This document shows, piece by piece, positions 1 through 64,000 of a DNA stretch of 64,000 nucleotides. This DNA comes from a virus. The notes beneath the pieces were generated by a model. The model did no database searches, was not told the DNA's origin, and saw only the letters and a list, made by a program, of their open reading frames with translations. Position numbers and translations under genes: made by a program. Within the stretch, counting starts at the first letter, position 1; every line of letters starts with the position of its first letter. The stretch lies in the IMG/VR virus record IMGVR_UViG_3300031884_000002, positions 62,001-126,000 of that record. The stretch is one strand, 5' to 3'.

Positions 1-22
1 TCTATAGATAAAATCTAAATTG

Positions 23-226
23 TCAATCATTATCGCCGCTATAATAGGCTTTCTGTTTTTTGATTATGTTAATTGGATACACACATTTCGGACAAGTTAT
101 TAAAGGTGTGTTTGACTCTACATCCCATGCTAAAATAGTCCATTTACTATAATGAATATCTTTAGCATCCATAAAACTCATTGCTTTATTACAGATATCA
201 CATTTAAGATGCCAATGATTAGCCAT
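23..226 (-). CDS. Small zinc-ribbon protein
   Basis: A 67-aa protein with two CxxC pairs (Cys9/Cys12 and Cys45/Cys48) that should bind one zinc ion as a ribbon. No family is recognised. Its ATG overlaps the stop of the upstream minus-strand reading frame by 8 nt, so it is probably translated by coupling. Small Cys4 proteins like this recur throughout the window. Confidence 0.7.
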   Translation of the reverse strand: MANHWHLKCDICNKAMSFMDAKDIHYSKWTILAWDVESNTPLITCPKCVYPINIIKKQKAYYSGDND

Positions 227-410
227 TATTAACTTGTTTTTCTAAATTATGATGAAACTTAAATGCTTCTTGTAATAATACAATCAAATGAAGAGTTTCA
301 TCCGATGTAAATTTAAGTTCAATTTCATCAAATCCTTCTCCAACTTTAAGTTTTATGCCGCCATTATATTTAATTTCTTTAAGATTTATAGCATCATATC
401 TATATTTTAT
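219..410 (-). CDS. Small hypothetical protein with no ATG start
   Basis: An open frame of about 63 codons with protein-like content (for example KVGEGFDEIELKF) ends at 219 and overlaps the next gene in the ATGGCTAA style seen elsewhere here. No ATG, GTG or TTG lies in frame between its stop and the preceding in-frame stop. The only candidate start is an ATA near 410, inside the end of the upstream membrane peptide. It may use a rare start, be coupled, or have lost its start. Confidence 0.4.
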   Translation of the reverse strand: MKYRYDAINLKEIKYNGGIKLKVGEGFDEIELKFTSDETLHLIVLLQEAFKFHHNLEKQVNNG

Positions 411-504
411 ATTGTGATTTTACTTCTATAGTAGATACGAGAAACATTACAGTTCCGGCAACAGACCACACTAACAACAATGCAATAATTATAAATTCTA
501 TCAT
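400..504 (-). CDS. Single-pass membrane peptide, 34 aa
   Basis: A 34-aa peptide dominated by one hydrophobic segment (residues 4-24, starting MIEFIIIALLLVWSVAG). Its ATG overlaps the stop of the SLOG gene by the ATGA arrangement at 501-504, which supports a real gene. Function unknown; small membrane peptides are common in phage early regions. Confidence 0.6.
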   Translation of the reverse strand: MIEFIIIALLLVWSVAGTVMFLVSTIEVKSQYKI

Positions 505-1115
505 ATTTTACATCCTTTATACATTTTCATTTCGTTAAGATTATAATGAAAACTAAAATCTGGTAATGATTTTTCTTTTATTCTATTTAAATACTTAGAA
601 ATTGTGTCAGCGGTGCCACCATCCTTTAAAGTTTCTTTATCTCCAAACGTCATTGCCAGAATATAATGAGACATTGACACGTTAGTATTTCTATTTTTAA
701 ACCCATGAACCACCGTAACATCGGCACCTTTATCTATTGCTTGTTGTATCTCTTTAATAGAGTTTTGTTTAGTTTCTTTTTCAAATTGACTATGATACCA
801 GTTTGCAGTATCCGCAACTGTTCCAAAATCACTATAATTATCTATATAAGTTCCATTCTCATATTCACACGGAAGAAATAATTTAAGATTAGGCATTCTA
901 TTATTAAGATATAATCTTACTGCTATCGAATCTGCGCCAGCCGCACCACCCGATACAAGCGTATTAAGTGGATATTTTTCTTTTAAATTTATATAATCTA
1001 TAAGTTTGTCTGCTACTCTATACATTTCATTATATAAATCAAGTGATAATTTATCATAATCATTATGACGAAATGCCGTTCCAACAATCGCAAGTGAATT
1101 TTCATCTTTTATCAT
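501..1115 (-). CDS. SLOG-family Rossmann protein (DprA/YspA-like)
   Basis: A 204-aa protein with an N-terminal strand LAIVGTAFR and the glycine-rich loop LVSGGAAGADSIA near residues 53-65, typical of the SLOG superfamily (DprA, YspA, TIR-associated ligand-binding SLOGs). These domains bind nucleotides or nucleotide-derived ligands. Known members include DNA-processing proteins and sensors in anti-phage systems, but nothing here shows which ligand is used. It is the first gene of an operon starting from the promoter at 1124-1151. Confidence 0.7.
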   Translation of the reverse strand: MIKDENSLAIVGTAFRHNDYDKLSLDLYNEMYRVADKLIDYINLKEKYPLNTLVSGGAAGADSIAVRLYLNNRMPNLKLFLPCEYENGTYIDNYSDFGTVADTANWYHSQFEKETKQNSIKEIQQAIDKGADVTVVHGFKNRNTNVSMSHYILAMTFGDKETLKDGGTADTISKYLNRIKEKSLPDFSFHYNLNEMKMYKGCKI

Positions 1116-1123
1116 ACTTCAAT

Positions 1124-1151
1124 AGTATATCAGAACATTTAGAAATGTCAA
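1124..1151 (-). promoter_or_regulatory. Sigma70-like promoter for the SLOG operon
   Basis: On the minus strand a -35 TTGACA (1146-1151) and -10 TATACT (1124-1129) are separated by 16 bp, just upstream of the ATG at 1115. The same box pair and spacer recur across the window. Confidence 0.7.
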
Positions 1152-1209
1152 TTGTTTTTATTCCAATTATAAATATGTTGTTATTTTTTGATTAAAATCA
1201 CTATATCTC

Positions 1210-1219
1210 TATATTTATA
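1210..1219 (+). promoter_or_regulatory. TATATTTATA element before a homing endonuclease
   Basis: TATATTTATA lies 4 nt before the ATG at 1224. The same decamer, or a one- or two-base variant, is found just before most free-standing homing endonucleases here. It resembles a -10-only phage promoter, implying a nearly leaderless mRNA. Confidence 0.5.
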
Positions 1220-1223
1220 ATGT

Positions 1224-2030
1224 ATGAAGACATCAAATATAAATTATAACGAACAACAAACTATCATTTCATATAGTAATAATGGAATGCTAGTAAATGA
1301 TATAGCAAATAAATTAAATAGAAATGAAAAATCTATAAGAAACATTCTTAATAAAAATAAAATTCCAATACACTTCAATGACAAAAGAATTAAAAAATGG
1401 AGCGAACAAAATATAACGACTCTTAAAAATATGGTCCAATCTAATATATCTCATAAACAAATAGCCATAAAATTAAATAGAGGGGTGGCTGCAATATCAA
1501 AAAAATTAAAAGAATTAAATTTAAATTCCAATTTTCTTTTAAAAATAGAAGAAAATAAATGTTTAAAGTCCCAAGGAAAGAAAAAATGTAATGAATGCCA
1601 ACAAATAAAGAATATAAAAGAATTTAAACATTGGTGTAGAAAATGTGAAAATTGCCGAAATTTAATATTACAAAATAGAATTGAAAAAATGTCTAAAAAT
1701 AATGATTTAAAATATATTTTGATGGAAAAATTAAAATGGAATAGATATAGAGTTAAAAAATATAAATTTGAATGTGACATTGACTTACAATTTTTAATAG
1801 AATTATATAATAAACAAAATGGAAAATGTTATTATTCAAATAGAGTAATGTCATTATCTACACATAATGAAAATTCTATTTCGATTGATAGAATAGATTC
1901 TACACAAGGTTATACTAAAAATAATGTTGTATTATGTTGTAATAGAGTAAATTTAATTAAAAACGATATGACAATAGAAAACTTTAAAAATATTATAATA
2001 GATTTATATAATAATATAAATAATTTTTAG
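1224..2030 (+). CDS. HNH homing endonuclease with N-terminal HTH repeats
   Basis: A 268-aa protein. The N-terminal third has two helix-turn-helix-like units (IANKLNRNEKSIRNILNKN; IAIKLNRGVAAISKKLKEL) for DNA recognition. A Cys4 cluster follows (residues about 118-142), then a C-terminal HNH-type nuclease with SIDRIDSTQGYTKNNVVLCC. The gene opposes its neighbours and sits alone behind a TATATTTATA element, as expected for an inserted mobile endonuclease. It ends 14 bp before the stop of the convergent membrane protein gene. Confidence 0.85.
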   Translation: MKTSNINYNEQQTIISYSNNGMLVNDIANKLNRNEKSIRNILNKNKIPIHFNDKRIKKWSEQNITTLKNMVQSNISHKQIAIKLNRGVAAISKKLKELNLNSNFLLKIEENKCLKSQGKKKCNECQQIKNIKEFKHWCRKCENCRNLILQNRIEKMSKNNDLKYILMEKLKWNRYRVKKYKFECDIDLQFLIELYNKQNGKCYYSNRVMSLSTHNENSISIDRIDSTQGYTKNNVVLCCNRVNLIKNDMTIENFKNIIIDLYNNINNF

Positions 2031-2044
2031 ATGGAAGTCAATGG

Positions 2045-2287
2045 TTATTTTTTAAACCAGTTACAAATAGAAGGGAATATGATATTGTATATTGGAGTTA
2101 TAATATACAATGTAAAAAGACACACCAAATATACAAAAAATACTATAGGACCAAGTATTAAACATAACAATGCTAATTTAAACTTATTTTTTACATTATC
2201 AGTTATATTTTCCCAAAATATTATGGCAATAACAAGTCCAATTATCATCCATAATGATAAAAAGTCAGATATAATAAAAGGTAACAT
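2045..2287 (-). CDS. Membrane protein, 80 aa
   Basis: An 80-aa protein with two hydrophobic segments (about residues 8-26 and 36-62) separated by a short basic stretch. It lies 8 nt downstream of the rIIB-like gene, probably in the same operon. In T4, rIIA and rIIB are membrane-associated, so this may be a partner, but that is inference. Confidence 0.6.
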   Translation of the reverse strand: MLPFIISDFLSLWMIIGLVIAIIFWENITDNVKNKFKLALLCLILGPIVFFVYLVCLFTLYIITPIYNIIFPSICNWFKK

Positions 2288-2295
2288 ATCAATAT

Positions 2296-3744
2296 TTAGT
2301 TAGCATTAAAAATATGAGTAGTATAACCAGCACGATAGCCAGCAATATATAATACATGATTATCACTATCGGCGGCATCAACATCACCTTCAAGGTATCG
2401 AGCCGGATTATTATCAATCATATCATTGGCACCGGCTACAAATCCTTCAACAAAATGATTATTATTACTATTTGGAACTCGTTGTAACACCATCTGCTGA
2501 ATAATATAACTAACCACTTGAGCGAAAGTTAATTCTTTATTATTTTCTACTTTTTCGGCTTCTGAATCAGAAATATCAATCTGAAATATTTCTTCCATTG
2601 CCATAAGTAATTCAACGCCATCCAATGAGTCAAGTCCGCATGAATGAATCTTATCAGTTAATTTAATTTCAGGATTAACTCCTAAATCTCCATATAACTG
2701 TTCATGTGTCAAATCCCTAATTTGAGACCATATATTTTCAATAAACAATAAAGGTCTCTTTTCCACCTTGGAAATATGTGCTTCAACGGGAATTGGAGAT
2801 TCAATCGGAAAATTAGTTGTTAATGCATCAATTTCTTCATTGGCTTTCTTTTCAATTTCACAAATACATTCATTGTCTATATTGATAGGAGAAGCACACT
2901 TGCTACAATGACAATTTTCCATTACAGAACCACATCCATCACAATAATCATCTCCAACTGGAGTAGAAGGAACCGTAGTGTTTTCATTATTAAATACCAA
3001 TGGAAGATAATTCTCCAATTCTCCAATTACTTTATATTTACAAATACGATGTTTTTGAAACTCACAGTCCCTTGGAACTGTAACAAAATCTACGGGGTCA
3101 ATTTCAACCAGAATGACTCGTTTTCCATATTCTCTGGCATATTCCAAAGAACCGGCGTGAAGTCCGGGACCACATTCAGTTAAATAATTGTCACATACAG
3201 ATGAACGTTCAACTTCAATCGTGGAGCCAATAGTATTAAGAATACGTCCCTTTTCATCCACTTTACCTTGTAAAACTACAGTTTCGAGATTTCCAGTAAT
3301 AGACCAATAATCTTCATTAACCCCCTTATATGCAATTACAAATCCAGCATCCGTCAAAGTCAATCCCAAATGTTCCATAAATTTATAAGATTCTTCGATT
3401 GCCCTTTGCGATGGATTTTTACGAAGACGTTCAATATAATTGGCAATTGGTTGATAAGGAAATCCCGATTTAAGAAATGCCATAACCCGTTGAGCATCAA
3501 ATGTATTAATATGCCGACCATTATAAGTTACACCGGCAGTATTAACTGAAAGTTTTCCATTTGAATATTCCTCAACAACAGTTTTCATAGAAATCAATCG
3601 TTCAAGCAATTCCTTATTTCCAGCCTTGAATGCGTCTCGCAATTCATTCCATTTTGGATGGTCTGATTTTGCCGTTAGAATCTGTTTCCCATTATCAATA
3701 ATGAGAGTCAATGTTTCGTTAATTAAACTGGATGCGGTAATCAT
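2296..3744 (-). CDS. rIIB: rIIB-like protein fused to an acyl carrier protein domain
   Basis: A 482-aa protein. Residues 1-250 match the rIIB-like family: an N-terminal region with YNGRHINTFDAQRVMAFL and a core with GVNEDYW, ECGPGLHAGSLEYA and ILVEIDPVDFVTVP. T4 rIIB is about 312 aa, so this one is longer. A cysteine cluster (Cys268 to Cys295) follows. Residues about 335-420 form an acyl-carrier-protein domain with CGLDSLDGVELLMAMEEIF; Ser373 in LDSLD is in the 4'-phosphopantetheine attachment position. The last 55 residues look like a phage tail-end domain (FVEGFVAGAND). It neighbours rIIA and has its own promoter at 3766-3793. Confidence 0.85.
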   Translation of the reverse strand: MITASSLINETLTLIIDNGKQILTAKSDHPKWNELRDAFKAGNKELLERLISMKTVVEEYSNGKLSVNTAGVTYNGRHINTFDAQRVMAFLKSGFPYQPIANYIERLRKNPSQRAIEESYKFMEHLGLTLTDAGFVIAYKGVNEDYWSITGNLETVVLQGKVDEKGRILNTIGSTIEVERSSVCDNYLTECGPGLHAGSLEYAREYGKRVILVEIDPVDFVTVPRDCEFQKHRICKYKVIGELENYLPLVFNNENTTVPSTPVGDDYCDGCGSVMENCHCSKCASPINIDNECICEIEKKANEEIDALTTNFPIESPIPVEAHISKVEKRPLLFIENIWSQIRDLTHEQLYGDLGVNPEIKLTDKIHSCGLDSLDGVELLMAMEEIFQIDISDSEAEKVENNKELTFAQVVSYIIQQMVLQRVPNSNNNHFVEGFVAGANDMIDNNPARYLEGDVDAADSDNHVLYIAGYRAGYTTHIFNAN

Positions 3745-3765
3745 ATTTTTGTTTTAAGTTTTCAA

Positions 3766-3793
3766 AGTATATAGGTTATAGATTAAATGTCAA
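3766..3793 (-). promoter_or_regulatory. Promoter for the rIIB-like gene
   Basis: Minus-strand TTGACA (3788-3793) and TATACT (3766-3771) with a 16-bp spacer, about 20 bp before the rIIB-like start. Confidence 0.7.
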
Positions 3794-3798
3794 GTATC

Positions 3799-4026
3799 TT
3801 ATTTAGGTATAACGGTTGCAGTATTGGCATCAGTATCAAACTCTATAGTAATATATTCACCATATCTTACCCATTTATCAGCAAACTCTTCAAGTTCATG
3901 TCTAACATCATCATATGCTTGATGACGCTCTTCATCATCGACAATATTTTGAGTAGCAGAACCAGCAGCATCAATCGCTGATTGATATACTGCATCCGGA
4001 CTTTTGAATGTAACTTTAAACTTCAT
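3799..4026 (-). CDS. Hypothetical protein, 75 aa
   Basis: A 75-aa acidic protein with a central helix (EERHQAYDDVRHELEEFADKW) and a C-terminal beta hairpin (YITIEFDTDANTATVIP). No family is recognised. It lies between rIIB and rIIA and has its own promoter at 4035-4062. Confidence 0.65.
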   Translation of the reverse strand: MKFKVTFKSPDAVYQSAIDAAGSATQNIVDDEERHQAYDDVRHELEEFADKWVRYGEYITIEFDTDANTATVIPK

Positions 4027-4034
4027 ATGTTCGT

Positions 4035-4062
4035 ATGATATAGGTTATAGATTAAATGTCAA
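4035..4062 (-). promoter_or_regulatory. Promoter for the 75-aa gene
   Basis: Minus-strand TTGACA (4057-4062) and TATCAT (4035-4040), 16-bp spacer. It overlaps the last bases of the upstream gene. Confidence 0.6.
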
Positions 4063-4268
4063 GTAGGAATTACTTTCACTCTGCATAATTTGGAATCGGG
4101 AAAATAAGTTTTCATATAAAACTCAGGAGTTACTTCATTTTTATAGTTGTCAAGTTTAGTATAAAACTTATCCCTTCCAAAATGATGAAAATCATATCTA
4201 CAATCTTTGTTATATTCTGTCAATGGATGAATAATCATCCATCCTTCAATATGTTCATCAGTATTCAT
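4059..4268 (-). CDS. Hypothetical protein, 69 aa
   Basis: A 69-aa protein rich in aromatic residues (GWMIIHPLTEYNKD, YDFHHFGRDKFY). No family recognised. It starts 18 nt after the rIIA stop and is probably co-transcribed with rIIA. Confidence 0.6.
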   Translation of the reverse strand: MNTDEHIEGWMIIHPLTEYNKDCRYDFHHFGRDKFYTKLDNYKNEVTPEFYMKTYFPDSKLCRVKVIPT

Positions 4269-4286
4269 AATTATAGTTTCTAAACA

Positions 4287-6665
4287 TTAAGCCGTAACTA
4301 ATTCTTCCGGTTGAATATCAACTAAATCAACTACATCGGTTTTAACTGTTTCCGTATATTCATTATATAAATCAATCGACTTGATATATTTTACAAAATT
4401 ATTACGACTAATTTCATTATTGAGTGAACCATTTCTCATATTATGCCAATTAATATAAGGATAGATTTTAATGATTTCATTTTTAATATCTTCAATATTA
4501 ACCGTTGGTTTAATTCCTTTAACAAAATTACACCAAATATAAAGTTGTTGAATAGCATCAATAAATCCAGTTGTATCTTTATTTTTATTAAGAGAAAAAG
4601 AAGTATTAAACAATTTAATCAATACATGATTATCACCTAATTCTTTAGTTAGAAGTTCAGCCTCTTCAATGTTAATAACCGAAGTATCGGCATATTGATT
4701 AACCAAATCTTGAGGATTAATATTGGATGATATACTTTCTACAATAAACTTATCCAGCGGCAACCAAGTTTTATTTTCAATAGCATTCTCAAACCATTTG
4801 GCACCAGCGGTAATACTATCAATAATATAAACCCTCTCAATATCCAAGTTCAATTTATCATTGATAGTTTTAATATATCCCATCACATCACTAACATAGA
4901 TTTCATTATCATTAAACTTGATTTTATTTCCACGAAAATAATTCTTACGTCCACGTTTACTTGGTGCTTTATATAGAAAATAAACGTCTTCATCAATATC
5001 TTTAAATGCAACATCGGACTCTTCAACCTCTTCCGATACAAAATCCATATATTCCATCTTACGAATAACCGAAGTCCAACTACCACCCGAACGAGTTCCT
5101 TTATTAGCAGAATACCAAACCTTGGCATCGGCCAACAAATCGGATAGATTTAGAGTCGGCACAGTATCAAAATTATATTCTTTATAGAATGCAGATTTAA
5201 TATTATTGGTTTCAAAGTTCAATACATGAATAATCTTATATTGATAATTTTTAGAAAATAACAAATACCGCATAACCATAGCCATTCCGCTTCTCTTATT
5301 GGTATCGTTAATAACAACTCCAACCTTATCGGATGCTGTAATTCCATTATAAACATTAGATTTGCATTTAAAAGTTTTAATCCGGTTCTTCTTGGGACGA
5401 TAAGTAGTCATTACTGGAGCATATGGATTATAATCTTTTCCATCAAGGTTGTCCGAAGATAATGCATTATCAAATCGATTAATATGTCTAAAAGAAGCAT
5501 CTGTAATTGGAATACCATTCCAAATAAGTTGTCCCTTCAACGTATCTTCCAATTTAGATAAATTACCAGCCAAGATTTTAATATTATCAATGGCAATACT
5601 GCCATCTTCCGTTTCAATCGGCAAACCACTTCCGAAAATAGAATTATATATTTTCTTTGCTTCCCAGATATTAAAAGCATTGGAAAACTTTTCCTGCACT
5701 GATTCCTTGATTTTGACAATAATATCTTCAATTTTAGAAATTAAAGCCTCCAATGTCAATTTGGAATATTCTAATGCCTCTCTCGAAGGAACAAATTCCA
5801 AATCACCCATTTTATATTTTAAAACTAAATCATTAGAATGAAGCAAATCCAATAAAGCACGGCTCTTACTATCAATCGGCAATTGGTTGGAAATTTTATT
5901 AAAATCCAAGGGGTAAGAAACGTTTCCCATGTAAGCCACCGCAACCGCAGCATATCCAGATTTGGGACGAATTTCCCAACCATCACCTTTCAAGGTGGCT
6001 GGAGTAGTCCTGAATTTATCAATTTGTAATTGATATTCATCATTCAGATTAACGAGTTGAGGAAGCATTTCCCAATATTTAAAATAATTAGCGGCTTCCT
6101 GATGAATATCATACATCATTTCACTTTTAATAGGAATACAAACTTCAATGCCGGTAGGTTCATCAGAAACAATACGAGCCATTTCATAAATTTGAGGAAG
6201 TTTAGTTTTATCTCCCTTAATAATTTGATAAATTGCCTTTTCTCCTTTATTCCAAGAAGTAACTGTCATAGAATCACTTACACATTGAAAAGATTTTGAT
6301 CCAAATCCCCACGAACCATTAAAATCATTGGAATTTCTACGTGTAGATGTTCCCATATTACAATAAATTTTAACAATTTCCTCGGCATTCAATCCAGCAC
6401 CAAAATCTCGGAATTTAAGTGTCAAATCATTATATACAGGCAATGTAACTATAAAATCAGAAATTGGCTTCTTGGCTTCAATATGAGCGTCAAAAGCATT
6501 GTTAGCATATTCCCTCACAACTGCCAATTCTTTCTTGGAATACATTTTATCAGATAGACAATCCATAATTCTGGCTCTCTCAGCAGCATCAAAATCAACT
6601 TGTCCAATAAGTTTTACACCGGAACCATTCGTTTCAATCGTCTGTTGTGTTTCGTTGGATATCAT
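4287..6665 (-). CDS. rIIA: rIIA-like GHKL ATPase
   Basis: A 792-aa protein, close to T4 rIIA (725 aa). The N-terminal GHKL ATP-binding fold is clear: N-box VREYANNAFDAH (residues 50-61), G1 box FRDFGAGL (85-92) and G2 box SWGFGSKSF (118-126). In T4, rIIA with rIIB protects infection from lambda RexAB exclusion and acts at the membrane; the biochemical role is unsettled. The C-terminal two thirds show no motif I recognise. A promoter lies directly upstream, next to the end of the CRISPR array. Confidence 0.9.
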   Translation of the reverse strand: MISNETQQTIETNGSGVKLIGQVDFDAAERARIMDCLSDKMYSKKELAVVREYANNAFDAHIEAKKPISDFIVTLPVYNDLTLKFRDFGAGLNAEEIVKIYCNMGTSTRRNSNDFNGSWGFGSKSFQCVSDSMTVTSWNKGEKAIYQIIKGDKTKLPQIYEMARIVSDEPTGIEVCIPIKSEMMYDIHQEAANYFKYWEMLPQLVNLNDEYQLQIDKFRTTPATLKGDGWEIRPKSGYAAVAVAYMGNVSYPLDFNKISNQLPIDSKSRALLDLLHSNDLVLKYKMGDLEFVPSREALEYSKLTLEALISKIEDIIVKIKESVQEKFSNAFNIWEAKKIYNSIFGSGLPIETEDGSIAIDNIKILAGNLSKLEDTLKGQLIWNGIPITDASFRHINRFDNALSSDNLDGKDYNPYAPVMTTYRPKKNRIKTFKCKSNVYNGITASDKVGVVINDTNKRSGMAMVMRYLLFSKNYQYKIIHVLNFETNNIKSAFYKEYNFDTVPTLNLSDLLADAKVWYSANKGTRSGGSWTSVIRKMEYMDFVSEEVEESDVAFKDIDEDVYFLYKAPSKRGRKNYFRGNKIKFNDNEIYVSDVMGYIKTINDKLNLDIERVYIIDSITAGAKWFENAIENKTWLPLDKFIVESISSNINPQDLVNQYADTSVINIEEAELLTKELGDNHVLIKLFNTSFSLNKNKDTTGFIDAIQQLYIWCNFVKGIKPTVNIEDIKNEIIKIYPYINWHNMRNGSLNNEISRNNFVKYIKSIDLYNEYTETVKTDVVDLVDIQPEELVTA

Positions 6666-6689
6666 AATTTAATAATTTGTTATGCTCCA

Positions 6690-6717
6690 AGAATATAGAT
6701 TTTAGATTAAAAGTCAA
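6690..6717 (-). promoter_or_regulatory. Promoter for rIIA
   Basis: Minus-strand TTGACT (6712-6717) and TATTCT (6690-6695) with a 16-bp spacer, 11 nt from the degenerate end of the CRISPR array. Confidence 0.65.
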
Positions 6718-6727
6718 TGAAAATATT

Positions 6728-7270
6728 TTCGATTTTTGTAATGTTACGTTTATTTATTTTGACTACCTTAATTAAGAATATTAACGAAGACATCGCCAAT
6801 CCCCCGAAATACTCAAAATATCCTTTATTTATTTTGACAGCGGCAATCGCAGAGCAACTGAATACCGATGGAGTCCCCGAAATACTAAAAATATCCTTTA
6901 TTTATTTTGACTCAATTGAAGAACTTGGTAATCCATAAAGATTTACACCCCGAAATACTCAAAATATCATTTATTTATTTTGACATTCGATATTTAAGGT
7001 CCTCAATATCAAGGTCATACCCGAAATACTCAAAATATCCTTTATTTATTTTGACATGATATGGGAGATTAAAAGTAATCTGGCTCCAGTTCCCGAAATA
7101 CTCAAAATATCCTTTATTTATTTTGACTTTATATTCCAGCCTAATGATTTTAATCGATCAATCCCGAAATACTCAAAATATCCTTTATTTATTTTGACCA
7201 ATTGCTCCATTCATATATTAATAAGGGAGTAGTACCCGAAATACTCAAAATATCCTTTATTTATTTTGAC
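6728..7270 (-). CRISPR. CRISPR array 1: seven 36-bp repeats plus a degenerate terminal repeat
   Basis: Seven repeats of 36 bp start at 6803, 6876, 6949, 7020, 7092, 7163 and 7235. Six unrelated spacers of 35-37 bp separate them. An eighth, degenerate copy (6728-6763) keeps only the last 15-16 bases and is followed by a 39-bp spacer. On the minus strand the repeat starts GTCAAAATAAATAAAGG and ends GAGTATTTCGGG; an internal 8-bp palindrome (TCAAAATA/TATTTTGA) can form a hairpin. Repeats at 6876 and 6949 carry single changes while those from 7020 onward are identical, so the low-coordinate end is the old, leader-distal end. That points to minus-strand transcription, the same strand as the neighbouring Cas12-like gene. 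Spacers mostly have an open reading frame, as expected for protospacers from genes. Confidence 0.92.
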
Positions 7271-7459
7271 AGCCTTCCCGTAAAGGGTTTATTGTCAACT
7301 ATTTAAAAGGCTTTCCACGAGCGGCTATATCAGAAAAGATATAACCTAACTCATGCTAGGCATGTCGGATGCCTAAATATTTGTCAAAGAACAACTTACA
7401 TCTTGCGAGCGGTTATGCGTAACTATCTCATCACCACACCGCTCGCAAGAAAAATTAAA
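7271..7459 (-). ncRNA. Structured RNA between the Cas12-like gene and array 1 (tracrRNA/leader candidate)
   Basis: This intergenic stretch abuts the first repeat and is far more structured than its surroundings. Visible stems: 7402-7412 with 7439-7449 (11 bp, CTTGCGAGCGG), 7357-7363 with 7369-7375 (7 bp), 7323-7331 with 7338-7346 (8 of 9 bp), 7271-7276 with 7307-7312 (6 bp) enclosing a CCC/GGG hairpin. GAGCGG at 7407-7412 has a second near-complementary partner (minus-strand CCGCTC near 7319-7324), so two alternative folds are possible. Position and structure fit a tracrRNA, scoutRNA or omega-RNA-like scaffold, but no long anti-repeat is visible in it. A leader that only drives array transcription is the alternative. 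Confidence 0.7.
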
Positions 7460-7608
7460 TTACCATCCTCTACGTTTATTTTGACTACAAAGTTTTTTAT
7501 AATTCAACTCTTCTTCATTGGTTAATCTCCAATATGTAGCCCCCTCTATTCGTTTTTCTCGATGTTTTTTTTCAACAAAGGAATGAGCGTCTCTAAGAAT
7601 ATTATTTT
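7460..7608 (-). other. Out-of-frame C-terminal extension of the Cas12-like gene (candidate RuvC-III)
   Basis: Directly after the stop at 7609-7611 the -1 frame stays open for about 50 codons and ends at 7460. It lacks an ATG and encodes a basic, helix-rich segment including NNILRDAHSFVEKKHREKR. DAHSF could be the D-A-x-A-type RuvC-III motif that the annotated protein lacks. Either a frameshift split the gene or ribosomes shift near the A-rich stretch at the stop. Its last codons contain GTCAAAATAAA, identical to the start of the array repeat. Confidence 0.5.
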
Positions 7609-8973
7609 TTATTTCTGTTTTATTTCTTCTGTGTCGCATAATGTAAACACCATACCTCGTGATTCAATGTTATTTTTTAAAGTAGATTTAAACTTGAACC
7701 AAGGGAATTCACCGGCTAATTTAAATCCTTTTGTTGTGTTTAGTACAATTTCATTACAACAAGTTCTTTCGGCGTGTTTACATAACATAGCTACAGTTTG
7801 TTTAATAAAAGCATCGGTTCTTTTTTCAAAATTGTTAGCGACAACTGCTGATTTGCTATTAAAACACGAAACATTCCCAGAACGACGTTCACATTTTCTA
7901 TCCTGTGAAAACCTATCAATATATTCTCTTCTTTTTTCTGACAAATGAACTCCATAATCCTCAGATAAAATTGATTGGAGTTCTTTTAATTTATTTTCTG
8001 GAATATGAGGATATAATTCTTTAACTGTATTAGCATCTAATACTTTGGATAATAATATCTTTTCCTCGGCTACCCATCTGTTAATATTATCTGCGTTATA
8101 CACTTGGAACTTTCTACCACCAACCCACATAGCAAGAAAAGTATCAGGGGCAGTAAATAACATCATTGTTCTATTATTTTTTTTGTCTAAAAGAGAACGT
8201 GGTTGTTTTACTACAATTTTAACTTTATAAGCAGCTTTTTGTTTGTTCCCATTATCATCTCGTTGAGTGATAGTATGATGATGAACTCCTCCTACTCGTT
8301 CACGAACAATCGCACAACTTCCCCATTTAGCATTTCCTTCCATTATTGCTTTCAAGTTTCCATGCTCTCTGCCAAAATTATCACCTCCCGCCAATCTTAA
8401 TTGAATTCTATTATTTATTCTTCCGCATCCAATTACAAATTCTATTACATAAGCAATAGACCCACAAGTATTTAACACTTTTATATCACAAGCCACAGAA
8501 GGTATTTCTAATGGTTGTCCTTCTTTATAGAAGGGTTGATTTTCCCGCCCAAGAAACACAAGCAACTTCTTTTTATTAAATAATTTAGTAATTTTATTCT
8601 GAAGAGTCGATGCGATTACTGATGATGGAATTAAAGGAAATAATTTCCGTGCTTCATTATAAATTTTCTTTTGTAGGGCATTATATTTTTCCTTAGATGG
8701 AGAAACATATTTTTCATCCAATCCACTTTTAACTGGTTCGCTCTTAAACAAGGATGATAACGCCCAATTATGAAACAAATCGTTTTGCTTAAATAATTCA
8801 TCTAATCGAGAATCAACTTCTTTCCATTCCATATTAAGAGGTTCTGCAATAGGTAGGGTAATGGAAAATACATTACTTACAGTATCCGCTGTAAACGCAT
8901 ATGGCTTGGGTTCCTGCCATAGCCAACCATCTCGAAGTTCGAGCAACCCTTTTTTATTTACTTCAAATTTCAT
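7609..8973 (-). CDS. Compact Cas12/TnpB-like effector with degenerate RuvC
   Basis: A 454-aa protein. Residues 60-140 resemble the helical region of compact type V effectors (FHNWALSSLF, ARKLFPLIPSSVIASTLQNK, VFLGRENQPFY). Residues 160-260 resemble the oligonucleotide-binding (WED) part (IQLRLAGGDN, AIMEGNAKWGSCAIVRE). RuvC-I may be at TAPDTFLAMWV (Asp277), without the usual glycine. RuvC-II reads EIVLNTTKGF: the catalytic Glu of the IVxED motif is Asn412. It is followed by FPWFKFKSTLKNNIESRG, the conserved helix of TnpB/Cas12, and stops before the zinc ribbon and RuvC-III. It is therefore probably nuclease-dead and could act as an RNA-guided DNA-binding repressor. Its ATG overlaps the phosphoesterase stop (ATGA). 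Array 1 follows downstream. Confidence 0.75.
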   Translation of the reverse strand: MKFEVNKKGLLELRDGWLWQEPKPYAFTADTVSNVFSITLPIAEPLNMEWKEVDSRLDELFKQNDLFHNWALSSLFKSEPVKSGLDEKYVSPSKEKYNALQKKIYNEARKLFPLIPSSVIASTLQNKITKLFNKKKLLVFLGRENQPFYKEGQPLEIPSVACDIKVLNTCGSIAYVIEFVIGCGRINNRIQLRLAGGDNFGREHGNLKAIMEGNAKWGSCAIVRERVGGVHHHTITQRDDNGNKQKAAYKVKIVVKQPRSLLDKKNNRTMMLFTAPDTFLAMWVGGRKFQVYNADNINRWVAEEKILLSKVLDANTVKELYPHIPENKLKELQSILSEDYGVHLSEKRREYIDRFSQDRKCERRSGNVSCFNSKSAVVANNFEKRTDAFIKQTVAMLCKHAERTCCNEIVLNTTKGFKLAGEFPWFKFKSTLKNNIESRGMVFTLCDTEEIKQK

Positions 8974-9860
8974 AACATTAAGGATTTAAGACCTTTATCG
9001 ATTTTATCCAATGGAATATAATCAACCGGACTACTATTAAAATTTACAATTGTTCCATTCGTAATATGATAAACATCAACTTGACTTAAATTTTTATAAG
9101 TTGAAATATATGCAAATCCGTGTTGCCATGCATTGGCACGCCCACCTTTAGTAGCAAATTCCGGAGAAAGATTACATAAACATCCAATCGACCACGACCA
9201 CATAATATCTTTATCTCCCGCTTCATTGATACGATTTCGTTTACTAAAATCTTTATAAGTAATAGCATGACTATCCGCATGAACAACTCTATGATTTTGC
9301 ATCATATATTGAGTTTCACTAAGTCCATTGCCATGCATAACATAGACATCTCCAACTTCATATATTGGACGAATAGAGCCTCCATTCCAAGGAATATAAG
9401 TTATATTAAGTTCTTTCCATATGGAACATTTACGAATACTTATACCATCTCCAAAACTTCGAAGCAAATCATTTTTTCTTAATTCAAATTCGGAACGATA
9501 TTCGTGATTACCTTCGATAAAAATAATTTCAGCATTGGGCACAAACTTACGAATAACACGGAGAAATTCTTTTCCCATATTAAGAGTTTCTTTCCACGCA
9601 GAAAAATGATATTCTCCATCGTCAGTCATAATCAATCCTCCCTTATTTATTTTAGCAGTCCATCCAGAGCACTGTTGATTATCAAACATATCTCCCATAA
9701 TAATAACTCTATCAGCACCATATTTTTTAATAATCTGCATCAATGGAGACAATGCAACTGGATCATGACGGCAATCTGGCAATTTAACCTTTCCATCTAC
9801 TAACAATGCTGCTTGAAGATGTAAATCTGGAATTGTAATTGTTGTCTCTAATTTATTCAT
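8970..9860 (-). CDS. Calcineurin-like metallophosphoesterase
   Basis: A 296-aa protein with the family's metal-binding motifs: IPDLHLQ (DxH), IIMGDMFDN (GDxxD), IEGNHEYR (GNHE) and VMHGNG. Such enzymes hydrolyse phosphodiesters or phosphomonoesters; substrate unknown. It is first in an operon from the promoter at 9870-9898, and its stop overlaps the Cas12-like start by 4 nt, so the two are co-transcribed and probably translationally coupled. Related phosphoesterases are common in large phages, so a role in the CRISPR system is only a possibility. Confidence 0.85.
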   Translation of the reverse strand: MNKLETTITIPDLHLQAALLVDGKVKLPDCRHDPVALSPLMQIIKKYGADRVIIMGDMFDNQQCSGWTAKINKGGLIMTDDGEYHFSAWKETLNMGKEFLRVIRKFVPNAEIIFIEGNHEYRSEFELRKNDLLRSFGDGISIRKCSIWKELNITYIPWNGGSIRPIYEVGDVYVMHGNGLSETQYMMQNHRVVHADSHAITYKDFSKRNRINEAGDKDIMWSWSIGCLCNLSPEFATKGGRANAWQHGFAYISTYKNLSQVDVYHITNGTIVNFNSSPVDYIPLDKIDKGLKSLML

Positions 9861-9869
9861 TATTGAAGG

Positions 9870-9898
9870 AGTATATCAGGTTAATAAAAAAATGTCAA
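9870..9898 (-). promoter_or_regulatory. Promoter for the phosphoesterase/Cas12-like/array unit
   Basis: Minus-strand TTGACA (9893-9898) and TATACT (9870-9875) with a 17-bp spacer, 10 bp before the ATG at 9860. No other clear promoter is seen before the array. Confidence 0.65.
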
Positions 9899-9902
9899 TA
9901 AT

Positions 9903-10094
9903 TTATTCGGGCACTATTTTAACGGTGACTTTTCCCGGTTGGGTAAGAAAACCTTCATTATGAAGATAATAAATAAAATCGGCACAGAACTCTTTTCGCT
10001 CATATCCTTCAAGTCCTAACATAGTCCAAGGATGATTACCATATATCGTAATTGCATTTCCATCTATTTTGAACTTTATATTGCGTAAGTTCAT
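9903..10094 (-). CDS. Hypothetical protein, 63 aa
   Basis: A 63-aa mixed alpha/beta protein (IKFKIDGNAITIYG ... GKVTVKIVPE). No family recognised. It starts immediately after the stop of the preceding gene, in the operon that begins at 11532. Confidence 0.6.
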   Translation of the reverse strand: MNLRNIKFKIDGNAITIYGNHPWTMLGLEGYERKEFCADFIYYLHNEGFLTQPGKVTVKIVPE

Positions 10095-10460
10095 TTATAT
10101 CTTAACAATATCCTCATAATGATTATTACATTCGGCCTCTTTAATATAACGTTTAGCGGTTCGGTGTCGAGATTCATCTGGAAACTTTCTAATTACAGAA
10201 TACAATAATTCATTATAATTGTCAAGTAAGTTTTTAACGCAACGATGACACATCCAATATTCTGTTTTATTAGGTTCTCCTAAGTTTAAACAACCTACAG
10301 TAGTCCATTTGCATACAGAACAAGTTGGATTTGTTTTATTACAGACTTCATTTATTAAATCAGTCGGTGTAACTTTATTCATATTTTTAAAGAAACGTTT
10401 AAAATCATCAACCTCTTCATCAATTGCATTGTTATCCAAATCGTTATATTTATAATTCAT
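10095..10460 (-). CDS. Zinc-binding hypothetical protein, 121 aa
   Basis: A 121-aa protein with an acidic N-terminus and a central cysteine set (CNKTNPTCSVCKW ... CHRCVKN) likely to bind zinc. Its ATG overlaps the upstream stop by ATGA. Function unknown. Confidence 0.65.
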   Translation of the reverse strand: MNYKYNDLDNNAIDEEVDDFKRFFKNMNKVTPTDLINEVCNKTNPTCSVCKWTTVGCLNLGEPNKTEYWMCHRCVKNLLDNYNELLYSVIRKFPDESRHRTAKRYIKEAECNNHYEDIVKI

Positions 10461-10849
10461 AATTTATTTTTTCTATCTTCTAAAATTGAATTAATAGCAG
10501 TTTTATAGATTTCTCCTAATTTTGGCTGTTTTAATATCATTTCCAAATGTTCGGTTTCACATTTACTGACTAATACATATTTAAATGGTCCATTACCATC
10601 TTTACCATATGTTCCCCACACTAATTTATTTTTAATAGTTTCTAATGAGTCGGTATCAGATAAGTTCCATTCTTCATATAATGAAGTATGTAAATCACCA
10701 CAACGACGAATATAAGAACAGCCACCGTCTGCTGCTATACTGGCACCATTGGCAAATGTATAAGAAACATAATCATGAGTATTACGAGAAAGGATAAAAA
10801 TATCCTCGTTTGGTTTCTCTAAAATCTTTATTGCATTTTGTATAATCAT
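10457..10849 (-). CDS. Hypothetical protein, 130 aa
   Basis: A 130-aa protein with a beta-rich N-terminal half (DIFILSRNTHDYVSYTFANG) and a helical C-terminus (LGEIYKTAINSILEDRKNK). No family recognised. It sits in a tight operon, 3 nt after the preceding stop. Confidence 0.6.
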   Translation of the reverse strand: MIIQNAIKILEKPNEDIFILSRNTHDYVSYTFANGASIAADGGCSYIRRCGDLHTSLYEEWNLSDTDSLETIKNKLVWGTYGKDGNGPFKYVLVSKCETEHLEMILKQPKLGEIYKTAINSILEDRKNKL

Positions 10850-10852
10850 AAT

Positions 10853-11068
10853 TTATTTATAAGTTTTCCATATAATTGGAAAACAAGGTATAAAACATAG
10901 ATACCAAGTGGTTTCCGTGGCATTTAATTCTACGATTTCGGTAAATGAATGATTGCTAGAATAACCGTGATTTTTTAACAAATCTCCACAATGGCAAGTT
11001 GGTTCGGATTTAACAGTTTTCCAGTATAATCCAATCCAACAATCCTGTTTAACAAATTGCATTTTCAT
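10853..11068 (-). CDS. Hypothetical protein, about 71 aa
   Basis: The likely start is the ATG at 11068 (MKMQFVKQDCW), 5 nt after the stop of the upstream gene, rather than an ATG 33 nt earlier inside that gene. Contains a Cys/His stretch (PTCHCGDLLKNHG). Function unknown. Confidence 0.6.
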   Translation of the reverse strand: MKMQFVKQDCWIGLYWKTVKSEPTCHCGDLLKNHGYSSNHSFTEIVELNATETTWYLCFIPCFPIIWKTYK

Positions 11069-11073
11069 ATTTC

Positions 11074-11532
11074 TTAATTCCAATAAGAATATAGTAACCA
11101 CTTGGGTTCTTCGGTGTATTTAATATTATATTTTTTACAAAAATCGGTAATTATAGTTGGGTCTTGTTTAGTTATTTCTTGCAATTCCAACGGATATCCA
11201 CGATTTGCCGTTTGTTCAGTTCCTCTAATTCCTATAATATACATAGGACATTCGTGATGACAATGAGTAAACACTTCAACCGGACATTTATTATTTTTTA
11301 CAATTTCACGTTGCTCGTCAAAATATTTATCAATTATTTCTTGGGAAGGACGAATACCATTTAAATATTCTCCATTTTCATCATAAATTTCGAAGGATGG
11401 TTTAAATTTCGAAACTTCACGTAAATACCATTCTTCAAAATCCCCATCAAAGGGTTCATTGTCCCACGGAAATTCAGTTCCTTCCTCAAAGGGAATTCCA
11501 TAACAAATATTAGCATCAGTTGATTGTCCCAT
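11074..11532 (-). CDS. Hypothetical protein, 152 aa
   Basis: A 152-aa acidic protein with no recognised family. Contains CPVEVFTHCHHECPMY, a Cys/His cluster that might bind metal. First gene of the operon from the promoter at 11542-11569. Confidence 0.6.
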   Translation of the reverse strand: MGQSTDANICYGIPFEEGTEFPWDNEPFDGDFEEWYLREVSKFKPSFEIYDENGEYLNGIRPSQEIIDKYFDEQREIVKNNKCPVEVFTHCHHECPMYIIGIRGTEQTANRGYPLELQEITKQDPTIITDFCKKYNIKYTEEPKWLLYSYWN

Positions 11533-11541
11533 AATTTTAAA

Positions 11542-11569
11542 AGTATATCAGAGTTTAGATTAAAGTCAA
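11542..11569 (-). promoter_or_regulatory. Promoter for the 9.9-11.5 kb operon
   Basis: Minus-strand TTGACT (11564-11569) and TATACT (11542-11547), 16-bp spacer. Confidence 0.65.
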
Positions 11570-11613
11570 TCAAAAAATATTTTCATTTTGTCTGACGTTT
11601 TTTGCTTTGACGT

Positions 11614-11623
11614 TATATTTATA
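11614..11623 (+). promoter_or_regulatory. TATATTTATA element before a GIY-YIG endonuclease
   Basis: TATATTTATA ends 4 nt before the ATG at 11628 and lies in a block of upstream sequence that is also conserved at 58480-58530 before the second GIY-YIG gene. Confidence 0.5.
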
Positions 11624-11627
11624 GTGT

Positions 11628-12812
11628 ATGAATGATGCATCAAAATTAAACCAAAGTCAAGAGAAAGAAGTTATATGGGAAGAAAGAAATTATACAGAAC
11701 CAGAGAAGAATTACTTGAACAGCAACGTGCCAGAGCAAAACGATATTACAACAAAAACAAACAAAGAATATCCGCTGTCAGAATGGCCAATTACTATAAA
11801 GCCAATAAAAAGCGGAATATACAAAATAATAAATAAAATTAATAATAAATATTATGTAGGAAGTGCTAAAAATATAAGAAACAGATGGAAAAAGCACTTT
11901 ACTGATCTAAATACAAATCGACATCCCAACTATCATTTGCAGAGCGCATATAATAAATATGGAAAAGATAGTTTTATTTTTACATTTATAGAAGAAGTCG
12001 AATCTAATAAAAAACTGTTATATAAAGTAGAATATAAATATTTAAGAATTGCTAAAAAAGAAAAACCAAATGTATATAATTTAAGGTTTAAACCGGCTGG
12101 AGGACCAACCGATACATATGGGCGATGGAAAATATCAGAATATAACAAAACAAGAGTATTTACGAAAGAAACAAGAGCAAAAATGTCGGCGGCATTAAAA
12201 AGAAGAAAAGTAACAAACGAAACACGACAAAAACTAAGTGATACTAATAAATTATATTATTCTATACCTGAAAACAGACAAAAACTCATAGAAATGAGTA
12301 AAAAAGTAAATCGGCAGAAAATAGGAATTAAAAATAGAGACAAAACTATATATAAATTTATAAATGTAAATACAGGAGAAATATTCGAAGGAATTAGATA
12401 TGATTTTAGAACAAAATATAACTTAAGGAAAAGCAGTGTTAATGGAGTTATTAAAAAACGAAGAAAGACAGTTAGTGGCTGGAGATTATTTGATAATTCA
12501 TATGTTCCAATTGTCGGAAAAAATAACAAATATAAAAATAAAGAAGAATCAAATTTTTCCAAACGCAAAATTAAAAATAGACCTTCAAAAGAGGAACTTC
12601 TCACAATGATATGGAATAAATCCACAATTCAAATAAGTAATGAGTTTTGCGTGAGCAAAGGAGCAATTAGAAAATGGTGTATAGGATACAATATACCACT
12701 TCCTCCTGTTGGTTATTGGATTAAATTAAAATATGGATATAAAGATGAATGTCTTAAAATAAAAGAAGAACAATTTAAAAAATTTAATCTTGTTTGTAAT
12801 TTTGATTTATAA
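11628..12812 (+). CDS. GIY-YIG homing endonuclease
   Basis: A GIY-YIG catalytic domain starts at SGIYKIINK (residue about 62) with NKYYVGSAKNIRNRW and the HLQSAYNKYGKDSF region. NUMOD3-like DNA-binding repeats follow (TRAKMSAALKRR, TRQKLSDTNK, NRQKLIEMSK) and a C-terminal HTH (IQISNEFCVSKGAIRKW). The first 60 residues are probably not native: that stretch is conserved in the MGRKK frame instead. Its 3' end overlaps the end of the convergent RNA ligase gene by 29 bp. Confidence 0.85.
   Translation: MNDASKLNQSQEKEVIWEERNYTEPEKNYLNSNVPEQNDITTKTNKEYPLSEWPITIKPIKSGIYKIINKINNKYYVGSAKNIRNRWKKHFTDLNTNRHPNYHLQSAYNKYGKDSFIFTFIEEVESNKKLLYKVEYKYLRIAKKEKPNVYNLRFKPAGGPTDTYGRWKISEYNKTRVFTKETRAKMSAALKRRKVTNETRQKLSDTNKLYYSIPENRQKLIEMSKKVNRQKIGIKNRDKTIYKFINVNTGEIFEGIRYDFRTKYNLRKSSVNGVIKKRRKTVSGWRLFDNSYVPIVGKNNKYKNKEESNFSKRKIKNRPSKEELLTMIWNKSTIQISNEFCVSKGAIRKWCIGYNIPLPPVGYWIKLKYGYKDECLKIKEEQFKKFNLVCNFDL
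11675..11836 (+). CDS. Basic MGRKK peptide overlapping the GIY-YIG gene in another frame
   Basis: A 53-codon frame starting MGRKKLYRTREELLEQQRAR, with YYNKNK-like basic helices. Compared with the copy at 58580, most differences are silent third-position changes in this frame and replacements in the GIY-YIG frame, so this frame is the one under selection. It ends where GIYKII begins, in the frame one base earlier. A purine-rich stretch (GAGAAAGAAG) precedes its ATG. It may be the true N-terminal DNA-binding part of the endonuclease, joined by a +1 shift. Confidence 0.6.
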   Translation: MGRKKLYRTREELLEQQRARAKRYYNKNKQRISAVRMANYYKANKKRNIQNNK

Positions 12813-13779
12813 TTTTCAAAGACCACGATTTTCCAATGCTATTAGAGTAAAATGGAATTATAGGACTTACAACAATTCCTTCGGCTGGTTTATTGTTGGG
12901 ATATAATTGTTTATCGGCGATTTGTCTAAAATATTCTACTGTATGAATGTTTTTATCAAAAACAAACCGGTCAATGAGCGGAACAATAGGAATGTTCAAT
13001 GTATTGCATAAAGTATTTAACTCATCCCAAGTATATAAATTACGAGTATCCAAATCTTTTGCTCTGAATATTCTAAGTTGCCGATCCTTTAATTCTAATC
13101 TGTTTCCATTCAATCCGGTGCCGATAGACTCTGCTTGAATAGCAATATTTTTATTTAATTGAATTAGTTTAGATTTAATATCATATTTATCAACCATTTG
13201 ATATGGAAATCCTTCTCCTTCTTTTAACTTCAGGCGACGACTACAAGCGTCAAATTCGGAATTATTGTAGATAAAAGTAGTGCTACTACCATCCATCTTT
13301 TGGGTTATAACTACTTCTTTACCATCTAATTCCAATAATGCTTCAGGATAACTTAATAAATTGAGTTCATCACTAATGGAAATTAGCGAAGATGGAAATC
13401 CACCTTTAGTTTCTCCATTATTTATAAAAGTCTCCGGTTTTTCATATTTCAATACTCCCAATATAGAAGTAACATCATCCCCAATATTATATTCTCCATT
13501 CGGGAGAATAGACAATGGTTGAACTAACCCGCTTGATGGAGTACCTTTGAACCGAGCATTCCAAACACGATATTTCTGCTTTTCCATGAATTTGAAATTT
13601 TCTGTTGGTGGCACAATACTATCAATCTCAATAAAAACTACCTTATCTCCATTTTTAAATTGTCCCTTGGACACCACAACCGGCCATTCTTTAATTTTAG
13701 CACATTCAAGGCGCAAAACTTCCGGATTTGGATGTGGTGTTATAGAGTGTATAGTTTCTATGTATGCTAATTTACTCAT
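12784..13779 (-). CDS. RNA ligase, DRB0094-like
   Basis: A 331-aa protein with an N-terminal OB-like domain (VVVSKGQFKNGDKVVFIEID) and a nucleotidyltransferase domain. Motif I is TQKMDGSS with Lys161 as the AMP acceptor. Motif IV EGIVVSP and motif V SLKIIN are visible. Length and order fit the DRB0094/Rnl5 group of ATP-dependent RNA ligases, which seal 3'-OH/5'-phosphate ends. In phages such ligases repair RNAs cut by host nucleases. It has its own promoter at 13789-13816. Confidence 0.85.
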   Translation of the reverse strand: MSKLAYIETIHSITPHPNPEVLRLECAKIKEWPVVVSKGQFKNGDKVVFIEIDSIVPPTENFKFMEKQKYRVWNARFKGTPSSGLVQPLSILPNGEYNIGDDVTSILGVLKYEKPETFINNGETKGGFPSSLISISDELNLLSYPEALLELDGKEVVITQKMDGSSTTFIYNNSEFDACSRRLKLKEGEGFPYQMVDKYDIKSKLIQLNKNIAIQAESIGTGLNGNRLELKDRQLRIFRAKDLDTRNLYTWDELNTLCNTLNIPIVPLIDRFVFDKNIHTVEYFRQIADKQLYPNNKPAEGIVVSPIIPFYSNSIGKSWSLKIINQNYKQD

Positions 13780-13788
13780 AATGGTTAA

Positions 13789-13816
13789 AGTATATAGGTA
13801 AAATCTAAAATGTCAA
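13789..13816 (-). promoter_or_regulatory. Promoter for the RNA ligase gene
   Basis: Minus-strand TTGACA (13811-13816) and TATACT (13789-13794), 16-bp spacer. Confidence 0.7.
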
Positions 13817-13818
13817 GG

Positions 13819-13845
13819 TCTATTTATTTTGAATATATAAATAGA
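13819..13845 (-). terminator. AT-rich dyad between operons
   Basis: TCTATTTAT (13819-13827) and ATAAATAGA (13837-13845) form a 9-bp inverted repeat just downstream of the gene ending at 13863. It could be a weak terminator; it lacks a strong U-tract, so this is tentative. Confidence 0.3.
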
Positions 13846-13862
13846 AACTATCGGTGAAAACA

Positions 13863-14102
13863 TTATAAAGTCGCAATAAGCTCTGGTTTAGTTCTAAAAA
13901 TACGAATCCCTAATTCCGACTCATAAAACCCACGATGATTAGAGTTTATAGTATAATCTATAATAAGCATTGGATGATTTGTGTTTTTTACAACATCTAT
14001 ATAATAATGAATTTGTATATCATGTATAGAGAATTTTTCTGGTTTATTATTTAACATCATCCAGATAGTATCTCCGATATTTAATTTAGTTTCAAATGTC
14101 AT
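13863..14102 (-). CDS. Hypothetical protein, 79 aa
   Basis: A 79-aa protein starting FETKLNIGDTIWMM, a barrel-like opening also seen at 37455 (FNLGDEVWIYG) and 39183 (YKIGNFVWYM). The three may be related small phage proteins. Function unknown. Confidence 0.6.
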   Translation of the reverse strand: MTFETKLNIGDTIWMMLNNKPEKFSIHDIQIHYYIDVVKNTNHPMLIIDYTINSNHRGFYESELGIRIFRTKPELIATL

Positions 14103-14107
14103 ATAGT

Positions 14108-14353
14108 TTATTCATACGGTCTATTATCTTTTAAATCTTCAGTTAAATAATCATATACTCTGTCTTTAAATACGGTGTCGCTCAATCCCCACTGTTCCGC
14201 TATGAACTTTATATCGATTGGAAGTGTATTATATATTTTATCCAATTGATTGTCAGTAGGTTCAGTATCATTGTTATGAGCGGTCAACGCATCAATAATA
14301 ACATCGTTGAATGCGTCTTGGTCTGATTCTGAATATTCTTTATATTTTTTCAT
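14108..14353 (-). CDS. Hypothetical acidic protein, 81 aa
   Basis: An 81-aa acidic, mostly helical protein (FNDVIIDALTAHNNDTEPTDNQ). Its ATG overlaps the CoaD-CoaE stop by ATGA, so it is co-translated with that enzyme. Function unknown. Confidence 0.6.
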   Translation of the reverse strand: MKKYKEYSESDQDAFNDVIIDALTAHNNDTEPTDNQLDKIYNTLPIDIKFIAEQWGLSDTVFKDRVYDYLTEDLKDNRPYE

Positions 14354-15537
14354 GATAATCCAATAGATTTAAAAAAGTTTTCCCTATGTAAAATGGAAAA
14401 TAATTCTAATTGTTTAGCATCTTTATTTTGTAAATCATAAATCGGTTGACCTTTTTCATTTTTAATTAAAACAATCTTACCATGTCCAGTATCTTCAATA
14501 GATTTCATTAAACTTCTAACTTTTTGATTATTATTGAATTGAGATTTTAGGCGTCTATTAACATCGGACCAGTTATTCTGATATCTTTCTAATAAACGCC
14601 GAATTAATTCATCGGTAGATGTATCTACAACAATCACATTATTATTACATAGATAATGCATATTACAATCTATAAGCAATGCTCCATTTAGAATAATAAG
14701 TCCTGTTTTACCAGCAATTTGCTTTCTAATTTCTCTAATCATTATAGGCTTATATAAATCTTGTATTTTTTTATTAAAAAAACAATCATTAAATATTGCT
14801 TCCTGTAAATCTAATTTTATAATTTTAAAATATTCAGTCTTATTTTTATCGGATAACATTTCCATCACGGTTTTACGCATATCCATTACTTCAATATTTT
14901 CCTTAAATGTATCGCCATATGTTAAATTATATGCAATTTTATCCATATCTATATGAGTAACTGGTAAATTAGAATACCCATCAATCAATAACTGAGTTAT
15001 ATAAGATTTACCACAACCAATGGTGCCGGTAACTCCGATAATATATTGTTGATTTATTTTAATTTCCAATAATTGCTTGGCCGATAAAGAAACATAATCC
15101 CTAACATCGCCATTGTATTTAATCAATTCTTTGGCGGCTGATGAACTAATTTTAGCATCAATCGGATTAGAAAATAAAACACAAGTATCAACTCCGTTTT
15201 CCTGTGCCACCGTTACTTCGTGTAACATTCGTTCATATTCCGTATCTTTAATATCCCGAATACCTTTAATAATAGTAACAATACCTTTGGAACGAGCATA
15301 ATCGCTAACTAATTGATTATCAGGGAGAACATCAACTTCAAACTCGGTTGATAATAAAGAAGGCAGAGCACTATAAATAAGTCCAATCCGTTCTTCAATA
15401 TTAAATGTATATTTTTTAGCAGGATTATTCGCCACTAAAACAACCACCTTGTCAAACATTTTTAGTGCTCGCTTAACAATGTTGGCGTGTCCCTCGTGAA
15501 AACAATCAAAACTTCCAGCGTAAATACAAGATTTCAT
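14350..15537 (-). CDS. coaDE: Bifunctional CoaD-CoaE: phosphopantetheine adenylyltransferase fused to dephospho-CoA kinase
   Basis: A 395-aa protein. Residues 1-155 are a CoaD-type nucleotidyltransferase: YAGSFDCFHEGHANI (HxGH class), VIIKGIRD-like IIKGIRDIKDTEYE and KISSSAAKEL. Residues about 163-395 are a CoaE-type P-loop kinase: GVTGTIGCGKSYIT and HIDMDKIAY. Together they would catalyse the last two steps of coenzyme A synthesis. The two enzymes are normally separate in bacteria; the fusion parallels eukaryotic COASY in order. It is notable beside an ACP-bearing rIIB. Confidence 0.85.
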   Translation of the reverse strand: MKSCIYAGSFDCFHEGHANIVKRALKMFDKVVVLVANNPAKKYTFNIEERIGLIYSALPSLLSTEFEVDVLPDNQLVSDYARSKGIVTIIKGIRDIKDTEYERMLHEVTVAQENGVDTCVLFSNPIDAKISSSAAKELIKYNGDVRDYVSLSAKQLLEIKINQQYIIGVTGTIGCGKSYITQLLIDGYSNLPVTHIDMDKIAYNLTYGDTFKENIEVMDMRKTVMEMLSDKNKTEYFKIIKLDLQEAIFNDCFFNKKIQDLYKPIMIREIRKQIAGKTGLIILNGALLIDCNMHYLCNNNVIVVDTSTDELIRRLLERYQNNWSDVNRRLKSQFNNNQKVRSLMKSIEDTGHGKIVLIKNEKGQPIYDLQNKDAKQLELFSILHRENFFKSIGLS

Positions 15538-15689
15538 AAATTTACAATTATTCCATTTTTACTTTTAACAAATGATATCAATGTTTCTTTGGAACCAGTC
15601 GATACAAAAGAATAAAATATAAACCAAGATTGGCGATATAATAGGTATATATCATGTACTTCATCATATGCTTTAATTTTATATTTCAT
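15534..15689 (-). CDS. Hypothetical protein, 51 aa
   Basis: A 51-aa protein (MKYKIKAYDEVHDIYLLYRQ) whose stop overlaps the CoaD-CoaE start by ATGA. Probable translational coupling. No family recognised. Confidence 0.6.
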   Translation of the reverse strand: MKYKIKAYDEVHDIYLLYRQSWFIFYSFVSTGSKETLISFVKSKNGIIVNL

Positions 15690-15690
15690 A

Positions 15691-16173
15691 TTATTTAATT
15701 GTAGATTTATACCAATAATAAATATTGGTCTTAGTTAATTCATTTCCATATACAGTCATGCTATATTCAAGTAATTTATGAAAAAAATCAACCGCAATAT
15801 AATTCATATCAAATAGGTTACAAGACTCAATAAAACGAGTCATTCTTTTATGGTTATGATTTCCTGCCGTTGCCCAAAAACGTGGTCCAGCAATCATGGG
15901 TTGATTAACATCCCAAAACTCCACCATCAATTTAATAGCATTATTAAATCGAAGAGAAAAATCCTCCCTACTTGCTAAGTAATCTACTGTATAGTCATCC
16001 AATACAGGAGAACCTTCAACACACTGACTTGGTGTATATGTTGGAAAAATCCATTGGATATAATCATGAGTATTTTCCAATTCTCCATTGGACATTAACA
16101 TAATATCTCCAAATGTTTTACCAGAATTATTAGTTCCGTTGCCTATATAAAATTCAATTAAAGCATTATTCAT
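15691..16173 (-). CDS. Opioid-growth-factor-receptor-like (OGFr_N) domain protein
   Basis: The start is most likely ATG 16173 (MNNALIEFYIGNG), which overlaps the upstream stop by ATGA. The 160-aa product shows the OGFr conserved-region pattern: MSNGELENTHDYIQWIFP followed by a helical segment FNNAIKLMVEFW. OGFr-like domains occur in eukaryotes and scattered bacteria and phages; their molecular function is not known. No catalytic motif is visible. Confidence 0.6.
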   Translation of the reverse strand: MNNALIEFYIGNGTNNSGKTFGDIMLMSNGELENTHDYIQWIFPTYTPSQCVEGSPVLDDYTVDYLASREDFSLRFNNAIKLMVEFWDVNQPMIAGPRFWATAGNHNHKRMTRFIESCNLFDMNYIAVDFFHKLLEYSMTVYGNELTKTNIYYWYKSTIK

Positions 16174-16613
16174 AAATATTTTAAAGCAAAGTAATTTATA
16201 GTTAAATGTAATAAGTTGTCGGTGATAATATAGAGCCAAATGGTTATACAGAATAATCTACGTTGTTGTAATACATTATCAAAATAAACTTCACCTTTCT
16301 TAGAATTGATTGGACTGTCATCAAAATACCCAGTCGTATCACAATTTCCGAATGAAGGATATTGAAACTTGGGATTGATATGATTTTTTAACCAGATAAG
16401 TCTTCTAACTATAATGGGAAATCTATCAATAATAAAATGGGTGCCGCCAATAACCAACAATGCTTTCCAAGAAAAAGTTAAAAACAAGAATAAAGAAGTA
16501 TAAATCAAAACATGAACCAAGCATGGCATAGTCTTTTTAGACTTATTCATTGCCATCCAATCCGATTGTCCGATTATATAATCTCCAAAGCCGTGTATAA
16601 TTAGTTGTAACAT
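16170..16613 (-). CDS. DUF3307-like membrane protein
   Basis: A 147-aa integral membrane protein with HGFGDYIIGQSDWMAMNKSKK near the start, the signature of DUF3307 proteins (H-x-x-x-D ... Q-x-D-W-M-A), and three or four hydrophobic segments (about residues 34-55, 58-75, 118-140). Function of the family is unknown. Confidence 0.65.
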   Translation of the reverse strand: MLQLIIHGFGDYIIGQSDWMAMNKSKKTMPCLVHVLIYTSLFLFLTFSWKALLVIGGTHFIIDRFPIIVRRLIWLKNHINPKFQYPSFGNCDTTGYFDDSPINSKKGEVYFDNVLQQRRLFCITIWLYIITDNLLHLTINYFALKYL

Positions 16614-16630
16614 AGTATGAATATATCAGA

Positions 16631-17125
16631 TTATATCAAATTTGTCAATCTAAATTTTGTGGCTTCATCATAACAATAATTATGATCCCAATGACATGCA
16701 TTATTCTCATGAAGAACTAATAATTCACATTGAGATAACCCATATGATATTGATAATATCGTTCCATCAATATCATTCTGAGTAATGCAGATTACATCAT
16801 CATTCATAAGACATATTATTTCAACTCTATCCATTATACTATTAAATTTGACTTTAGAATAATCAAATTTATTATTGTGAATTCGATTTGCTCGTTTGAT
16901 AAATTCATCAACTGATAATTTAAGTTTATTATATCCACATCTGGGACAATTCGTTCCGGCTAAATGTGAATTCGGAGTCTGTTTAAATGTTCCGTGTAGA
17001 GGACATATTATAATTCCTTTTATAGATGATTTAATATAAATAAATTTTGAATAGTCATATTTATCATTATGAACTTTATTTGCTTTAATAACAAAGTTAG
17101 AAGTATTTGTTACTTTATTTTTCAT
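16631..17125 (-). CDS. DUF723-like protein, possibly a homing endonuclease remnant
   Basis: A 164-aa protein with two copies of the unit HxxKYDYSK...I.CPLHGTFKQTPN.HL.G.NCPRCG; the second copy (HNNKFDYSK) loses the pattern after VEIICLM. These treble-clef-type units are typical of DUF723 proteins found with phage homing endonucleases. The broken second unit suggests truncation or decay. It is preceded by a pseudoknot-forming RNA whose last stem ends 1 nt before the ATG. Confidence 0.6.
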   Translation of the reverse strand: MKNKVTNTSNFVIKANKVHNDKYDYSKFIYIKSSIKGIIICPLHGTFKQTPNSHLAGTNCPRCGYNKLKLSVDEFIKRANRIHNNKFDYSKVKFNSIMDRVEIICLMNDDVICITQNDIDGTILSISYGLSQCELLVLHENNACHWDHNYCYDEATKFRLTNLI

Positions 17126-17126
17126 A

Positions 17127-17216
17127 CTATCTGTGCCTTTAATTAAAAAACAAGCAAATGTATTCTATACCGTTTAGACTATTGTTGGCACAGATAGGGG
17201 TATGTAGCGAATACAT
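17127..17216 (-). ncRNA. Pseudoknot RNA element upstream of the DUF723-like gene
   Basis: Two perfect helices interleave: 17127-17137 with 17187-17197 (11 bp, CTATCTGTGCC/GGCACAGATAG) and 17158-17165 with 17209-17216 (8 bp, ATGTATTC/GAATACAT). A third, 5-bp pairing (17167-17171 with 17199-17203) extends the second helix. The crossing order makes an H-type pseudoknot. On the minus strand the final helix strand ends 1 nt before the ATG at 17125, so folding could control translation. It matches no riboswitch class I can recall. A mobile-element end is an alternative. Confidence 0.65.
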
Positions 17217-17229
17217 ATAATGAAATCAT

Positions 17230-17682
17230 TCAATTTATATCAAAAAAATCAAACTTTTCTCTCGGCACTTTATAAAAATATTCTCCATATTTCACAAATT
17301 TATTACTTGACTCTTTTAAATGTTCGTCTCCCATATATTTACTAACTATTTTACCTTTAATAATACCAATTCGAGAGTAGTTTTTTGATAATATCACATA
17401 ATCAGTTTTTCCATCTAATAGAAACTTTTTTTTGCGTTCGGCTATATTGACTAATTCGTAGTCAAACTCAACACTTTTCCATGCTAATCTATGTTCCACC
17501 TCTACACTATACTTTCCACATTTGGATATTAAATCCACGCCATACCGTGATTTATTATCTTCCAAAATAATACCTAATTTGTCTTTATAATATTCTTTAA
17601 CGACTTCTCGTGATTTTGGGTCATGGGCGGCATGTAATGCTTTACTGAACTTTTTTTGTTTTCCGAATGTAGTTTTTTCCAT
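17230..17682 (-). CDS. Possible PD-(D/E)XK-like nuclease, 150 aa
   Basis: A 150-aa protein with an order of residues reminiscent of PD-(D/E)XK enzymes: SRYGVDLISK then KYSVEVEHRLAW. The expected E-x-K is E-x-E-H, so activity is doubtful. The rest is basic with a beta-rich middle (TDYVILSKNYSRIGIIKGK). Low confidence in function, good confidence in the gene. Confidence 0.5.
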   Translation of the reverse strand: MEKTTFGKQKKFSKALHAAHDPKSREVVKEYYKDKLGIILEDNKSRYGVDLISKCGKYSVEVEHRLAWKSVEFDYELVNIAERKKKFLLDGKTDYVILSKNYSRIGIIKGKIVSKYMGDEHLKESSNKFVKYGEYFYKVPREKFDFFDIN

Positions 17683-17685
17683 ATT

Positions 17686-18198
17686 TTATATATCTTTTCC
17701 TTCTATGATTTTGAACTTGTTTTTCTTTAACTCTTTCAATGCTGAATTGTGAGTTCCGCCATATTCATAATAATCAGTGTCGGGAACCTTTATGAATTTA
17801 GAGGGGATTGGTCCATTATATAATCGATACCAATATATATTAGACATTCCATAAAACTTTTCTCGATTATGAATAATTGCTATTCTTACAATATCAGTTG
17901 AAAAATTACATTCGTGCCATTTATTATTAGGTTCTTTTTTACATATAGAACACAATGAATCAGGTAAACGTTTATATATACAATCGTGCTCGTATAATTT
18001 ATTTGTCTTCACTCCGCACATCGGACAGTAATAAACATATTTTGGAGTTTTGCATTTATGCTTAGGAACTAATTTATGAGTTTCTCCACAATCGGGGCAA
18101 GTTGGATTTCCAATTATTATAGTTTTACATTTATGGTCGCTACAATAGTTAAAATCTTCTCCACACTTATCACAATAATTAGTAAATGAACCAGTCAT
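17686..18198 (-). CDS. Multi-zinc-ribbon protein, 170 aa
   Basis: A 170-aa protein built from four consecutive CxxC...H/C units (YCDKCGEDF, CPDCGETHK, YCPMCGVKT, LCSICKKEP), each followed by an H-x-C or H-E-C. The C-terminal 60 residues are a different domain (YWYRLYNGPIPSKF). Probably a nucleic-acid or protein-binding zinc protein; exact role unknown. Confidence 0.65.
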   Translation of the reverse strand: MTGSFTNYCDKCGEDFNYCSDHKCKTIIIGNPTCPDCGETHKLVPKHKCKTPKYVYYCPMCGVKTNKLYEHDCIYKRLPDSLCSICKKEPNNKWHECNFSTDIVRIAIIHNREKFYGMSNIYWYRLYNGPIPSKFIKVPDTDYYEYGGTHNSALKELKKNKFKIIEGKDI

Positions 18199-18205
18199 AT
18201 GTAAT

Positions 18206-18475
18206 TTAGGCTTTATTTAACTTTGCATTAGGATAACATTTTTGACACATAAATATTTTTTTCTGTTTGTTATCAACTCCGATATAACCTTTACCAAAAC
18301 ATTTCTTACAATTATTCTTGGGAGCATGAGGAACATTAACTTTAATATCCTTAGTTCCAATTACTAATGGTGGCATAATTTTACCGGCTGCTGTTGATTT
18401 TAATTCATAAACAGGCTTAGGTACATTTTGGTTAGGTTGGGCTGGTTTAGGTATGTATTCAATTGGTTCGCTCAT
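18206..18475 (-). CDS. Zinc-ribbon protein with proline-rich N-terminus
   Basis: Starting at MSEPIEYIPKPAQPNQ (ATG 18475; an ATG 9 nt upstream is also possible). The N-terminal half is proline-rich and the C-terminal half holds a DnaJ-like ribbon (CKKCFGKGYIG ... CQKCYP). Directly upstream is a 13-bp dyad. Confidence 0.6.
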   Translation of the reverse strand: MSEPIEYIPKPAQPNQNVPKPVYELKSTAAGKIMPPLVIGTKDIKVNVPHAPKNNCKKCFGKGYIGVDNKQKKIFMCQKCYPNAKLNKA

Positions 18476-18485
18476 ATAAATCAAA

Positions 18486-18521
18486 AATCGCTAATATACT
18501 TTATATTATATATTAGCGATT
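18486..18521 (-). promoter_or_regulatory. 13-bp inverted repeat in the 18.5-kb intergenic region
   Basis: AATCGCTAATATA (18486-18498) and its exact reverse complement (18509-18521) flank a 10-nt loop, just before the ATG at 18475/18484. On the minus strand the second arm runs into TTTTT, so it may be an intrinsic terminator or attenuator; with TTGTCA beside it, a repressor operator over a promoter is the other reading. Confidence 0.5.
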
Positions 18522-18546
18522 GACAAAAGACAACTTTTTATATTTG

Positions 18547-19011
18547 TTATTTAAACTTTACATATTTTAATTCTTCATTAGTAAGTTTGGAAGTTATCAA
18601 TTTCCTCATTTCTTCTTTTTTTAATTTCAAAACGTCTCGTTTAAGTTTATTATTTTCTTTTTCTTTTTGTTCGTCCAATTTAAACTGTTGAACTTTACGT
18701 TTAAACTCTTCTTCATAATCTTCCCAGAGCCATCTAATAGGTATTTCATATCTATATGGTTCAGGTAGTTTAAACTCTCCACTAAATCTAATATAATCAT
18801 ATTCATTATATTTTTTAGGGTCAAACCAACCATCTCCTCCCATATCACCCGAATCAGCACAATTATCATAATCCCACCATTTTAATTTGATAGAAATATA
18901 TCTAAGTATATCTCCAAATCTATCAGATACAATACGGATAATAGCATCATATTCACGTTCAGTAATATCATCAGACCGCAATAACAAATATTGTTCTTTA
19001 GTAATTTTCAT
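18547..19011 (-). CDS. Hypothetical protein, 154 aa
   Basis: A 154-aa protein with a helical N-terminus, a central acidic/glycine stretch (ADSGDMGGDGWFDPKKY) and a long charged coiled-coil C-terminus (EFKRKVQQFKLDEQKEKENN). No family recognised. Its ATG overlaps the stop of the upstream HNH gene by ATGA. Confidence 0.6.
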   Translation of the reverse strand: MKITKEQYLLLRSDDITEREYDAIIRIVSDRFGDILRYISIKLKWWDYDNCADSGDMGGDGWFDPKKYNEYDYIRFSGEFKLPEPYRYEIPIRWLWEDYEEEFKRKVQQFKLDEQKEKENNKLKRDVLKLKKEEMRKLITSKLTNEELKYVKFK

Positions 19012-19607
19012 AATTTTTTATTATAATATTTTCGTCTATCATTTAATAAAACTTCCGATTCGTTATACCGATCTTTACAAAATAAAACTACTTTTTTACA
19101 AATAGAAACAAAATACTTTTCATCAAATATATTTTTAATTCTATTAACATCTTTATGTATCCACTGAATATTATTAGCAGTATAATCTTTATTGGAGTCA
19201 ATTCTATCTAATGATGCAGTCCATTCTTTATCTGTTCCATAAGCAGGAAATCTAATATCCATACCCGTTAAATTACACTTTTTCCCCTGTTTAATAAATA
19301 TTTCATATGCTAATTTTTTACTTATATTTAATTTTAAATTTCGTTTAGTGGCTCCGGTTTTAATTCTATTCCATACTTGGTCTGGCAAACCATCTGGGTA
19401 AATATCTTTTTTATGGCGGGCACAATATCCACACTGTTTACTATAACCTTTTGTTAAATAACAGGTAGGAACAGAAGAAGTTCTTCCACACTTACATTCA
19501 CATAACCAATATCTATCATGACTTCTTTTTTTATTAGTATTTAATTTTAAAACCTTCCAATTATTAAAAATTTTTCCAGTTAATTCATATTTTGGTGTTA
19601 ATTTCAT
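19008..19607 (-). CDS. HNH homing endonuclease
   Basis: The start is probably ATG 19607 (MKLTPKYELTGKIF), because a TATATTTATA element lies 4-13 nt upstream; a longer ATG at 19634 would contain that element. The N-terminal part is a zinc module (WLCECKCGRTSSVPTCYL ... CGYCARHK). The C-terminal part is HNH-like (CNLTGMDIRF, ASLDRIDSNKDYTANNIQW). Unlike most endonucleases here it lies in the same direction as its neighbours. Confidence 0.8.
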   Translation of the reverse strand: MKLTPKYELTGKIFNNWKVLKLNTNKKRSHDRYWLCECKCGRTSSVPTCYLTKGYSKQCGYCARHKKDIYPDGLPDQVWNRIKTGATKRNLKLNISKKLAYEIFIKQGKKCNLTGMDIRFPAYGTDKEWTASLDRIDSNKDYTANNIQWIHKDVNRIKNIFDEKYFVSICKKVVLFCKDRYNESEVLLNDRRKYYNKKL

Positions 19608-19610
19608 ATC

Positions 19611-19620
19611 TATAAATATA
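19611..19620 (-). promoter_or_regulatory. TATATTTATA element before the HNH gene
   Basis: Minus-strand TATATTTATA, 3 nt before the proposed ATG at 19607. Same arrangement as at the plus-strand endonucleases. Confidence 0.45.
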
Positions 19621-19667
19621 AACTCATTATACAAAAAAACATAATTTTAAATGTATAATGACATATA

Positions 19668-20309
19668 TTAATGATGATCAGCTTTAAATATTTGTTTTTT
19701 ATCGGCACACTTTTCAATTTCTCTAAACGAAATTGGAGTAGCCCATACATCCCATCCACAATCAATTTGCTTCATTCGCAAATCAGTCGGCAAAGTTAAA
19801 TCACAATTTCCGTGGCTATGTGATACTAATGATACGGCACCATTTGACATTTTATCAAATACATAATAAGGATAATGATTACATATAAACAATTTTCCAT
19901 TCCATATTAAATTGATATAATCACCTAAATATAAAATTTTATTTAACCATTCATATCCTACTACTTCATATCCAAATTTCTCAATACAATGATTATAATA
20001 TTCCTTTTCCCATGAATTATTATGATTACCTCGAATAAACCATAATTTAGGATTTATTCTTCCTATTAAATTATAAAATTTATCAATAGGAGTATTTAGA
20101 CAAAAATCTCCTAATATTAAAAGAGTATCCATAGGCTTACATGTAGTGTTTATTTTATCCAAAATGCCAGAAGTCATTTCATCTGCGGAATTATATCCCC
20201 GAGATTTCCAAATTGGAACTTCCCATCTTGGATCGTGGTTTAAATGAGGACAACCAGTAACGAATAAATTGCCATCATCTCCATCTTTAAATGTTAATGT
20301 TTTAATCAT
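19668..20309 (-). CDS. Metallophosphoesterase, second copy type
   Basis: A 213-aa protein with calcineurin-like motifs: FVTGCPHLNHDPR (modified DxH), LLILGDFCLN (GD), WFIRGNHNNSW (GNH) and CNHYPYYVFD. Family members in phages are often annotated as phosphohydrolases of unknown substrate. It is distinct in sequence from the enzyme at 8970-9860. First of a run of small minus-strand genes in reverse order. Confidence 0.75.
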   Translation of the reverse strand: MIKTLTFKDGDDGNLFVTGCPHLNHDPRWEVPIWKSRGYNSADEMTSGILDKINTTCKPMDTLLILGDFCLNTPIDKFYNLIGRINPKLWFIRGNHNNSWEKEYYNHCIEKFGYEVVGYEWLNKILYLGDYINLIWNGKLFICNHYPYYVFDKMSNGAVSLVSHSHGNCDLTLPTDLRMKQIDCGWDVWATPISFREIEKCADKKQIFKADHH

Positions 20310-20315
20310 ATCTCT

Positions 20316-20459
20316 TTAATTATTGTATCCATTATGATACGCTTTATGCTTATATCGGTCTTTGTTTTTATTAAAAGGATTATTATAACCCCTGTTTAAT
20401 CGTTTATCATTCATTCCCTTACTCCACGCCTTACAAATCGCTTCTGATTCTTTACTCAT
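20316..20459 (-). CDS. Small basic protein, ribosome-modulation-factor-like
   Basis: A 47-aa basic protein (AWSKGMNDKRLNRGYNNPF ... KAYHNGYNN). The pattern W..G.....R..NP........Y..GY loosely resembles RMF-type proteins, which hibernate ribosomes. A similar pattern is at 37003-37188. Its ATG overlaps the upstream stop by ATGA. Function is a guess. Confidence 0.45.
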   Translation of the reverse strand: MSKESEAICKAWSKGMNDKRLNRGYNNPFNKNKDRYKHKAYHNGYNN

Positions 20460-20662
20460 AATTGATGTTTAATCTCGTCACGAATGGCATCAGAAACATT
20501 ATAATCATATGGATGTTCATGATGTTTAACAATTTTTAATGTTTCTTTTTTACATGCATCCCATGCCGTTTCCCAAATATATTTTGAGTCCATATTATAT
20601 GTAGGATTATCTAATTTGATTATCCATTTAGAATATGCTTTATCTAATTTTGATTTTTTCAT
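20456..20662 (-). CDS. Member of a small paralogous family (MKxSKxxKW)
   Basis: A 68-aa protein (MKKSKLDKAYSKWI ... ETAWDACKKETLKIVKHHE). The order of features is shared with the genes at 21760 and 21970: MK(K/Q)SK start, aromatic basic helix, AW(D/N)A helix, then HED/EHP and a C-terminal helix. Local gene duplication is likely. Function unknown. Confidence 0.6.
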   Translation of the reverse strand: MKKSKLDKAYSKWIIKLDNPTYNMDSKYIWETAWDACKKETLKIVKHHEHPYDYNVSDAIRDEIKHQL

Positions 20663-20663
20663 A

Positions 20664-20828
20664 TTATTTAGTATGTTTTATATTTCCACACATTTCACAT
20701 TGTAAATAGTAACGAGTTCCTTTTACTCTATCCATCACATCTACAAGATTAGTAATTTCAATTATTTTCCATTTGTGCTCGCATATATGCCAATTACCAG
20801 TAAATAAAAACTTTAATATTCTATACAT
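20664..20828 (-). CDS. Small zinc-binding protein, 54 aa
   Basis: A 54-aa protein with CEHKW near residue 16 and YYLQCEMCGNIKHTK at the end; H/C residues could bind zinc. Too short for confident assignment, but it fits the packed operon exactly. Confidence 0.55.
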   Translation of the reverse strand: MYRILKFLFTGNWHICEHKWKIIEITNLVDVMDRVKGTRYYLQCEMCGNIKHTK

Positions 20829-20832
20829 AACA

Positions 20833-20940
20833 TTATTCTAAATAATCATCTCGAAACTTAAGTAATTCTTCCAATGAGTTAATTTCTACAATATTTTCAC
20901 TATTATATCTATCTGATGCTTTGTTAATTATAAACTTCAT
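20833..20940 (-). CDS. Small hypothetical protein, 35 aa
   Basis: A 35-aa frame (MKFIINKASDRYNSENIVEI) between two packed genes, 4 nt before the next start. No family recognised. Confidence 0.45.
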   Translation of the reverse strand: MKFIINKASDRYNSENIVEINSLEELLKFRDDYLE

Positions 20941-20944
20941 AATA

Positions 20945-21262
20945 TTATTCTTTAATATGGTTATATACCCCGTTTGCCTTCTTTTTCCATTTTCGTTTTT
21001 TATTTATTTCCAGTTTTTGAATACAAAACTCAAGTAAATCATCCATCGTCCAACCTTTTCTCCAAGCGGCATCTAATAACAATAACATACAATCCGCCCA
21101 TTCCATTGTATCGGCTGGATTTTCGATTAATTCCACCACTTCTTCTTGTAAGTGTAGTAATGGAGCAATACAAGTCCTTTCTGATGGAGTGCCAAATGTT
21201 TCATTAGAAAACTTGGTTCTATCTTCTATAAACTTATTAAACTTTTTTAAATCGGTTAACAT
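20945..21262 (-). CDS. MazG-like / DUF550 dNTP pyrophosphohydrolase
   Basis: A 105-aa protein: FSNETFGTPSER, APLLHLQEEVVELIE, MEWADCMLLLLDAAWRKGW and INKKRKW fit the DUF550/MazG-like family (conserved E-E-x-x-E and E/D-x-x-D metal-binding helices). Members in phages hydrolyse dATP or dGTP to monophosphates, feeding thymidylate synthesis. ThyA, DHFR and dCMP deaminase are also in the window. Confidence 0.75.
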   Translation of the reverse strand: MLTDLKKFNKFIEDRTKFSNETFGTPSERTCIAPLLHLQEEVVELIENPADTMEWADCMLLLLDAAWRKGWTMDDLLEFCIQKLEINKKRKWKKKANGVYNHIKE

Positions 21263-21265
21263 ATT

Positions 21266-21433
21266 TTAATCAAACGTTTTATGAATTATACAATAAAATA
21301 TTCCAAGTAACATAGAAACAAATCCTGCCGCTTCTATTGCTTCTGTAGATTTCATTCTGATCGAAACTGCTCCACATACTATCCAAATTATAGTAATAAT
21401 AAACAACCAAGGATTAGTTAAAAATAAGTTCAT
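21266..21433 (-). CDS. Membrane protein, 55 aa
   Basis: A 55-aa protein with two hydrophobic helices (WLFIITIIWIVCGAVSI and AAGFVSMLLGIFYCIIH). Its ATG overlaps the upstream stop by ATGA. Function unknown. Confidence 0.6.
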   Translation of the reverse strand: MNLFLTNPWLFIITIIWIVCGAVSIRMKSTEAIEAAGFVSMLLGIFYCIIHKTFD

Positions 21434-21756
21434 AATTTATTACAGTAGTTATTACTTCCAAATAGTTTATCAAATAAACCAGTTTTTCCAAACACATCAT
21501 CGAATATAGGTAAAATATTATCTTTAAGTAAAATTGGTTTCACTACAGAACATTTTAAATTACAAAATGGACAAGTAAGATTGACTTTATCACTAATAGA
21601 ATAATATTCAGTGCGTGTCAAGTTTAAAAAACTTAAATCTTTTGATTCTAATTGAAATATGCATTGACAATTAGGACACCTGAATTGGTTGGTAGTCCAC
21701 CAAGTTTCAAGTTCTGATTTTGGATTTTTGGCAATTCCATCTTTAATAATTTTCAT
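21430..21756 (-). CDS. Zinc-ribbon protein, 108 aa
   Basis: A 108-aa protein with paired CxxC motifs (FRCPNCQCIF and LTCPFCNLKC) forming a zinc ribbon, followed by a variable tail. Function unknown. Confidence 0.6.
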   Translation of the reverse strand: MKIIKDGIAKNPKSELETWWTTNQFRCPNCQCIFQLESKDLSFLNLTRTEYYSISDKVNLTCPFCNLKCSVVKPILLKDNILPIFDDVFGKTGLFDKLFGSNNYCNKL

Positions 21757-21759
21757 AAT

Positions 21760-21966
21760 TTATTTTTCTATCATTTTCAAAATATCTTCTTTTAAATAAG
21801 AAATATCTTCATGCTGCCAATCTCCTTTAAATATATTATCCCTATATCTAATAAGTCCAAGAACCGATAAGCAAGCGGCATTCCAAGCATCTTTTACTTC
21901 GGGAGTATCTGAATAATAGTTCTCATAATATTTATCCTTCCATTTCTCATATTTCGATTTTTTCAT
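21760..21966 (-). CDS. Paralogue of the MKxSKxxKW family
   Basis: A 68-aa protein (MKKSKYEKWKDKYYENYY ... VKDAWNAACLSVLGLI ... WQHEDISYLKEDILKMIEK). It is a tandem neighbour of the 71-aa paralogue at 21970 and ends with nearly the same residues. Confidence 0.65.
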   Translation of the reverse strand: MKKSKYEKWKDKYYENYYSDTPEVKDAWNAACLSVLGLIRYRDNIFKGDWQHEDISYLKEDILKMIEK

Positions 21967-21969
21967 AAT

Positions 21970-22185
21970 TTATTTTTCTATCAAGTTTTCAATGTTATAT
22001 TCAATTATATCTAAATCTTCATGTTGAGGAAATCCTCGACATACTTTCATTACAGATTTAATCTCTTTTAACGCAGCTTCTATGGCAGCGTTCCAAGCAT
22101 ATTGGGATACGGGTAAATCTTGGGTATGTCCCAAGGGAGTAGTGAAAAATTTTTCACTCCATTTCTTATATTTCGACTGTTTCAT
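21970..22185 (-). CDS. Paralogue of the MKxSKxxKW family
   Basis: A 71-aa protein (MKQSKYKKWSEKFFTT ... YAWNAAIEAALKEI ... PQHEDLDIIEYNIENLIEK). Shares AWNAA and QHEDxxxI with the gene at 21760, showing tandem duplication. Confidence 0.65.
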   Translation of the reverse strand: MKQSKYKKWSEKFFTTPLGHTQDLPVSQYAWNAAIEAALKEIKSVMKVCRGFPQHEDLDIIEYNIENLIEK

Positions 22186-22187
22186 AA

Positions 22188-22349
22188 TTATTTAGCATAT
22201 TCCGAAAGAATATCGGATATTTGTTGACTAATTTCGTTTGGCACTTCATCTTCTAATTTCAAATCAGGAAAAGTGTCATTTACTATTAACAACATATATT
22301 CTGGATATACATCGTCTAATTCAAGATATATCTGGTCTATTAACGTCAT
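22188..22349 (-). CDS. Small acidic protein, 53 aa
   Basis: A 53-aa acidic protein (MTLIDQIYLELDDVYPEYML) directly behind the promoter at 22356-22383, whose -10 box is 6 bp from the ATG. First gene of the operon running down to 19.7 kb. Function unknown. Confidence 0.6.
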   Translation of the reverse strand: MTLIDQIYLELDDVYPEYMLLIVNDTFPDLKLEDEVPNEISQQISDILSEYAK

Positions 22350-22355
22350 ATCCAA

Positions 22356-22383
22356 AGTATATCAGGAATAGATTAAATGTCAA
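22356..22383 (-). promoter_or_regulatory. Promoter for the 19.7-22.3 kb operon
   Basis: Minus-strand TTGACA (22378-22383) and TATACT (22356-22361), 16-bp spacer. Confidence 0.7.
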
Positions 22384-22838
22384 GCTTTTACATACCACGA
22401 TGGAATATTACCAGATTTCCACTTAGCAAACGTCTTATCTTTAATATAAAACGTTTGATATGCAGTAACATAATCATTGTGTTTATATTCATCTGGCATA
22501 CATTGGAAATGAGAAGTTTGTGGTAAATTAGGTAAATTTATGGCTGAATAATTATTCAATATCCATGCCAATACTGCTTGTGATTTATGTATTCTATTAT
22601 ATCGTTTAGAATATTCATTAAATATTTCTCTACAATGTTCTATCAACCAATCATAATTTTTAATAGTTTCTCTTGTCCATTTAGAACAGGGATGATTATA
22701 ATGAGTTCTTTTATATGGAGCCACATCAAATGCATTACATAACATTTGACACGATTCCATTCCCATTTTAACTATATGTTTATCACATAGTTCTTGTGCC
22801 GCAATAATCGGAGATACGTTTACCGCAAATATATTCAT
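22380..22838 (-). CDS. Pyrimidine-dimer glycosylase-like phage protein
   Basis: A 152-aa protein starting MNIFAVNVSPIIAAQELCDKH, then HYNHPCSKWTRETIKNYDWL, MPDEYKHNDYVTAYQTFYI and FAKWKSGNIPSWY. This pattern is a conserved phage/bacterial family often labelled pyrimidine dimer DNA glycosylase (DenV-related). The DenV catalytic Thr2 is not obvious, so enzymatic activity is uncertain. Its own promoter is at 22846-22873. Confidence 0.6.
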   Translation of the reverse strand: MNIFAVNVSPIIAAQELCDKHIVKMGMESCQMLCNAFDVAPYKRTHYNHPCSKWTRETIKNYDWLIEHCREIFNEYSKRYNRIHKSQAVLAWILNNYSAINLPNLPQTSHFQCMPDEYKHNDYVTAYQTFYIKDKTFAKWKSGNIPSWYVKA

Positions 22839-22845
22839 TTTTCAA

Positions 22846-22873
22846 ATTTTAACAGTTATACTCATAAAGTCAA
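22846..22873 (-). promoter_or_regulatory. Promoter for the 152-aa gene
   Basis: Minus-strand TTGACT (22868-22873) and TAAAAT (22846-22851), 16-bp spacer. Confidence 0.55.
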
Positions 22874-22916
22874 GTAAATATTTTTGGAGTTTTTTCGGTG
22901 TTTTATTATTTTCAAT

Positions 22917-22926
22917 GATATTTATA
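22917..22926 (+). promoter_or_regulatory. GATATTTATA element before the MGRKK/HNH pair
   Basis: A one-base variant of the TATATTTATA element ends directly before the ATG at 22927. Confidence 0.45.
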
Positions 22927-23076
22927 ATGTATATGGGAAGAAAAAAAATATACATTACAGAGTCCGATAAGATTGCCGCTGCCAGAAAATGGAGAATGAA
23001 TTATTATTGGAAAAACCAAAAAAAAGAGCAAAAACGAAATCTTAAAAACTATTATGAAAGAAAAAGAACCAACTAA
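22927..23076 (+). CDS. Basic MGRKK peptide preceding an HNH endonuclease
   Basis: A 49-aa frame (MYMGRKKIYITESDKIAAA ... NYYWKNQKK ... NYYERKRTN). It is a clear relative of the peptides at 11675 and 58580: GRKK start and two YY basic helices. Its last 23 nt overlap the start of the HNH gene, which lies in the +1 frame, the same offset seen at the two GIY-YIG genes. Confidence 0.6.
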   Translation: MYMGRKKIYITESDKIAAARKWRMNYYWKNQKKEQKRNLKNYYERKRTN

Positions 23077-23851
23077 TTATTATAAAAGTTGTCCTAAATG
23101 TAATAAAATAATTTATTATAAACATCCTCAAACGTTACAAAATTCAATACAACATAATTGGAATTGTAGGAAATGTGTATTATTGGAAAGACGAGGACTA
23201 TACACAGAACAAGAAGAACAATTTTTAATAGATAATTATTCTAAACTGGGAAGAGACGAATGTGCTAAACGATTAAACAGAACTACATTTTCAATAGGAG
23301 TAAAAACCAGTAAAATGGGACTTATTATGACCCCACAGCCAAAAGATCCAATAAATAACCAAATATGTGGAAGATGTAATGTAGAATTAAACAAATCACA
23401 TTTTACAAAAGATAAACGACGAATAAATAAAATAGGTATTATGTGTAAAAAATGCATGTGGAAAGATAGACAACGACCCGATAAAAAATTAAACAAAAAG
23501 AAATATGATTTTAAATATAAACACATTAAAAAGAAAAGTCCAATTTTTAAATTAAGATGTAAAGTCAAAAAACGAATAATGGCAGCAATAAAATCCTCAA
23601 AACTTAAAAAGAGACATTCGATCATAGAATTATTGGGATGTTCTATTATAGATTTCCAAAAATATTTACAATCACAATTTAACTCAGGTATGACGTGGGA
23701 AAATTATGGTTTTCGAGGATGGCATATGGATCATAAAATACCATTATCATCCGCAAAAACACAAGAGGAACTCGAAAAACTATTTCATTATACAAATATA
23801 CAACCTCTATGGTGGTATGATAATTTAAGTAAAAAAAATAAAATATTATAA
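23054..23851 (+). CDS. HNH endonuclease with zinc and HTH modules
   Basis: A 265-aa protein. Zinc modules (CPKCNKIIY ... CRKCVLLE; CGRCNVEL ... CKKCMWKD) flank a short HTH (CAKRLNRTTFSIGVKTSKMGL). The C-terminal domain contains GCSIIDFQKYLQSQFNSGMTW, GWHMDHKIPLSSA and NIQPLWWYDNLSK, the same nuclease type as the gene at 41338 (WHIDHIKP ... NLQPLWAKDN). It converges on and overlaps the gene ending at 23846 by 6 nt. Confidence 0.85.
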   Translation: MKEKEPTNYYKSCPKCNKIIYYKHPQTLQNSIQHNWNCRKCVLLERRGLYTEQEEQFLIDNYSKLGRDECAKRLNRTTFSIGVKTSKMGLIMTPQPKDPINNQICGRCNVELNKSHFTKDKRRINKIGIMCKKCMWKDRQRPDKKLNKKKYDFKYKHIKKKSPIFKLRCKVKKRIMAAIKSSKLKKRHSIIELLGCSIIDFQKYLQSQFNSGMTWENYGFRGWHMDHKIPLSSAKTQEELEKLFHYTNIQPLWWYDNLSKKNKIL

Positions 23852-24229
23852 ATTATTCTTAAAATTAAGAAGTGTGCAGTGAAACCCCCAAAAATTAGTA
23901 TCTATAATTTTCATCATATTTTTAATTTCCATTGCCTCTTCACATTTAACATTCATCCATACATTCTTTTTAGAAATAGTAATATTAGTAGGGTCATACT
24001 CAAACTCTATTCGTTTACCTTCCAAGTGTTTAATAGGGGAGATATCAATGTTTTTACCATGAATGTCAGGTAGATAAATAGAAATGTGTGCGCCATGCGC
24101 CGGAAGCTGAGATTTAACAGTATTCCAATTATACAGTTGAAATAATCGTTGATAATAACGAACAATGTCGTAAGAACAAATTATTCTTACGCCTTTCTCA
24201 ATCTGTAGTTTTCCTATGGATTTAAACAC
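23846..24229 (-). CDS. 2H-phosphoesterase-like protein
   Basis: A 127-aa protein with two short motifs in the right order for a 2H phosphoesterase: HGAHISIYLP (H-x-S, middle) and WGFHCTLLNF (H-x-T, end). Enzymes with these paired motifs open 2',3'-cyclic phosphates or ligate/process RNA ends. An RNA ligase and a cyclic-phosphate receiver-domain protein are in the same window, so RNA repair is plausible. The evidence is two motifs only. Confidence 0.5.
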   Translation of the reverse strand: MFKSIGKLQIEKGVRIICSYDIVRYYQRLFQLYNWNTVKSQLPAHGAHISIYLPDIHGKNIDISPIKHLEGKRIEFEYDPTNITISKKNVWMNVKCEEAMEIKNMMKIIDTNFWGFHCTLLNFKNNL

Positions 24230-24235
24230 AATCTA

Positions 24236-24263
24236 AGTATATCGAAGTATATTTAGAAGTCAA
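24236..24263 (-). promoter_or_regulatory. Promoter for the 2H-like gene
   Basis: Minus-strand TTGACT (24258-24263) and TATACT (24236-24241), 16-bp spacer. It directly follows the end of the structured RNA at 24270. Confidence 0.65.
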
Positions 24264-24269
24264 TAAAAA

Positions 24270-24510
24270 TTGAATGATGGTTAGCCGATATTCTATAATT
24301 ATGACTGACATTTATCTCATTATTGCTAATGGAAGTGTGCTAACAACTTCTGCTCCAACCTGTCCGCATAAGGAAACCGGCACCTTTGGACTTTTAGGAT
24401 TGCTACTTCCGTGGTATTGGCGAGTAATCTCTCCCACGTTAGGTTTGGTAGTATCGAACTTCTTCTAATTGAAGGCTTTACTTCAACCAGCGTCAATCTC
24501 CATCATTCAA
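24270..24510 (-). ncRNA. Free-standing structured RNA of about 240 nt
   Basis: This 290-bp gap has much higher G+C than its surroundings. On the minus strand it starts TTGAATGATGG and ends with the exact complement CCATCATTCAA, an 11-bp closing stem (24270-24280 with 24500-24510) followed by TTTTTATTG, as in an intrinsic terminator. A promoter-like pair at 24517-24544 would start transcription right at the stem. Internal hairpins include 24469-24474 with 24481-24486 and 24410-24414 with 24434-24438. Paired ends resemble tmRNA, 6S or RNase P layout, but no known family is recognised. All minus frames are open for 40-50 codons, so a decayed coding fragment is the alternative. Confidence 0.6.
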
Positions 24511-24516
24511 CTATAA

Positions 24517-24544
24517 ATATATCATTTTTTATAGTAAATGTCAA
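24517..24544 (-). promoter_or_regulatory. Promoter candidate for the 240-nt RNA
   Basis: Minus-strand TTGACA (24539-24544) and ATATAT (24517-24522), 16-bp spacer, overlapping the end of the upstream gene. Transcription would begin near 24510. Confidence 0.5.
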
Positions 24545-24860
24545 GTGCTTTTGTGGCAAATCCAATTGCTTCTATTTTTGACATCCAACCGGCTTCAAAT
24601 GTTGTTCCATAATCTTCAATATAATTAAATAATCTCGTATTTGAAAAGTTTAAATTATCAAAATAATCAGTTTCATTATTCCATACTCCCATAGACCATG
24701 AAGACCCTCTGGCTCTAAAATAATACCATTTTCCATCCTTCAATGTTCCTTCTATTTGAACGGGACAATAACCTTGAGGCATTTCTAATTTATAAGGATT
24801 TTGAAACTTCCATACAAACCAAGTTTTCCATCTATCTATATAATTATTCAATTTTTTCAT
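24522..24860 (-). CDS. Conserved phage-type hypothetical protein, 112 aa
   Basis: Best start is ATG 24860 (MKKLNNYIDRWKTW), inside the last codons of the upstream gene; a longer ATG at 24956 would overlap that gene by over 100 nt. The core MPQGYCPVQIEGTLKDGKW-YYFRARGSSWSMG resembles a widespread phage protein of unknown function. Confidence 0.6.
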   Translation of the reverse strand: MKKLNNYIDRWKTWFVWKFQNPYKLEMPQGYCPVQIEGTLKDGKWYYFRARGSSWSMGVWNNETDYFDNLNFSNTRLFNYIEDYGTTFEAGWMSKIEAIGFATKALDIYYKK

Positions 24861-25128
24861 ATGTTCCACTTGATATTTCTTTTTTAATAGAACGTCCAAA
24901 TAAATATCTAATCCAATAAGTTCCATTGGAAGTTTCAACTTTATAAACTCTTGCATTTTCTATAATCCAATAAGGACCAGTACAAACAGTTCTATATTCA
25001 ATAGAATTGATACTTATTTTATTATTTTCGGCCCATTTATGAATATCGGTATTATCACCATAATAGATAACAACAACCCAAATGATACATAACACAATAA
25101 AAGATACTAGTATAAATCCAGATTTCAT
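24844..25128 (-). CDS. Membrane-anchored protein, 94 aa
   Basis: An N-terminal transmembrane helix (FILVSFIVLCIIWVVVIYYG, residues 5-24) followed by a soluble beta-rich domain (YWIIENARVYKVETSNGTYW). Function unknown. Confidence 0.6.
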   Translation of the reverse strand: MKSGFILVSFIVLCIIWVVVIYYGDNTDIHKWAENNKISINSIEYRTVCTGPYWIIENARVYKVETSNGTYWIRYLFGRSIKKEISSGTYEKIE

Positions 25129-25154
25129 TTATTCATTTCCTTCTCTGGATCACG

Positions 25155-25355
25155 TTACCAATTCCAAAACTCACAATTTTTCATAGGAACATAATTATAA
25201 ATCATATCAAATATTAGTTTGGCATCATCTATTGCTTTTCTTTTTTTAATAGAATCTCCATAAATAATATCTTCCAATAAACTTTTCAGTTCATCTCGTT
25301 CTTGTCTCAATTCAGATATAATCCGGTCCTTTGATGGTAATTCAATTTCTTTCAT
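25155..25355 (-). CDS. Hypothetical protein, 66 aa
   Basis: A 66-aa charged helical protein (LRQERDELKSLLEDIIYGD). No family recognised; in operon order with its neighbours. Confidence 0.55.
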   Translation of the reverse strand: MKEIELPSKDRIISELRQERDELKSLLEDIIYGDSIKKRKAIDDAKLIFDMIYNYVPMKNCEFWNW

Positions 25356-25356
25356 A

Positions 25357-25485
25357 TTAAGTAAATAAATATTTTAAATGCGTGAATATTTGATATGTTA
25401 AAGCAGCCATCATTATCAACATTGCCAATGAAACTATACATAACATAGGAATCAATACTAAATAAACAAAACATTTCATAATCAT
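25357..25485 (-). CDS. Membrane peptide, 42 aa
   Basis: A 42-aa peptide with one long hydrophobic segment (CFVYLVLIPMLCIVSLAMLI). Starts at ATG 25485 or 25479. Sits directly upstream of the 66-aa gene; promoter-like TTGACA lies near 25516. Confidence 0.5.
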   Translation of the reverse strand: MIMKCFVYLVLIPMLCIVSLAMLIMMAALTYQIFTHLKYLFT

Positions 25486-25515
25486 ACTTCAACTATATAG
25501 ATTACATTCTATTTG

Positions 25516-25971
25516 TCAAGTGTTTTTAACAAAACGTTTTACTCTTGCCTTTTGCCACCATTTTAAAACCTTACCGGCATATTTTGGTTCACTGCTACTG
25601 GCAGATTGAGGAATAACATTTTTAACTTTTAATGTATCCTCAACTTGTTGAAAATCCAAATATCCTAATTTTACAAATAAAGTAGGCTCTAATAACCATC
25701 CTTCATTCGTCACATTTACATCAAAAACTCCTTCTGGTTTTGATGCCATTACTTGTTCTTTTGTTTTATAAACTGTAAATACTTCTCCCAGTGCATAGGG
25801 AACAGCCGTAATACATTGTTCTATGGTTGGAGACACACATATTCTGGCTCCTAATGGTTCAGATGGAGTTCTATTAAATCCAGCTTCAAAATCTCTTGGT
25901 ATTAGAAGTTCTTCTTCTTTTTCAAGAGTAGTTGAAATATGATACCAATGCCGCTTTTTTGAATATAGCAT
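25516..25971 (-). CDS. Hypothetical protein, 151 aa, possibly ADP-ribosyltransferase-fold
   Basis: A 151-aa protein. WYHISTT near the start, GARICVSPTIEQCITAV and EVFTVYKTK resemble the strand-loop-strand order of RES/ART-like or Tpt1-like small domains (histidine, then arginine-serine). I cannot assign it firmly. It begins the operon that runs to 24522. Confidence 0.45.
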   Translation of the reverse strand: MLYSKKRHWYHISTTLEKEEELLIPRDFEAGFNRTPSEPLGARICVSPTIEQCITAVPYALGEVFTVYKTKEQVMASKPEGVFDVNVTNEGWLLEPTLFVKLGYLDFQQVEDTLKVKNVIPQSASSSEPKYAGKVLKWWQKARVKRFVKNT

Positions 25972-25979
25972 AATTCATA

Positions 25980-26207
25980 TTAACCCGCATTAAATGATTT
26001 TAATACAACTCCAGATTTAGCATCTGGCATAGCAGTTCCAATTAAAGTTGCTTTAATATTATTAGGAGTAGTCCAACTCCAACGTATCACGCTATGATAG
26101 GTTATTTCTATTTTTTTAGCATCCTCTTCATTTTCTGCAATTACAACTGTGGCATCATAATCATCATAACTCCATTTATCAGTTCGTTCAAGTAAATATA
26201 TATTCAT
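25980..26207 (-). CDS. Hypothetical protein, 75 aa
   Basis: A 75-aa protein (MNIYLLERTDKWSYDDYDATVVIAENEEDAKKI): a beta-alpha-beta layout common among short phage proteins. No function assigned. Confidence 0.55.
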   Translation of the reverse strand: MNIYLLERTDKWSYDDYDATVVIAENEEDAKKIEITYHSVIRWSWTTPNNIKATLIGTAMPDAKSGVVLKSFNAG

Positions 26208-26211
26208 AGTT

Positions 26212-26508
26212 TTACATTTTATATACTTCTAATTTCTTTTTAGATTTTATCACTTTTTGTATTTCTTTAATATTGGAAAATATCCAGTTTTTAGAATTAA
26301 CAGCATACTCCACTGAAGGATATACTCTATTCAAACTTCCTTCTAACCATTGACAATATATTTGTAATGCGTGTTTAGCCTTGTTACCAGTAACATTCCA
26401 ATCCACTTTTCCATTTAGTTGAACTAAACACATATTAGTTATCTGGGTAGGTGTCTGCTGTAACTCAACGTCAACTCCACCACTTCGACAATGTAAGTTC
26501 ATACTCAT
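26212..26508 (-). CDS. Hypothetical protein, 98 aa
   Basis: A 98-aa protein (MSMNLHCRSGGVDVELQQTP ... YPSVEYAVNSKNWIFSN). No family recognised. Confidence 0.55.
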   Translation of the reverse strand: MSMNLHCRSGGVDVELQQTPTQITNMCLVQLNGKVDWNVTGNKAKHALQIYCQWLEGSLNRVYPSVEYAVNSKNWIFSNIKEIQKVIKSKKKLEVYKM

Positions 26509-26511
26509 AAT

Positions 26512-26724
26512 TTATTTTCCAATTTTAGAAGTTTCTTTAACAATCAAACCTCCAATAGAATTACATATGATATTATCCGGTATATTATTATTTTTAGCAT
26601 CGTTTAATATGACTAATAAATCACATACCAATGATAATCTTCCGACTTTATAACCTTCGTCATATCCAATTTCATATTTGGAACGGTTATCTTGCCAATC
26701 TGCTCCTCCTGATGGATTACTCAT
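26512..26724 (-). CDS. Hypothetical protein, 70 aa
   Basis: A 70-aa protein containing YEIGYDEGYKVGRLSLVCDL, a short repeat-like helix. Overlaps the upstream stop by ATGA. Confidence 0.55.
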   Translation of the reverse strand: MSNPSGGADWQDNRSKYEIGYDEGYKVGRLSLVCDLLVILNDAKNNNIPDNIICNSIGGLIVKETSKIGK

Positions 26725-26921
26725 AATTGTTTATTAAATACTTTATCTATTTCATCAGATGCTTCTTTTAAGAGAATTATTGCTGCACTAACATAAGAAG
26801 TCACGCCATCTCTATTAGAAGGATGACATATTTGTTCGTTACACAGCATTTTGGCAATCATATACACTTCATATGGACTTGGTTTATTTGTTTGTTCTAT
26901 ATTATGGATTTGATTATTCAT
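26721..26921 (-). CDS. Hypothetical protein, 66 aa
   Basis: A 66-aa helical protein (PSPYEVYMIAKMLCNEQICH). Overlaps the upstream small gene by ATGA. Confidence 0.55.
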   Translation of the reverse strand: MNNQIHNIEQTNKPSPYEVYMIAKMLCNEQICHPSNRDGVTSYVSAAIILLKEASDEIDKVFNKQL

Positions 26922-27052
26922 AATTGTTTTTTAACTATAATATTTGGAATCTCACATCCGGCCTCAATTCTATGTCTAATTTCTTTTACCATAGCATCAA
27001 AAAACTCAAGCCGAAGCCTAATTTTTTCTTTTTTAGATAATTTACGATTCAT
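26918..27052 (-). CDS. Small basic protein, 44 aa
   Basis: A 44-aa basic helical protein (MNRKLSKKEKIRLRLEFFDA) located 3 nt after the ligase stop and overlapping the next gene by ATGA. Function unknown. Confidence 0.55.
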   Translation of the reverse strand: MNRKLSKKEKIRLRLEFFDAMVKEIRHRIEAGCEIPNIIVKKQL

Positions 27053-27055
27053 ATA

Positions 27056-29002
27056 TTACAACATTTTCAACAACTCGTTCTGATCAATAATTTTTATACC
27101 ATTCTTCTTGGCTTTAATTGTTTTGGATGATTGACTATTTGGATCGGCTACTACCAAATAATCGATAGATTTAGAAAACGTGTCCGAATATCCATTTCCC
27201 GATTGTTCAATCAATTTATGATAATATTCTTTTTTCTCTGGGAAAGTTCCAGACAAAACAAAAATCAATGCTCCATCTTTAAGGGTAGATTTAGTGCTGG
27301 CAGAAATACTCAATCCATTCTTAATGAAACGAAGAATGTAATCTTTTTTCTTGATTAGTTCATCATTTATATTGGATGCTACATTTGGAAGAGATGATTC
27401 ATTAGCATATTTAATCAACGTGACGCCATCCAACCAATTAGTTAAAGAATCCATTTTACCCTTTAGGGATTCAATAACAATCGCTACACGCCTCTTTCCA
27501 AGAGAAGTTATTCCTAAACTTCCTAAAAATTCATTCAATGGAAGTTTTCTTTTTTTCTCAATTTCTTCAATCAATTTCACAGCACGTTTTTCTCCAAATC
27601 GGGTTCCTTTATCAAGGATTAAATCGGCCAATTCATTTTCTTTATTTTTCAATAAATATAAATCTGCTGCCGATTCAATAAGTTTATTCTTTAATAATGC
27701 TTCAATTACCGATGTCCCAATTCCTTGGATATCCGTCGATTTTACAAACTTTTCCACTTTGCCAACAATCTGTGCGTCACAATCTGAATTTACACAATAA
27801 ATATTGACACTATCATCCCCATTTACATTAGACCTTTTTTCTAATTTTCCATTACAAATGGGACAATGTGTAGGAGTTATAATTTTAATTCTATTTTTTG
27901 CCGGTTTTAAAACTTGACTTATATTTGGAATGATATCATTACATTTTATAATTTCAATTTCATCATTGATATATAAATCAAGACGTTCAATTTCATCATA
28001 ATTATGAAGAGTTGGACTTTCAATAGTAGCTCCACCAATTTGACAAGGAGCAATGGTTGCTACAGGACAAATCTGACCTGAAGCCCCCACTTGAACCTTT
28101 ACGGCTAAAAGTTTAGATGTTGCTTTTTCTGCTTTAAACTTTATAGCAATAGAAGATTTTGGTCTGTTGTTAGAATCTCCTAATTTAGATTGAAGTTCAA
28201 TTGAATTAGCACAACAAATAATACCATCCAACCAATAATTTATTTTAGGTCTAATAATTGCTGTTTTTTCATACCACTCCCACACTTCATCCAAAGTTCC
28301 GACAAAATGTTCTACGACATTAAATCCTAGTTCTTTTAATTTTTTAAAAGCCTCTTCTTCGGTATTTCCGATGGGATTTCCATTTATATCATATAATTTA
28401 AAAGCATAAAAAGTCAAATGTTCGGAATCTTCTCCCGATTTTCGTCGAGCAAGGGAAGTCAAATTACGAGGATTCGACGATTTATTAGAATCAACCTTAT
28501 CCCAATCATCAACATTCAATACAATTTCTCCACGAACAAACCCACTAAAATTATGATTCGTAGATTTAGGAATACCTTTAAACAACAATGCGTTTTGAAA
28601 TAACCGTTCTCCAATTATTCCATCTCCTCTGCTTACGGCATCTACCAATTTATCATTTTTAAAAGTAAGACTTATAGACATTCCATCCATTTTATGGCTT
28701 GCTATAAACTTTTCATTTTTAGAAACTCCGGATTTTAATAAATTATTTTTAATCCAATTATCAAACTCTACACGGTCAACTGCCTTATCCTGTGAACCCA
28801 TTGGTATTTCATGTTTTACTTTTGATAAAATCGTGCCGCCAACATCAAATCCAACTCTTTTCAAGCGAATATCATTGGGATTTAATTTTTTTAATTCATC
28901 AATCCATCCATCATATACACTATCATCTACGATTGCTACACCAATCGTATAATAGGCGTAAGCCGCCTTATCTATTTTCTTCTGTAATTCTAACAATGTC
29001 AT
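27056..29002 (-). CDS. ligA: NAD-dependent DNA ligase
   Basis: A 648-aa protein, close to bacterial LigA (about 670 aa). Domain Ia region AAYAYYTIGVAIVDDSVYD (NAD+ binding), adenylation motif ASHKMDGMSISL with the KxDG lysine near residue 113, SRGDGIIGERLFQNA, OB fold, zinc finger CPICNGKLEK...CVNSDCDAQ, helix-hairpin-helix repeats (STDIQGIGTSVIEALL) and a C-terminal BRCT domain (FVLSGTFPEKKEYYHKLI). It seals DNA nicks using NAD+. Phage NAD synthesis genes elsewhere in the window fit this need. Confidence 0.93.
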   Translation of the reverse strand: MTLLELQKKIDKAAYAYYTIGVAIVDDSVYDGWIDELKKLNPNDIRLKRVGFDVGGTILSKVKHEIPMGSQDKAVDRVEFDNWIKNNLLKSGVSKNEKFIASHKMDGMSISLTFKNDKLVDAVSRGDGIIGERLFQNALLFKGIPKSTNHNFSGFVRGEIVLNVDDWDKVDSNKSSNPRNLTSLARRKSGEDSEHLTFYAFKLYDINGNPIGNTEEEAFKKLKELGFNVVEHFVGTLDEVWEWYEKTAIIRPKINYWLDGIICCANSIELQSKLGDSNNRPKSSIAIKFKAEKATSKLLAVKVQVGASGQICPVATIAPCQIGGATIESPTLHNYDEIERLDLYINDEIEIIKCNDIIPNISQVLKPAKNRIKIITPTHCPICNGKLEKRSNVNGDDSVNIYCVNSDCDAQIVGKVEKFVKSTDIQGIGTSVIEALLKNKLIESAADLYLLKNKENELADLILDKGTRFGEKRAVKLIEEIEKKRKLPLNEFLGSLGITSLGKRRVAIVIESLKGKMDSLTNWLDGVTLIKYANESSLPNVASNINDELIKKKDYILRFIKNGLSISASTKSTLKDGALIFVLSGTFPEKKEYYHKLIEQSGNGYSDTFSKSIDYLVVADPNSQSSKTIKAKKNGIKIIDQNELLKML

Positions 29003-29011
29003 AATGCTATG

Positions 29012-29039
29012 AGTATAGCGATATAGTTTTAAAAGTCAA
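29012..29039 (-). promoter_or_regulatory. Promoter for ligA
   Basis: Minus-strand TTGACT (29034-29039) and TATACT (29012-29017), 16-bp spacer. Confidence 0.7.
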
Positions 29040-29244
29040 GAGTTAAAAATATTGTCACTTTTTTGTTCTTTTTTAATTTCCATACATTATGATAAATGTA
29101 AATAAAAATGATTTCATATTATTATTTTTTATATTCTAAAACTTCTACATTAGCATTTTCAAAATTTTCAAAATACCCATGCCAAGTTCCAGTATAAACA
29201 TCTTCGATTATTCCGCTTGATAATTTAACTTTTATAATGTTATT

Positions 29245-30250
29245 ATAAAATTAAAGAATTATTTCCAACTCTCCCATCTCAATTTATTATAAAAATGGAG
29301 CAAGATGTTATTTCAACGTATAAATCCATAAAATCTAATAAACATAAACTGGAGTTTCCGGCTATTAAAAAATCATTATCCATTCAACTTGACAAGCGTA
29401 TCTATAAGTGGATAGACAGGAACCATATAAAAATCACCACTCTAAATAAACAAGCAATCTGTTCTTTTAATGCTTATAATAAATTAAAAGAGATGGACTT
29501 TTCTAAATTAAAAGACCCAAAATTGTTTTATAAAAATAAACAATTTTACTTGTCCTTGATATTTGATGATAATAAACAATTTACTGATAATAACAAAGTA
29601 TTAGGAATTGACTTAGGATTAAAACGAATAGCAACATTAAGCAATGGAATTATATTCAAAGGAAACGAGTTTAACAAACATAAACGTAAAATTAGATGGA
29701 ATAAACGTAAATTACAATCCAAGAAAAATAATTCTCATTCTGCTCGTAAAAAATTAAAATCATTAAGAAGAAAAGAAACCAATTTTAGTAAAAATTACAT
29801 ACATAATTTAACAAAAAATATAATTATAAATAATAAAGAAAATATTTTAGTAATCGAAGATTTAAGTAAAATTAAAGTTAAGAACAAAGGAAAGAGATTT
29901 AACAATCGGTTAAGTCAATTACCATTTTTTAATTTTAGAACCATACTAACATACAAGGCACAACTATATGGAAAAATAGTTGAAACGGTTAACCCTGCTT
30001 ACACCAGTCAAATAGACCATAGAGGATTGACAAGTGGAACACGTAGAGGATGTAGATATTATGGTTCAGACGGAACAATGTTAGATGCCGATGTAAATGC
30101 GGCACTAAATATTGGAAATCGGTATAAAGATAATAAATCTTTAACCAAACACTCCATTTCGTGCTGTAAAGTACTTGATGGACAGGTGAACGTCAACTCA
30201 CCAATCGTCTCTATCAGTCAGAGGCAAGCACCGACCCTTTAGGGTCGTGT
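29245..30250 (+). mobile_element. Truncated IS605-type tnpB element
   Basis: Coding similarity to TnpB runs straight to the left junction (KELFPTLPSQFIIK in frame before the ATG), so about 60 N-terminal residues and the left end are missing. The right end has the hairpin CGACCCT-TT-AGGGTCG (30232-30247). GTTATT is present at both junctions (29239-29244, 30251-30256). The right end is similar to that of the tnpB at 46660 (CAAGCACC...CCCTTTAGGG), so they belong to one family. Confidence 0.75.
29295..30242 (+). CDS. tnpB: TnpB-like protein, 5'-truncated
   Basis: A 315-aa protein with an intact RuvC: GIDLGLKRIATL (RuvC-I Asp), LVIEDLSKIK (RuvC-II Glu) and DADVNAALNIGNRY (RuvC-III Asp). The zinc ribbon is replaced by TSQIDHRGLTSGTRRGC, as in the TnpB at 46660. 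The N-terminal part matches that protein only from its residue about 68, so the RNA/DNA-binding N-terminus is lost and RNA-guided cleavage is unlikely. The 3' part plus flank would encode the omega RNA. Confidence 0.8.
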   Translation: MEQDVISTYKSIKSNKHKLEFPAIKKSLSIQLDKRIYKWIDRNHIKITTLNKQAICSFNAYNKLKEMDFSKLKDPKLFYKNKQFYLSLIFDDNKQFTDNNKVLGIDLGLKRIATLSNGIIFKGNEFNKHKRKIRWNKRKLQSKKNNSHSARKKLKSLRRKETNFSKNYIHNLTKNIIINNKENILVIEDLSKIKVKNKGKRFNNRLSQLPFFNFRTILTYKAQLYGKIVETVNPAYTSQIDHRGLTSGTRRGCRYYGSDGTMLDADVNAALNIGNRYKDNKSLTKHSISCCKVLDGQVNVNSPIVSISQRQAPTL

Positions 30251-30297
30251 GTTATTGACCAAATAGTTATATGTTTTAATGTTAGATATTTTCATGT

Positions 30298-30618
30298 TTA
30301 ATATATTACTTTCATCTGTATCCAATCGGGTGCCGTATCAAACCAATCTTTATTATTAGTTATCATAATATCTTCTTGATTGTCTCCCCAGTGAATATTA
30401 TTATCTATAATTTTAATTTCAGAAGGAAACTTTAATTTACTATTATATTCCTTAACCAATGGTAAAATGTCAGTAACCCTGTAATAACGAGAATACCACA
30501 AAGCATCGCCGTCACCTCCAGCCGAAGCACATTCATTATATAATAAATCAATGAGTTTCATCAAATGTTCTCGACTACTCATTTTATTTATATCACAATA
30601 ATTTTGTTTAATTTCCAT
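30298..30618 (-). CDS. Hypothetical protein, 106 aa
   Basis: A 106-aa acidic protein (LMKLIDLLYNECASAGGDGDALW ... WFDTAPDWIQMKVIY). No family recognised. It overlaps the upstream zinc-protein gene by 11 nt. Confidence 0.6.
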   Translation of the reverse strand: MEIKQNYCDINKMSSREHLMKLIDLLYNECASAGGDGDALWYSRYYRVTDILPLVKEYNSKLKFPSEIKIIDNNIHWGDNQEDIMITNNKDWFDTAPDWIQMKVIY

Positions 30619-30823
30619 ATTTTGTTAAGTCATCATCGAACGTCATATCATATAACAGTTCTTCAAGTTTGTCAATCCTCTTTTTTAGAGGTAATTTCTT
30701 CAATGCTTTTAAATACGATTTCTTATGTTCTGATTTTTGTTTATTTTCACATAAGCCACATTTACCATTATAATGAGCGGTGATTTGCTTACAACTATTA
30801 CAATGTGATTCGTCGTATAACAT
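30608..30823 (-). CDS. Small zinc protein, 71 aa
   Basis: A 71-aa protein with an N-terminal Cys4 set (CNSCKQITAHYNGKCGLC) followed by a basic helix (KKSYLKALKKLPLKKRID). Function unknown. Confidence 0.6.
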   Translation of the reverse strand: MLYDESHCNSCKQITAHYNGKCGLCENKQKSEHKKSYLKALKKLPLKKRIDKLEELLYDMTFDDDLTKYGN

Positions 30824-30828
30824 ATAAT

Positions 30829-31116
30829 TTAATCATATATAGTGCTTAGTATATATCTATCTATTTTATCCAATTTTGGAGTTACTTGAAGTTTATGAAA
30901 ATAATTTTGAGTTTTATATTTAGTTGCTTTCTCTCCTTTAATTACCACAAACCCTAAGTTTTTCCATTCATCCCAAGTATGCCAATCTTTAAAATTGGAA
31001 TTATCAGGAGTTGCAATTTTGCCTGTAGTATAATACATATTACTATATCGCAACCTCATATTTGATTGGATTGCTACACTTATAATTTGTGGCTTTACCG
31101 ATATATTTAATTGCAT
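30829..31116 (-). CDS. Hypothetical protein, 95 aa, with ArdC-like segment
   Basis: A 95-aa protein. WHTWDEWKNLGFVVIKGEKATKY resembles the W..W..LG..V.KGEKA stretch of ArdC-type single-strand DNA-binding domains. The rest is too short for assignment. Low confidence in relationship. Confidence 0.5.
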   Translation of the reverse strand: MQLNISVKPQIISVAIQSNMRLRYSNMYYTTGKIATPDNSNFKDWHTWDEWKNLGFVVIKGEKATKYKTQNYFHKLQVTPKLDKIDRYILSTIYD

Positions 31117-31228
31117 TCATAATTTTATTCTCAATTATACCAAATATCCGACAAACCTCAACTTTTTATATTTTAGCACCATGTCATTTTTTATTTCATT
31201 TGTAATTTCTGAATACTATTTATATAGT

Positions 31229-31930
31229 ATGAGAACAAAAATTATAGGAATTTATAAATTAACATCACCATCAGGAAAAAGTTATATTGGTCAAAGTAGA
31301 GATATTATCATGCGGTTTCGTGGTCATAAATCAGACACGAAAAGAAAACATCAAAAATTATACTATGGTATTAGAAAATATGGATATGAAAATTTTACCA
31401 AAGAAATTTTAGAAGAATGTTCAATGGATGTATTGGATAAAAGAGAAGTTTACTGGATTGATTATTACGACTCCATTAATAATGGTTACAATTGTGATGT
31501 TGGTGGACAAATTCATAAAGCATTTAGTGCGGAACACATAGAAAAAATAAGACAAGCAGCCATAAAGCAAAATGCCGAAGGTAGGGGAGCACCAACTATA
31601 GAATTTTACATTGATGATGTCCTTTACAAATCTATAAGTGATGCTAGTAAAAAATTAGGTATACCTCATAAAACAGTTCATAACAGATTAAATTCTCCAA
31701 ATTTAAAATATGCTAATTATAGATATGCCGATGTAAGTAAAATACCAAATAGGGAACTTCGGGTGTGGCAATCAAAAACAGCAATGGTAAACGGTATAAT
31801 ATATAATTCTGCTTCTGATGCGTCCATAAAAACCGGAATAAATTTTTGCACATTATGCAGATGGCTACGAAATAATACCAATAATTGTTATTATATTGCA
31901 ACCGGAGCAGTTAAAACAGGACCACTTTGA
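31229..31930 (+). CDS. GIY-YIG homing endonuclease next to thyA
   Basis: Start chosen at ATG 31229 (MRTKIIGIYKLTSPSGKSYIGQ), right after TACTATTTATA; an upstream in-frame ATG at 31181 is less likely. The GIY-YIG domain occupies residues 5-85 with the arginine helix SRDIIMRFRGHK. Two NUMOD1-like segments follow (SISDASKKLGIPHKTVHNRL; NSASDASIKTGINFCTLCRWL). Its 3' end overlaps the end of the convergent thymidylate synthase gene by 40 bp. Confidence 0.85.
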   Translation: MRTKIIGIYKLTSPSGKSYIGQSRDIIMRFRGHKSDTKRKHQKLYYGIRKYGYENFTKEILEECSMDVLDKREVYWIDYYDSINNGYNCDVGGQIHKAFSAEHIEKIRQAAIKQNAEGRGAPTIEFYIDDVLYKSISDASKKLGIPHKTVHNRLNSPNLKYANYRYADVSKIPNRELRVWQSKTAMVNGIIYNSASDASIKTGINFCTLCRWLRNNTNNCYYIATGAVKTGPL

Positions 31931-32760
31931 TAATTGATAAGTTCTGTATCAACATATTCCCAATCAAATATAGAAGTGAATTTCTCGGTTTTTATAGTTG
32001 GCAATTTATAAATAGGGCGAGTTAGCAATTCTCTTACTTGAGTTAAATGATTTGCATATAAATGAACATCCCACAAAAATCCAACTAGTTTACCTTCTTT
32101 TAAGCTGGATTCTTTTGCAAGTAAGTGTAAGAGAAGACCATAGCTGCTTGCGTTTGCGGGAAAACCCAAAAAAGTATCCACCGAACGTTGTGTCCAAGCA
32201 AGATTTAATTCACCATCAATTACAGATAATCTAAATCCATCGTGACACGGCGGCAAACTCATATAGTTTAATGCCAATGGATTCCACGCAGATACAATCA
32301 TTCTTCTATCCATTGGATTTTTCTTTAATGTATCAACAACATTTTGCAACTGGTCAATTCCATTCTCCATGCTCCAATCAGAATGGGGGTCATGAAAATC
32401 CCTCCACTGGGTTCCATATATTAATCCCAAATCATCTTCTGCCGCCATCTTCACTTTGGTTGCGTCATCATTACCATATGGAACTCGGCTCGGGTTGCAC
32501 CATCCATCCCAATAATGACATCCCCTGTCTTGGAGCCATTTTTTACTTCTTAATCCTTTGATGAAGAATTCCAGTTCTACTTTAGTAGATTTGAATGGTA
32601 ATTTCCGACTCGTCAATAAAGGAAACCCCTCAGCCATATCATGCTCGAACATAAACCCCGCAATGGTAAGACAATCAACTCCTGTGCGATTGCCTTTCCA
32701 TTTACCTTCGGTTAGTATCTTATTTAATAATCTAAAATATTCTTTATCTGTATTATTCAT
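31891..32760 (-). CDS. thyA: Thymidylate synthase
   Basis: A 289-aa protein with GNRTGVDCLTIAGFMFEHD, FPLLTSRKLPFKS, YGTQWRDF, DRRMIVSAWNP, the catalytic cysteine in LPPCHDGFRLSV, and RSVDTFLGFPANASSYGLLLHLLA. Converts dUMP to dTMP using methylene-THF. The residue after PCH differs from the common xxxQF, but the rest is complete. DHFR follows the usual phage pairing and lies 12 nt upstream in the operon. Confidence 0.95.
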   Translation of the reverse strand: MNNTDKEYFRLLNKILTEGKWKGNRTGVDCLTIAGFMFEHDMAEGFPLLTSRKLPFKSTKVELEFFIKGLRSKKWLQDRGCHYWDGWCNPSRVPYGNDDATKVKMAAEDDLGLIYGTQWRDFHDPHSDWSMENGIDQLQNVVDTLKKNPMDRRMIVSAWNPLALNYMSLPPCHDGFRLSVIDGELNLAWTQRSVDTFLGFPANASSYGLLLHLLAKESSLKEGKLVGFLWDVHLYANHLTQVRELLTRPIYKLPTIKTEKFTSIFDWEYVDTELINYQSGPVLTAPVAI

Positions 32761-32772
32761 AGTTTTTATTTT

Positions 32773-33249
32773 TTAATGTAATTCTCTTTCATAATATCTT
32801 ATAACTTTAGCATTGTCAAACTCTTTTATTATTTCTTGTTTATTAAATAAATGTTCGAACTCAAACATAAATGTATCTCCTTCATATTCTTTATCTATCA
32901 GAGTAACATAAAACTCTTTAATATCAGGCATACATAACTTATATGTATCTCTGCCACCGGCTACAATAGAATCTTGAGGTATAATATTCAGTTTAGAAGT
33001 AGGAATGTAATGATACATAGTAGAAGTTTCACATATAGCACCGGCACCTTCTTTTATAGAGTTGGATAATACCCATATAGTTCTATTTTTTAGAGCCGGA
33101 AGTTTCTCATATGTTTTTCTTCCAATTACAATAGATTTATTTAAAGTAAACTCTTTAAACCATTTAAAATCTTCTTTTATTGGACTCCATGGTAATTTTC
33201 CATCTTTACCTATACACCGATTTTTAGACATCGCCATTATCGCTAACAT
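32773..33249 (-). CDS. folA: Dihydrofolate reductase
   Basis: A 158-aa protein: LAIMAMSKNRCIGKDGKLPW, WFKEFTLNKSIVIGRKTYEKLP, IVAGGRDTYKLCM and YVTLIDKEYEGDTFMF fit DHFR. It regenerates THF used by the adjacent thymidylate synthase. Confidence 0.93.
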   Translation of the reverse strand: MLAIMAMSKNRCIGKDGKLPWSPIKEDFKWFKEFTLNKSIVIGRKTYEKLPALKNRTIWVLSNSIKEGAGAICETSTMYHYIPTSKLNIIPQDSIVAGGRDTYKLCMPDIKEFYVTLIDKEYEGDTFMFEFEHLFNKQEIIKEFDNAKVIRYYERELH

Positions 33250-33252
33250 AAA

Positions 33253-33654
33253 TTATTTAAAACTTTCTTCTAATCCACTAATTTCATCCGTTGCATAATG
33301 ACTATCTAATTCTTGTAAATAATTATATTTAGGAGTATTATGTATTTCATCAGTTATTTGATTTCTAATATTAACTGCTTCTTTTAAGACGGAATCTATA
33401 AAGTGTTGGTCGGGAGGTTGTCCTATCCAGCAAGTTCTTACATTGCGTCTTCCTAAAATCTGATTTCGAGCACAATAACTCGATGATAAAAACCAATGAA
33501 TATAACCATCATTGGAATTAAAATCTCTATCTATATATGGACTTATATTATAAAACATAACCACTTTATCAGTATGACCGGCATTAACTCCTTGTATATA
33601 TTTCCATGCTTTGGCTAATGCTTCTTTGGCAGTGTAATATTTATTATCATTCAT
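33253..33654 (-). CDS. Hypothetical protein, 133 aa
   Basis: A 133-aa protein (YYTAKEALAKAWKYIQGVNA ... HWFLSSSYCARNQILGRRNV). No family recognised. Same operon as thyA and folA. Confidence 0.6.
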   Translation of the reverse strand: MNDNKYYTAKEALAKAWKYIQGVNAGHTDKVVMFYNISPYIDRDFNSNDGYIHWFLSSSYCARNQILGRRNVRTCWIGQPPDQHFIDSVLKEAVNIRNQITDEIHNTPKYNYLQELDSHYATDEISGLEESFK

Positions 33655-33665
33655 AATTTTTATAT

Positions 33666-33845
33666 TTAGATATATTCATTAAGTGACGTTTTCTGTTCTT
33701 TAGTTAACGGTTTCATTACACAATTTTTTTCGTGGTCTGGTTCTGAACTCTTAATTACATTTTTTCCACACCAGTAACACTCATATTCGGTTACTTTTTG
33801 CGCTTCAATTAGACGTTGTTTTAATTTATCAAGGTTTATAGGCAT
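33666..33845 (-). CDS. Small zinc-finger protein, 59 aa
   Basis: A 59-aa protein with one C-x2-C-x12-H-x4-C finger (CYWCGKNVIKSSEPDHEKNC). Start at ATG 33845, overlapping the stop of the upstream 49-aa gene. Function unknown. Confidence 0.6.
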   Translation of the reverse strand: MPINLDKLKQRLIEAQKVTEYECYWCGKNVIKSSEPDHEKNCVMKPLTKEQKTSLNEYI

Positions 33846-33985
33846 AAATTATTTTTAGGTGTTAAGTCTATATAAACGTGTTTTTCTTCAGTATAATGTG
33901 AATTATCACACCACCAAATCCAAGGATTATCCATATCTTGGGTCATTTGTTGAAAACACAAAGGACAATATTGTTGATTATCCAT
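33836..33985 (-). CDS. Small zinc protein, 49 aa
   Basis: A 49-aa protein (MDNQQYCPLCFQQMTQDMDN ... WWCDNSHYTEEKHVY); one CxxC and a C...H could bind zinc. Overlaps neighbours by 8-10 nt on both sides. Confidence 0.55.
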   Translation of the reverse strand: MDNQQYCPLCFQQMTQDMDNPWIWWCDNSHYTEEKHVYIDLTPKNNLCL

Positions 33986-34445
33986 TTTTCAAATAGGGAT
34001 AAATTGCTTTTTGCTGTATATCTCCACCGGTTTCTTCGATTGGATAAAATTTATCTTTCTCTAAGGTTATAGTTTGGTCTCTGTCAGTCATTATACCAAG
34101 TTTTCCATTCCGTTCAACTAATTTTATTTCGACTATGCCAACGCTTAATAAGGTATTCCATATTTTTCGTAATTCTTCATCAACTGGCATATAAGGAGGA
34201 GAATACCATAATTCTTCCATATGAGGTTTTTCTATATGATTATCCAATTCATCAAATAATCCCGTATTACTCCGTTTTTTAATACGAGCAGCATCGTCCG
34301 AAGTAAATGGCTCTATAAAAACTAAATCTTTTTTATCTTTAAAGTTAAAATTAGATGAAGTTCCATCAAATAATCCTGTCTTACTCCATTTTTTAATTAA
34401 TCGTATGGATAATTCTTCGTTAGTTTCATTATTATTTTCGTTCAT
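33978..34445 (-). CDS. Hypothetical protein with internal duplication, 155 aa
   Basis: A 155-aa protein in which IKKWSKTGLFDG (residues 17-28) and IKKRSNTGLFDE (residues 55-66) repeat. The C-terminal part (WNTLLSVGIVEIKLVERNGKL) is different. Function unknown. Confidence 0.6.
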   Translation of the reverse strand: MNENNNETNEELSIRLIKKWSKTGLFDGTSSNFNFKDKKDLVFIEPFTSDDAARIKKRSNTGLFDELDNHIEKPHMEELWYSPPYMPVDEELRKIWNTLLSVGIVEIKLVERNGKLGIMTDRDQTITLEKDKFYPIEETGGDIQQKAIYPYLKNG

Positions 34446-34909
34446 AAATGGTTATATTTACATAATTCCGTGCCAGTTCTAAGAAATACAAATTGGTTAT
34501 AAAATGTTGGATATTTATCAAATGAAACATATATACAATAGATATGTTTTCTATTTAAAGTAAAACGTGCATATTTAACACAGTTATCAACAAACTCTTC
34601 ATTGAAGTTAGATTTATCAATAGTATCTATTCTGCCGCACAATTCTCTATTAAAACTAGCCTTAACAACTTGAGGAATATCATTCACTCCCATATAATTA
34701 ACATATCGTCTATGTGTCATATTGTATTTATTAACAATGTCTATAGATGGAAATATTTCCAACGTAGTATCTTTTAAAATTGTGCCGTGATGATTAAATC
34801 CTTTTTCATACCAGTGATACTCGGATGGAATTACAGGATTAGAATAAGTTGATACTACAGTTCCAATTATTCCTAATCCTAACAGTTTCGTAAATGTTCT
34901 TCTATTCAT
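34442..34909 (-). CDS. Exported protein with twin-arginine-like signal
   Basis: Starting at ATG 34909, which overlaps the upstream stop by ATGA. The N-terminus MNRRTFTKLLGLGIIGTVVS has the RR-x-F-x-K pattern and short hydrophobic core of a Tat signal peptide, unusual in a phage early region. The mature part (about 135 aa) has no recognised domain (HRRYVNYMGVNDIPQVVKAS). Confidence 0.6.
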   Translation of the reverse strand: MNRRTFTKLLGLGIIGTVVSTYSNPVIPSEYHWYEKGFNHHGTILKDTTLEIFPSIDIVNKYNMTHRRYVNYMGVNDIPQVVKASFNRELCGRIDTIDKSNFNEEFVDNCVKYARFTLNRKHIYCIYVSFDKYPTFYNQFVFLRTGTELCKYNHL

Positions 34910-35088
34910 AAAGTTCCGTTCCATGTTCTATCTTCCATTTTAAACATACGTAATAATTCATTAGCATATTTTTTTGCATTTTTAATATCTTTTAATTTCC
35001 ATTTAATTCTATTAAATCTAATTGTGCCGCCTTTTAATATGGAAATATAAGCACCTTCTTGTAAGAATTGTAATTCTTTATTACTCAA
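34906..35088 (-). CDS. Hypothetical protein, 60 aa
   Basis: A 60-aa basic protein (FNRIKWKLKDIKNAKKYANE). No family recognised. Confidence 0.5.
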   Translation of the reverse strand: MSNKELQFLQEGAYISILKGGTIRFNRIKWKLKDIKNAKKYANELLRMFKMEDRTWNGTL

Positions 35089-35132
35089 TTTACTCTTGGA
35101 TATTTGAGCGTCATAATTTTCATTTTCAATTT

Positions 35133-35495
35133 CTAACCGACACCAAAAGTTTTTCCATTCAATCGATATAACATATCCTCTGGTTTCAAATTTTGATTAT
35201 CAAATAATTGACTATAAATTTTATCTCTAAAATGGTCTAATATTTTAGTTTCATTATCTTTTACAATTTTAAATGCTATATGATATGCTTCTGTTTTTAA
35301 TAATTGTCGTTTTAACTTTTTTCTAATGGGAGACATATCAATAAACTCACTCATTCTTGGAGATTTATATTTAAAATCACATTCCTCATTTCCATTGGAA
35401 TATTCTTCTTCAAACTGCCATCCGTTATTTTCAAACTCTTCAATAACTTTAATTTGGGACGGAGTAAATTTAAAACAGTTAAACACAGTTTTCAT
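35133..35495 (-). CDS. Hypothetical protein, paralogue pair member 1
   Basis: A 120-aa protein sharing FTPxQxKxxxxFxxxGWxFEEEYS, NGNEECDFKYKSPRM and FRDKxYxQxxDN with the next gene upstream (35495-35851). The pair is a tandem duplication. Function unknown. Confidence 0.65.
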   Translation of the reverse strand: MKTVFNCFKFTPSQIKVIEEFENNGWQFEEEYSNGNEECDFKYKSPRMSEFIDMSPIRKKLKRQLLKTEAYHIAFKIVKDNETKILDHFRDKIYSQLFDNQNLKPEDMLYRLNGKTFGVG

Positions 35496-35851
35496 TATAT
35501 GATATTTTTAATATCTTCAGCCTTTAACGCCGGATTATCAAGTGCTTGTTTATAAAATTTATCTCTATAATATTTCAATATATACTCTTCATTGGAATTA
35601 ACAAAATCAAAAGCAAACGCCCAAGCCTCTCCTTCTAATAACTGATGTGCTCCTTTAAACTGATCTCCATATGACATATATAAAGTTTTAAACTTTTTCA
35701 TTCTTGGAGATTTATATTTAAAATCACATTCCTCATTTCCATTATGATGATTGGTCGAATATTCTTCTTCAAATACCCATCCTCTATCATCGAACTTTTT
35801 TAAAATCTTAAGTTGTTTAGGTGTAAATACAAAGTAATTAAAGTTAATCAT
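35495..35851 (-). CDS. Hypothetical protein, paralogue pair member 2
   Basis: A 118-aa protein (MINFNYFVFTPKQLKILKKF ... NGNEECDFKYKSPRM). Its stop shares a base with the start of its paralogue. Confidence 0.65.
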   Translation of the reverse strand: MINFNYFVFTPKQLKILKKFDDRGWVFEEEYSTNHHNGNEECDFKYKSPRMKKFKTLYMSYGDQFKGAHQLLEGEAWAFAFDFVNSNEEYILKYYRDKFYKQALDNPALKAEDIKNII

Positions 35852-36284
35852 ATTCTATTTCTCCATTATCTTTTAGTTTAAACGATATTGTATTATGTTT
35901 AGGTTTAAATCCAAGTATTTCTTCTCCGGTCTCCGGGTCAATTCCATATTTAGGCCAATGTTTTTTATATTTATCGGCTTCTTTATTCAATTCTTCATCA
36001 ATATTTAATCCATTAACTTTAGCCCATAAACCTGTCAAAATAAGACCCGATACATCATCACCGTGGCAAAATAATTTAAATCTATTCCGTATATCTTTAC
36101 TCAATGGAGTATCTTGTTCCCACAACGACCAATTATTCCGTAAATACATCCCCATTGTAAAATGAACTCCACTCTGATTTTCTGCTTTAATATATTCAAT
36201 ATCTTTAGTCTCTAATAAACTATATAGATAATCAATGGCTTCATTTAATGTTACCGGAACAAAATCTTCATTTATAGGTTTCAT
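35844..36284 (-). CDS. Hypothetical protein, 146 aa
   Basis: A 146-aa protein (FVPVTLNEAIDYLYSLLETK ... RFKLFCHGDDVSGLILTGLW). The pattern of short helices and HGDD is seen in a phage family of unknown role. No assignment. Confidence 0.55.
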   Translation of the reverse strand: MKPINEDFVPVTLNEAIDYLYSLLETKDIEYIKAENQSGVHFTMGMYLRNNWSLWEQDTPLSKDIRNRFKLFCHGDDVSGLILTGLWAKVNGLNIDEELNKEADKYKKHWPKYGIDPETGEEILGFKPKHNTISFKLKDNGEIEYD

Positions 36285-36287
36285 ATT

Positions 36288-37010
36288 TTAAAAATTATCA
36301 GTAGTTTTCCATAAATCTTCAAACTTCAATGGTGGTGTTTTAGATATTATTTCATCATAGTCCTCTTGCGTTATTTTAACAACATTGTCTTGTGAAAATG
36401 ATTTATAATCATTGAAAATACCATATTCCGCCCAAATAGACAATTCGTAAATACATACCGTTCGTTCATCTTTAAGATAAGGTGGTTCATAATCATAATC
36501 TTCCCCATACGAAGACCAACCATGTGCTCCACCCGAAACATAAGTTCCAGTTTTTACATATTTTTTAGATACTACTCTGCCGACCTTATTTAATAATTCC
36601 GGTTCAAGTTTAGTATGAATTGTTCTTTCTCTGCCGCCCCATCCTTTGGCTCTTAATAATAATCGAGCAAATGACATTTCAAGTTCAGATACATCCTTTT
36701 CTTTACCTGTTAAAAAATAACTTTTAACGGTATTAAATCCGGCAGATATTATCAATTCATTTAATAATTTACGTTGTTCTGGTGTAATGTGATTATCTAA
36801 AATATCTTGAGTAGTAAGCGGATATCCAGCCCTAATAAATGTTTCTGGGTTGAGTATTTCTACATAATCACCAACTCTAATAACTTCATTTTTAGGTTTT
36901 TTTACTTTAACCAATTCCCACGGACTTGGACTTTTTTCACATTTACACTTCTTTAAAATCATATCAACAATTGACTTACAACGTCGGCATTTCCATATTT
37001 GATTATTCAT
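36288..37010 (-). CDS. Hypothetical protein with zinc ribbon, 240 aa
   Basis: A 240-aa protein with an N-terminal Cys4 ribbon (WKCRRCKSIVDMILKKCKCE), a barrel-like stretch (VIRVGDYVEILNPETFIRAG) and a C-terminal region with LRAKGWGGRERTIHT. Function unknown. Confidence 0.6.
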   Translation of the reverse strand: MNNQIWKCRRCKSIVDMILKKCKCEKSPSPWELVKVKKPKNEVIRVGDYVEILNPETFIRAGYPLTTQDILDNHITPEQRKLLNELIISAGFNTVKSYFLTGKEKDVSELEMSFARLLLRAKGWGGRERTIHTKLEPELLNKVGRVVSKKYVKTGTYVSGGAHGWSSYGEDYDYEPPYLKDERTVCIYELSIWAEYGIFNDYKSFSQDNVVKITQEDYDEIISKTPPLKFEDLWKTTDNF

Positions 37011-37188
37011 AATCTTTGGGTATCATTCCTCTAATTTCGGTTTGAGTTTCGGTTATTCTTCCATCAAACCATCCGTCTTGCCAATGAGAATATTCAGATG
37101 AAAATGGAGTGTATGGATTAACGCTACTATCATAATTATGCCAAGCGGCTTTCCAGCCTTCATTATATATTTCATTTCTAGGTTTCAT
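37003..37188 (-). CDS. Ribosome-modulation-factor-like small protein
   Basis: A 61-aa protein (NEGWKAAWHNYDSSVNPYTP ... HWQDGWFDGR). The layout G.KA...........NPY......W..GW..G matches RMF-type proteins that dimerise ribosomes. A less clear copy is at 20316. Family membership is by pattern only. Confidence 0.5.
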   Translation of the reverse strand: MKPRNEIYNEGWKAAWHNYDSSVNPYTPFSSEYSHWQDGWFDGRITETQTEIRGMIPKDYE

Positions 37189-37194
37189 TTTAGT

Positions 37195-37458
37195 TTAATC
37201 CAATCCCTTCCATAATTCAGGATCGGGATGTAGTTCTTTACAACGATCAACGAATGCTTTTCGGTTTGGTAAATGACTTTTACCTGCTAATGTAGCAGTC
37301 ACAATTCCAAGTTTAATATCCAAATCAATAATACAATCGGGATTGGTCCATACAAAAAACATATTATTCAACAACCACCAATCACCCACCGTCATCAAAT
37401 CATCAATAAGGTTCCATATCGAATCGAGTTGAGAATCGGTCATTATATTAGATTTCAT
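37195..37458 (-). CDS. Hypothetical protein, 87 aa
   Basis: An 87-aa protein (DSQLDSIWNLIDDLMTVGDW ... GKSHLPNRKAFVDRC). No family recognised. Its start overlaps the upstream gene by ATGA. Confidence 0.6.
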   Translation of the reverse strand: MKSNIMTDSQLDSIWNLIDDLMTVGDWWLLNNMFFVWTNPDCIIDLDIKLGIVTATLAGKSHLPNRKAFVDRCKELHPDPELWKGLD

Positions 37459-37784
37459 AATCTCGAATTTATTTCACTACATTTTTTTAAGATTTCAGAT
37501 TTATTATACGTTATATCAGTTTCATTACACATATACCCATGATCGTAATTTGTAGTTGTAAGTTTCATTCCCCGAAATTCTTTAGTTCTGGCTTTTAATC
37601 TATCTGGTCGTTTAATACCATATCTATAATGAATTTTATTATCCGTCCACCATTTTTCTTGTTCTATTCTCCATATTTCCATTTTTACAGGTAAATAATA
37701 TGAATTAGGATGCTGAGTTCCGGCATATCGAACAGTCAGTCCATAGATCCATACTTCATCTCCCAAATTAAATTTAGTTTTCAT
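37455..37784 (-). CDS. Hypothetical protein, 109 aa
   Basis: A 109-aa basic protein opening with KFNLGDEVWIYGLTVRY, an SH3-like barrel start also present in genes at 13863 and 39183. Function unknown. Confidence 0.6.
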   Translation of the reverse strand: MKTKFNLGDEVWIYGLTVRYAGTQHPNSYYLPVKMEIWRIEQEKWWTDNKIHYRYGIKRPDRLKARTKEFRGMKLTTTNYDHGYMCNETDITYNKSEILKKCSEINSRL

Positions 37785-38073
37785 TTTTTATTTTCGATAG
37801 ATTTTCTTGTTTAATATCTTCTAATTTTCTAAATTGACGAGAATCAAATGCGGTTTCTGTTCCGGTTGGGATATAGATTACAGGACATCCTATAAGTTGT
37901 AATCCCGCATATCCAGTATCAGTGTTATACACCACATTTTTAATTACATACACTGCATTTTCAATAGGAAATCCATCAGGATATGAAAATATAGTTGTAT
38001 CTATATATCCATAATTAGGCAAGTTTTGCCCTGTATTTGCTATACATACTACTTTATCAGATATATTAAACAT
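37774..38073 (-). CDS. Hypothetical protein, 99 aa
   Basis: A 99-aa protein (MFNISDKVVCIANTGQNLP ... YAGLQLIGCPVIYIPTG). The opening again looks like a small beta barrel. Overlaps the CinA-NMNAT gene end by 8 nt. Confidence 0.6.
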   Translation of the reverse strand: MFNISDKVVCIANTGQNLPNYGYIDTTIFSYPDGFPIENAVYVIKNVVYNTDTGYAGLQLIGCPVIYIPTGTETAFDSRQFRKLEDIKQENLSKIKNEN

Positions 38074-39178
38074 TCTTATTCCTCAATTCAGTCGATGATA
38101 TCGGCATATTAAAATTAGCCGCTTCATCTGATTTAATCATTAAATGACTGTATCTATCATCAATTTTAATCCCATTACGACCAAATACTAAAAACTTAAC
38201 ATTTTTACGAGTAAAAAAGTATTCTAAATCATCAACTGGAATGCCATATTTATCATCAAACACTCTAATAAACGTATCGGCACCCATTACAAATGTTATT
38301 TCACATTTAGGATTGTGTTTTTTAATTATATTTATTTTATCTATAACCAAAGAAGCATTAGTAATAATATATGTATTATCAGCAATAGAGTCCAATCTAT
38401 TTTTTATGTCAATTAAATCTATCGTTCCTTTATCTGCGTTTTTAATAGATAATTCAAGTAATACTGGATAATTTAATATTTTTTCAGATAATTCCTTAAT
38501 TTTACGATGCCCTTCGTGATAAGGATTAAAACTTCCTCCAAAAACAGCAATTCTTTCAATGTTGGATATTGATATATTGGAATAATAACCAATCTCTCCT
38601 TTAACTAATGAATATAATTTACCAGCATGTGCTATCTTTAATTCTCCAGTCATGCCCTTATCATCCACATAATTATATTCCCAAATATAATCATCTCCAC
38701 TCATAGAGTCAACAACTTTATTTAACAAATACAATATTCTATCGGATATGTATAAATCTTCTTCTACTCTTGTCATTACACCATACGGAATTGTAATTTT
38801 AAGACATACCGTAAAATAACTGATATGTATGGCAATATTAACTTTATGTAGTCGTCCAACTCGTTCTCCGTCAAAAGCAATAGAACTGGCGGCACCAATA
38901 CCAATAGATTTATCGATATCAATACCGGCAATACGACACTGCTGATATGATGCCAATGCTAATTTACGAGCGGCTAATGGACTGGAATATTCATCTATTT
39001 TAGTTCCTATAAAATTATCAAATATAGTTCTATCATACGGAACAATACATCCAACTATAGTTTTGGATGCTCCGCTAATTTTACAGTAATCCGCAATAAA
39101 TGATTGTCCTCCACCTGATATAGCAACAAATGCCTTGTAAGGAGAGTCGTTAATTTTATTTACAATTCCTTTATCCAT
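38066..39178 (-). CDS. CinA-like domain fused to NMN adenylyltransferase
   Basis: A 370-aa protein. Residues 10-185 resemble the CinA C-terminal (PncC) domain: VAISGGGQSFIADYCKISGA, IVGCIVPYDRTIFDNF, GIGAASSIAFDG. Residues about 208-370 are a NadD/NMNAT-type nucleotidyltransferase: IAVFGGSFNPYHEGHRKI (GSFNPxHxGH), TFVMGADTFIRVFD and ISSTELRNK (SST-x-x-R). The second half would make NAD+ from NMN; the first half could deamidate NMN. NAD+ is used by LigA and the PARP-like protein in this window. Confidence 0.8.
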   Translation of the reverse strand: MDKGIVNKINDSPYKAFVAISGGGQSFIADYCKISGASKTIVGCIVPYDRTIFDNFIGTKIDEYSSPLAARKLALASYQQCRIAGIDIDKSIGIGAASSIAFDGERVGRLHKVNIAIHISYFTVCLKITIPYGVMTRVEEDLYISDRILYLLNKVVDSMSGDDYIWEYNYVDDKGMTGELKIAHAGKLYSLVKGEIGYYSNISISNIERIAVFGGSFNPYHEGHRKIKELSEKILNYPVLLELSIKNADKGTIDLIDIKNRLDSIADNTYIITNASLVIDKINIIKKHNPKCEITFVMGADTFIRVFDDKYGIPVDDLEYFFTRKNVKFLVFGRNGIKIDDRYSHLMIKSDEAANFNMPISSTELRNKNV

Positions 39179-39182
39179 AATT

Positions 39183-39425
39183 TTATAATAAACTTTCGAC
39201 TAATTCTTTTTTAGAGTTGAAAATCTCCGATTCTTTATAAGAATCATTTCCAATTTTATATTCAACACTACAAAGTATTTTTGGTTTATTACTATACTCC
39301 TCTAATTTAGCATTATACATAAATGCTGGATAATAAACAACTACGATTTTTTCTATTTGGGCCGATGATGGTGTATTATTTTTCATATACCATACAAAAT
39401 TGCCAATTTTATATTTTGTTTTCAT
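39183..39425 (-). CDS. Hypothetical protein, 80 aa
   Basis: An 80-aa protein (KTKYKIGNFVWYMKNNTPSS) with a barrel-like start similar to those at 13863 and 37455, and a C-terminus SxKELVESLL similar to the 13863 protein (TKPELIATL). Probably paralogous. Confidence 0.6.
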   Translation of the reverse strand: MKTKYKIGNFVWYMKNNTPSSAQIEKIVVVYYPAFMYNAKLEEYSNKPKILCSVEYKIGNDSYKESEIFNSKKELVESLL

Positions 39426-39428
39426 ATA

Positions 39429-40097
39429 TCAATTTAAACTGGTAACTGTATATTCCGGTCTAATACCTTTATTCATATCAACAGACCCATCGGAATTGAG
39501 CCTAACATATCCAATATCATTTTTCATTTTAATGAATTGTTTAATAGCAATCTTCTCTCCCAATGTAGAAGCAGCCGATTGAACCAATTGTCCAATAGTA
39601 ATCTTATCATCCTTGACAAACTTTTGATTCATCAGACAATAATCAGATATATATTTTCCAATTTTACCCTCTATAATTTTATCAATAATATTTCCCGGTT
39701 TATTTTTATTAGTGGAAAATACATCCTGTTTAATATGGTTAATTTCTTCCGGTTTAATTTCATCTTTACTTATAGAAGTAGGAGTAATTGGAGTGGAACA
39801 TATATGCATACAAATGTCCTTGGCTAAATTGACAAATGTTTCATTTTTTGCCACGAAATCAGTTTGACAAGCCAATACAATCATTGCGCCAACTTTGTGA
39901 TTATGAATGTAAGAATATACAATGCCAGCATTGGCTACTCGGTTTGCCATATCAGTAGTATCGGTTTGCTTTTCTTTAATTAGAAAATCTATTGCTTTTT
40001 CTACATCTCCACCGGAGGTTTCCAATGCAACATTGATTTTATTATAAGGAGACATTGTAATGTCTCGGATATGTTTAATTTTTTCTGGTTGTGTCAT
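39429..40097 (-). CDS. tsf: Elongation factor Ts
   Basis: A 222-aa protein. N-terminal UBA-like domain KIHVALETSGGDVEKAIDFL-type (observed: INVALETSGGDVEKAIDFLI), then core signatures NAGIVYSYIHNHKVGAMIVL, QTDFVAKNETFVNLAKDIC and the second core region with QKFVKDDKITIGQLVQ. Compared with about 280 aa in E. coli EF-Ts it is compact. EF-Ts recycles EF-Tu-GDP. EF-Tu is not in this window, so it probably acts on the host factor. Overlaps the upstream gene by ATGA. Confidence 0.9.
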   Translation of the reverse strand: MTQPEKIKHIRDITMSPYNKINVALETSGGDVEKAIDFLIKEKQTDTTDMANRVANAGIVYSYIHNHKVGAMIVLACQTDFVAKNETFVNLAKDICMHICSTPITPTSISKDEIKPEEINHIKQDVFSTNKNKPGNIIDKIIEGKIGKYISDYCLMNQKFVKDDKITIGQLVQSAASTLGEKIAIKQFIKMKNDIGYVRLNSDGSVDMNKGIRPEYTVTSLN

Positions 40098-40423
40098 AAA
40101 TCGTTAATATTCTGAGTTAATGCCCATTGTATGGAATCTTTGGTATTTAATACCATTCTCCAACCGGTTTTAGTTTTACATAAATGGGTATTCTTAACAA
40201 ATACTGGAGGAAGTATATCAGATTTTTTCTTCAAGTCAAGATATTCCGATTCTAAAAAATTGATATAGGCATTAAACTTTGCTTCTCTGTCTAATTTGGA
40301 TATTTTCTCACAATTTCCATTGGCACATTTAGATTCTGTATCATCTATATCTTTAAACAAAACAGTTCTATTATTACAATGTTCGCATACCAACCATAAT
40401 ATGAATGGTATTTTATTTTTCAT
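40094..40423 (-). CDS. Zinc-binding hypothetical protein, 109 aa
   Basis: A 109-aa protein with CEHCNNRTVLF and CANGNCEK (zinc ribbon) near the N-terminus; remainder basic. Function unknown. Confidence 0.6.
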   Translation of the reverse strand: MKNKIPFILWLVCEHCNNRTVLFKDIDDTESKCANGNCEKISKLDREAKFNAYINFLESEYLDLKKKSDILPPVFVKNTHLCKTKTGWRMVLNTKDSIQWALTQNINDL

Positions 40424-41255
40424 TTAATTTATATTCCATTTCGACAATTTCATTGACTCGTTTAACTATATCTTTCTTATTAGTTTGATATAGACCAGCC
40501 GATGAAAATGAAGTTAATTCTAAAAGCCAACAGTTGCCATCGGCATCTTCTGCGATATCAATGCAAAATATAGAGTCGGGATAATATCCAACTTTTAATA
40601 TTTCTTTACATTTTTCAGTTGCTTTGGGCGGCACACTTGGAATATAAGTTCGCTTTCCTTGATATTGGTAAGTCGATGCCGCAATTATTTCTCCTCCATT
40701 GTATTTACTACATACTAAACGATATTCCCCTGTAATTTGTTTAGGTGTAGATATAATCATTATATCGTTATCAATTGCACTGCTGGCAATAGAGTTTTCC
40801 CAGAATCTATCAAAATCCTGCATATCTATTAGTTGAGCCTGAAATGTTTTTTCGCCACTATCAGGCCGGATAAAAATCAATGCTTCTTTTCCAAATGTTC
40901 TATAGAAATAGAACTTATCTTCCTTTAAGTTTTTAAGAGTAGTAAACGCATTCGTATCATTGAATAAATGTTTTTGAAAATACGGATAGTATTTACTACA
41001 TAAATAATTATTCCAATTATTATAAGCAATAGGAAAACAACCTCTGGGTAAACGACTCGCTATATTTTTAGTCATTTGAATTGAACCTTGAACTATAACA
41101 CAATCATTCTCTTCAAATCCAGCCGGATTAAAGTCAAAATGATTATGCCGTCCAATGACAAAACAATATCGTCCAGATTCTTTAATAGCAGAAATTAAAT
41201 CATTATAATCTTCGCTATCAGTAAAGTTTTCTATAATATATTTCACTTTTTTCAT
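40413..41255 (-). CDS. ATP-grasp enzyme, R2K-clade-like
   Basis: Start set at ATG 41255 (MKKVKYIIENFTDSEDY); an ATG 36 nt upstream adds only a hydrophobic stretch. The 280-aa product has ATP-grasp features: FGKEALIFIRPDSGEKTF (ATP-binding), ITGEYRLVCSKYNGGEIIAAS and FCIDIAEDADGNCWLLELTSF (metal-binding E/D-x-E). This fits the R2K clade found in phages, which may join amino acids or peptides. Substrate unknown. A weak promoter (TTGACT 41286-41291, 16-bp spacer, TTACAC) lies upstream. Confidence 0.7.
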   Translation of the reverse strand: MKKVKYIIENFTDSEDYNDLISAIKESGRYCFVIGRHNHFDFNPAGFEENDCVIVQGSIQMTKNIASRLPRGCFPIAYNNWNNYLCSKYYPYFQKHLFNDTNAFTTLKNLKEDKFYFYRTFGKEALIFIRPDSGEKTFQAQLIDMQDFDRFWENSIASSAIDNDIMIISTPKQITGEYRLVCSKYNGGEIIAASTYQYQGKRTYIPSVPPKATEKCKEILKVGYYPDSIFCIDIAEDADGNCWLLELTSFSSAGLYQTNKKDIVKRVNEIVEMEYKLNEK

Positions 41256-41321
41256 TATTATTAGTGTAATAAAAAATATGATACAAGTCAAGTAAAATTA
41301 TCAATACTTCCTATTTTGTTT

Positions 41322-41331
41322 TATATTTATA
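41322..41331 (+). promoter_or_regulatory. TATATTTATA element before the HNH gene
   Basis: Perfect decamer, 6 nt before the ATG at 41338. Confidence 0.5.
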
Positions 41332-41337
41332 TAATAT

Positions 41338-41973
41338 ATGAAAATATGTAAATTATGTCAAGTAAACCAACTCAAATCCAATTTTTACAAAGGACATTTA
41401 AAATGTAAATCTTGTTGTATTAAAACCCAGAAAATATGGGCCAATTCTCATAGAGATTTAACAAGAAAATATTTTAAAAAATTTAAAACAAACAATCCAA
41501 TTAGATATAAAAAACAACAACAAAAATATATAAATAAAAATAGAAAAATATTATCAGAAAAAAGTTGTATATGGAGAAAAAATAATAGACCTCGGTGGAA
41601 TAAATATATAAAACAATATAAAAAAGAAAATATAAATTATAGATTAAGCGAATTATTAAGAAGTAGAATATATAGTGCTCTTAAAGGAATAACAAAATCA
41701 AAGTCAACTATCCAGTTACTTGGTTGTACGTATGATGAATTCAAACATCATTTAGAATCTAAATTTTTAGACGGTATGAATTGGGATAATTATGGTAAAT
41801 GGCATATAGATCATATAAAACCATGTGCTTTGTTTAATTTATCTAAAAAAGAAGAACAATTAAAATGTTTTAATTATAAAAATTTACAACCACTATGGGC
41901 TAAAGATAATTTAAAAAAACATACAAAATATACACCACAAATGTTTAATCATAACCAATATCCATGTTCATAA
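41338..41973 (+). CDS. HNH homing endonuclease
   Basis: A 211-aa protein. N-terminal zinc module (CKLCQVNQLKSNF ... LKCKSCC), a long basic helical linker, and a C-terminal nuclease with LGCTYDEFKHHLESKF, NYGKWHIDHIKPCALF and NLQPLWAKDN. Related in its nuclease domain to the gene at 23054. It overlaps the 3' end of a small convergent gene. Confidence 0.85.
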   Translation: MKICKLCQVNQLKSNFYKGHLKCKSCCIKTQKIWANSHRDLTRKYFKKFKTNNPIRYKKQQQKYINKNRKILSEKSCIWRKNNRPRWNKYIKQYKKENINYRLSELLRSRIYSALKGITKSKSTIQLLGCTYDEFKHHLESKFLDGMNWDNYGKWHIDHIKPCALFNLSKKEEQLKCFNYKNLQPLWAKDNLKKHTKYTPQMFNHNQYPCS

Positions 41974-42129
41974 TGGGCAGCATCATTACAAGCATAAATC
42001 CATCCACAACTCCAAGTATCATATCCAACATTCATATTCTTCAGTTTCGTATGTATATGGATTTTCTGTAGAAGTAAGTCCACAACAATATGAGTTATAT
42101 CCATCCTCAAATATAGAATCATCGTTCAT
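41949..42129 (-). pseudogene. Small gene with an apparent frameshift
   Basis: ATG 42129 opens MNDDSIFEDGYNSYCCGLTS and stops after 36 codons, but the +1 frame continues as NVGYDTWSCGWIYACNDAAH and stops at 41949. Together they read as one 60-65-aa Trp/Cys-rich protein. Either a one-base frameshift or two overlapping peptides. The end overlaps the HNH gene. Confidence 0.45.
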
Positions 42130-42730
42130 TTAATTTCTTTTTTAAATCTTCGACAGTATATAGATGTTTGTCTTGTTTGTCAATCCATTTCACAGATTCA
42201 GTTAAAGTTTTCTCCAACTTTTTACCATCCGTTTTAACTTGCTTATTAGTAAATCCCCAGAATGTTAATTCGTATAATATTTCTGCCACTTGACCTTCCA
42301 GTGACAGATTTTTTACTTTATTTATAATGGGAGTATCAATATATTTATTCCAATCTGCCGGTCCAATTGAAAAAAACTTATTATATTTATCTAAATTACA
42401 ATTATAATGTCCTTGAGGAAGTGGCTCTCCACCCCACGGTTTCAATCCTTTATTTGGTTTCTCATAATTATGATTTAATAGACATACTTCAATATAATTT
42501 TCATAAGTTCCAAATGATTTAGCCGATTTAACGCATATTGACATTTCATCGGGTTTATTATGTTTAAGCGTAAGTAATTCATTAACTACTTTACTATATG
42601 CGGAAGTAATCTGTTTTAGTGTATGTCGGTCACATTTATAAGCATAACTTTTTTCTTTTTTATAAAGATATTCATATACTCCATTTTTTCCATTTAAATG
42701 GACTATTTTAAATAAATCTCTCAGAGTCAT
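42119..42730 (-). CDS. Hypothetical protein, 203 aa
   Basis: A 203-aa protein (MTLRDLFKIVHLNGKNGVYE ... ILYELTFWGFTNKQVKTDGK). The order of a helical N-terminus and a C-terminal LYELTFWGF is shared by phage proteins of unknown role. No function assigned. Confidence 0.6.
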   Translation of the reverse strand: MTLRDLFKIVHLNGKNGVYEYLYKKEKSYAYKCDRHTLKQITSAYSKVVNELLTLKHNKPDEMSICVKSAKSFGTYENYIEVCLLNHNYEKPNKGLKPWGGEPLPQGHYNCNLDKYNKFFSIGPADWNKYIDTPIINKVKNLSLEGQVAEILYELTFWGFTNKQVKTDGKKLEKTLTESVKWIDKQDKHLYTVEDLKKKLNER

Positions 42731-42936
42731 ATATTTACCTCCGGTGCAATTTCTAAATATTCATAGTTAATATGGTCGGGTTCCATACGAGCAAACCTTC
42801 GATTACAATATTTACCAAAGTTCACCAATGCATCTTTTTCATGTTTTCCATGAATCAGACATGAAACTCCCTCTTGGGAGTATCCTGATATACCTCGAAC
42901 TTTAACGCTAACTTTTGCTTTAATATAGAATAACAT
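42727..42936 (-). CDS. Hypothetical protein, 69 aa
   Basis: A 69-aa protein (MLFYIKAKVSVKVRGISGYS ... HGKHEKDALVNFGKYC). Overlaps the next gene by ATGA. Confidence 0.55.
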   Translation of the reverse strand: MLFYIKAKVSVKVRGISGYSQEGVSCLIHGKHEKDALVNFGKYCNRRFARMEPDHINYEYLEIAPEVNI

Positions 42937-42945
42937 AATTTTAAT

Positions 42946-43314
42946 TTAAGACATTGTGGTTGATGGAATTAACTCTGCGATTTTTCTAAGATTTTCCAAA
43001 CTTACATTTTTACTGTTCCTGCCATATTCAAATGATTTCCAAATAACACTACATAATTTAGCTGATTCTACTTCATCCAACCATTCTTGTTCGGATGCGT
43101 ATAACACATAATCCACACAATAATCAGTCTTTTGACTCCAATTTTCTAATATGTATTGAGTTTCAAACACATACTGTCCCCGTGTTTCAGCCGTGAAATA
43201 TTTATTACCCACTTTGGTAACTACTACGGGAGTAAGAACTTGTGGAGAATTTCGGGCGGCATTTCCGGTATTCAATCGGAATAATTGCTGTCCTATGACT
43301 GGTTTTGGTCTCAT
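42946..43314 (-). CDS. Hypothetical protein, 122 aa
   Basis: A 122-aa protein with a barrel-like N-terminus (VIGQQLFRLNTGNAARN; VVVTKVGNKYFTAET) and a helical C-terminus. First gene of the operon starting at 43323-43350. Confidence 0.6.
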   Translation of the reverse strand: MRPKPVIGQQLFRLNTGNAARNSPQVLTPVVVTKVGNKYFTAETRGQYVFETQYILENWSQKTDYCVDYVLYASEQEWLDEVESAKLCSVIWKSFEYGRNSKNVSLENLRKIAELIPSTTMS

Positions 43315-43322
43315 ATTTCAAA

Positions 43323-43350
43323 AGTATATCAGGTTATATCTGATTGTCAA
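43323..43350 (-). promoter_or_regulatory. Promoter for the 122-aa gene
   Basis: Minus-strand TTGACA (43345-43350) and TATACT (43323-43328), 16-bp spacer. The -35 box is inside the 20-bp sequence repeated at 46612. Confidence 0.7.
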
Positions 43351-43360
43351 GGTATTCTTT
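43341..43360 (+). repeat. 20-bp direct repeat, left copy
   Basis: TGATTGTCAAGGTATTCTTT occurs here and, identically, at 46612-46631. The two copies bracket the two-gene cassette 43387-46614. Confidence 0.8.
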
Positions 43361-43373
43361 CGAATTGGTAAGT

Positions 43374-43383
43374 TATATTTATA
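43374..43383 (+). promoter_or_regulatory. TATATTTATA element before the cassette
   Basis: Perfect decamer 3 nt before the ATG at 43387, the same arrangement as for the homing endonucleases, although this gene is not one. Confidence 0.5.
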
Positions 43384-43386
43384 AAT

Positions 43387-43989
43387 ATGATAAAAGAACA
43401 TCACATAGTTAATATGGATATGGATAAAGCTTTCGATATTTTTCAGAAAAGTTATACCAAATCAACCGGAAAAAGTTGGGATAAAGATAAGTTTATCGAT
43501 AGAGCTATAGACTGGGAGTTTTATGGTGATGATAATGGATTTGTAGCACTCCGAAAACAAAAAAGTGATTTGGTTAAATTAGTTGGTGCCGCTGGAAGTT
43601 TAAAATCTGTATATAAAGGTATGCAAGATATTAAACATTTATATAGTAGTAAAATGGTATGGGGACTCGTATCAAGAGATATTAGCAGTCAATTGGAAAA
43701 ACTTGGATTTTATGTATTTAGATTAAAAGGAGGGCTGTCTGATAAAATGATGATATTTTTTATAAAAAATACAATTCCATCATCCGTACTGGGCGGGGCA
43801 ACTATCAATGGTATTGATAAAGATGGAAGTCTTAATTTAACATATGGTGATGTGGGGTCAGTTGATAAAGTATTGATTGGAAATAAAGGATATTTTCAAT
43901 TCCTCATTAACAGTATTCAAAACAACGGCAAAATCCCAGATATGATTAAAAACAAATTAATTGCCGCAATCAATAATATAATTCAATAA
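43387..43989 (+). CDS. GNAT-like acetyltransferase (tentative)
   Basis: A 200-aa protein. FVALRKQKSDLVKLVGAAGS, YKGMQDIKHLYSSKMVWGLV and SSQLEKLGFYVF follow the order of GNAT strands (substrate strand, CoA loop, end-of-domain EKLGF), as in phage acetyltransferase-like proteins. The classical Q/RxxGxG/A loop is not clear. It lies 3 nt before the 873-aa gene and is probably co-transcribed. Confidence 0.45.
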   Translation: MIKEHHIVNMDMDKAFDIFQKSYTKSTGKSWDKDKFIDRAIDWEFYGDDNGFVALRKQKSDLVKLVGAAGSLKSVYKGMQDIKHLYSSKMVWGLVSRDISSQLEKLGFYVFRLKGGLSDKMMIFFIKNTIPSSVLGGATINGIDKDGSLNLTYGDVGSVDKVLIGNKGYFQFLINSIQNNGKIPDMIKNKLIAAINNIIQ

Positions 43990-43992
43990 TCT

Positions 43993-46614
43993 ATGATTAA
44001 GCTAATTGACCTTATAGTTGAAAGAAGAAGTCATCCCAAGTTAAATCCGAAAACCTCAGTGGCGTCTCAAATATTAGAGTTTTCAAAACAAGACGATTTG
44101 TTTGTATCATTTACTGCAATTGCCAAAATCGGAATAAATCCAAAAAGTAACTATGATACTCCTCTTGGACTGTATTGTTATCCACTTAAAACCGCATCGA
44201 ACTATTATACTAAAAATAATAAATTAGGAATTGATTTTCCATTTGCATCGGAACATCCATATCTATATGTTCTTAAAAAAAATGAAGGCATTCGAGAACT
44301 TAATATAACTACATATACCAAAGAACAAGGAAATCAAGACATAGATAAATTAATAAGTGTATATTCACATTTTTTTGAGCCGGATGCATTACAAATCCTT
44401 AAAGCTTCATGTAGTCGAAATACGAAATTTTCCAGAGAGCAGATTGGAGAGTTTTGGTATTTTTGTAAAAAACTGTCGGAAATGATTGCTCAAATTAAAA
44501 ATACAAAACCGACCATTATATGGAACATATTATTATATAAGAATCTTGGATATGATTTGGTTATAGATGAAGGAAGAGGAGTTATACATGGAAATGAAAA
44601 ATGTCAAGCATTCTTTACAAATAAAAGAGCATTCAGCGTTTATAGAGTGTTGGATAATCCATATTCCGAAGAAAAATCAGTAAGACGTAAACATATTAAT
44701 TACCAAGCATTAACTAAAAATATTAAAAATCTTAAACAATATATAGAATATAAAAAAGACGAATTAAGTTATAATGATATTACAAATATACTACACTGTG
44801 TTCAAAACTCTCCTCAAGTTGTACATTATTTAGCCGCAAATATCCCATTAACAGAATCTAATATAGATAGTCTTTTTAATAGAACTCAAGATAAACAGGG
44901 ACTTATTGATATTTTACTTAATCGAGATATTCCGCTTACAGATTATAATATAACTGTATTATTATCCAATTCTCCAGACCTAGAAAAAACGCTGGAAATA
45001 TTATTAAATAAAAATATTCAATTTGATGATGATATTGTAGAACGTCTATTGCGGGCTGCAACTGATAAAATAAAAATGGTTAATATTTTATTTGATAAAA
45101 ATATTCAATTAACTAGTAATATAGTGGGGTCGATGCTTACTATAGTTCCAGATAAGAAATATATAGTTCATATGTTATTAAATAAAGATATTCCTCTGGA
45201 TGATATTACCATTCATAATTTATTATCACACTCCCCCGATAAAAAAGATGTAGCAGAGTTTTTATTAAACGTAAAAGGAGTTTTACCAAATGCTATATTT
45301 ACTTCTGACAATATAGAATATATGTTAAAAACGGTAATGGATAAACAACAAGTTGTAGATTATTTATTAAGTAAAAATATAGAATTAGATATGGAAAGTA
45401 TAATAAAATTAATTATAAATGCTCCAAATAAACAACAGATAGGAGATTATATAACAAATAAAGATATTATATTATCACAGTATTGCATACAATCCTCAAT
45501 ATATGATTCGGATGATAAAGAATCAGTAATCAATATGTTTCTGAAATGTGGAATGCCGCAAGATAAAATATTTACAAACGATGTGATAAACCATATTATA
45601 ATCACAGCAAATAATAAAAAACATTCAATTGATTGGTTGTTAAGTCATAATATTGGATTGGATGAAAGTAATATTATTAATATTTTAAGATATTCGGTTA
45701 ATAAACAAGCATCGATTGAGTATATATTAAACAATTATGAAATGACAAAGACGGTAATAGATTATTTATTAGTAGAATCTCCCAACCAATTGGATACGCT
45801 TGATGCTTTACTTAGTAAGAATATTCAATTATCTCCAACTTCTATAAATATTATTTATCAAGCATCAAACGATAAAATAAAAACATTAGAAAATCTATTG
45901 AGTAGAAATGTTCCACTAAAACCTGATAATATATACTATCTATTACATAATTTTCCCAATTCTATGCAAATTTCAGATTATATAATAAATAATGTTACAT
46001 TGAATGGTGAAATTATAAGTTCAATAATTAAATATACTCCGAATAAACTTAAAACGATAGAGACATTACGAAATAAAGGAATTGATATAAATAAATTATC
46101 AACCCCAATAGACACAAATATATTTATAACGGCTGTAAATAAACAAGAAAACCTAGACGCATTATTAAAATCGGGAATGTCAATAAATACTATATTTAGC
46201 GATGAAAACGTAGAAGAATTATTAAATAATTCATATAATAGGGATGATTTGGTTGAATTTTTATTAAACAATAATGTACCTCTAACTTCTAACAATGTTA
46301 GTAACTTAATCAGGTATTCCTCTCATAGTCAAAAACCAAAAACAGTCTATATTTTACTTAATCGAGATATTCCACTTGAAGACCCTAAAGTTGTAAGTTA
46401 TATAGTAAACCATGCCCCAAATAAAGTAAAAACGTTAGACATGTTATTAGACAAAAATATAAAAATATCAAAAGACCAAATAGACGACTTATTTGCATAT
46501 TCGACTTGCTCAGAAACTAACGAGCTTATAAAGTATTTTAAATTTAATGATTTACCTCTTCCAACCGGATATATAGACGAACGACTCCATATATATAAAG
46601 AATATTATAGTTGA
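43993..46614 (+). CDS. Large protein: phage ART-like N-domain plus helical repeats
   Basis: An 873-aa protein. Residues 1-230 resemble a domain common in large phages and thought to be ADP-ribosyltransferase-like (ASEHPYLYVLKKNEG; IWNILLYKNLGYDLVIDEGR; GVIHGNEKCQAFF). Residues about 250-860 are some 17 degenerate repeats of about 34 aa with the core hxxLLNKNIPLxxxNIxxLLxxSPDK, predicted as paired helices in a solenoid similar in spirit to ankyrin or PPR arrays. The repeats should bind a partner; the N-domain may modify it. Possibly a virion-injected effector. Confidence 0.6.
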   Translation: MIKLIDLIVERRSHPKLNPKTSVASQILEFSKQDDLFVSFTAIAKIGINPKSNYDTPLGLYCYPLKTASNYYTKNNKLGIDFPFASEHPYLYVLKKNEGIRELNITTYTKEQGNQDIDKLISVYSHFFEPDALQILKASCSRNTKFSREQIGEFWYFCKKLSEMIAQIKNTKPTIIWNILLYKNLGYDLVIDEGRGVIHGNEKCQAFFTNKRAFSVYRVLDNPYSEEKSVRRKHINYQALTKNIKNLKQYIEYKKDELSYNDITNILHCVQNSPQVVHYLAANIPLTESNIDSLFNRTQDKQGLIDILLNRDIPLTDYNITVLLSNSPDLEKTLEILLNKNIQFDDDIVERLLRAATDKIKMVNILFDKNIQLTSNIVGSMLTIVPDKKYIVHMLLNKDIPLDDITIHNLLSHSPDKKDVAEFLLNVKGVLPNAIFTSDNIEYMLKTVMDKQQVVDYLLSKNIELDMESIIKLIINAPNKQQIGDYITNKDIILSQYCIQSSIYDSDDKESVINMFLKCGMPQDKIFTNDVINHIIITANNKKHSIDWLLSHNIGLDESNIINILRYSVNKQASIEYILNNYEMTKTVIDYLLVESPNQLDTLDALLSKNIQLSPTSINIIYQASNDKIKTLENLLSRNVPLKPDNIYYLLHNFPNSMQISDYIINNVTLNGEIISSIIKYTPNKLKTIETLRNKGIDINKLSTPIDTNIFITAVNKQENLDALLKSGMSINTIFSDENVEELLNNSYNRDDLVEFLLNNNVPLTSNNVSNLIRYSSHSQKPKTVYILLNRDIPLEDPKVVSYIVNHAPNKVKTLDMLLDKNIKISKDQIDDLFAYSTCSETNELIKYFKFNDLPLPTGYIDERLHIYKEYYS

Positions 46615-46631
46615 TTGTCAAGGTATTCTTT
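46612..46631 (+). repeat. 20-bp direct repeat, right copy
   Basis: Identical to 43341-43360. It overlaps the stop region of the 873-aa gene and lies just before the IS605-type element. Confidence 0.8.
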
Positions 46632-46659
46632 AATTGTCTCTAAGTCAACAACACCTACC

Positions 46660-47799
46660 CTAAAGGGATAGGTGCTTGAACGGCCCCGAGGAGCGGGACT
46701 TATATTCGTATGGCGTATTGACTGACGCCTGCCCATAAGTCAGATTTGTGGTCTGTGATACGGGATGTTTGGACATTTTTCCAATGTTGATAGCAGCATT
46801 GATGTCCGAGTCATATATCATTCCATTTACTTTAGAGTAAAATCTACAACCTCTTCTTTCACCTTCGACTTTACCCGTTACCGAGTCTCGTTGTGATGTA
46901 TAGGAAGGGCAAACAAACAGAACAGTTTTACCTTGGTTCTGTGCCTTATAGGTTATTACTCTACGGAGTTCAAACATTGGAACTTGTGATATACTTCTTT
47001 TATTTTGGTATTTGTGTTTCTTTCTTTTTATGCTCTTGAGGTTTTCAAGACAAATTGTATCGGCTTCCGTTCGGAGAACGGCATTGGAAATTAGATGGGT
47101 TTGGTTCTTGTTCTTGTTTCGTTCTTTTCTTCGTAACGAATAACGAAGTTTCCTACGGGCACTCTTCGTTCCCTTGGATTTGAGTTTGTCTTTCAAGTAT
47201 CTCAATCTTCGTTTTTCACCGTTGAACTTCTTATCAATAATAAGTCGCCCATCCGAACAAGCAGCACTCCTACGGATGCCGATGTCCACTCCTAATGCCA
47301 ATCGTTGTTTGAGTTTTTCAACTTTGTTTTCAAAAGAGAAAGCGATACATACTTTATCATTATCCACATATATTAGAGGGTCTTGGTATGCGTATTTTTC
47401 CATCAACTCTTTCAGTCGTGGATAGACAACAAACTTGAAGGTCTGTCGTTTTCCTGTGGTCGTGATGCGAATAGAAAACTTATCTGGGATTGAGTAAAGT
47501 CGTTTATCCAATCTCATTGAGAGGTTCTTTTTTACAATGAGAGTTTTCTTATGCTTATTGGATTTCGCAGACCGATAGGAAGCAAGAACTTCTTGTTCTG
47601 CTTTGATTATTACTTGGGATGGGATTTCTGGATTTGACTTACGAACATTTTTATACACTTTGGAGTGAAGAACTACAAGAGAGTTCTTTGTTTCTGGTAG
47701 TTGTTCCTTGGAAGCAAGGTTGAATACAAACCTTTCGTATTCAAGCAACTTTTTCAGTTCTTGACAATCTCCTAAAAGTGTGGTATTGTAACTCAACAT
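46660..47799 (-). CDS. tnpB: TnpB RNA-guided nuclease
   Basis: A 379-aa protein with LALGVDIGIRRSAACSDG (RuvC-I Asp), TICLENLKSIKRKKHK (RuvC-II Glu) and IYDSDINAAINIGK (RuvC-III Asp), so all three catalytic residues are present. The CxxC zinc ribbon is replaced by TSQRDSVTGKVEGERRGC. TnpB cuts DNA guided by an omega RNA from the element end, here the 3' region near 46650-46760. The ATG overlaps the stop of the upstream HNH gene by 7 nt. Confidence 0.88.
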   Translation of the reverse strand: MLSYNTTLLGDCQELKKLLEYERFVFNLASKEQLPETKNSLVVLHSKVYKNVRKSNPEIPSQVIIKAEQEVLASYRSAKSNKHKKTLIVKKNLSMRLDKRLYSIPDKFSIRITTTGKRQTFKFVVYPRLKELMEKYAYQDPLIYVDNDKVCIAFSFENKVEKLKQRLALGVDIGIRRSAACSDGRLIIDKKFNGEKRRLRYLKDKLKSKGTKSARRKLRYSLRRKERNKNKNQTHLISNAVLRTEADTICLENLKSIKRKKHKYQNKRSISQVPMFELRRVITYKAQNQGKTVLFVCPSYTSQRDSVTGKVEGERRGCRFYSKVNGMIYDSDINAAINIGKMSKHPVSQTTNLTYGQASVNTPYEYKSRSSGPFKHLSL

Positions 47800-48278
47800 A
47801 GTTTTAGATTTTTGGATATTTTTTGTATTCGTGAAAGGAATTCGTTATCATCAAAATATGATTTTAACATATTACATCCCTTACAGCAAACTACACAGTT
47901 TTCTTTTGTATAACCAATTTTATTATTTTTCCTATCTAAATTATAAGCACAGGTGGCACCTACCTTTCGATATGGTTCCCATTTAACTAATTCCCCACAA
48001 TAATGACAATTGGAAATTTTTGTTAATTCAAGAAATTCATCAAAAGTTAAATCTACAATAATATTTTTCGTTCTATGTTTTTGAGAATTTAGAAGAAAAT
48101 TATATAAGGAACGAAAGGGAGGCAAATGCCGTTGTTTATTTCTCATTGTTTCTCTTGTTTTTTCGGTCAATATTTCAATTTCTCCGTTTTTATAAAGAAT
48201 ACAAAAACAATCACGACACCAATTAGACCGCACGTCTTTTTCTTTTCCACATTTACAAAAATTTCTCTTGTGTTTCAT
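47793..48278 (-). CDS. HNH endonuclease inside the IS605-type element
   Basis: A 161-aa protein with an N-terminal Cys4 module (FCKCGKEKDVRSNWCRDC) and an HNH domain (SNCHYCGELVKWEP ... YNLDRKNNKIGYTKENCVVCC). It overlaps tnpB by 7 nt and is co-transcribed with it. Such a gene is not part of a standard IS605 and may be a hitch-hiking homing endonuclease. Confidence 0.8.
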   Translation of the reverse strand: MKHKRNFCKCGKEKDVRSNWCRDCFCILYKNGEIEILTEKTRETMRNKQRHLPPFRSLYNFLLNSQKHRTKNIIVDLTFDEFLELTKISNCHYCGELVKWEPYRKVGATCAYNLDRKNNKIGYTKENCVVCCKGCNMLKSYFDDNEFLSRIQKISKNLKLC

Positions 48279-48302
48279 ATTAGTCTTCTATATATATACA
48301 AG

Positions 48303-48482
48303 ATGAAAACAAAAACACCAAATTATATTAAGAAATCTCAAAAAATGTGGATAGAACGAAAATTGAAAGATGGTTGGAAAAGATTCTCGGTTATTCAACC
48401 ACCCGAAATAATTGAAAAACTGAAACGATATCAAAAAGAACTATATGCCGAGTATAAAATAAATAAACTCGATTATCTTTGA
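48303..48482 (+). CDS. Small basic protein, 59 aa
   Basis: Start at ATG 48303 (MKTKTPNYIKKSQKMWIERK). FSVIQPPEIIEKLKRYQKEL resembles a ribbon-helix-helix unit, so it may be a small DNA-binding repressor. Uncertain. Confidence 0.5.
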   Translation: MKTKTPNYIKKSQKMWIERKLKDGWKRFSVIQPPEIIEKLKRYQKELYAEYKINKLDYL

Positions 48483-48514
48483 CATTTTTATTTTTCGTGT
48501 TATACTTCTCCATT

Positions 48515-48889
48515 ATGAGTGATTTCAAAGTAATAGAAAAAGCGTTTCCGAGCAGAGAACCTGAAAGTGGTATTCCACCAGAAACAAGATGGATTATTGT
48601 TGATGCCAACGACAAACTTTTGGATGATGCTGGTGGTTATGGATACAAAACCAAACAGAATGCTTTGAAAGCGGGTTGGTATAAGTTTCAAGGTGGTAAA
48701 AACAAGATTGACGAAATCAAATCGTGGTGGAAACAGAATAAAGCATTCTCACGAAGATTGAATAGATTTCAGGAAGATAACTTCAAAGAGATTGCTTACA
48801 ACCAAATCAACTTTGAAGAAGAGACAGTCAAAATTGCCAAAGAAATGAACATTGACGGGTTTGAAGTAAAGTTTTTGAAGTATTTATGA
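48515..48889 (+). CDS. Hypothetical cargo protein, 124 aa
   Basis: Start at ATG 48515 (MSDFKVIEKAFPSREPESG). Contains WIIVDANDKLLDDAGGYGYK and a helical C-terminus. Its stop overlaps tnpA by ATGA, so it is co-translated with the transposase. Function unknown. Confidence 0.6.
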   Translation: MSDFKVIEKAFPSREPESGIPPETRWIIVDANDKLLDDAGGYGYKTKQNALKAGWYKFQGGKNKIDEIKSWWKQNKAFSRRLNRFQEDNFKEIAYNQINFEEETVKIAKEMNIDGFEVKFLKYL

Positions 48890-49269
48890 GCCATAGCAAG
48901 TATCTGCTCCAATTCCATTTAGTTTTTTCAACTAAATATCGTAAAAAGATATTGTCGGGAGCATTGAGTGATGACTTGAAGCAGATTATGTATGATATTG
49001 CTAATGAGAAGGATATTATCATCAAAGCAATGGAGACGGACGATGACCACATACACCTAATGGTTGACTATCCTCCTACAAAGTCGGTATTAGAAATGAT
49101 GAATAACTTCAAGTCCATTTCAACATTTAGAATATACAAAAAACATAGAGCATTTCTCAAAGGGCATTATTGGAAGGAAAATACTCTATTCTCTGATGGA
49201 TACTTCGTTTGTTCCATTGGGGAAGCATCTCCAGAAACAATCAAAAAATACATACAAACTCAGGGATAA
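48886..49269 (+). CDS. tnpA: IS200/IS605 Y1 transposase TnpA
   Basis: A 127-aa protein: LLQFHLVFSTKYRKKILSG, the HUH motif in DDDHIHLMVDY, and the catalytic tyrosine in SPETIKKYIQTQG. Y1 transposases move single-stranded DNA at short end hairpins, which are visible on both sides. Length is slightly short of the usual 130-150 aa. Confidence 0.88.
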   Translation: MSHSKYLLQFHLVFSTKYRKKILSGALSDDLKQIMYDIANEKDIIIKAMETDDDHIHLMVDYPPTKSVLEMMNNFKSISTFRIYKKHRAFLKGHYWKENTLFSDGYFVCSIGEASPETIKKYIQTQG

Positions 49270-49387
49270 GTTATCGTTGCTCCTCCCCTACCCTAAAGGG
49301 ATAGGGGTTTCCGCAACGATAGATAATATGAAATGTACTAAAGTTTTAGGGTTGACAAATAGAAAATAATCTATAAACTGTGGCAAT

Positions 49388-49720
49388 ATGAAAGATAAAG
49401 AACCAATTTACATGAAGTATTTTACGTATAACTTTTTACTTATGTTGTTAGAAAAAGAATTGGAAGACGCACACAAGTTATATTTAAAAGCACATGATAT
49501 GATTGGAGAACTTGAAGTTAAAGAAGATTTATATGGATTTCCAGTAACTCGAACTTATGACCCTCATAAAGATAAACGAGCAAGCGACCAATTATATATA
49601 TCATTTCAAGCCAGAACAAAGGTTATAAATGATATGAAAAAACAATTAGGGTTTGCATATTCAAAAGCGGCACATCCTAATATGATTAAAGAGAAAGGAT
49701 TTTTTCCTACTTATGAATAA
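49388..49720 (+). CDS. Hypothetical helical protein, 110 aa
   Basis: A 110-aa mostly helical protein (LMLLEKELEDAHKLYLKAHD). A promoter-like TTGACA (49352-49357) and TAAACT (49374-49379) precede it. Function unknown. Confidence 0.6.
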   Translation: MKDKEPIYMKYFTYNFLLMLLEKELEDAHKLYLKAHDMIGELEVKEDLYGFPVTRTYDPHKDKRASDQLYISFQARTKVINDMKKQLGFAYSKAAHPNMIKEKGFFPTYE

Positions 49721-49946
49721 GCGACGAATATTTAGCGACGAATATATTGATAAAGAAATTGCTAAAATTGATGCCATACATGAACGTTCTAATGTAATTT
49801 GTAATTACCCTAACTGCTTAATAGATGGTCTTCTTTCTTTTCAGAAAAAAGAAATAGATGAATATATTAAACATAGAGTTGATGTTTCGTATGTTGATGG
49901 ATTTTGGGCTGGATGGTCTTTGAGAGACGGATATAAATATGAATAA
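49713..49946 (+). CDS. Hypothetical protein, 77 aa
   Basis: A 77-aa protein (IFSDEYIDKEIAKIDAIHER ... YVDGFWAGWSLRDGYKYE). The end GFWAGW..R.G is a weak RMF-like pattern. Overlaps both neighbours by 8 nt. Confidence 0.55.
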   Translation: MNKRRIFSDEYIDKEIAKIDAIHERSNVICNYPNCLIDGLLSFQKKEIDEYIKHRVDVSYVDGFWAGWSLRDGYKYE

Positions 49947-50424
49947 TTATAGCGATAAAATATTAGAAATAGCGACGAAAGCGCACGACGGTCAATATAG
50001 AAAATATGGATGTCGTTTACCATATATAACTCATCCGATTGCAGTTGCAAATATTTCAGAGGAAATCTTAAAAAACGAACTTAAAAGTTCAATTATGCTG
50101 GAATCTGAAATAAATGAAAATATTGAAATTATTCGCAGTATTGCATATCTTCACGATACAATTGAAGACACGAATCTTACAGAATTAGAATTGATTCGTG
50201 ATATTCAGCCGCTTACTTCACATTATCAATTTATAGTTAATAATGTAATGTATTTAACAAAATCAAATAAAGATTTTGATTTATTTATTTATTTGGATAA
50301 TATTAAATCTAACCTATTTTCCAGAATAGTTAAACTGGCGGATTTACAACATAATATGTCCGATTTGAAAGTTCAAAAGAAATTAGATTATTATAAACTT
50401 GTTAGATTTTATTTAAATAATTAA
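49939..50424 (+). CDS. MESH1/SpoT-type HD hydrolase of (p)ppGpp
   Basis: A 161-aa protein with the order of motifs of small alarmone hydrolases: ATKAHDGQYRKYG, YITHPIAVANI, IAYLHDTIEDTNLTELEL (HD) and VKLADLQHNMSDLK. Metal-binding His, His-Asp and Asp are in place. These enzymes split ppGpp to GDP and pyrophosphate, and could keep the host from mounting a stringent response. A general HD nucleotidase is possible. Confidence 0.8.
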   Translation: MNNYSDKILEIATKAHDGQYRKYGCRLPYITHPIAVANISEEILKNELKSSIMLESEINENIEIIRSIAYLHDTIEDTNLTELELIRDIQPLTSHYQFIVNNVMYLTKSNKDFDLFIYLDNIKSNLFSRIVKLADLQHNMSDLKVQKKLDYYKLVRFYLNN

Positions 50425-50429
50425 AATGA

Positions 50430-50681
50430 ATGTGATTAAATCCACATTTGCTTCTTTAATGACACACCAGTGATGGAGTAATATATACGATGAAGGGTGA
50501 AGTGTTAGATGATAAACAAATTATTATTTAATGACACAAATATGGTTTATATGTAAGTCCATAATTATCAAATGTGTTAGATGATAAACAAATTATTATT
50601 TAATGACACAACGTAAACGGAACCGTCAGGCGACAGCAACACCGAGTGTTAGATGATAAACAAATTATTATTTAATGACAC
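50430..50681 (-). CRISPR. CRISPR array 2: three 36-bp repeats plus a degenerate repeat
   Basis: Identical 36-bp repeats begin at 50502, 50574 and 50646. A degenerate copy (50430-50465) keeps TTTAATGACAC at its end. All three spacers (50466-50501, 50538-50573, 50610-50645) are exactly 36 bp and unrelated. On the plus strand the repeat starts GTGTTAGATGATAAAC and ends TATTTAATGACAC. As in array 1 the worn copy is at the low-coordinate end. No cas gene is adjacent and the repeat is unrelated in sequence to array 1. Confidence 0.85.
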
Positions 50682-50703
50682 AAAGAGAAGTGTGATTTTG
50701 ATA

Positions 50704-50731
50704 TTGACAATCAATCAGATTAGGATATAAT
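50704..50731 (+). promoter_or_regulatory. Promoter for the 85-aa gene
   Basis: TTGACA (50704-50709) and TATAAT (50726-50731), 16-bp spacer. Because the -10 box covers the ATG at 50730, translation must start later (50742). Confidence 0.75.
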
Positions 50732-50741
50732 GTTAAACATT

Positions 50742-50999
50742 ATGAATATACATCTCCTTATAGGACAACGAAAAGAAAAATATGACGGAGAATATGCTCC
50801 TGAAGTATTGGAAGCGATGGATGAATATGGGTATAATGAAAATCCATTTTGTTGGTTAAATGAAAAATTAAAAGAATACCAAGATACTAATGAGTTTGAA
50901 GCAGTTAAAATCATAACTATTATGGTGCCGCATTCGGAAATTATGAAACAACTAATACCAAATGACAAACCAATTACTGCGGCAATAGTTAATCCTTGA
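50742..50999 (+). CDS. Hypothetical protein, 85 aa
   Basis: Start at ATG 50742 (MNIHLLIGQRKEKYDGEYAP). Mixed alpha/beta protein with EFEAVKIITIMVPHSEI. Function unknown; next to array 2 but not Cas-like. Confidence 0.6.
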   Translation: MNIHLLIGQRKEKYDGEYAPEVLEAMDEYGYNENPFCWLNEKLKEYQDTNEFEAVKIITIMVPHSEIMKQLIPNDKPITAAIVNP

Positions 51000-51023
51000 C
51001 ATTTTATAAAACTCCTATATACT
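50996..51023 (+). promoter_or_regulatory. Promoter for the 70-aa membrane protein
   Basis: TTGACA (50996-51001) and TATACT (51018-51023), 16-bp spacer. Confidence 0.75.
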
Positions 51024-51032
51024 TCTATTACT

Positions 51033-51245
51033 ATGAAAAAACTAAGTGCGATTATTTACTCTATATTCTGTATAGCCGTGGCAATGGTAGGTTATAACAT
51101 TAACGTTGCGGCAAATAGTAACTGGCCATTATTCTGGTCGATTATGGATTATATTTTCACTCCTATTACTATTGCTAAATGGATGATTTGTCAACAACTC
51201 AACATATCCATAATCAAACATACCTTTGCGTTTTTCTTCAATTAA
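51033..51245 (+). CDS. Membrane protein, 70 aa
   Basis: A 70-aa protein with two hydrophobic segments (LSAIIYSIFCIAVAMVGYNI and FWSIMDYIFTPITIAKWMI). Function unknown. Confidence 0.6.
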   Translation: MKKLSAIIYSIFCIAVAMVGYNINVAANSNWPLFWSIMDYIFTPITIAKWMICQQLNISIIKHTFAFFFN

Positions 51246-51253
51246 ACTTCTCC

Positions 51254-51281
51254 TTGACTTCAATTCTATAATCACTATAAT
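51254..51281 (+). promoter_or_regulatory. Promoter for the 45-aa gene and PARP-like gene
   Basis: TTGACT (51254-51259) and TATAAT (51276-51281), 16-bp spacer. Confidence 0.75.
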
Positions 51282-51287
51282 GTGGTT

Positions 51288-51425
51288 ATGACAAAAAAAA
51301 TAAAATTAAAGTTTAAAGGAAATAGATTTTCACAAGCATTTGAGTTTTTACGCAATTCATTACAAATCCTTTTTACTGGTAAAACTTCAATTGAAGTTAA
51401 CTTAGAATTAACAAAAAATATATAA
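51288..51425 (+). CDS. Small basic protein, 45 aa
   Basis: A 45-aa protein (MTKKIKLKFKGNRFSQAFEF ... IEVNLELTKNI). It ends 4 nt before the PARP-like start and shares its promoter. Function unknown. Confidence 0.55.
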   Translation: MTKKIKLKFKGNRFSQAFEFLRNSLQILFTGKTSIEVNLELTKNI

Positions 51426-51429
51426 TACT

Positions 51430-52704
51430 ATGAGTAACTTAATTAAAGAAGCGAGATTGATCTTTTTGGAGCAAAACGACGAAACTAATTCGTATAAATG
51501 GTGGAATGCTCAACTATATGATGATGGAAAAGTAAAAATTCAATATGCGAGGGTCGGTGCGGAGCACCCTCAAAGCGGAGAATGGGATGGTGGCGAGAAA
51601 TATTTTAACAAGAAAGTGTCTGAAAAATTAAAAAAAGGCTATGTAGAACAAAAAACCATTGGGTCGGCAACTGCTTCATCCACTCCATCAGTTACGGTGA
51701 AAAACTCCGATTTATTAGAAATTGCCAAGAAACAAATTATTAAAACTTCCAATCCAATTCTTGAGCGTTTAATTAAACGCTTGGTAGATTCTAATATTCA
51801 TAAGATTACCAGTAGCACTCAAATTACATATAATTCAACTACTGGATTATTTAGTACACCACTCGGATTAATCGATAAATATGGAATAGATGAGGCCCGT
51901 TTAATATTAGCCGACATATCAACTTTAGTAAATCAAAACAGGTTTAATAATGAATTTAATAAACTAGTATTTAAATATCTTACTATAATACCTCAAAGTT
52001 TAGGTATGAAAAAAATCCAGCCAATAACTATAATTCCTAATAATGAGGCTTTACAAGAACAATTAGACATCTTAGATTCTTTAAGTGCGTCATATCAAGC
52101 ACTTCAACCAACTTCTCAATCTTTACCGCAAAATCAGACAACAGAGGAAGTATTTAAAGTTAATTTAGATATATTAAATGATAATAATGAAAGATCTAGG
52201 CTTAATAATTTTTTTGAAAAATCAAAGAAGTCAATGCATGGATATGATAATATTAGAGTAAAGGAAATGTATAAAGTTGATATTAACACAATGACTTCAA
52301 ACTTTTTACACACTGATCCAAACATAGTGGAAACCTTCCACGGAAGTTCAATGGCAAACGTTCTTTCAATATTGAAAAGTGGATTAAAAATTAATCCTCC
52401 ATCTACAGCAGCCATAGCCGGAAAATTATTCGATAATGGAATTTATGGGTCGGTTAATAGTACAAAAAGTTTAGGATATTGTTTAAACAAATGGTCTCAA
52501 GGTGGAGTAGGTGATGCAGCATTTTTATTTATATGCTCATTCGCAATGGGTAAAACATATACCACTACGGCATATGGATGTAAACGTCCGACTAATTATG
52601 ATAGTATTTGGGCCAAGGCTTCTTCAAATAGATTGAAAAACGATGAATTAATTGTTTATTCTGAAAATAGAGTAAAAATCAATTATTTATTAGAGTGTAA
52701 ATAA
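51430..52704 (+). CDS. PARP1-like poly(ADP-ribose) polymerase with WGR domain
   Basis: A 424-aa protein in the PARP1 domain order. Residues 10-73 are a WGR-type domain (WWNAQLYDDGKVKIQYARVG; the W-G of WGR is Y-A). Residues about 88-230 match the helical regulatory domain (TGLFSTPLGLIDKYGIDEAR). Residues about 275-424 are the catalytic domain: FHGSSMANVLSILKSGLKI with the NAD-binding His, AGKLFDNGIYGSVNSTKSLGYC with the Tyr, and NDELIVYSENRVKINYLLE with the catalytic Glu, so the H-Y-E triad is present. It would transfer ADP-ribose from NAD+, possibly on sensing DNA breaks. PARPs are rare in bacteria and phages. Confidence 0.85.
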   Translation: MSNLIKEARLIFLEQNDETNSYKWWNAQLYDDGKVKIQYARVGAEHPQSGEWDGGEKYFNKKVSEKLKKGYVEQKTIGSATASSTPSVTVKNSDLLEIAKKQIIKTSNPILERLIKRLVDSNIHKITSSTQITYNSTTGLFSTPLGLIDKYGIDEARLILADISTLVNQNRFNNEFNKLVFKYLTIIPQSLGMKKIQPITIIPNNEALQEQLDILDSLSASYQALQPTSQSLPQNQTTEEVFKVNLDILNDNNERSRLNNFFEKSKKSMHGYDNIRVKEMYKVDINTMTSNFLHTDPNIVETFHGSSMANVLSILKSGLKINPPSTAAIAGKLFDNGIYGSVNSTKSLGYCLNKWSQGGVGDAAFLFICSFAMGKTYTTTAYGCKRPTNYDSIWAKASSNRLKNDELIVYSENRVKINYLLECK

Positions 52705-52727
52705 TTAGAATTATTCGTCAAGTGTTA

Positions 52728-52737
52728 GATATTTATA
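52728..52737 (+). promoter_or_regulatory. GATATTTATA element before the LAGLIDADG gene
   Basis: Variant of the endonuclease-associated decamer, 25 nt before the ATG at 52763. Confidence 0.4.
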
Positions 52738-52762
52738 GTTAGAATATTAACCATTGAAGGAT

Positions 52763-53614
52763 ATGAATAAAAAACAATTTACTAAAGATACATCACCATT
52801 TCCATTATTAAATAATAAAGAATGGCTATATCAGAAATATTTAGTTGAAAAATTAAATACAGAAAAAATTGCCAAGTTAGTAGGCTGTGCGAACGGAGCA
52901 ACGATTAGTAGAAATCTTAAAAAATTTAATATTCCGATGCGAAGTTATAGTGAACGTAAACGCAATGCTAATGTTAATTATTTAAAACTAAATATGCCAG
53001 TAATCAATGGATCTCTTCTAGGAGATGCGTTTATTACTAAACAACGTATAAAAAATGGAAGTTGTGGAATATCCAAACGAAATATCCATTATAATCATCT
53101 ATTATATTTTGCCTCTAAAATATTGACAAAAATCCCAGAATCAAGAATTTTTGGTCCATATGAATCTTCTACAAACCTAACTCCAAATGGAAAGCCAGTA
53201 TATTTTCTAAATACATTTAAATTACCAGAAATAGCCGAATTGCGAAATAAATGGTATCCGAATGGAATCAAGATTATACCGAAAGATATTGTTTTAACAA
53301 AGGAAAGTTTATTACATTGGTTTTTGGATGATGGATATTCATATTTTTACAAACAGCGGTACAAAACAACCGAGTATAAATATACACGAGTATTTTTTTG
53401 CACAAATAATTTTACAAAAAAAGATTTAGAATGGTTATGTGTAAAATTAAAGAACGAATTTAATCTTAAATTTACACTATCAAAGAAAGGAATTCGAAAA
53501 GATGGAACTCAGTCATATTTATTAAAACTAAGTGATACTCAAGTAGAAGAATTTTTTAAACTTATAGGGAAATGTCCCGTAAAAGAGTTAGAATATAAAT
53601 GGAAAATTGTTTAA
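52763..53614 (+). CDS. LAGLIDADG homing endonuclease
   Basis: Start at ATG 52763 (MNKKQFTKDTSPFPLLNN). An N-terminal HTH (KIAKLVGCANGATISRNLKK) precedes two LAGLIDADG-type helices: INGSLLGDAFIT and LLHWFLDDGYS. The C-terminal half includes FTKKDLEWLCVKLKNEF and LKLSDTQVEEFFKLIG, as in the LAGLIDADG_2 family. A monomeric DNA endonuclease; behaves as an inserted gene between promoters. Confidence 0.85.
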   Translation: MNKKQFTKDTSPFPLLNNKEWLYQKYLVEKLNTEKIAKLVGCANGATISRNLKKFNIPMRSYSERKRNANVNYLKLNMPVINGSLLGDAFITKQRIKNGSCGISKRNIHYNHLLYFASKILTKIPESRIFGPYESSTNLTPNGKPVYFLNTFKLPEIAELRNKWYPNGIKIIPKDIVLTKESLLHWFLDDGYSYFYKQRYKTTEYKYTRVFFCTNNFTKKDLEWLCVKLKNEFNLKFTLSKKGIRKDGTQSYLLKLSDTQVEEFFKLIGKCPVKELEYKWKIV

Positions 53615-53617
53615 TAC

Positions 53618-53645
53618 TTGACTTTTTATAAATCTTCGATATACT
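53618..53645 (+). promoter_or_regulatory. Promoter for the 53.6-54.9 kb operon
   Basis: TTGACT (53618-53623) and TATACT (53640-53645), 16-bp spacer. Confidence 0.75.
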
Positions 53646-53651
53646 CATAAG

Positions 53652-53906
53652 ATGAAAATACAAGTTACTCGAACATTTGAGCCGATTACTAAAATAGTAG
53701 AGGATTGTCACGAATGTCCCTATTTTTGGAAAGATAATGACGGACAAATGACACTGCAAATGTGCGCCCATCCTAAGTTTGGAACGGGTGGATATGATAA
53801 TGTTATTCCGGACCTTAGAAGGCAATGGGAGAAAGATTATAAAAATAAAATATCAAATAGATGTCCGTATCGAATACTTCAATCTACACTAATGATAGCA
53901 AGTTAA
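53652..53906 (+). CDS. Small zinc-binding protein, 84 aa
   Basis: An 84-aa protein with cysteines spaced CHECPYF ... CAHP ... CPYR, probably one zinc site. Function unknown. Confidence 0.6.
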   Translation: MKIQVTRTFEPITKIVEDCHECPYFWKDNDGQMTLQMCAHPKFGTGGYDNVIPDLRRQWEKDYKNKISNRCPYRILQSTLMIAS

Positions 53907-53910
53907 AATT

Positions 53911-54141
53911 ATGAAATCTATTTATGATAAACTATATCGTGGACCTATCTTTAAAAGATGGTTCCGCAATTGGTATGTTTTAGAAAAGGGAAAGGGATAT
54001 AGTACCAATTATACATATGGTAATTGGTATGATGCTACTTTTAATGAGGGCTGTGTATTTGGTCCTTTTTGGAGTGAAAATAGTGTAAAATGTGCCGCAA
54101 TGGAAGCAAATAACCAAAATTATCACAGTATGTTTTCATAA
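53911..54141 (+). CDS. Hypothetical protein, 76 aa
   Basis: A 76-aa aromatic-rich protein (FKRWFRNWYVLEKGKGYSTN; FGPFWSENSVKCAAMEANNQ). No family recognised. Confidence 0.6.
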   Translation: MKSIYDKLYRGPIFKRWFRNWYVLEKGKGYSTNYTYGNWYDATFNEGCVFGPFWSENSVKCAAMEANNQNYHSMFS

Positions 54142-54143
54142 TT

Positions 54144-54236
54144 ATGAAATGTTTATTTGGACATAAATTAGGAAAAATAGACGGCGACTTCCAATATTGT
54201 ATTAAATGTGGAGAAAAAAGAGTAAAATGGATATGA
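54144..54236 (+). CDS. Tiny zinc-knuckle protein, 30 aa
   Basis: A 30-aa protein MKCLFGHKLGKIDGDFQYCIKCG...: Cys/His at the start and CxxC near the end fit a single zinc site, as in DUF1660-type phage peptides. Stop overlaps the next gene by ATGA. Confidence 0.55.
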   Translation: MKCLFGHKLGKIDGDFQYCIKCGEKRVKWI

Positions 54237-54448
54237 AATCATTCAATGAATATTTTAAGGGTAAAATCGATATTTATTTCGACGAGGCTATTATAAATGA
54301 AGAAATATATAATAAACTTCGTGCTGAGTTTATATCACAAGGAATATCAATGGCAGCATCAACGGTTGCTTTAAGTGGATTGGAGTTTCCATATGCTATT
54401 CGTGACGCATTACAATTAGAAATAAATGAGTTAAAAAACAAATTATGA
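54233..54448 (+). CDS. Hypothetical protein, 71 aa
   Basis: Start at ATG 54233 (MKSFNEYFKGKIDIYFDEAI), overlapping the previous stop by ATGA. Helical; function unknown. Confidence 0.6.
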   Translation: MKSFNEYFKGKIDIYFDEAIINEEIYNKLRAEFISQGISMAASTVALSGLEFPYAIRDALQLEINELKNKL

Positions 54449-54921
54449 GTACAAGTTATAATACTTATGTTGGACCTTATATCAAAATATATAATCCTGA
54501 GTTATACACCACGATTGTTATTAAAGGATGTGCTTGGAATAAATGTGAAAAATATAAAATATTGTCACATAGCAATTATTGTTCTATGTGTGGAAATCCT
54601 ATCATTGAAGTGGAAGTTCCATCTATAACAAAAAAGATTAAACTTAATGTATATACCGAATTAAATGAAAAACTATATAATCCATATACAGAATATTCTC
54701 CTAAACATTTAAAAGATTATGATATTTATATTCCAAATATCAAAGGATATGGATACCATCCTACAGACGAAACTTATGAGTTTGAAATGATTGATGGTGA
54801 TATTCATAATGTATTATGTAATTTTAATATGTCAATGGAAGATGAAATCATCATATTAAAAAAGAAGTTTGGAATACCAAATGTCAAAACTCAATATGGC
54901 GTACTTGGATATTTAACTTGA
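54445..54921 (+). CDS. Hypothetical zinc protein, 158 aa
   Basis: A 158-aa protein with CAWNKCEKYKI ... YCSMCGNPI (zinc ribbon) and a C-terminal domain with EFEMIDGDIHNVLC. Overlaps its neighbour by ATGA. Function unknown. Confidence 0.6.
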   Translation: MSTSYNTYVGPYIKIYNPELYTTIVIKGCAWNKCEKYKILSHSNYCSMCGNPIIEVEVPSITKKIKLNVYTELNEKLYNPYTEYSPKHLKDYDIYIPNIKGYGYHPTDETYEFEMIDGDIHNVLCNFNMSMEDEIIILKKKFGIPNVKTQYGVLGYLT

Positions 54922-54945
54922 CTTCCAATCTATCATCTATATACT
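54918..54945 (+). promoter_or_regulatory. Promoter for the 204-aa gene
   Basis: TTGACT (54918-54923) and TATACT (54940-54945), 16-bp spacer, with a short A-rich leader before the ATG at 54978. Confidence 0.75.
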
Positions 54946-54977
54946 TCTTAACGTAACAATTAACAAATAATAAAATT

Positions 54978-55592
54978 ATGTGTGATAAAAACTCAAATCT
55001 AAACAAGGCAATCTTGACTCAAGTTCAAGAGTTTGCCAATAACTCAACCACGTTCTCAATCCACGATACTACTGTGGCATTGCGAAATAAGGCAAATGCT
55101 GGCAATCTTAATCTGCCAGAGTTTGAAAATCAAATTGGACAATATAAATATAACATTCCTCATAAGTCGGTGAAAACTGCATTTTTGGAATTGTTGTCCG
55201 ATGGCATTTTCGCCGAAATTGGACTTGATGTTAGTAGCCAATACAACGGAGTATATAATGAATACACCGCTACTGTGACTACTCCTACCCAACCTCCAGT
55301 CTCCATCGTAAGTTCGCCTGTGGCAAATGTTACAATTACAAATCCTCCTTTTACACCTACATCTCAATCGGTTACGGTAAATAAGAAATCCAAACAAGAA
55401 GTAGAATCTAAGGTGTCTAATTATTTGGATAGTCATACAGGGAAACAAGTTTCTATCGAACAAATCCGTGCCGCCATCAAATGTAATGGCTGGACTTGTG
55501 CCGAAATCTTGGATATTGTTAAAACTCAATATCCTAATAATACCCAACTCGGAACGAATTATTATCCTTCTAAGGAATTGGTTGTTGCTTAA
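54978..55592 (+). CDS. Hypothetical protein with two HTH-like domains, 204 aa
   Basis: A 204-aa protein. Residues 1-85 and 135-204 each look like a winged-helix-type fold (FSIHDTTVALRNKANAGNLN; KQVSIEQIRAAIKCNGWTCAEI), joined by a Pro/Thr/Val-rich linker (TPTQPPVSIVSSPVANV). Codon and base use are less AT-rich than neighbours. Possibly a regulator; no family identified. Confidence 0.5.
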   Translation: MCDKNSNLNKAILTQVQEFANNSTTFSIHDTTVALRNKANAGNLNLPEFENQIGQYKYNIPHKSVKTAFLELLSDGIFAEIGLDVSSQYNGVYNEYTATVTTPTQPPVSIVSSPVANVTITNPPFTPTSQSVTVNKKSKQEVESKVSNYLDSHTGKQVSIEQIRAAIKCNGWTCAEILDIVKTQYPNNTQLGTNYYPSKELVVA

Positions 55593-55593
55593 T

Positions 55594-55758
55594 ATGGAAA
55601 ACTCCACATTAAAAGACATAGCCATCATCGTCCCAGCAGAGTTTATTGATGATTTCTATAAAGTAATTGAAAGTGGGCTTGAACGAGCCAAACTTACAGG
55701 AGATGTTAGGAAGTCATTAAAAGAATGGTGGGAAGTTGAACGATGTTTCATTAAATAA
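55594..55758 (+). CDS. Small acidic protein, 54 aa
   Basis: Start at ATG 55594 (MENSTLKDIAIIVPAEFIDD). Amphipathic helices follow. It ends just before the IS605-type tnpB element. Function unknown. Confidence 0.55.
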   Translation: MENSTLKDIAIIVPAEFIDDFYKVIESGLERAKLTGDVRKSLKEWWEVERCFIK

Positions 55759-55774
55759 CAAAAGAAAAGAGGCT

Positions 55775-57030
55775 GTGAATGCTCCCAACCTCTAAAGAGG
55801 TTGGGCTTCTATCCTAACTTGCGTTAGAAAAAGAGTCCATTCCGACTCTTAAAATATTTCTTGCAGCATTCAAATCCCTACCAATGTTAAGATTACAAAT
55901 AGGACATTTGTGTTGTCTTTCTGACAACTCTTTCTTAACAATGGTTCCGCATCCCGAGCATATTTGGGTCGTGTATCGTGGGTCAACATTTACTACTTCA
56001 CAGCCAGCTTCTACCGCTTTACTATGGAGCATTTGTCTAAATGCTGCCCAACCCGAGTCCAATATGCTTCTATTCAACGCTCGCCAATTGTCATTCAACA
56101 TTTGGCTTGGTCGAATATCTTCCACACAAATATGAGAATACTCGTTCACTAGTTTCTTGCTCAACTTGTGTAGGAAATCTTTTCGTTGGTTCTTCACTCT
56201 ACAATGGAGTTTAACCAATTCTCTCTTGGTCTTTATCTTCGTCTTGTCATCCTTCGGTTTAAGTTTCAGTTTGGAATACTTACCTTGGACTTTGGAAAGT
56301 TTCTCCTGTGATTGTTTAAGAAAATGAGGATTAGGAATAGTGGTTCCATCCGAACAGGTCACAAAGTCAATACATCCAACATCAATCCCAACTGCTCGTT
56401 TCCATTTTCGTTTTTCAATCTTCACTTCAACTTCACACGAGAAAATAGCATACCAATGTGTGCCTTCACGCTTAATGGTCAAGGTCTTTACCTTGCCTTC
56501 CATTGGTCGGTGGAAGTTAATACGAACGTCTCCAATCTTGGACATCCACATTTTCTTCTTTCCTATCTTAAATCCTGTCTGTGGAAAGGTGAAGGAGTCA
56601 TACCGGTCATAGGACTTAAAGCGTGGGAAACCTGCTTTTCCACTCTTATCCTTCAATCTGCGGAAGAACCCAAGATAGGCAAGGTCAAGTCGGGCAGATA
56701 CGTTTTGGAGGACTTGCGAATGGACTGGAGTTTTCAGTTCCATATCCTTAATTATTTTACAACAATCAAAGTGAGTTAAAGTTTTCTTGGTCTTCTTGTA
56801 GTGGTCGTTTCGCTTCTCAAGGAGTTGGTTATAAACGTAGCGACAAGTATTCAGCGTCTCTTGGAGACGGATAGCACTGCCTCCTTTGGGAGACAATTTG
56901 AACTTGTAATTGCGTTTTACTTTCATTCTATAACATACATATCATCCACTTTAAGGAAAATGTTATTTTATTTCTGTTTCCTTAATATGGTCGTCATTCA
57001 TCCCCTTGGCTAAAGCCGAAGGGGCTTTCT
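55775..57030 (-). mobile_element. IS1341-type tnpB-only element
   Basis: A single tnpB gene bounded by hairpins: 55784-55805 (CCCAACCTCT/AGAGGTTGGG, 10 bp) at its 3' side and 57002-57024 (CCCCTTGGC/GCCGAAGGGG) at its 5' side. No tnpA is nearby, so it would need one in trans. The G+C is clearly higher than that of the surrounding phage DNA, suggesting recent arrival. Confidence 0.75.
55814..56926 (-). CDS. tnpB: TnpB RNA-guided nuclease, full length
   Basis: A 370-aa protein with the complete TnpB layout: N-terminal HTH_OrfB_IS605 domain (YKFKLSPKGGSAIRLQETLN), RuvC-I AVGIDVGCIDFVT, RuvC-II ICVEDIRPSQM, zinc ribbon CSGCGTIVKK...CPICNLNIG and RuvC-III GRDLNAARNIL. All catalytic residues are present, in contrast to the Cas12-like protein at 7609. 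It belongs to a different TnpB branch from the two other copies, which lack the zinc ribbon. Confidence 0.9.
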   Translation of the reverse strand: MKVKRNYKFKLSPKGGSAIRLQETLNTCRYVYNQLLEKRNDHYKKTKKTLTHFDCCKIIKDMELKTPVHSQVLQNVSARLDLAYLGFFRRLKDKSGKAGFPRFKSYDRYDSFTFPQTGFKIGKKKMWMSKIGDVRINFHRPMEGKVKTLTIKREGTHWYAIFSCEVEVKIEKRKWKRAVGIDVGCIDFVTCSDGTTIPNPHFLKQSQEKLSKVQGKYSKLKLKPKDDKTKIKTKRELVKLHCRVKNQRKDFLHKLSKKLVNEYSHICVEDIRPSQMLNDNWRALNRSILDSGWAAFRQMLHSKAVEAGCEVVNVDPRYTTQICSGCGTIVKKELSERQHKCPICNLNIGRDLNAARNILRVGMDSFSNAS

Positions 57031-57079
57031 GACTCCAAAAATGTAAATACTATGGCTTGAGAATATTTATGTTAATAAT

Positions 57080-57301
57080 TTATTCAACAAACTTATCAAC
57101 AAAGGTTAAACATTTATTTTTCCATTCTTCTACATCGGAAAAATCTGGCCCAAACCGTGCTCCATATGATATACTCGTAGGTTCATTGTATAATTCTACA
57201 TTATCTTTCTGAATAATAAGCCTTCCGCTATATCCATCTCCTTCCGAGATAACCATAATATCATATTTATTATCTATTTTATTTTTCCAAATTGTATTCA
57301 T
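57080..57301 (-). CDS. Hypothetical protein, 73 aa
   Basis: A 73-aa beta-rich protein (KYDIMVISEGDGYSGRLIIQ). No family recognised. Confidence 0.55.
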   Translation of the reverse strand: MNTIWKNKIDNKYDIMVISEGDGYSGRLIIQKDNVELYNEPTSISYGARFGPDFSDVEEWKNKCLTFVDKFVE

Positions 57302-57304
57302 AAT

Positions 57305-57760
57305 CTATTTTACAATTCCATATTCACGTTCAATTCTATTAATTGTAGAATCACATCCACGATTAATTGCTTCAAATGCCCAATATTCTAAAACCTCATC
57401 TGGTAATACGGGATATAACACCGATAATCTTTTTTCTATATCATCTAATGTAGATTTAAGAACAGTATCTCTAATTTTATTATATTCATTAACCTGATAT
57501 TGAAGTTTTAACTTCCATTCATCTCTTAATGATGGAGAGGTTCTGGCTACAATAGTGCCTTCCGTATATTTAGCAATACTCAATAGTATATCATCACTTG
57601 ATATAAAAATATTCTGCTTATCACATACTCTTCTATTTTTTACAATAACATTTCCATCTATTACTATATCAGAAATGCTATGTAATGTTTTATCAGATGC
57701 GGCTTCATTGTGAATTTTTGGATCGTAATTATAATTATGTATAAAATAAAATGTATTCAT
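57305..57760 (-). CDS. Hypothetical protein, 151 aa
   Basis: A 151-aa protein with an N-terminal alpha/beta part (MNTFYFIHNYNYDPKIHNEA) and a helical C-terminus (LEYWAFEAINRGCDSTINRI). No family recognised. Confidence 0.6.
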   Translation of the reverse strand: MNTFYFIHNYNYDPKIHNEAASDKTLHSISDIVIDGNVIVKNRRVCDKQNIFISSDDILLSIAKYTEGTIVARTSPSLRDEWKLKLQYQVNEYNKIRDTVLKSTLDDIEKRLSVLYPVLPDEVLEYWAFEAINRGCDSTINRIEREYGIVK

Positions 57761-57762
57761 AT

Positions 57763-57978
57763 TTAATCTCCATCAACTATAGTAGTTTGTTGTTTTGCTT
57801 TAAATCCTACACATTTTCCAGTATCATCAATTTTACAAAGAGAAGGGACCGAACACTTCAATTCTTTATTGAAGAAGCATCCGGTTGCCCTACAGTCAAT
57901 CTCTTCATAATCTCTACTCACCCAAGGATGATGGTAAGAATTATCTCCCTGTCTTCCCATTAAATGGCAAGTATCCAT
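57763..57978 (-). CDS. Cysteine-rich small protein, 71 aa
   Basis: A 71-aa protein with five cysteines in the C-terminal half (CRATGCFFNKELKCSVPSLC ... KCVGF), likely metal-binding. Function unknown. Confidence 0.6.
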   Translation of the reverse strand: MDTCHLMGRQGDNSYHHPWVSRDYEEIDCRATGCFFNKELKCSVPSLCKIDDTGKCVGFKAKQQTTIVDGD

Positions 57979-57983
57979 AATAA

Positions 57984-58418
57984 TTAAAACTGTTTACCAT
58001 TGATTGGAATGGTTTGAACTGACTCCTTAGTGCGAATTTTTATTCCGTGTTCCTTTAGTGATTTGGGCTTAATTAATTGAAACAATTCTCCAAGATTAGT
58101 AATTTTATTTTTCTTTTTCTTAGTTAATTCATTCTGAGTTTTAGCCGCATCTCTAAGTCTCTGAAGAACCGTTTCTGCCGGAGTTCCCTCTTTATAGGTT
58201 ACAACAAAGGCATCAAATTCATCTTTAATCTTACCTTCTGGATCGTTAATAAATACAAGATGATTATAGAGTAACTTAGGCAATTTATTAGCTTCTTTTT
58301 CCTCTGCTTCCTCAACAGCTACCGCTTCAAGGTCTTTAATAATTGCTAATATAGTAGGTTCATCTACATTGCGTTCAGTTAATGTTAATTTAATTTGTTC
58401 TATGTCGAATTTTGCCAT
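57984..58418 (-). CDS. Hypothetical helical protein, 144 aa
   Basis: A 144-aa charged helical protein (LEAVAVEEAEEKEANKLPKL; LQRLRDAAKTQNELTKKKKN). First gene of its operon, from the promoter at 58448-58475. Function unknown. Confidence 0.6.
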   Translation of the reverse strand: MAKFDIEQIKLTLTERNVDEPTILAIIKDLEAVAVEEAEEKEANKLPKLLYNHLVFINDPEGKIKDEFDAFVVTYKEGTPAETVLQRLRDAAKTQNELTKKKKNKITNLGELFQLIKPKSLKEHGIKIRTKESVQTIPINGKQF

Positions 58419-58447
58419 ATATTTTTATTAATTTTTAATTATGTTAA

Positions 58448-58475
58448 AGTATAACAGAAATATTAAAAATGTCAA
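58448..58475 (-). promoter_or_regulatory. Promoter for the 57.1-58.4 kb operon
   Basis: Minus-strand TTGACA (58470-58475) and TATACT (58448-58453), 16-bp spacer. Confidence 0.7.
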
Positions 58476-58517
58476 TAAAAATATTTTCATTTTATATGAC
58501 GTTTTTTAATATGACAT

Positions 58518-58527
58518 TATATTTATA
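58518..58527 (+). promoter_or_regulatory. TATATTTATA element before a GIY-YIG endonuclease
   Basis: Perfect decamer 5 nt before the ATG at 58533, in a context conserved with 11614-11623. Confidence 0.5.
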
Positions 58528-58532
58528 CTCGT

Positions 58533-59483
58533 ATGAATGATACATCAAAATTAAACCAAAGTCAAGAGAAAGAAAAAATATGGGAAGAAAAAAGTTATAT
58601 AGAACCAGAGAAGAATTACTCGAACAGCAACGTGCCAGAGGAAATAGATACTATAATAAACACAAAAGAAAAATCAATATTAAAAATATGCGACGATACT
58701 ATAACAAAAAAAAGTGGAATATACAAAATAATAAATAAAACAAATAACAAATACTATATAGGAAGTGCTAAAAATATTAGAATTAGAATTAAATATGGTC
58801 ATTTATGGGCACTAAAATCTAAAAAACACAGAAACAGACATCTTCAAAGAGCATGGAACAAATTTGGAGAAGATAATTTTTATATAATGATTATAGAATA
58901 TGTTCCTATAGAATTATTAAAAATTGTAGAACAAAGATATTTAGATATAGCAAAATCAGAAATAGATAATGTATATAACATACAGTTTATAGCCGATAGA
59001 TTAGAAGTAACTGATTATATGCGAGAATGTGTTAGAGCATCAAATAAAAACAGAGTATGGACAAAGGAATCTCGTAAAAAATTAAGCAAAGTTCATACTG
59101 GGTATAGACATACAGATGAAGCCAAACAAAAAATGAGCGATGCCAATAGAGGTAAAATTATTTCTTTGGAACATAGATTAGCAGTTGGAATTGCGACAAG
59201 AGAACGGATCAAAAAATATGGATCTCCAATGAAAGGAACTCACATGTCCAAGGAAACAAAACAAAAACTTAGTAAATCAAGAACTGGAAAATATAGAGGG
59301 AAGGAAAATCACGCATTTGATAATACTATTTATAATTTTATCCATAACAAAACTGGCGAAATATTTGTAGGAACTAGACACGAATTAAAATTAAAAGCAA
59401 ATCTTTGTATTGATAGTTTATATAAACTAATAAATAATAAAATATTTACTTCCAAAGGTTGGGCATTAATATATCCTATTTAA
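58533..59483 (+). CDS. GIY-YIG homing endonuclease
   Basis: A 316-aa reading frame with the GIY-YIG domain from SGIYKIINKTNNKYYIGSAK (residue about 60) to about 140, and NUMOD3-like repeats (SRKKLSKVHTGYRHTDEAKQ; KMSDANRGK; TKQKLSKSRTGKYRG). Closest relative in the window is the gene at 11628, including an N-terminal stretch that is better conserved in the MGRKK frame. Overlaps the 3' end of the convergent dCMP deaminase gene by 8 nt. Confidence 0.85.
   Translation: MNDTSKLNQSQEKEKIWEEKSYIEPEKNYSNSNVPEEIDTIINTKEKSILKICDDTITKKSGIYKIINKTNNKYYIGSAKNIRIRIKYGHLWALKSKKHRNRHLQRAWNKFGEDNFYIMIIEYVPIELLKIVEQRYLDIAKSEIDNVYNIQFIADRLEVTDYMRECVRASNKNRVWTKESRKKLSKVHTGYRHTDEAKQKMSDANRGKIISLEHRLAVGIATRERIKKYGSPMKGTHMSKETKQKLSKSRTGKYRGKENHAFDNTIYNFIHNKTGEIFVGTRHELKLKANLCIDSLYKLINNKIFTSKGWALIYPI
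58580..58738 (+). CDS. Basic MGRKK peptide overlapping the second GIY-YIG gene
   Basis: A 52-aa frame (MGRKKLYRTREELLEQQRAR ... RYYNKHKRK ... RRYYNKKKW). The first 20 residues are identical to the copy at 11675 although the DNA differs at silent positions. It ends where GIYKII begins in the +1 frame, after a run of eight A at 58706-58713. Confidence 0.6.
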   Translation: MGRKKLYRTREELLEQQRARGNRYYNKHKRKINIKNMRRYYNKKKWNIQNNK

Positions 59484-59901
59484 TATTCATCTGTATTAGT
59501 TCAATGTTCCATTCTTTAGCAAGTTGCTTGGTAAGTTCATTGGGGTATTTTTCCATCTCTTCACAATAATATACTTTCGATATTTGTTTATAACCAATAA
59601 TTTTAATACATTCGGGACAAGGTAAATGAGTAACTGCTAAAAACTCAACTTCATATGGTAATATTCTATTTAATACATTGGCTTCTCCGTGAACTACTCG
59701 TTTTCTTCGTTCATCTCTATCTGACCAATCTATATCATGTTTAGGTAATGCTCCATTATATCCCAATGCAAAATCATTTCCATTCTTTTTTAAAGCACAT
59801 GCACCTACTTGAACGTAAGGGTCTTCACTTCTATATTTGGCAATATCATATGCCAGACGCAGACAAGTTTCTTCCCAAGATAATCGGGGTCTTCCATTCA
59901 T
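59476..59901 (-). CDS. Deoxycytidylate (dCMP) deaminase
   Basis: A 141-aa protein with VQVGACALKKNG, VVHGEANVLNRI (zinc ligand His and catalytic Glu) and THLPCPECIKII (PCxxC zinc ligands). Converts dCMP to dUMP, the substrate of the thymidylate synthase at 31.9-32.8 kb. Its start overlaps the upstream stop by ATGA. Confidence 0.9.
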   Translation of the reverse strand: MNGRPRLSWEETCLRLAYDIAKYRSEDPYVQVGACALKKNGNDFALGYNGALPKHDIDWSDRDERRKRVVHGEANVLNRILPYEVEFLAVTHLPCPECIKIIGYKQISKVYYCEEMEKYPNELTKQLAKEWNIELIQMNIK

Positions 59902-60350
59902 ATAATTTCTTCAATAGTAATTTTATATTTTTTAGTCGTATTAAAAGGTAGTAATCCATAATATTTCATTTCCACAAATCCTTTTTCTCCATACCCAGAA
60001 ATTAAAGTATTAGGACTATGTACAATATCAAAATAATATAACCCCGTATAAAAAAAAGGTTCTTCAGTAGAAGGTATATTATGAGAAACTGAAGTTAGCA
60101 TAATGTCAAATGATACTGGTTTAAACACAATAGGATGTTCTATTGGTATTTCTTTATACATTGGTTCTAATTTAGATATAACTTTATCATATGGAACATA
60201 TTCTATAGTATTAACATTAGAAATAACATTTACCAAAAAATGTTTATTATCATTTCCGGTATTAGTATCGCCTATAATTCCTTTGCGTTTTATACCCAAA
60301 ATACTATTGTATTCTATACTATCGTTTATTTTTAATTCATTTATTTTCAT
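59898..60350 (-). CDS. Hypothetical protein, 150 aa
   Basis: A 150-aa beta-rich protein (KINELKINDSIEYNSILGIK ... TGLYYFDIVHSPNTLISGYG). No family recognised. Confidence 0.6.
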   Translation of the reverse strand: MKINELKINDSIEYNSILGIKRKGIIGDTNTGNDNKHFLVNVISNVNTIEYVPYDKVISKLEPMYKEIPIEHPIVFKPVSFDIMLTSVSHNIPSTEEPFFYTGLYYFDIVHSPNTLISGYGEKGFVEMKYYGLLPFNTTKKYKITIEEII

Positions 60351-60357
60351 AATATTG

Positions 60358-60852
60358 TCAAGTCCAGAGTATATTCCTATGAGTTACTAACCAAATCATG
60401 TATTCAGTATCAGTATCATATATCAATTTTTCCAGCCGATTGGTTTCTCCATATAATTCTTCATATTTTTTCTTGGCGTCATCAGGATTATTATATTGAA
60501 GAGGAAATCCTTTGGATATATCAAATGGAGGATATGAGTCATCTAATTTTTTCTGCATTTCGGCTCTGCCGGTTTTAGCCCAATTATATATTTTAATAAT
60601 TGCTTCTTTTTCAGATTTAAGATTATCCCATCCTATTACATTTAAAGCATCTTCGCCTTCAATATAATCAATTATACCGGCAAATAAAACATTCTCATAA
60701 ATTGTGTCAAGATCTAACCATCTATTACTTATTGACTTCTTAACCCACTTATTTCTAGGGTTAAGCCAACACCTAATTCCATATGATATATCTCGATAGA
60801 AATAAGGACATAAAATAGTATATTTATCTTGTAATTTATTCCAGAGTTTCAT
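60358..60852 (-). CDS. Conserved large-phage protein, 164 aa
   Basis: A 164-aa protein. GIRCWLNPRNKWVKKSISNRW and FAGIIDYIEGEDALNVIGW match a protein family widespread in large phages (WLNPRxKW ... VEEE), function unknown. A small C-terminal helical part follows (EELYGETNRLEKLIYDTDTE). Confidence 0.65.
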   Translation of the reverse strand: MKLWNKLQDKYTILCPYFYRDISYGIRCWLNPRNKWVKKSISNRWLDLDTIYENVLFAGIIDYIEGEDALNVIGWDNLKSEKEAIIKIYNWAKTGRAEMQKKLDDSYPPFDISKGFPLQYNNPDDAKKKYEELYGETNRLEKLIYDTDTEYMIWLVTHRNILWT

Positions 60853-61304
60853 TTTAATCGTTTCAGTAATTCTTGTTTTAATTCTAATACTTTATTATCA
60901 TATATTCTAAATCCACCTGAATTATTACAGGCATCTTTCGCAGAATAATCTACCCATCTTGTATATAAATCTAATAATTGTTCGTTAGTTACCAATTCGT
61001 TGACTACCCGCTTTATACCATTATAACCCATGGATTTTTGGAATATTCTATCACTTTTAATCTTTTTCTGTCTTTTTAAGTTTTCTAATGCCAAATCCTT
61101 CATCACTTCAATTGGAAGTTCGTATTTTTTACATCGGTGAGGAGCATCATTATCATTTACTAAAATCCATTTAGTTTTATATTTTCCCCATCGGACATGA
61201 GTAGTTCCACATCCTTTACATTTAGGATTTTCAATATAGTGGGGATATGAATAATAATCATCAACCCACATACTATCTGCGTCCATATCGGCTATATCAC
61301 CCAT
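60849..61304 (-). CDS. Hypothetical zinc protein, 151 aa
   Basis: A 151-aa protein with NPKCKGCGTTHVRWG and APHRCKKYELP (possible zinc ribbon) and a helical C-terminus (ELVTNEQLLDLYTRWVDYSA). Overlaps its neighbour by ATGA. Own promoter upstream. Confidence 0.6.
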   Translation of the reverse strand: MGDIADMDADSMWVDDYYSYPHYIENPKCKGCGTTHVRWGKYKTKWILVNDNDAPHRCKKYELPIEVMKDLALENLKRQKKIKSDRIFQKSMGYNGIKRVVNELVTNEQLLDLYTRWVDYSAKDACNNSGGFRIYDNKVLELKQELLKRLK

Positions 61305-61310
61305 TTTTTA

Positions 61311-61338
61311 AGTTTAACATATTTGACTCAAATGTCAA
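61311..61338 (-). promoter_or_regulatory. Promoter for the 59.5-61.3 kb operon
   Basis: Minus-strand TTGACA (61333-61338) and TAAACT (61311-61316), 16-bp spacer. Confidence 0.65.
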
Positions 61339-61344
61339 TTTAAT

Positions 61345-61372
61345 TTGACATGTAGATTAAACCTGCTATATT
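61345..61372 (+). promoter_or_regulatory. Promoter for the 72-aa gene
   Basis: TTGACA (61345-61350) and TATATT (61367-61372), 16-bp spacer. Back to back with the minus-strand promoter. Confidence 0.7.
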
Positions 61373-61378
61373 GAGAAT

Positions 61379-61597
61379 ATGAAATTAACCGGCAAACTTT
61401 TAGAAAAATATTTGGAGAATCCAAATGGAATGGACGAAGAAGTGAGAGAAGCATTGAAATTGCCAGATAATAGATATTATTCCATTGTTACATGGAGTAT
61501 AAATGAAGCATCAATTGGAAATGTATATGTGTCTAGGGTAGAACGAGTTGTTAAAAATAAAAAAGTTTCAAAATCAGACCAGAAAAGTAATCCTTGA
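61379..61597 (+). CDS. Hypothetical protein, 72 aa
   Basis: A 72-aa protein (MKLTGKLLEKYLENPNGMDE), with a basic tail. No family recognised. Confidence 0.55.
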   Translation: MKLTGKLLEKYLENPNGMDEEVREALKLPDNRYYSIVTWSINEASIGNVYVSRVERVVKNKKVSKSDQKSNP

Positions 61598-61621
61598 CTT
61601 ACAATCTTAAAACTGTATAAT
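61594..61621 (+). promoter_or_regulatory. Promoter for the DUF551-like gene
   Basis: TTGACT (61594-61599) and TATAAT (61616-61621), 16-bp spacer. Confidence 0.7.
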
Positions 61622-61629
61622 ATGTGGCT

Positions 61630-61842
61630 ATGTGGAAAAGAATAATAACCGATATGCCGCCTGAAAATACAAGAATTATTATATCAGATGGAGCAACCAT
61701 TGCCATTTGCCGTTATATATTGGGAAATGAGTGTATTCATTGGTTGTTTGATTCTGAATCATTTTCAGACATTAAAATAATTTATTGGATGGAATTGCCA
61801 AAACTTCCACCTGAAATTAAACAAATATCGGCGGAAATATAA
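61630..61842 (+). CDS. DUF551-like protein, 70 aa
   Basis: Start at ATG 61630 (MWKRIITDMPPENTRIIISD). W...I.DMPPEN..I and IIYWMELPKLPPE follow the DUF551 pattern found in many phages. Function unknown. Confidence 0.65.
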   Translation: MWKRIITDMPPENTRIIISDGATIAICRYILGNECIHWLFDSESFSDIKIIYWMELPKLPPEIKQISAEI

Positions 61843-61845
61843 TTT

Positions 61846-62328
61846 ATGTATAACCTAATTAGCACTACTAAACCAAATGCAAAAAAAGAATATGATTGTA
61901 TTTGGTGTTCTGAAAAAATCCTAAAAGGAGAACAACACGTAAAAGAAGTCGGTGAATATCAAGGAGATTTTCAAAGTAATCGCTGGCACCAAGAATGTCA
62001 TAACGCCGCTCAATTATATTTCGAGGAAAGTAATGAAAATGAGTTCACTCCACATAATAATGAACGTGGTTCAAAAAAAGAAAAAATCCTAGATGTAAAA
62101 CCAGTATATATAAATAAAATGATAGATAGATTGACTAAAATCGTATCATTTGAAATGAATCCTAATGAATCTAAAAGATATTTCAATTTAGTAGATAGAC
62201 ATAGAGCAGTTTGTAACGCATATTCATTTAAAATATTATTCTCACCAAATGGAATAGGAACCGGAGTTCAAATTATTTGTGGAACTTGTGATGTTAAATG
62301 GGATATAACCGATTATGATAGTTGGTAA
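61846..62328 (+). CDS. Zinc-binding protein, 160 aa
   Basis: A 160-aa protein with KEYDCIWCSEKILKGEQHVK and SNRWHQECHNAAQ, a C2-HC zinc module common in phage proteins. The C-terminal half is separate (IICGTCDVKWDITDY). Function unknown. Confidence 0.6.
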   Translation: MYNLISTTKPNAKKEYDCIWCSEKILKGEQHVKEVGEYQGDFQSNRWHQECHNAAQLYFEESNENEFTPHNNERGSKKEKILDVKPVYINKMIDRLTKIVSFEMNPNESKRYFNLVDRHRAVCNAYSFKILFSPNGIGTGVQIICGTCDVKWDITDYDSW

Positions 62329-62331
62329 TTT

Positions 62332-62511
62332 ATGAATATTGAAACCATAAAAATAAGCGATGACGTTTCAATTGAAATATGTCATGGACACTGGACCAAA
62401 ATAATATACGAAATACCAGAAGATTACGAAGACCAAAGTTGTGAGTTTCCAATTTCAATTGAAGAACTTAGAATTTTAAAAAAATATTTAAACTCCAGAA
62501 CCGATTTATGA
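62332..62511 (+). CDS. Hypothetical protein, 59 aa
   Basis: A 59-aa acidic protein (MNIETIKISDDVSIEICHGH ... SIEELRILKKYLNSRTDL). Its stop overlaps the next start by ATGA. It contains the 15-nt match to a CRISPR spacer discussed under rejected items. Confidence 0.55.
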   Translation: MNIETIKISDDVSIEICHGHWTKIIYEIPEDYEDQSCEFPISIEELRILKKYLNSRTDL

Positions 62512-62879
62512 AATTAGTATTAACATACGATATATCGGACCACTGTACTTATTCATATCCAAATCATATTCCATTTGAATATGAATCAAAAGAAAAGGCG
62601 GAATATGATTTATATGAAGAGTGGCAACGAATTGGAAGAGAATTAGTCATGTATTCCAAATGGGAAGAAAAGTGTCCCAGCACATCTTCTAAACAAGAAA
62701 AATGGAAAGCGTGGGATAAAATGAAACCCAACGTTAATTTAAATATTAAATTGGGAACAATTAAAGAATTGGACGTTAATGATTTTACAATATATCAATC
62801 TTTGTCCAATAAACCACGAGAATACAATGAGCCAAAAATCATGACCTTGGATGAATGGTTTAATTATTATAAAGAATAA
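62508..62879 (+). CDS. Hypothetical protein, 123 aa
   Basis: A 123-aa protein (MKLVLTYDISDHCTYSYPNH ... EWQRIGRELVMYSKW). No family recognised. Confidence 0.6.
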   Translation: MKLVLTYDISDHCTYSYPNHIPFEYESKEKAEYDLYEEWQRIGRELVMYSKWEEKCPSTSSKQEKWKAWDKMKPNVNLNIKLGTIKELDVNDFTIYQSLSNKPREYNEPKIMTLDEWFNYYKE

Positions 62880-62880
62880 T

Positions 62881-63111
62881 ATGACAGAAAAAGATACAAA
62901 CTCGGTAATTGAATTATTACAAATGGCAATATGTCCTAATTGCGATGGTAATGGAATTATCCAAACTCAATCTCGACAATATGTAACACGAGAGATGGCA
63001 CTAGATTGCGGATGTCCCGATATGGAAGGTTCAGTATTTAATGATAATGAATACGACCAATGCCAATGGTGCGATGAACGTAGGATGTTAATAAACAAAT
63101 ATAAAATATGA
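62881..63111 (+). CDS. Zinc protein with DnaJ-like cysteines, 76 aa
   Basis: Start at ATG 62881 (MTEKDTNSVIELLQMAICPN). CPNCDGNG, CGC and CQWCDER give a zinc module similar to a DnaJ cysteine repeat. Function unknown. Confidence 0.6.
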   Translation: MTEKDTNSVIELLQMAICPNCDGNGIIQTQSRQYVTREMALDCGCPDMEGSVFNDNEYDQCQWCDERRMLINKYKI

Positions 63112-63130
63112 ATTATTTTAGATTTGATCC

Positions 63131-63140
63131 TATATTTATA
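63131..63140 (+). promoter_or_regulatory. TATATTTATA element before the receiver-domain gene
   Basis: Perfect decamer 7 nt before the ATG at 63148; this gene is not an endonuclease, so the element is a more general promoter. Confidence 0.45.
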
Positions 63141-63147
63141 AAACTAT

Positions 63148-63546
63148 ATGAAGAAAAAAATTAATTTATTTTTAGATGATGAACGTCTTCCAAGACATGT
63201 ATATTGGATAGAATTACCATTGGTGGAATGGACCATTGTTAGAACTTATAATGAGTTTGTAAATGCTGTTTTAAATAACAATATTAATATCGTTAGTTTT
63301 GATCATGACCTTTGTATGGAACATTATCAAGAATATCATAGAGCCAATGATACTGATAAAAATATAAATTATAATAACATTAAAGAAAAAACCGGATATC
63401 ATGCCGCTATATTTATGGCAGAATATTGTATTGAAAACAAATTAAAATTACCAGAATATTATATTCATAGTATGAATTATATGGGAAAACAAAATATTCT
63501 ATCCGTTTTAACTTCGGCTCAAAAAGTCATTGACAATAATCTATAA
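63148..63546 (+). CDS. Cyclic-phosphate processing receiver-domain protein
   Basis: A 132-aa protein opening with NLFLDDERLPRHVYW, then WTIVRTYNEFVNAV, NINIVSFDHDLCMEHYQEYH and YYIHSMNYMGKQNI. This is the pattern of the cyclic-phosphate processing receiver-domain (cpRD) family, a REC-like fold without phosphorelay function, linked by context to RNA end repair. An RNA ligase is in the same genome window. Confidence 0.7.
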   Translation: MKKKINLFLDDERLPRHVYWIELPLVEWTIVRTYNEFVNAVLNNNINIVSFDHDLCMEHYQEYHRANDTDKNINYNNIKEKTGYHAAIFMAEYCIENKLKLPEYYIHSMNYMGKQNILSVLTSAQKVIDNNL

Positions 63547-63557
63547 CCTGATATACT
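63530..63557 (+). promoter_or_regulatory. Promoter for the 84-aa membrane protein and lipoprotein
   Basis: TTGACA (63530-63535) and TATACT (63552-63557), 16-bp spacer. Confidence 0.75.
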
Positions 63558-63566
63558 CCGTTCATT

Positions 63567-63821
63567 ATGAAATTACGAATTATGCTTAGTGCAATAACTG
63601 TGTTTTTATCTTTAACACTTGATAAAACAATTAACTTCTTCTATTCTCCTATTACTGGACTTGCCACTGCTAATAGTTTAAATGATAGCGTAGGTAATTA
63701 TGGATGGGCTAAGTTTGTCCGTGATGGTGAAATTAACGATTTAATCTGGTGGTCTTGTGCTGTGATTTTATCTATTATTTGGATACAATTTATGATTAAA
63801 TATAATAAACAAAATAATTAA
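63567..63821 (+). CDS. Membrane protein, 84 aa
   Basis: An 84-aa protein with an N-terminal hydrophobic stretch (IMLSAITVFLSLTL) and a second helix near the end (LIWWSCAVILSIIWIQFMI). Lies 6 nt before the lipoprotein gene; probably its partner. Confidence 0.6.
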   Translation: MKLRIMLSAITVFLSLTLDKTINFFYSPITGLATANSLNDSVGNYGWAKFVRDGEINDLIWWSCAVILSIIWIQFMIKYNKQNN

Positions 63822-63827
63822 CAATTT

Positions 63828-64000
63828 ATGAAAAAACAACTACTCATCGGGCTGCTTGCTATTGGCATTGCAGCGACACTAACTGGATGTGGACCTGCTA
63901 AAGTTCAAACTCCTAAAGAAATTAAACCAAATGAAACTTGCTGGGTAATTCCACTTGATACATTGAGTCAATCAGGACAAGCAAAGTTTAATTCGGTTGA
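63828..64000 (+). CDS. SPFH/band-7-type lipoprotein, 5' part only
   Basis: The gene runs off the window. The start MKKQLLIGLLAIGIAATLTG-C is a lipoprotein signal peptide with lipobox LTGC. The following text (IKPNETCWVIPLDTLSQSGQ, AKFNS) matches the beginning of SPFH domain lipoproteins in large phages. Such proteins form membrane ring assemblies; a role in infected-cell membrane integrity is inferred. Family call rests on about 35 residues. Confidence 0.6.
   Translation, partial: MKKQLLIGLLAIGIAATLTGCGPAKVQTPKEIKPNETCWVIPLDTLSQSGQAKFNSV

What the first reader, a model, noticed from the sequence alone, without database searches (positions are those of the whole stretch)
6728..9898. Phage-borne compact type V-like CRISPR system with a probably nuclease-dead effector
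One minus-strand unit (promoter 9870-9898) contains a metallophosphoesterase, a 454-aa Cas12/TnpB-like protein, a structured RNA and a 36-bp-repeat array with 35-37-bp spacers. The effector lacks the RuvC-II Glu (Asn412) and has no in-frame RuvC-III, unlike the intact TnpB genes in the same window. No cas1, cas2 or nuclease partner is present. The simplest reading is RNA-guided binding and gene silencing, against a competing phage, plasmid or host gene. Large phages with compact Cas12 enzymes and nuclease-dead TnpB repressors are known separately; this combination with its own array and RNA appears unusual.
Basis: partly seen in the sequence, partly recalled or inferred. Interest (0 to 1): 0.96.

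Follow-up and report, generated by a model that had tools for sequence, protein, structure and literature searches.

The report
Phage dead-Cas12f module with phosphoesterase partner
A giant phage carries a miniature CRISPR system whose Cas12f-like protein appears to have lost its DNA-cutting site, and the same four-part set (phosphoesterase, dead Cas12, structured RNA, CRISPR array) turns up in another, unrelated phage, so it looks like a real, selected RNA-guided tool that binds rather than cuts its target.

Summary
On the minus strand at 6728-9898 lie a strong promoter, a metallophosphoesterase (MPE) gene overlapping (ATGA) a 454-aa Cas12f-like gene, a structured RNA, and a CRISPR array (seven 36-bp repeats, a degenerate eighth, 35-39-bp spacers). 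In both effectors the RuvC-I Asp is gone (Phe273/Ser), the RuvC-II Glu is Asn (N412), and the zinc ribbon and RuvC-III are absent; inactivation is therefore ancestral and kept under selection. The leader RNA is conserved with 13 compensatory pairs, including a leader:repeat helix, so it is a tracrRNA-like scaffold. The family is Cas12f (V-F/V-U3): PADLOC 1e-9 and 6e-12; best PDB hit Cas12f. A phage 'dCas14' with array was already reported (PMC7162821), so the idea is not new, but I found no report of this MPE-linked module. Best reading: RNA-guided DNA binding without RuvC cleavage. The MPE's role, the targets and RNA guidance itself are untested.

The parts
9870..9898 (-). sigma-70-like promoter TTGACA-17-TATACT, about 10 bases before the MPE start codon
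   Evidence: 11/12, extended -10; L040 has TTGACA-17-TATGGT at the same place before its MPE
8970..9860 (-). metallophosphoesterase (calcineurin-like) gene, 296 aa; stop overlaps the effector start (ATGA)
   Evidence: 33% identical to the MPE of L040, which has the same ATGA overlap
7609..8973 (-). Cas12f-like effector, 454 aa, RuvC catalytic residues missing (F273 and N412 in place of Asp and Glu; no zinc ribbon, no RuvC-III)
7460..7639 (-). small basic ORF (59 aa) overlapping the effector 3' end in another frame; conserved in L040 (VEKKxREKR...WRL)
   Evidence: local score 63 against a shuffled maximum of 51 (0 of 2000); no family match
7271..7450 (-). structured leader RNA, tracrRNA-like scaffold between effector and array (6 helices, one pseudoknot)
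7293..7298 (-). anti-repeat TTGACA, pairs with 7266-7271 (last leader base plus first five bases of repeat 1); 4 of 6 pairs changed on both sides in L040
6803..7270 (-). CRISPR array: seven 36-bp repeats GTCAAAATAAATAAAGGATATTTTGAGTATTTCGGG with six spacers between them; the seventh spacer follows at 6764-6802
6728..6763 (-). degenerate terminal repeat (first 15 bases kept), marks the distal end of the array

Best explanation
This is a phage-borne accessory module derived from a type V-F (Cas12f/V-U3) CRISPR system. One transcript from the 9870-9898 promoter makes an MPE, a Cas12f-like protein, a small basic protein, a tracrRNA-like scaffold and guide RNAs (single transcript inferred from layout). 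The Cas12f-like protein binds the scaffold paired with processed guides (inferred) and is led to matching DNA, which it binds but does not cut because the RuvC active site is gone (loss shown by sequence, consequence inferred). The most likely outcome is blocking transcription of a rival element or host gene (inferred). The MPE and small protein are conserved parts of the module and probably assist it. Shown: the parts, their conservation in a second unrelated virus contig, loss of catalytic residues, and the conserved RNA fold. Inferred: RNA guidance, DNA as target, silencing.
For: Same parts, order and ATGA overlap in L040 in a different gene context, so linkage is not mere inherited synteny. 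Cas12f family: PADLOC 3.6e-9 (window) and 5.7e-12 (L040); the two-sequence profile hits only Cas12f in the PDB (9nzq 1.2e-4); hhalign 92.6% against at most 3.3% in 100 shuffles. Inactivation shared by both effectors, while the protein is evenly conserved (36-54% per 50 residues, ex-RuvC part included) and third codon positions are near saturation (31% identity). RNA: 39 of 39 pairs kept, 13 with changes on both sides; no column shuffle of 1000 gives as many covarying helices. The locus order gene-tracrRNA-array is that of Cas12f loci (PMC7229846). No sigma70-region-2 gene. Precedents: Cas12m (PMC10442227), phage dCas14 (PMC7162821).
Against: The C-terminal half alone is not significantly similar to Cas12f RuvC, so residue-level placement of F273 and N412 rests on the full-length alignment and motif pattern. 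The effector AlphaFold model failed (pLDDT 36.8). No spacer matched anything. Only one relative was found, so RNA covariation is one pairwise comparison. Silencing is not shown, and the MPE is unexplained by silencing alone.
Confidence: 0.62

Rival explanations
1. The dead Cas12f is a guide for the MPE: it brings the metallophosphoesterase to target DNA or RNA, where the MPE (an SbcD/Mre11-type nuclease or a phosphatase) acts, so the module is a two-protein RNA-guided enzyme.
For: MPE and effector overlap by ATGA in both loci and stay together in unrelated contexts. MPE metal-site residues kept in both: D12, H14, D57, N118, H119, H176, H198. Good MPE model (pLDDT 83.6, pTM 0.87), with SbcD and Mre11 among its PDB matches. 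Weak NCBIfam hit to endonuclease PdeM, 3.5e-6, below cut-off.
Against: MPEs of this kind are common stand-alone phage genes; fold matches equally include purple acid phosphatase, Rv0805 and Vps29; no complex was modelled.
Confidence: 0.25
2. A decoy that disarms host CRISPR: the dead effector and leader RNA capture host crRNAs or compete with a host Cas12f, as proposed for phage Cas9 II-C2.
For: Precedent in PMC10910872: phage RuvC-dead Cas9 with tracrRNA.
Against: That Cas9 has no array; here the array is intact and diverse, and the leader pairs with this module's own repeats, co-varying with them.
Confidence: 0.08
3. A decayed remnant of an active phage Cas12f system without function.
For: Catalytic residues and C-terminus lost; two repeats carry point mutations; three short spacers in the L040 array.
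Against: Open frames for MPE, effector and small ORF in both loci; 47% protein identity with near-saturated third positions; conserved RNA with compensatory changes.
Confidence: 0.03

Closest known systems
Type V-F Cas12f (V-U3 branch, e.g. AsCas12f1)
   Same: N-terminal half homologous; compact size; structured RNA between gene and array (PMC7229846)
   Different: RuvC Asp-Glu-Asp triad, zinc ribbon and RuvC-III missing; MPE and small ORF added; no Cas1/Cas2
Phage 'dCas14' of huge phages (Al-Shayeb et al. 2020, PMC7162821)
   Same: Phage-borne Cas14-type effector with array, lacking a catalytic residue, proposed to repress
   Different: There one catalytic residue is reported missing and a host target (glycyl-tRNA synthetase) was found; no MPE is mentioned in the passages read. 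Whether it is a close homologue could not be tested
Nuclease-deactivated Cas12f (PDB 9n9c)
   Same: Named nuclease-deactivated; its 365-aa chain stops matching AsCas12f1 at about residue 361, the same place where this effector ends
   Different: It is a sigma-factor partner system from my own knowledge; no sigma70-region-2 gene was found in this phage record; direct sequence similarity was not detected
Type V-M Cas12m
   Same: Naturally non-cleaving Cas12 with array that silences by binding (PMC10442227)
   Different: No Cas12u1/Cas12m profile match; Cas12m keeps an HDD site and uses crRNA alone
TldR (nuclease-dead TnpB of phages)
   Same: Phage-borne RNA-guided transcription factor (PMC13418256); nuclease-dead TnpB lineage from my own knowledge
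   Different: TldR has its own guide RNA and no array (own knowledge); this module has an array and a Cas12f-type effector

Membership tests
Type V-F (Cas12f) CRISPR-Cas | Effector homologous to Cas12f | tested here: met
   PADLOC Cas12u3/Cas12f 3.6e-9 and 5.7e-12 for two members, N-terminal half only; PDB profile hit Cas12f; hhalign above all shuffles
Type V-F (Cas12f) CRISPR-Cas | RuvC Asp-Glu-Asp triad | tested here: not met
   No GIDxG, xxxED or DxNAAxN motif in either effector; F273/S and N412/N at the aligned places
Type V-F (Cas12f) CRISPR-Cas | C-terminal zinc ribbon | tested here: not met
   No CxxC pair in either protein; alignment ends before the ribbon
Type V-F (Cas12f) CRISPR-Cas | tracrRNA between effector gene and array | tested here: inconclusive
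   Conserved structured RNA there with a covarying leader:repeat helix; expression and binding not testable
Type V-F (Cas12f) CRISPR-Cas | CRISPR array next to effector | tested here: met
Type V-F (Cas12f) CRISPR-Cas | PAM-dependent DNA targeting | not testable with these tools
   no protospacer found
Type V-M (Cas12m) | Match to Cas12m/V-U1 profile | tested here: not met
   no Cas12u1 match in PADLOC
dCas12f-sigma factor system | Co-encoded sigma factor | tested here: not met
   no Sigma70_r2 in the 354-kb record, control genomes positive; record may be incomplete
TldR | TnpB-family protein, no CRISPR array | tested here: not met
   array present; nearest profiles are Cas12f/V-U3

The most novel reading that the evidence does not exclude
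A new type of two-component RNA-guided enzyme: a RuvC-dead Cas12f that recruits a dedicated metallophosphoesterase (with a small basic protein) to nucleic acid matching the phage's spacers.
Probability: 0.25. Interest if true: 0.92.

Novelty: new variant of a known kind. Interest (0 to 1): 0.74.

Why it matters
Inactive Cas12 proteins usually gain a new partner or a new job (silencing, transposition, transcription). This module gives a conserved, compact case in phages with an unexplained enzyme partner, and it can be tested in a laboratory bacterium with about 3.2 kb of DNA. If the MPE is recruited, it is a new way of acting on a programmed target; if not, it is a ready phage-made transcriptional silencer.

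Tried and rejected
Single-protein scans of viral contigs, genome contigs, phages and plasmids found no relative; a 143-aa fragment found L040, and an alignment scan found nothing further. AsCas12f1 as a viral contigs seed: nothing. Repeat core in viral contigs: none. MPE in genome contigs: none; its viral relatives carry no cassette. Spacers against own genome, phages and plasmids: only chance-level hits. Rfam: no match. Long classical anti-repeat: no better than chance in the window alone; the short covarying helix emerged only with L040. Programmed frameshift into a RuvC-III tail: rejected, because the small ORF lies in a different relative frame in the two loci (+2 and +1), has its own ATG and no conserved Asp. 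Effector structure: model unusable, so no fold search was made with it. Randomly varied copies of the effector were made in a script as possible search seeds but not used.

Full report
1. The thing itself. The window is bases 62001-126000 of a 353,772-base virus record. On its minus strand, a near-consensus promoter (9898-9870) is followed about ten bases later by a metallophosphoesterase gene (8970-9860), whose stop overlaps the start of a 454-codon gene (7609-8973) as ATGA. Then come a small ORF overlapping the end of that gene (7460-7639), a structured RNA (about 7271-7450) and a CRISPR array (7270 down to 6728). RIIA (4287-6665; PHROG 612, 8e-80) follows, with a promoter-like site of its own at 6717-6690. 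The array has seven 36-bp repeats, five perfect and two with one mismatch, and a degenerate last repeat, with unique spacers of 35-39 bp. The repeat occurs nowhere else in the record. Cas1, Cas2 and sigma70 region 2 are absent from the record (controls positive).

2. Family of the 454-aa protein. No significant Pfam, PHROG or NCBIfam match, but PADLOC gives Cas12u3 3.6e-9 and Cas12f 1.6e-8 over residues 38-225. The relative in L040 gives Cas12f 5.7e-12 on its own. The only matches of the two-sequence profile in the whole PDB are Cas12f chains (9nzq 1.2e-4, AsCas12f1 0.13). A small AsCas12f-type family profile aligns to residues 31-454 with the end of the protein falling at the point where the zinc ribbon would begin; hhalign probability is 92.6 against at most 3.3 in 100 column shuffles. 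The C-terminal half alone is not above shuffles, so the former RuvC part is strongly diverged.

3. A second copy changes the case. A scan with residues 163-305 found L040 (IMGVR_UViG_3300032397_000159, 15 kb), 50% identical. It has, in the same order: a promoter with the same spacing, an MPE (33% identical), the same ATGA overlap, an effector of 491 codons (47% identical overall), a small ORF (local score above all 2000 shuffles), a structured RNA, and an array of 36-bp repeats, 11 copies, ending like those of the window in TTCGGG. Its neighbours (glycosyltransferase, GDSL lipase-like, HNH) are unrelated to those in the window. A phage related to the window's (L017, RIIA 52% identical, with three other neighbouring genes also recognisable) lacks the module: upstream of RIIA it has a GIY-YIG gene instead, and no effector was found in its 139-kb record (no positive control). 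So the module appears to move between phages as a unit. The ICP1 case, in which a CRISPR system and a GIY-YIG nuclease alternate at one locus (PMC11656645), is a suggestive parallel.

4. Inactive, and kept. Neither effector has a RuvC-I, RuvC-II or RuvC-III motif or a CxxC, while the three TnpBs of the window have all three motifs. At the aligned places the first Asp is Phe273 (Ser in L040) and the Glu is Asn412 (Asn in L040 too). Identity is even along the protein (36-54% per 50 residues) and third codon positions are near saturation (31% identity), against 55% and 68% at positions one and two. The loss is therefore older than the split and the protein has been under selection since.

5. The RNA. 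The leaders of both loci share six helices. An unbiased search of all possible helices in the pairwise alignment found three with three or more compensatory changes; none of 1000 column shuffles reached three. For the chosen structure all 39 pairs hold in both, 13 with changes on both sides (the structure was derived from these same two sequences). One covarying helix (TTGACA/TGTCAA against GTCAGG/CCTGAC) joins the leader to the first five bases of the repeat and forms a pseudoknot with the neighbouring helix. A 16-base stretch AAGTTGTTCTTTGACA is identical in both. This is what a short-anti-repeat tracrRNA-like scaffold would look like; the gene-RNA-array order is that of Cas12f loci (PMC7229846). 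Whether it acts in cis or in trans is not known.

6. The MPE. The metal-binding residues are conserved between the two MPEs, with Asp in place of the first His of the GHxH motif. Its model is good (pLDDT 83.6, pTM 0.87) and resembles phage MPEs best; among solved structures SbcD/Mre11 nucleases, purple acid phosphatases, Rv0805 and Vps29 match about equally.

7. Mechanism. Most likely: effector plus scaffold plus guide bind DNA and block transcription, as shown for Cas12m (PMC10442227) and proposed for a phage dCas14 (PMC7162821). The 2025 classification lists repeated RuvC inactivation among type V systems and mentions no phosphoesterase (PMC12669027). Less likely: the effector guides the MPE. 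Not shown here: transcription, RNA binding, DNA binding, any target.

8. Novelty. A phage-borne dead Cas12f with array is known in outline. New, as far as the held literature shows, is the conserved module with MPE, small ORF and pseudoknotted leader RNA, and the evidence from a second locus that inactivation is ancestral. The literature held is open-access only, so an existing description elsewhere cannot be excluded.

Noticed in passing
window 50430-50683 (+): A second, small CRISPR-like array without a recognised cas gene: three perfect 38-bp repeats (GTGTTAGATGATAAACAAATTATTATTTAATGACACAA) and one degenerate copy before them, spacing 72 bases (34-bp spacers). Different repeat from the finding.
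   Followed up: partly
G000:C1 16243, 333113, 117853, 91064, 108768, 7461: Six TnpB-like genes in the phage record besides the dead Cas12f; one IS200-type TnpA at window 48886-49269.
   Followed up: partly
window 11628-12812 and 58533-59483: Two GIY-YIG/NUMOD3 homing-endonuclease-like genes with nearly the same N-terminal leader peptide (MND.SKLNQSQEKE.IWEE), inserted far apart.
   Followed up: no
window 14350-15537 (-) and 38066-39178 (-): A cytidylyltransferase-like plus dephospho-CoA kinase (CoaE) fusion, looking like a two-step coenzyme A enzyme, and a second cytidylyltransferase-like gene with an N-terminal extension.
   Followed up: no
window 39429-40097 (-): A phage-borne elongation factor Ts-like gene (Pfam EF_TS 4.5e-26).
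   Followed up: no
window 51430-52704 (+): A PARP-like ADP-ribosyltransferase with regulatory domain (Pfam PARP 7.6e-21, PARP_reg 2.5e-9).
   Followed up: no
L035 2263-3841 (Alicyclobacillus phage MMB025): An AsCas12f-type effector annotated as transposase beside an annotated CRISPR repeat region in an isolated phage, with zinc ribbon and RuvC-III intact; a possible culturable comparison.
   Followed up: partly

What the first reader, a model, noticed from the sequence alone, without database searches (positions are those of the whole stretch)
7271..7459. Multi-stem RNA with two competing partners for the same arm
Four nested hairpins fill the 189 nt between gene and array. The arm GCGAGCGG pairs perfectly with 7439-7449 and alternatively with a second CCGCTCG near 7318-7324. 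Competing stems suggest a switch, for example control of array transcription, or dual use as scaffold for guide and for autoregulation.
Basis: seen in the sequence. Interest (0 to 1): 0.72.

Follow-up and report, generated by a model that had tools for sequence, protein, structure and literature searches.

The report
Guide-RNA scaffold of phage's nuclease-dead Cas12
The folded RNA between a gene and a CRISPR array in a huge phage is the conserved scaffold (a tracrRNA) that joins each guide to a small Cas12f-like protein predicted to be unable to cut DNA; it is not a two-state switch, and a related phage also carries the same scaffold alone with a single guide, like a natural single-guide RNA.

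Summary
The structured region is real, but it belongs to the other strand and its "competing partner" is misassigned. The RNA is the minus strand (-69.7 kcal/mol, z -6.7, 9 G-U pairs, against -52.6, z -4.9, 1 G-U). It lies between a 454-aa Cas12f-like gene and the array, all on one strand. A homologous cassette in another phage contig (L035; effector 47% identical) has the same order: metallophosphoesterase, effector, ~58-aa protein, RNA, array. Comparing the two gives 12 compensatory base pairs (0/500 shuffles), and an unbiased scan finds exactly three covarying helices (null mean 0.06). One is an anti-repeat pairing with the start of the CRISPR repeat and forms an H-type pseudoknot with a second: a tracrRNA-like guide scaffold. 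Both effectors have Asn for the RuvC-II Glu and no recognisable zinc finger or RuvC-III, so they should bind without cutting. The alternative pairing costs 17.9 kcal/mol (probability about 1e-11) and cannot form in a third copy: no support for a switch. Contigs of L035's phage group carry a solitary copy, scaffold plus one repeat plus one guide, like a natural single-guide RNA. Not tested: transcription, binding, targets. New variant of a known kind (phage dCas14/Cas12m/TldR-like).

The parts
8970..9860 (-). calcineurin-like metallophosphoesterase, first gene of the operon; stop overlaps the effector start (ATGA)
   Evidence: Pfam Metallophos E 7.8e-6; phrog_221 E 6e-17; 34% identical homologue at the same place, with the same overlap, in L035
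9870..9898 (-). sigma-70-like promoter TTGACA-N17-TATACT with extended -10, just upstream of the operon
   Evidence: 11 of 12 matches; the number of promoter-like sites overall is not above chance; TTGACA, 17 nt, TATGGT stands just upstream of the homologous operon in L035
7609..8973 (-). Cas12f-like effector, 454 aa, predicted nuclease-dead (RuvC-II Glu -> Asn; ends before zinc finger and RuvC-III)
   Evidence: PADLOC Cas12u3 E 3.6e-9, Cas12f E 1.6e-8, N-lobe; profile with the L035 homologue hits solved Cas12f 9nzq E 1.2e-4, Cas12f 'ED' aligned to 'ND'; 47% identical to the L035 effector
7460..7639 (-). small basic ORF, 59 aa, overlapping the effector's end; conserved (VEKKxREKR...WRL)
   Evidence: homologue of 57 aa at the same place in L035, 32% identity
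   Evidence: a stem of different sequence at the same place in L035 and in the solitary copies
7382..7398 (-). segment UAAGUUGUUCUUUGACA, 17 nt identical in L035; its 5' part may pair with the repeat's 3' part (P6, weak)
7357..7375 (-). hairpin P2 (7375-7369 with 7363-7357), invariant loop CCGAC; CCGA could pair with UCGG at the guide-proximal end of the repeat (7239-7236)
   Evidence: one compensatory change; loop and repeat end both invariant
   Evidence: inner helix 4 of 5 pairs doubly compensated, outer helix intact
7272..7311 (-). helix P4 (7311-7307 with 7276-7272), first half of the pseudoknot at the RNA-repeat junction
   Evidence: 3 of 5 pairs doubly compensated
7266..7298 (-). helix P5 = anti-repeat: 7298-7293 pairs with 7271-7266, i.e. 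the first five nucleotides of the CRISPR repeat and the base before it; crosses P4 (H-type pseudoknot)
   Evidence: 4 of 6 pairs doubly compensated across RNA and repeat
6803..7270 (-). CRISPR array, 7 full 36-bp repeats GTCAAAATAAATAAAGGATATTTTGAGTATTTCGGG, read on the gene strand, guides follow TTCGGG
   Evidence: repeat 3' end TTCGGG shared with the L035 repeat
6749..6763 (-). degenerate last repeat, leader-distal end
7466..7485 (-). partial repeat copy inside the end of the 59-aa ORF; not seen in L035, meaning unknown

Best explanation
The minus-strand RNA 7459-7271 is the tracrRNA-like guide scaffold of a phage-encoded, nuclease-dead Cas12f-like effector. One operon, from a promoter at about 9.87 kb, makes the metallophosphoesterase, the effector, the small protein, the scaffold and the array transcript. 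The scaffold's anti-repeat (7298-7293) pairs with the first nucleotides of the CRISPR repeat and, with helix P4, forms a pseudoknot; hairpins P1-P3 offer binding sites to the protein; the guide follows ...UUCGGG. For spacer 1 this can occur within one molecule, as in a single-guide RNA; for later spacers, in trans. The loaded effector then binds matching DNA without cutting it and blocks transcription or replication of host or rival-phage genes. Shown by sequence: the homologous locus, the covarying scaffold and anti-repeat, the loss of catalytic residues. Inferred: transcription, complex formation, DNA binding, repression and targets.
For: Homologous cassette in the same order and orientation in L035. 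Scaffold-repeat covariation: 99.1% of cells paired, 12 pairs changed on both sides, 0/500 shuffles, slid controls 0-1; an unbiased search finds exactly three helices with at least 3 double changes, null mean 0.06, none of 2000 shuffles with three. One of these three joins the RNA to the repeat. The covariance model finds the RNA at one place only in the window's own record and not in the relative L034 that lacks the cassette. Cas12f homology. RuvC-II Glu replaced by Asn in both effectors (same alignment against the phage's own TnpB), with no zinc finger or RuvC-III. Solitary scaffold + repeat + one guide suggests the unit is read as a whole.
Against: Only two independent sequences for most helices. 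No transcript data. No target was found for any spacer. The RuvC-I alignment is uncertain and the structure models are too poor to use (mean pLDDT 38.0 and 36.9), so 'dead' rests on the missing RuvC-II Glu and the missing C-terminal part.
Confidence: 0.8

Rival explanations
1. A riboswitch-like or attenuator RNA in which the arm at 7439-7446 alternates between 7405-7412 and 7318-7324 and so controls array transcription or autoregulates the system.
For: The second site exists; an arm with two 7-nt partners is found in only 1.5% of shuffles, and a 7-pair alternative with two wobbles is also possible in L035.
Against: 17.9 kcal/mol (window) and 12.4 kcal/mol (L035) less stable, pair probability below 1e-8; P1 forms first during transcription; the second site is the 3' side of conserved hairpin P3; the solitary copy cannot form it; no matching terminator.
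Confidence: 0.04
2. The dead Cas12f-like protein is a targeting subunit that recruits the operon's metallophosphoesterase (or the small protein) to act on the target, so that interference is by a separate enzyme.
For: The metallophosphoesterase is first in the operon, overlaps the effector start by ATGA in both phages, and keeps DxH, GD, GNH[ED] and H motifs; a 57-59-aa protein is conserved too.
Against: Metallophosphoesterases of this kind are a general phage family (phrog_221); gene order alone does not show a physical link.
Confidence: 0.15
3. The array is read from the + strand and the minus-strand RNA is a tracrRNA whose anti-repeat is the partial repeat copy at 7485-7466, a Cas9-like layout.
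For: That copy forms a -19.6 kcal/mol duplex with the + repeat, beyond the 0.1% background quantile.
Against: No such copy was seen in L035; in both phages the repeat, on the gene strand, ends in TTCGGG and its first bases covary with the RNA on the same strand; the degenerate repeat lies at the far end.
Confidence: 0.05
4. The phage RNA and effector act as decoys that titrate host guide RNAs, as proposed for a phage RuvC-inactivated Cas9.
For: A precedent with a phage-encoded inactivated Cas9 and tracrRNA is cited in PMC11656645.
Against: The phage carries its own 7-spacer array with matching repeats, and the related phage an 11-repeat array plus a dedicated single guide, which a decoy would not need.
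Confidence: 0.05

Closest known systems
Type V-F CRISPR-Cas12f (Cas14/V-U3) with tracrRNA
   Same: Effector N-lobe homology, small size, scaffold RNA by the gene and array on one strand, repeat-spacer guide order, anti-repeat and hairpins
   Different: No RuvC-II Glu, no zinc finger or RuvC-III; operon with metallophosphoesterase and a small protein; RNA matches no Rfam family
Huge-phage 'dCas14' (Al-Shayeb 2020, PMC7162821)
   Same: Phage-encoded Cas14-family effector predicted to lack a catalytic residue, in phages that mostly lack Cas1/Cas2; repression of host genes proposed
   Different: That case lacks one required residue; here Glu is replaced and the C-terminal part is missing; the passages read there mention no tracrRNA and no partner genes
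Cas12m (type V-M)
   Same: Inactive RuvC, acts by binding DNA and blocking transcription (abstracts of PMC10442227, PMC11013384)
   Different: Different subtype; the effector here matched PADLOC's Cas12f and Cas12u3 models only
TldR (TnpB-like nuclease-dead repressors; PMC13418256)
   Same: Phage-borne, RuvC-inactivated RNA-guided DNA binder with one guide on one scaffold, like the solitary copies here
   Different: TldR descends from transposon TnpB and uses a dedicated gRNA; here there is a CRISPR repeat array and an anti-repeat
tracr-L, natural single-guide form of the Cas9 tracrRNA (PMC11417352)
   Same: A scaffold carrying its own guide in one molecule, used for regulation
   Different: Type II; the solitary unit here is a separate locus with a full repeat, and no self-target was found

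Membership tests
tracrRNA of a class 2 CRISPR system | lies by the effector gene and array | tested here: met
   window and L035
tracrRNA of a class 2 CRISPR system | anti-repeat complementary to the CRISPR repeat | tested here: met
   P5: 6 bp, 4 doubly compensated between window and L035
tracrRNA of a class 2 CRISPR system | expressed and bound by the effector with crRNA | not testable with these tools
   needs RNA-seq or pull-down
Type V-F (Cas12f) effector | sequence homology to Cas12f | tested here: met
   PADLOC Cas12f/Cas12u3 E 2e-8 to 6e-12; 9nzq E 1.2e-4; mainly the N-lobe
Type V-F (Cas12f) effector | RuvC catalytic triad D-E-D | tested here: not met
   Glu -> Asn in both; no RuvC-III
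Type V-F (Cas12f) effector | C-terminal zinc finger | tested here: not met
   window protein ends before it, L035 tail has no cysteine pairs; following ORF has no CxxC
Nuclease-dead, binding-only Cas12 (Cas12m-, dCas14-like mode) | inactive RuvC with kept guide machinery | tested here: met
   by sequence only
Nuclease-dead, binding-only Cas12 (Cas12m-, dCas14-like mode) | guided DNA binding and repression | not testable with these tools
   no protospacer found either
Riboswitch/attenuator with two folds | two conserved, mutually exclusive folds of similar stability | tested here: not met
   17.9 kcal/mol apart, not kept in the solitary copy
Any RNA family in Rfam 15 | covariance-model match | tested here: not met
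   no match at gathering score or at E <= 5

The most novel reading that the evidence does not exclude
A phage interference module in which a nuclease-dead Cas12f-like protein, guided by an array or by a built-in single-guide-type RNA, delivers a separate metallophosphoesterase (and a small basic partner) to the target, and in which the phage also keeps a dedicated one-guide copy of the scaffold for a fixed regulatory target.
Probability: 0.15. Interest if true: 0.88.

Novelty: new variant of a known kind. Interest (0 to 1): 0.6.

Why it matters
It turns a guess about a 'switch RNA' into a covariation-supported guide scaffold for a small family of phage-borne Cas12f-like proteins that have lost catalytic residues, with two conserved protein partners of unknown role and a natural single-guide form. 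It gives a directly testable case of how phages may use guided binding rather than cutting, and a very compact natural dCas12 with a defined scaffold. The pseudoknot at the repeat junction also bears on how TnpB-type single guides became two-part CRISPR guides.

Tried and rejected
Rfam (gathering and E <= 5): nothing. Single-protein scans for relatives of the effector in viral contigs, genome contigs, phages and plasmids: nothing until the C-terminal part was used. Relatives by neighbour genes: the metallophosphoesterase gave only distant phages; rIIA gave one relative (L034, 52% identity) whose 139-kb record lacks the effector and has a GIY-YIG-like gene beside rIIA. Alignment-based scans chose weak patterns and found nothing more. 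AlphaFold models of the effector had mean pLDDT 38.0 and 36.9 and were not searched. The anti-repeat search without relatives was inconclusive and at first favoured the partial repeat copy at 7485-7466; the L035 comparison replaced it with 7298-7293. Spacer targets: no convincing match in the window's own record, in the other held phage loci at up to 5 mismatches in 22 nt, or in the phage collection. No second copy of the RNA in the window's own record. Origin from one of the phage's own TnpB genes: only weak similarity. The solitary copies L042/L046/L047 are near-identical to each other and to L035 after P1, so they add little covariation.

Full report
What is there. The window is bases 62001-126000 of a 353,772-base virus record, a huge phage with rIIA and several TnpB-like genes. 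On the minus strand, in order, lie a metallophosphoesterase (8970-9860), a 454-aa protein (7609-8973), a 59-aa ORF (7460-7639), the 189-nt region of the finding, and a CRISPR array of seven 36-bp repeats with a degenerate eighth (6749-7270).

Observation. The region folds better than all 200 shuffles on both strands, but clearly best on the minus strand: -69.7 kcal/mol, z -6.7, 9 G-U pairs, against -52.6, z -4.9, 1 G-U pair. G-U pairs on one strand are A-C mismatches on the other, so the RNA is most likely the minus strand, that of the gene. The 13-bp stem is real. The 'second CCGCTCG' at 7318-7324 is CGAGCGG on the + strand, a direct repeat of the arm it was said to pair with; it competes for the other arm, 7439-7446. 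Forcing that pairing costs 17.9 kcal/mol and its equilibrium probability is about 1e-11. Folding of growing transcripts shows the main stem formed before the third site is made.

The neighbour. The 454-aa protein matches PADLOC Cas12u3 and Cas12f models in its N-lobe and, as a profile with its homologue, the solved Cas12f 9nzq (E 1.2e-4). At the RuvC-II position that Cas12f has Glu (QMED) and both phage proteins have Asn (VLNT, VWND); the phage's own TnpB aligns the same way (IVLE against IVLN). The window protein ends where the zinc finger and RuvC-III should begin, and the L035 protein continues with a different tail that has neither. It is therefore predicted not to cut. The following ORF is not a broken-off remainder: it has no CxxC motif and is itself conserved.

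A homologous system. A scan with the C-terminal part found L035 (IMGVR_UViG_3300032397_000159): metallophosphoesterase (34% identical), effector (47%), a 57-aa protein (32%) and a structured RNA, then 11 repeats CTGACAGTCACTAATCGGTCAGTAAAGGACTTCGGG, all on one strand and with the same ATGA overlap. That array also holds unusually short spacers of 5, 18 and 27 nt. Both repeats, read on the gene strand, end in TTCGGG. The RNAs share the 17-nt segment TAAGTTGTTCTTTGACA, the loop CCGAC and ATAAACC.

Covariation. On a MAFFT alignment not fitted to structure (A8), the structure P2, P3, P4, P5 and weak P6 has 99.1% of cells paired, 12 pairs with changes on both sides and 0 of 500 shuffles as high; sliding partners by 1-3 columns leaves 0 or 1. 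Asking without any given structure for helices of at least 5 bp, paired in both sequences, with at least three double changes, returns exactly three: P3 inner, P4 and P5; shuffled columns give 0.06 on average and never three in 2000. P5 joins 7298-7293 to 7271-7266, the start of the repeat: an anti-repeat. P4 (7311-7307 with 7276-7272) interleaves with it, giving an H-type pseudoknot at the junction. The invariant CCGA of the P2 loop could pair with the invariant UCGG just before the guide; being invariant, this is a suggestion only. Caveat: these are two independent sequences for most helices; the third row is nearly the same as the second. P6 is broken in one cell and has no double change.

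Solitary copies. A pattern scan found the scaffold followed by a single full repeat and one guide-like sequence, with no effector and no array beside it, in L042, L046 and L047, near a portal gene, and at the cut end of L035's own contig, so one phage seems to carry both. Its P1 stem has an unrelated sequence but is again a long stem. It cannot make the alternative pairing. It looks like a natural single-guide RNA; a remnant of a lost array is the other possibility. No target of its guide was found in the pieces at hand. The window's own record has no second copy.

How it most likely works. The operon has a good sigma-70-like promoter just before its first gene, and L035 has TTGACA, 17 nt, TATGGT at the same place; the total number of promoter-like sites is not above chance, so this is supportive only. 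The scaffold and array are then made together; the anti-repeat and pseudoknot present the repeat, and the guide follows UUCGGG. The effector is expected to bind matching DNA and block it, as reported for Cas12m (PMC10442227, PMC11013384) and TldR (PMC13418256) and proposed for a huge-phage 'dCas14' (PMC7162821). Binding, repression and targets are inference.

Known or new. Guided, non-cutting phage effectors are a known kind. This family appears to be a new variant: a Cas12f-like protein without the RuvC-II Glu and the canonical C-terminal part, two conserved operon partners, a covariation-supported pseudoknotted scaffold and a single-guide form. No close relative was found in the phage or plasmid collections or in genome contigs, and the literature search, limited to the held open-access papers, brought up no description of a Cas12 with a metallophosphoesterase.

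Noticed in passing
L042:5900-6160 (+); L047:4660-4930 (+); L046 (minus strand); L043:1-31: Solitary guide-RNA scaffold + one repeat + one guide-like sequence, without effector or array beside it, between a portal gene and a 166-aa gene, downstream of a 76-aa ORF (L042:5619-5849); the guide runs into the antisense of the neighbour's 3' end.
   Followed up: partly
window 8970-9860 and L035:4304-5182: Metallophosphoesterase fixed as first gene of both cassettes, with the usual last motif GHxH reading [AG]DSH; may be a working partner of the dead effector.
   Followed up: partly
window 7460-7639 and L035:6533-6706: Conserved 57-59-aa basic protein overlapping the effector's end; no family match.
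   Followed up: partly
window 7466-7488 and 6745-6766: Two partial repeat copies flank the array and RNA and share GTA...CGTA outside the repeat; not seen in L035.
   Followed up: partly
L035:7338-7566: Array spacers of 5, 18 and 27 nt among normal 35-40 nt ones.
   Followed up: no
record G000: 7434, 16243, 91061 (broken frame), 108771, 117853, 333113: Six TnpB-like genes in one phage; several have an altered zinc-finger region (TSQRDS...GCRFYS), one is decayed.
   Followed up: partly
L034:6738-7952 and window 11628-12812, 58533-59483: GIY-YIG-like genes; in the related phage L034 one lies directly beside rIIA, where the window phage carries the CRISPR cassette.
   Followed up: no

Follow-up and report, generated by a model that had tools for sequence, protein, structure and literature searches.

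A conserved pseudoknot-forming leader RNA that may control translation of homing-endonuclease-type genes in phages

Results

Crossing helices in a minus-strand leader

A preliminary description of the 64-kb stretch of viral DNA analysed here (the window, by which we mean the whole stretch) reported perfect 8-bp and 11-bp helices that cross each other, with an extra 5-bp helix, in a 104-bp intergenic gap, which raises the question of whether the locus encodes a conserved RNA with a role in translation of the gene that follows. All three helices are present, on the minus strand, in the gap at 17126-17229 (104 nt), which is flanked by minus-strand ORFs at 17230-17682 and 16631-17125; since the gap sits between two minus-strand ORFs, the leader RNA is read on that strand. 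The 11-bp helix, for which five G/C pairs had been given, contains six. The helices (S1, C and B·B'), their strands and the downstream gene are as follows, L311 being one of the homologues described below:

17209-17216 / 17158-17165, minus strand: helix S1, 8 bp, ATGTATTC/GAATACAT in DNA letters
17199-17203 / 17167-17171, minus strand: helix C, 5 bp, ATACC/GGTAT, nested in S1
17187-17197 / 17127-17137, minus strand: helix B·B', 11 bp, crossing S1, CTATCTGTGCC/GGCACAGATAG in DNA letters
17209-17216, minus strand: 5' arm of S1, AUGUAUUC, with its partner at 17158-17165
17204-17208, minus strand: internal loop GCUAC, 5 nt, facing a single A (AA in L311)
17199-17203, minus strand: 5' arm of C, AUACC
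17187-17197, minus strand: strand B, the putative switching strand, CUAUCUGUGCC, perfect over 11 bp with B'
17183-17186, minus strand: loop AACA 3' of B, its AAC invariant in all four members
17179-17182, minus strand: D' (AUAG), a local alternative partner for the first 4 nt of B
17167-17171, minus strand: 3' arm of C, GGUAU
17158-17165, minus strand: 3' arm of S1, GAAUACAU
17127-17137, minus strand: B', the strand at the ribosome-binding site (RBS), GGCACAGAUAG
16631-17125, minus strand: downstream ORF, 164 aa, whose N-terminal part (approximately residues 1-112) has repeats from a phage endonuclease family (phrog_681, phrog_559)

In the window leader, a single C separates the 5' arm of C from B, UCUAAAC lies between D' and the 3' arm of C, a single A stands between the 3' arms of C and S1, and a 20-nt linker with a UUAAA end leads from S1 to B'. 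The GG of a Shine-Dalgarno-like AAAGG falls inside B', which is followed by one T (U in the RNA) and then by the ATG (17125-17123); B' therefore stops 1 nt short of the start codon of ORF 16631-17125, in agreement with the earlier placement of the final strand at an ATG. The possible partners of B are B' at the RBS, the local D' and, in three homologues, an upstream strand, U.

All helix and fold energies given here exclude pseudoknot costs, and on this basis no helix overlapping an RBS in 85 window genes (mean -3.9, SD 2.8) is stronger than B·B' at -18.0 kcal/mol; the counterpart of B·B' in the homologue L256 has a value of -19.9. Of 400 dinucleotide shuffles of the whole 64-kb window, only 6 contained a comparable crossed pair at any position (arms pairing over 11 bp, five or more of them G/C, crossed by arms pairing over 8 bp or more, start-codon contact not being required), and to this extent the view that chance formation is unlikely was borne out, but S1 alone is weak, at p ~0.09 given B, so the window by itself is not proof of a pseudoknot. 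The nested minimum-energy fold of the window leader favours B with a small 5' hairpin (-24.9, z -2.7) and does not include S1. On the comparison of sequences set out below, S1 is validated by the homologues, whereas it is marginal from the window alone. The plus strand gives a stabler window fold (-33.7), yet the G·U pairs of the homologues and the start codon point to the minus strand, and the plus-strand reading was rejected.

At least four members in different phage contigs

An exact search of viral contigs with GGCACAGATAGNATG gave 115 matches, among which one contig (L098) also carried strand B together with a matching core. This 78-kb record holds the element at 124-222 (+) and, as a second inverted copy at the contig's other end (L129), at 77833-77931 (-), in opposite orientations, an arrangement explained either by inverted terminal repeats or by an error of assembly. 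Searching with a covariance model of the window and L098 copies brought out L256 as the third member; the 139-kb phage record in which it lies also contains the region most closely related by synteny to this part of the window. L311 was found by a viral pattern scan, among the matches listed. A second covariance model, built from L256 and L311 only, independently recovered L098 (E 2.4e-8), and in the window its best match is the leader (E 0.017), both E-values being rough because of the short calibration. There are thus at least four members, from different phage contigs, a lower bound given that most scans of the collections were exact-pattern scans; since L256 and L311 hardly differ in the core, the alignment amounts to about three independent sequences.

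No other copy was found in the same 354-kb phage, a search of the sequence preceding other related endonuclease-repeat genes did not reveal one, and none reached a convincing E-value in 39 other viral records with related endonuclease repeats. Annotated phage and plasmid DNA gave no convincing match, a partial pattern search of bacterial and archaeal genomes gave no copy, none of 31 looser bacterial or archaeal matches was scored by the covariance model, and 296 genomes of one phylum yielded no copy in a search run without a positive control. One locus that looked similar by eye (L228, an 11-bp pair) was discarded as a chance match, since it is at the 3' end of a gene and has no ATG. Rfam gave no match for the window at the gathering threshold and, at a permissive threshold, none for the window stretch or the homologue loci other than tRNAs at the latter, so that the element can still be called unassigned, as it was at the outset.

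Covariation supports the helices and the strand

The homologous S1 arms (UGACGGACAAUACUU/GAGUAUUGUUCGUCA in L098, AUAGGAAUACUACC/GGUAGUAUUCCUAU in L256 and L311) form 14-15 bp and differ wholly in sequence from those of the window with complementarity kept: each member's own arms pair fully (8/8, 15/15 and 14/14), and arms swapped between members do not pair. Helix C is AUACC/GGUAU in the window, GUACC/GGUAU in L098 and AACC/GGUU in L256 and L311, and its covariation includes a swap of U-A to A-U. In L256 and L311, B is CUGUCAGUGCC and B' is GGCACUGACAG, so that two pairs of B·B' are changed and both are compensated. Where B begins with CUGU in place of CUAU, D' reads ACAG or GCAG in place of AUAG, and at the third position of B the strands B, D' and U change in concert. 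Read in the gene-sense strand, the helices together contain five G·U pairs and no A·C pairs (counted by hand in a hand alignment fitted to the structure, the automatic alignment of the members having put S1 one column off), and this points to a sense-strand RNA. The conserved unpaired positions are the internal loop (consensus NCYAC in all four members by hand alignment), the A opposite, the AAC after B and the AAAGG before the start codon. The preliminary description had proposed compensatory changes in homologues as a check, and these are what S1, C and B display in L098, L256 and L311; a conserved pseudoknot-forming RNA at the RBS is supported accordingly by the covarying homologues.

Alternative partners of the B strand

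The preliminary description gave no strand and could not show D' or the upstream U, which the homologues add. Upstream of S1, L098, L256 and L311 carry the U strands GGCACAGAUA, GGCACUGACA and GGCAUUGACA, identical to B' except for one C-to-U change in L311, and U pairs with B over 10 bp, the pairing in L311 including one G·U. As alternatives for B, D' is available in 4/4 members and U in 3/4, the window being the member from which U is absent. In silico folds contain mutually exclusive pairings, U-B and D-B on the one hand and B-B' on the other. In folds of prefixes of the leader, U-B appears once B has been made and is supplanted by S1-C-D after the 3' arm of S1 has been made, in each case in 3/3 U-bearing members. 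These modelled alternatives suggest that a switch is built into the RNA. In L098, a hairpin, CCCAATCTCTTTAGAGGTTGGG, lies at 73-94, just 5' of the U strand.

One leader before unrelated endonuclease genes

All four leaders run up to the start codon of a gene of the homing-endonuclease type and none precedes a metabolic gene. The genes belong to three families between which comparison found no resemblance: the gene downstream of L311 encodes an endonuclease-repeat protein that is 42% identical over 112 residues to the window ORF, that of L098 a NUMOD3/DUF7487 protein and that of L256 an HNH endonuclease. From a point some 50 nt before U up to the ATG, the leaders of L256 and L311 share 87% identity, with a conserved TATAAT promoter-like stretch upstream of U; the similarity stops at the ATG and the genes beyond are unrelated, so that the leader behaves like a module combined with different endonucleases. 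The element has the look of an on/off leader, not described so far, that moves together with DNA-cutting genes.

Leaders of other related endonuclease genes are often without unusual structure, and two have structures of their own. In L040, hairpin arms TATTGTACTAT and ATAGTACAATA at ~2950-2995 (+) stand directly before the ATG of an endonuclease-repeat gene (leader z -5.4), in what looks like a plain RBS-hiding hairpin of the T4 mobE type. In L016, a different hairpin at 2858-2942 (+) has a loop, GUAAGGCC, that can pair with GGCCUUAC ~50 nt downstream, giving a pseudoknot-like leader of unrelated sequence before an endonuclease-repeat gene of a 345-kb phage.

Discussion

A proposed translational switch

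With the fold and its covariation established, along with its placement at the start codon and its association with three families of endonuclease gene, we propose that the element is a conserved gene-sense leader that hides and releases the RBS and so controls translation of phage homing-endonuclease-type genes, a reading based on sequence comparison to which we give a probability of about 0.7. The S1 and C stems, with the 5-nt internal loop between them, would present the B strand. In the predicted OFF state, B would pair with the 11-nt strand just ahead of the start codon (B'), and the resulting pseudoknot would block the Shine-Dalgarno region. In intact copies, U, a 10-nt sequence matching B', would compete with B' for B, and D' would compete for the first four nucleotides of B; in the ON state, U would hold B and leave the RBS free. 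In the order of transcription, U-B would form early, S1-C-D would follow, and the loop would then be captured by either U or B'. Control of translation, the assignment of the ON and OFF states and OFF as the endpoint of folding are what we infer from these models. Candidate triggers are a folding timer, a ligand or a protein, the conserved internal loop being a candidate sensor. A broader proposal, that the element represents a portable class of switch in which one strand has three partners and the loop core senses a metabolite, the stage of infection or folding time and so determines whether the endonuclease is made, is one we hold only tentatively and consider rather doubtful.

Relation to known leader RNAs

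In pseudoknotted translational riboswitches, such as those for preQ1 and the SAM-II type, a strand from the loop base-pairs at the RBS. The leader described here shares this pairing and, like them, has unpaired nucleotides that are conserved and strands that offer alternative pairings; its conserved core (NCYAC and AAC) is combined with covarying S1, C and B at the RBS, as is riboswitch-like; unlike those RNAs, it has endonuclease genes downstream, not genes of biosynthesis or transport, and no Rfam match. The pseudoknot in the T4 gene 32 leader is autoregulatory and is bound by the protein it encodes. Our element resembles it as a pseudoknot in a phage 5' leader with (here predicted) translational control, but autogenous binding by all the encoded proteins is unlikely, unlike in gene 32, since these proteins are mutually unrelated. 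HEARO, or IscB-type omega RNA, is likewise a folded RNA that immediately precedes a nuclease gene; unlike it, the present leader is much shorter, is without an Rfam match and is followed by proteins that match other endonuclease families.

Since all four copies precede homing-endonuclease-type genes, control of endonuclease translation of the T4 type is favoured first, ahead of a ligand-binding riboswitch. In T-even and related phages, the RBSs of I-TevI, I-TevII, I-TevIII, segB and Aeh1 mobE are hidden in hairpins, and late promoters within these structures make translatable messages in T4-type phages (PMC2988022). Our leader is likewise structured, stands directly before the start codon of a phage homing endonuclease and has its RBS paired; it differs in being a pseudoknot with a separate stem, an internal loop and alternative partner strands, in preceding three unrelated endonuclease families in different phages as one fold, and in that a conserved internal promoter was not found. 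The best reading is that of an RBS-sequestering translational switch that resembles the hairpins of T4 endonuclease genes, except that it forms a pseudoknot, and that has no counterpart in Rfam. A full-text search of the papers available found none linking free-standing homing endonucleases with pseudoknots, which does not prove that the wider literature has none. Selfish homing endonucleases need to be expressed without harm to the phage, and the T4 solution is a set of gene-specific hairpins; a single fold before unrelated endonucleases would, if our reading is true, be a portable control module and would mean that regulators are exchanged as well as nucleases.

Alternative explanations

The arrangement documented for I-TevI, segB and mobE (PMC2988022) could also apply here in its simplest form, B-B' passively silencing read-through transcripts and a late promoter between B and B' giving a message with a free RBS. 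A weak promoter-like match in the window (GTGCCA-18-TAGAAT) does lie inside the element, and GGTATAG is common to the window and L098. Promoter-like matches in the region number only 4, against 5.2 expected from shuffles, and GGTATAG becomes GGGTTAG or GGTTAAG in L256 and L311; because these changes are in step with helix C, the motif is not conserved as a promoter, and an internal promoter was dropped as the cause of its conservation. The TATAAT conserved in L256 and L311 sits upstream of U, outside the structure, and no conserved internal promoter-like sequence was found across the members, although phage-specific promoters could escape detection. A passive hairpin also leaves S1, C, D' and U without explanation, and we regard it as unlikely. 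Still less probable is a triplicated DNA operator, in which GGCACNGANA at U, B (inverted) and B' would be bound by a repressor, perhaps the endonuclease, and RNA folding would be incidental. The three copies of this 10-nt motif near the start codon do change together between phages, and T4 endonuclease autorepression is documented, I-TevI binding an operator over its own promoter (PMC2988022). The S1 and C arms, in contrast, are complementary and unrelated to the motif, the five G·U and zero A·C pairs fall on the gene-sense strand, D' varies along with B, and one leader stands before unrelated proteins. Chance inverted repeats in AT-rich DNA would account for the marginal S1 of the window, yet a crossed pair was rare even across whole-window shuffles, and four members with a common layout, position and covariation refute this explanation, which we consider negligible.

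The copy in the window itself calls for a separate judgement. Residues 109-158 of its ORF match a small phage protein that stands alone, at 60 aa, in a relative (L173) whose upstream neighbour is 69% identical to that of the window; as residues 1-112 match the L311 protein, the window gene is an endonuclease fragment fused in frame to this small protein. With U missing, S1 of only 8 bp and D marginal (0.1 kcal/mol), the window leader is, judging from its sequence, probably partly decayed and mainly in the OFF, repressive, state. It is quite possible, though at less than even odds, that this one copy has gone further and is a functionless relic of an endonuclease cassette, which would be compatible with a switch in the intact homologues. 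The fused gene, the lost U, the shortened S1 and the marginal D all favour such a relic; against it, the 11 bp of B-B' remain perfect and an open reading frame still begins at the sequestered ATG, so that translation of the fused small protein can still be influenced.

Other features of the window

A perfect 13-bp hairpin at 18486-18521 (-), just upstream of ORF 18206-18484 (-), ranks second in stability among the RBS-overlapping helices of the window; it may act as a terminator or may also hide an RBS. A perfect 13-bp inverted repeat, TCTTGCGAGCGGT, GC-rich within an AT-rich genome, lies at 7401-7450, and ORF 14350-15537 (-) encodes a 395-aa protein in which cytidylyltransferase-like and dephospho-CoA kinase (CoaE) domains are joined.
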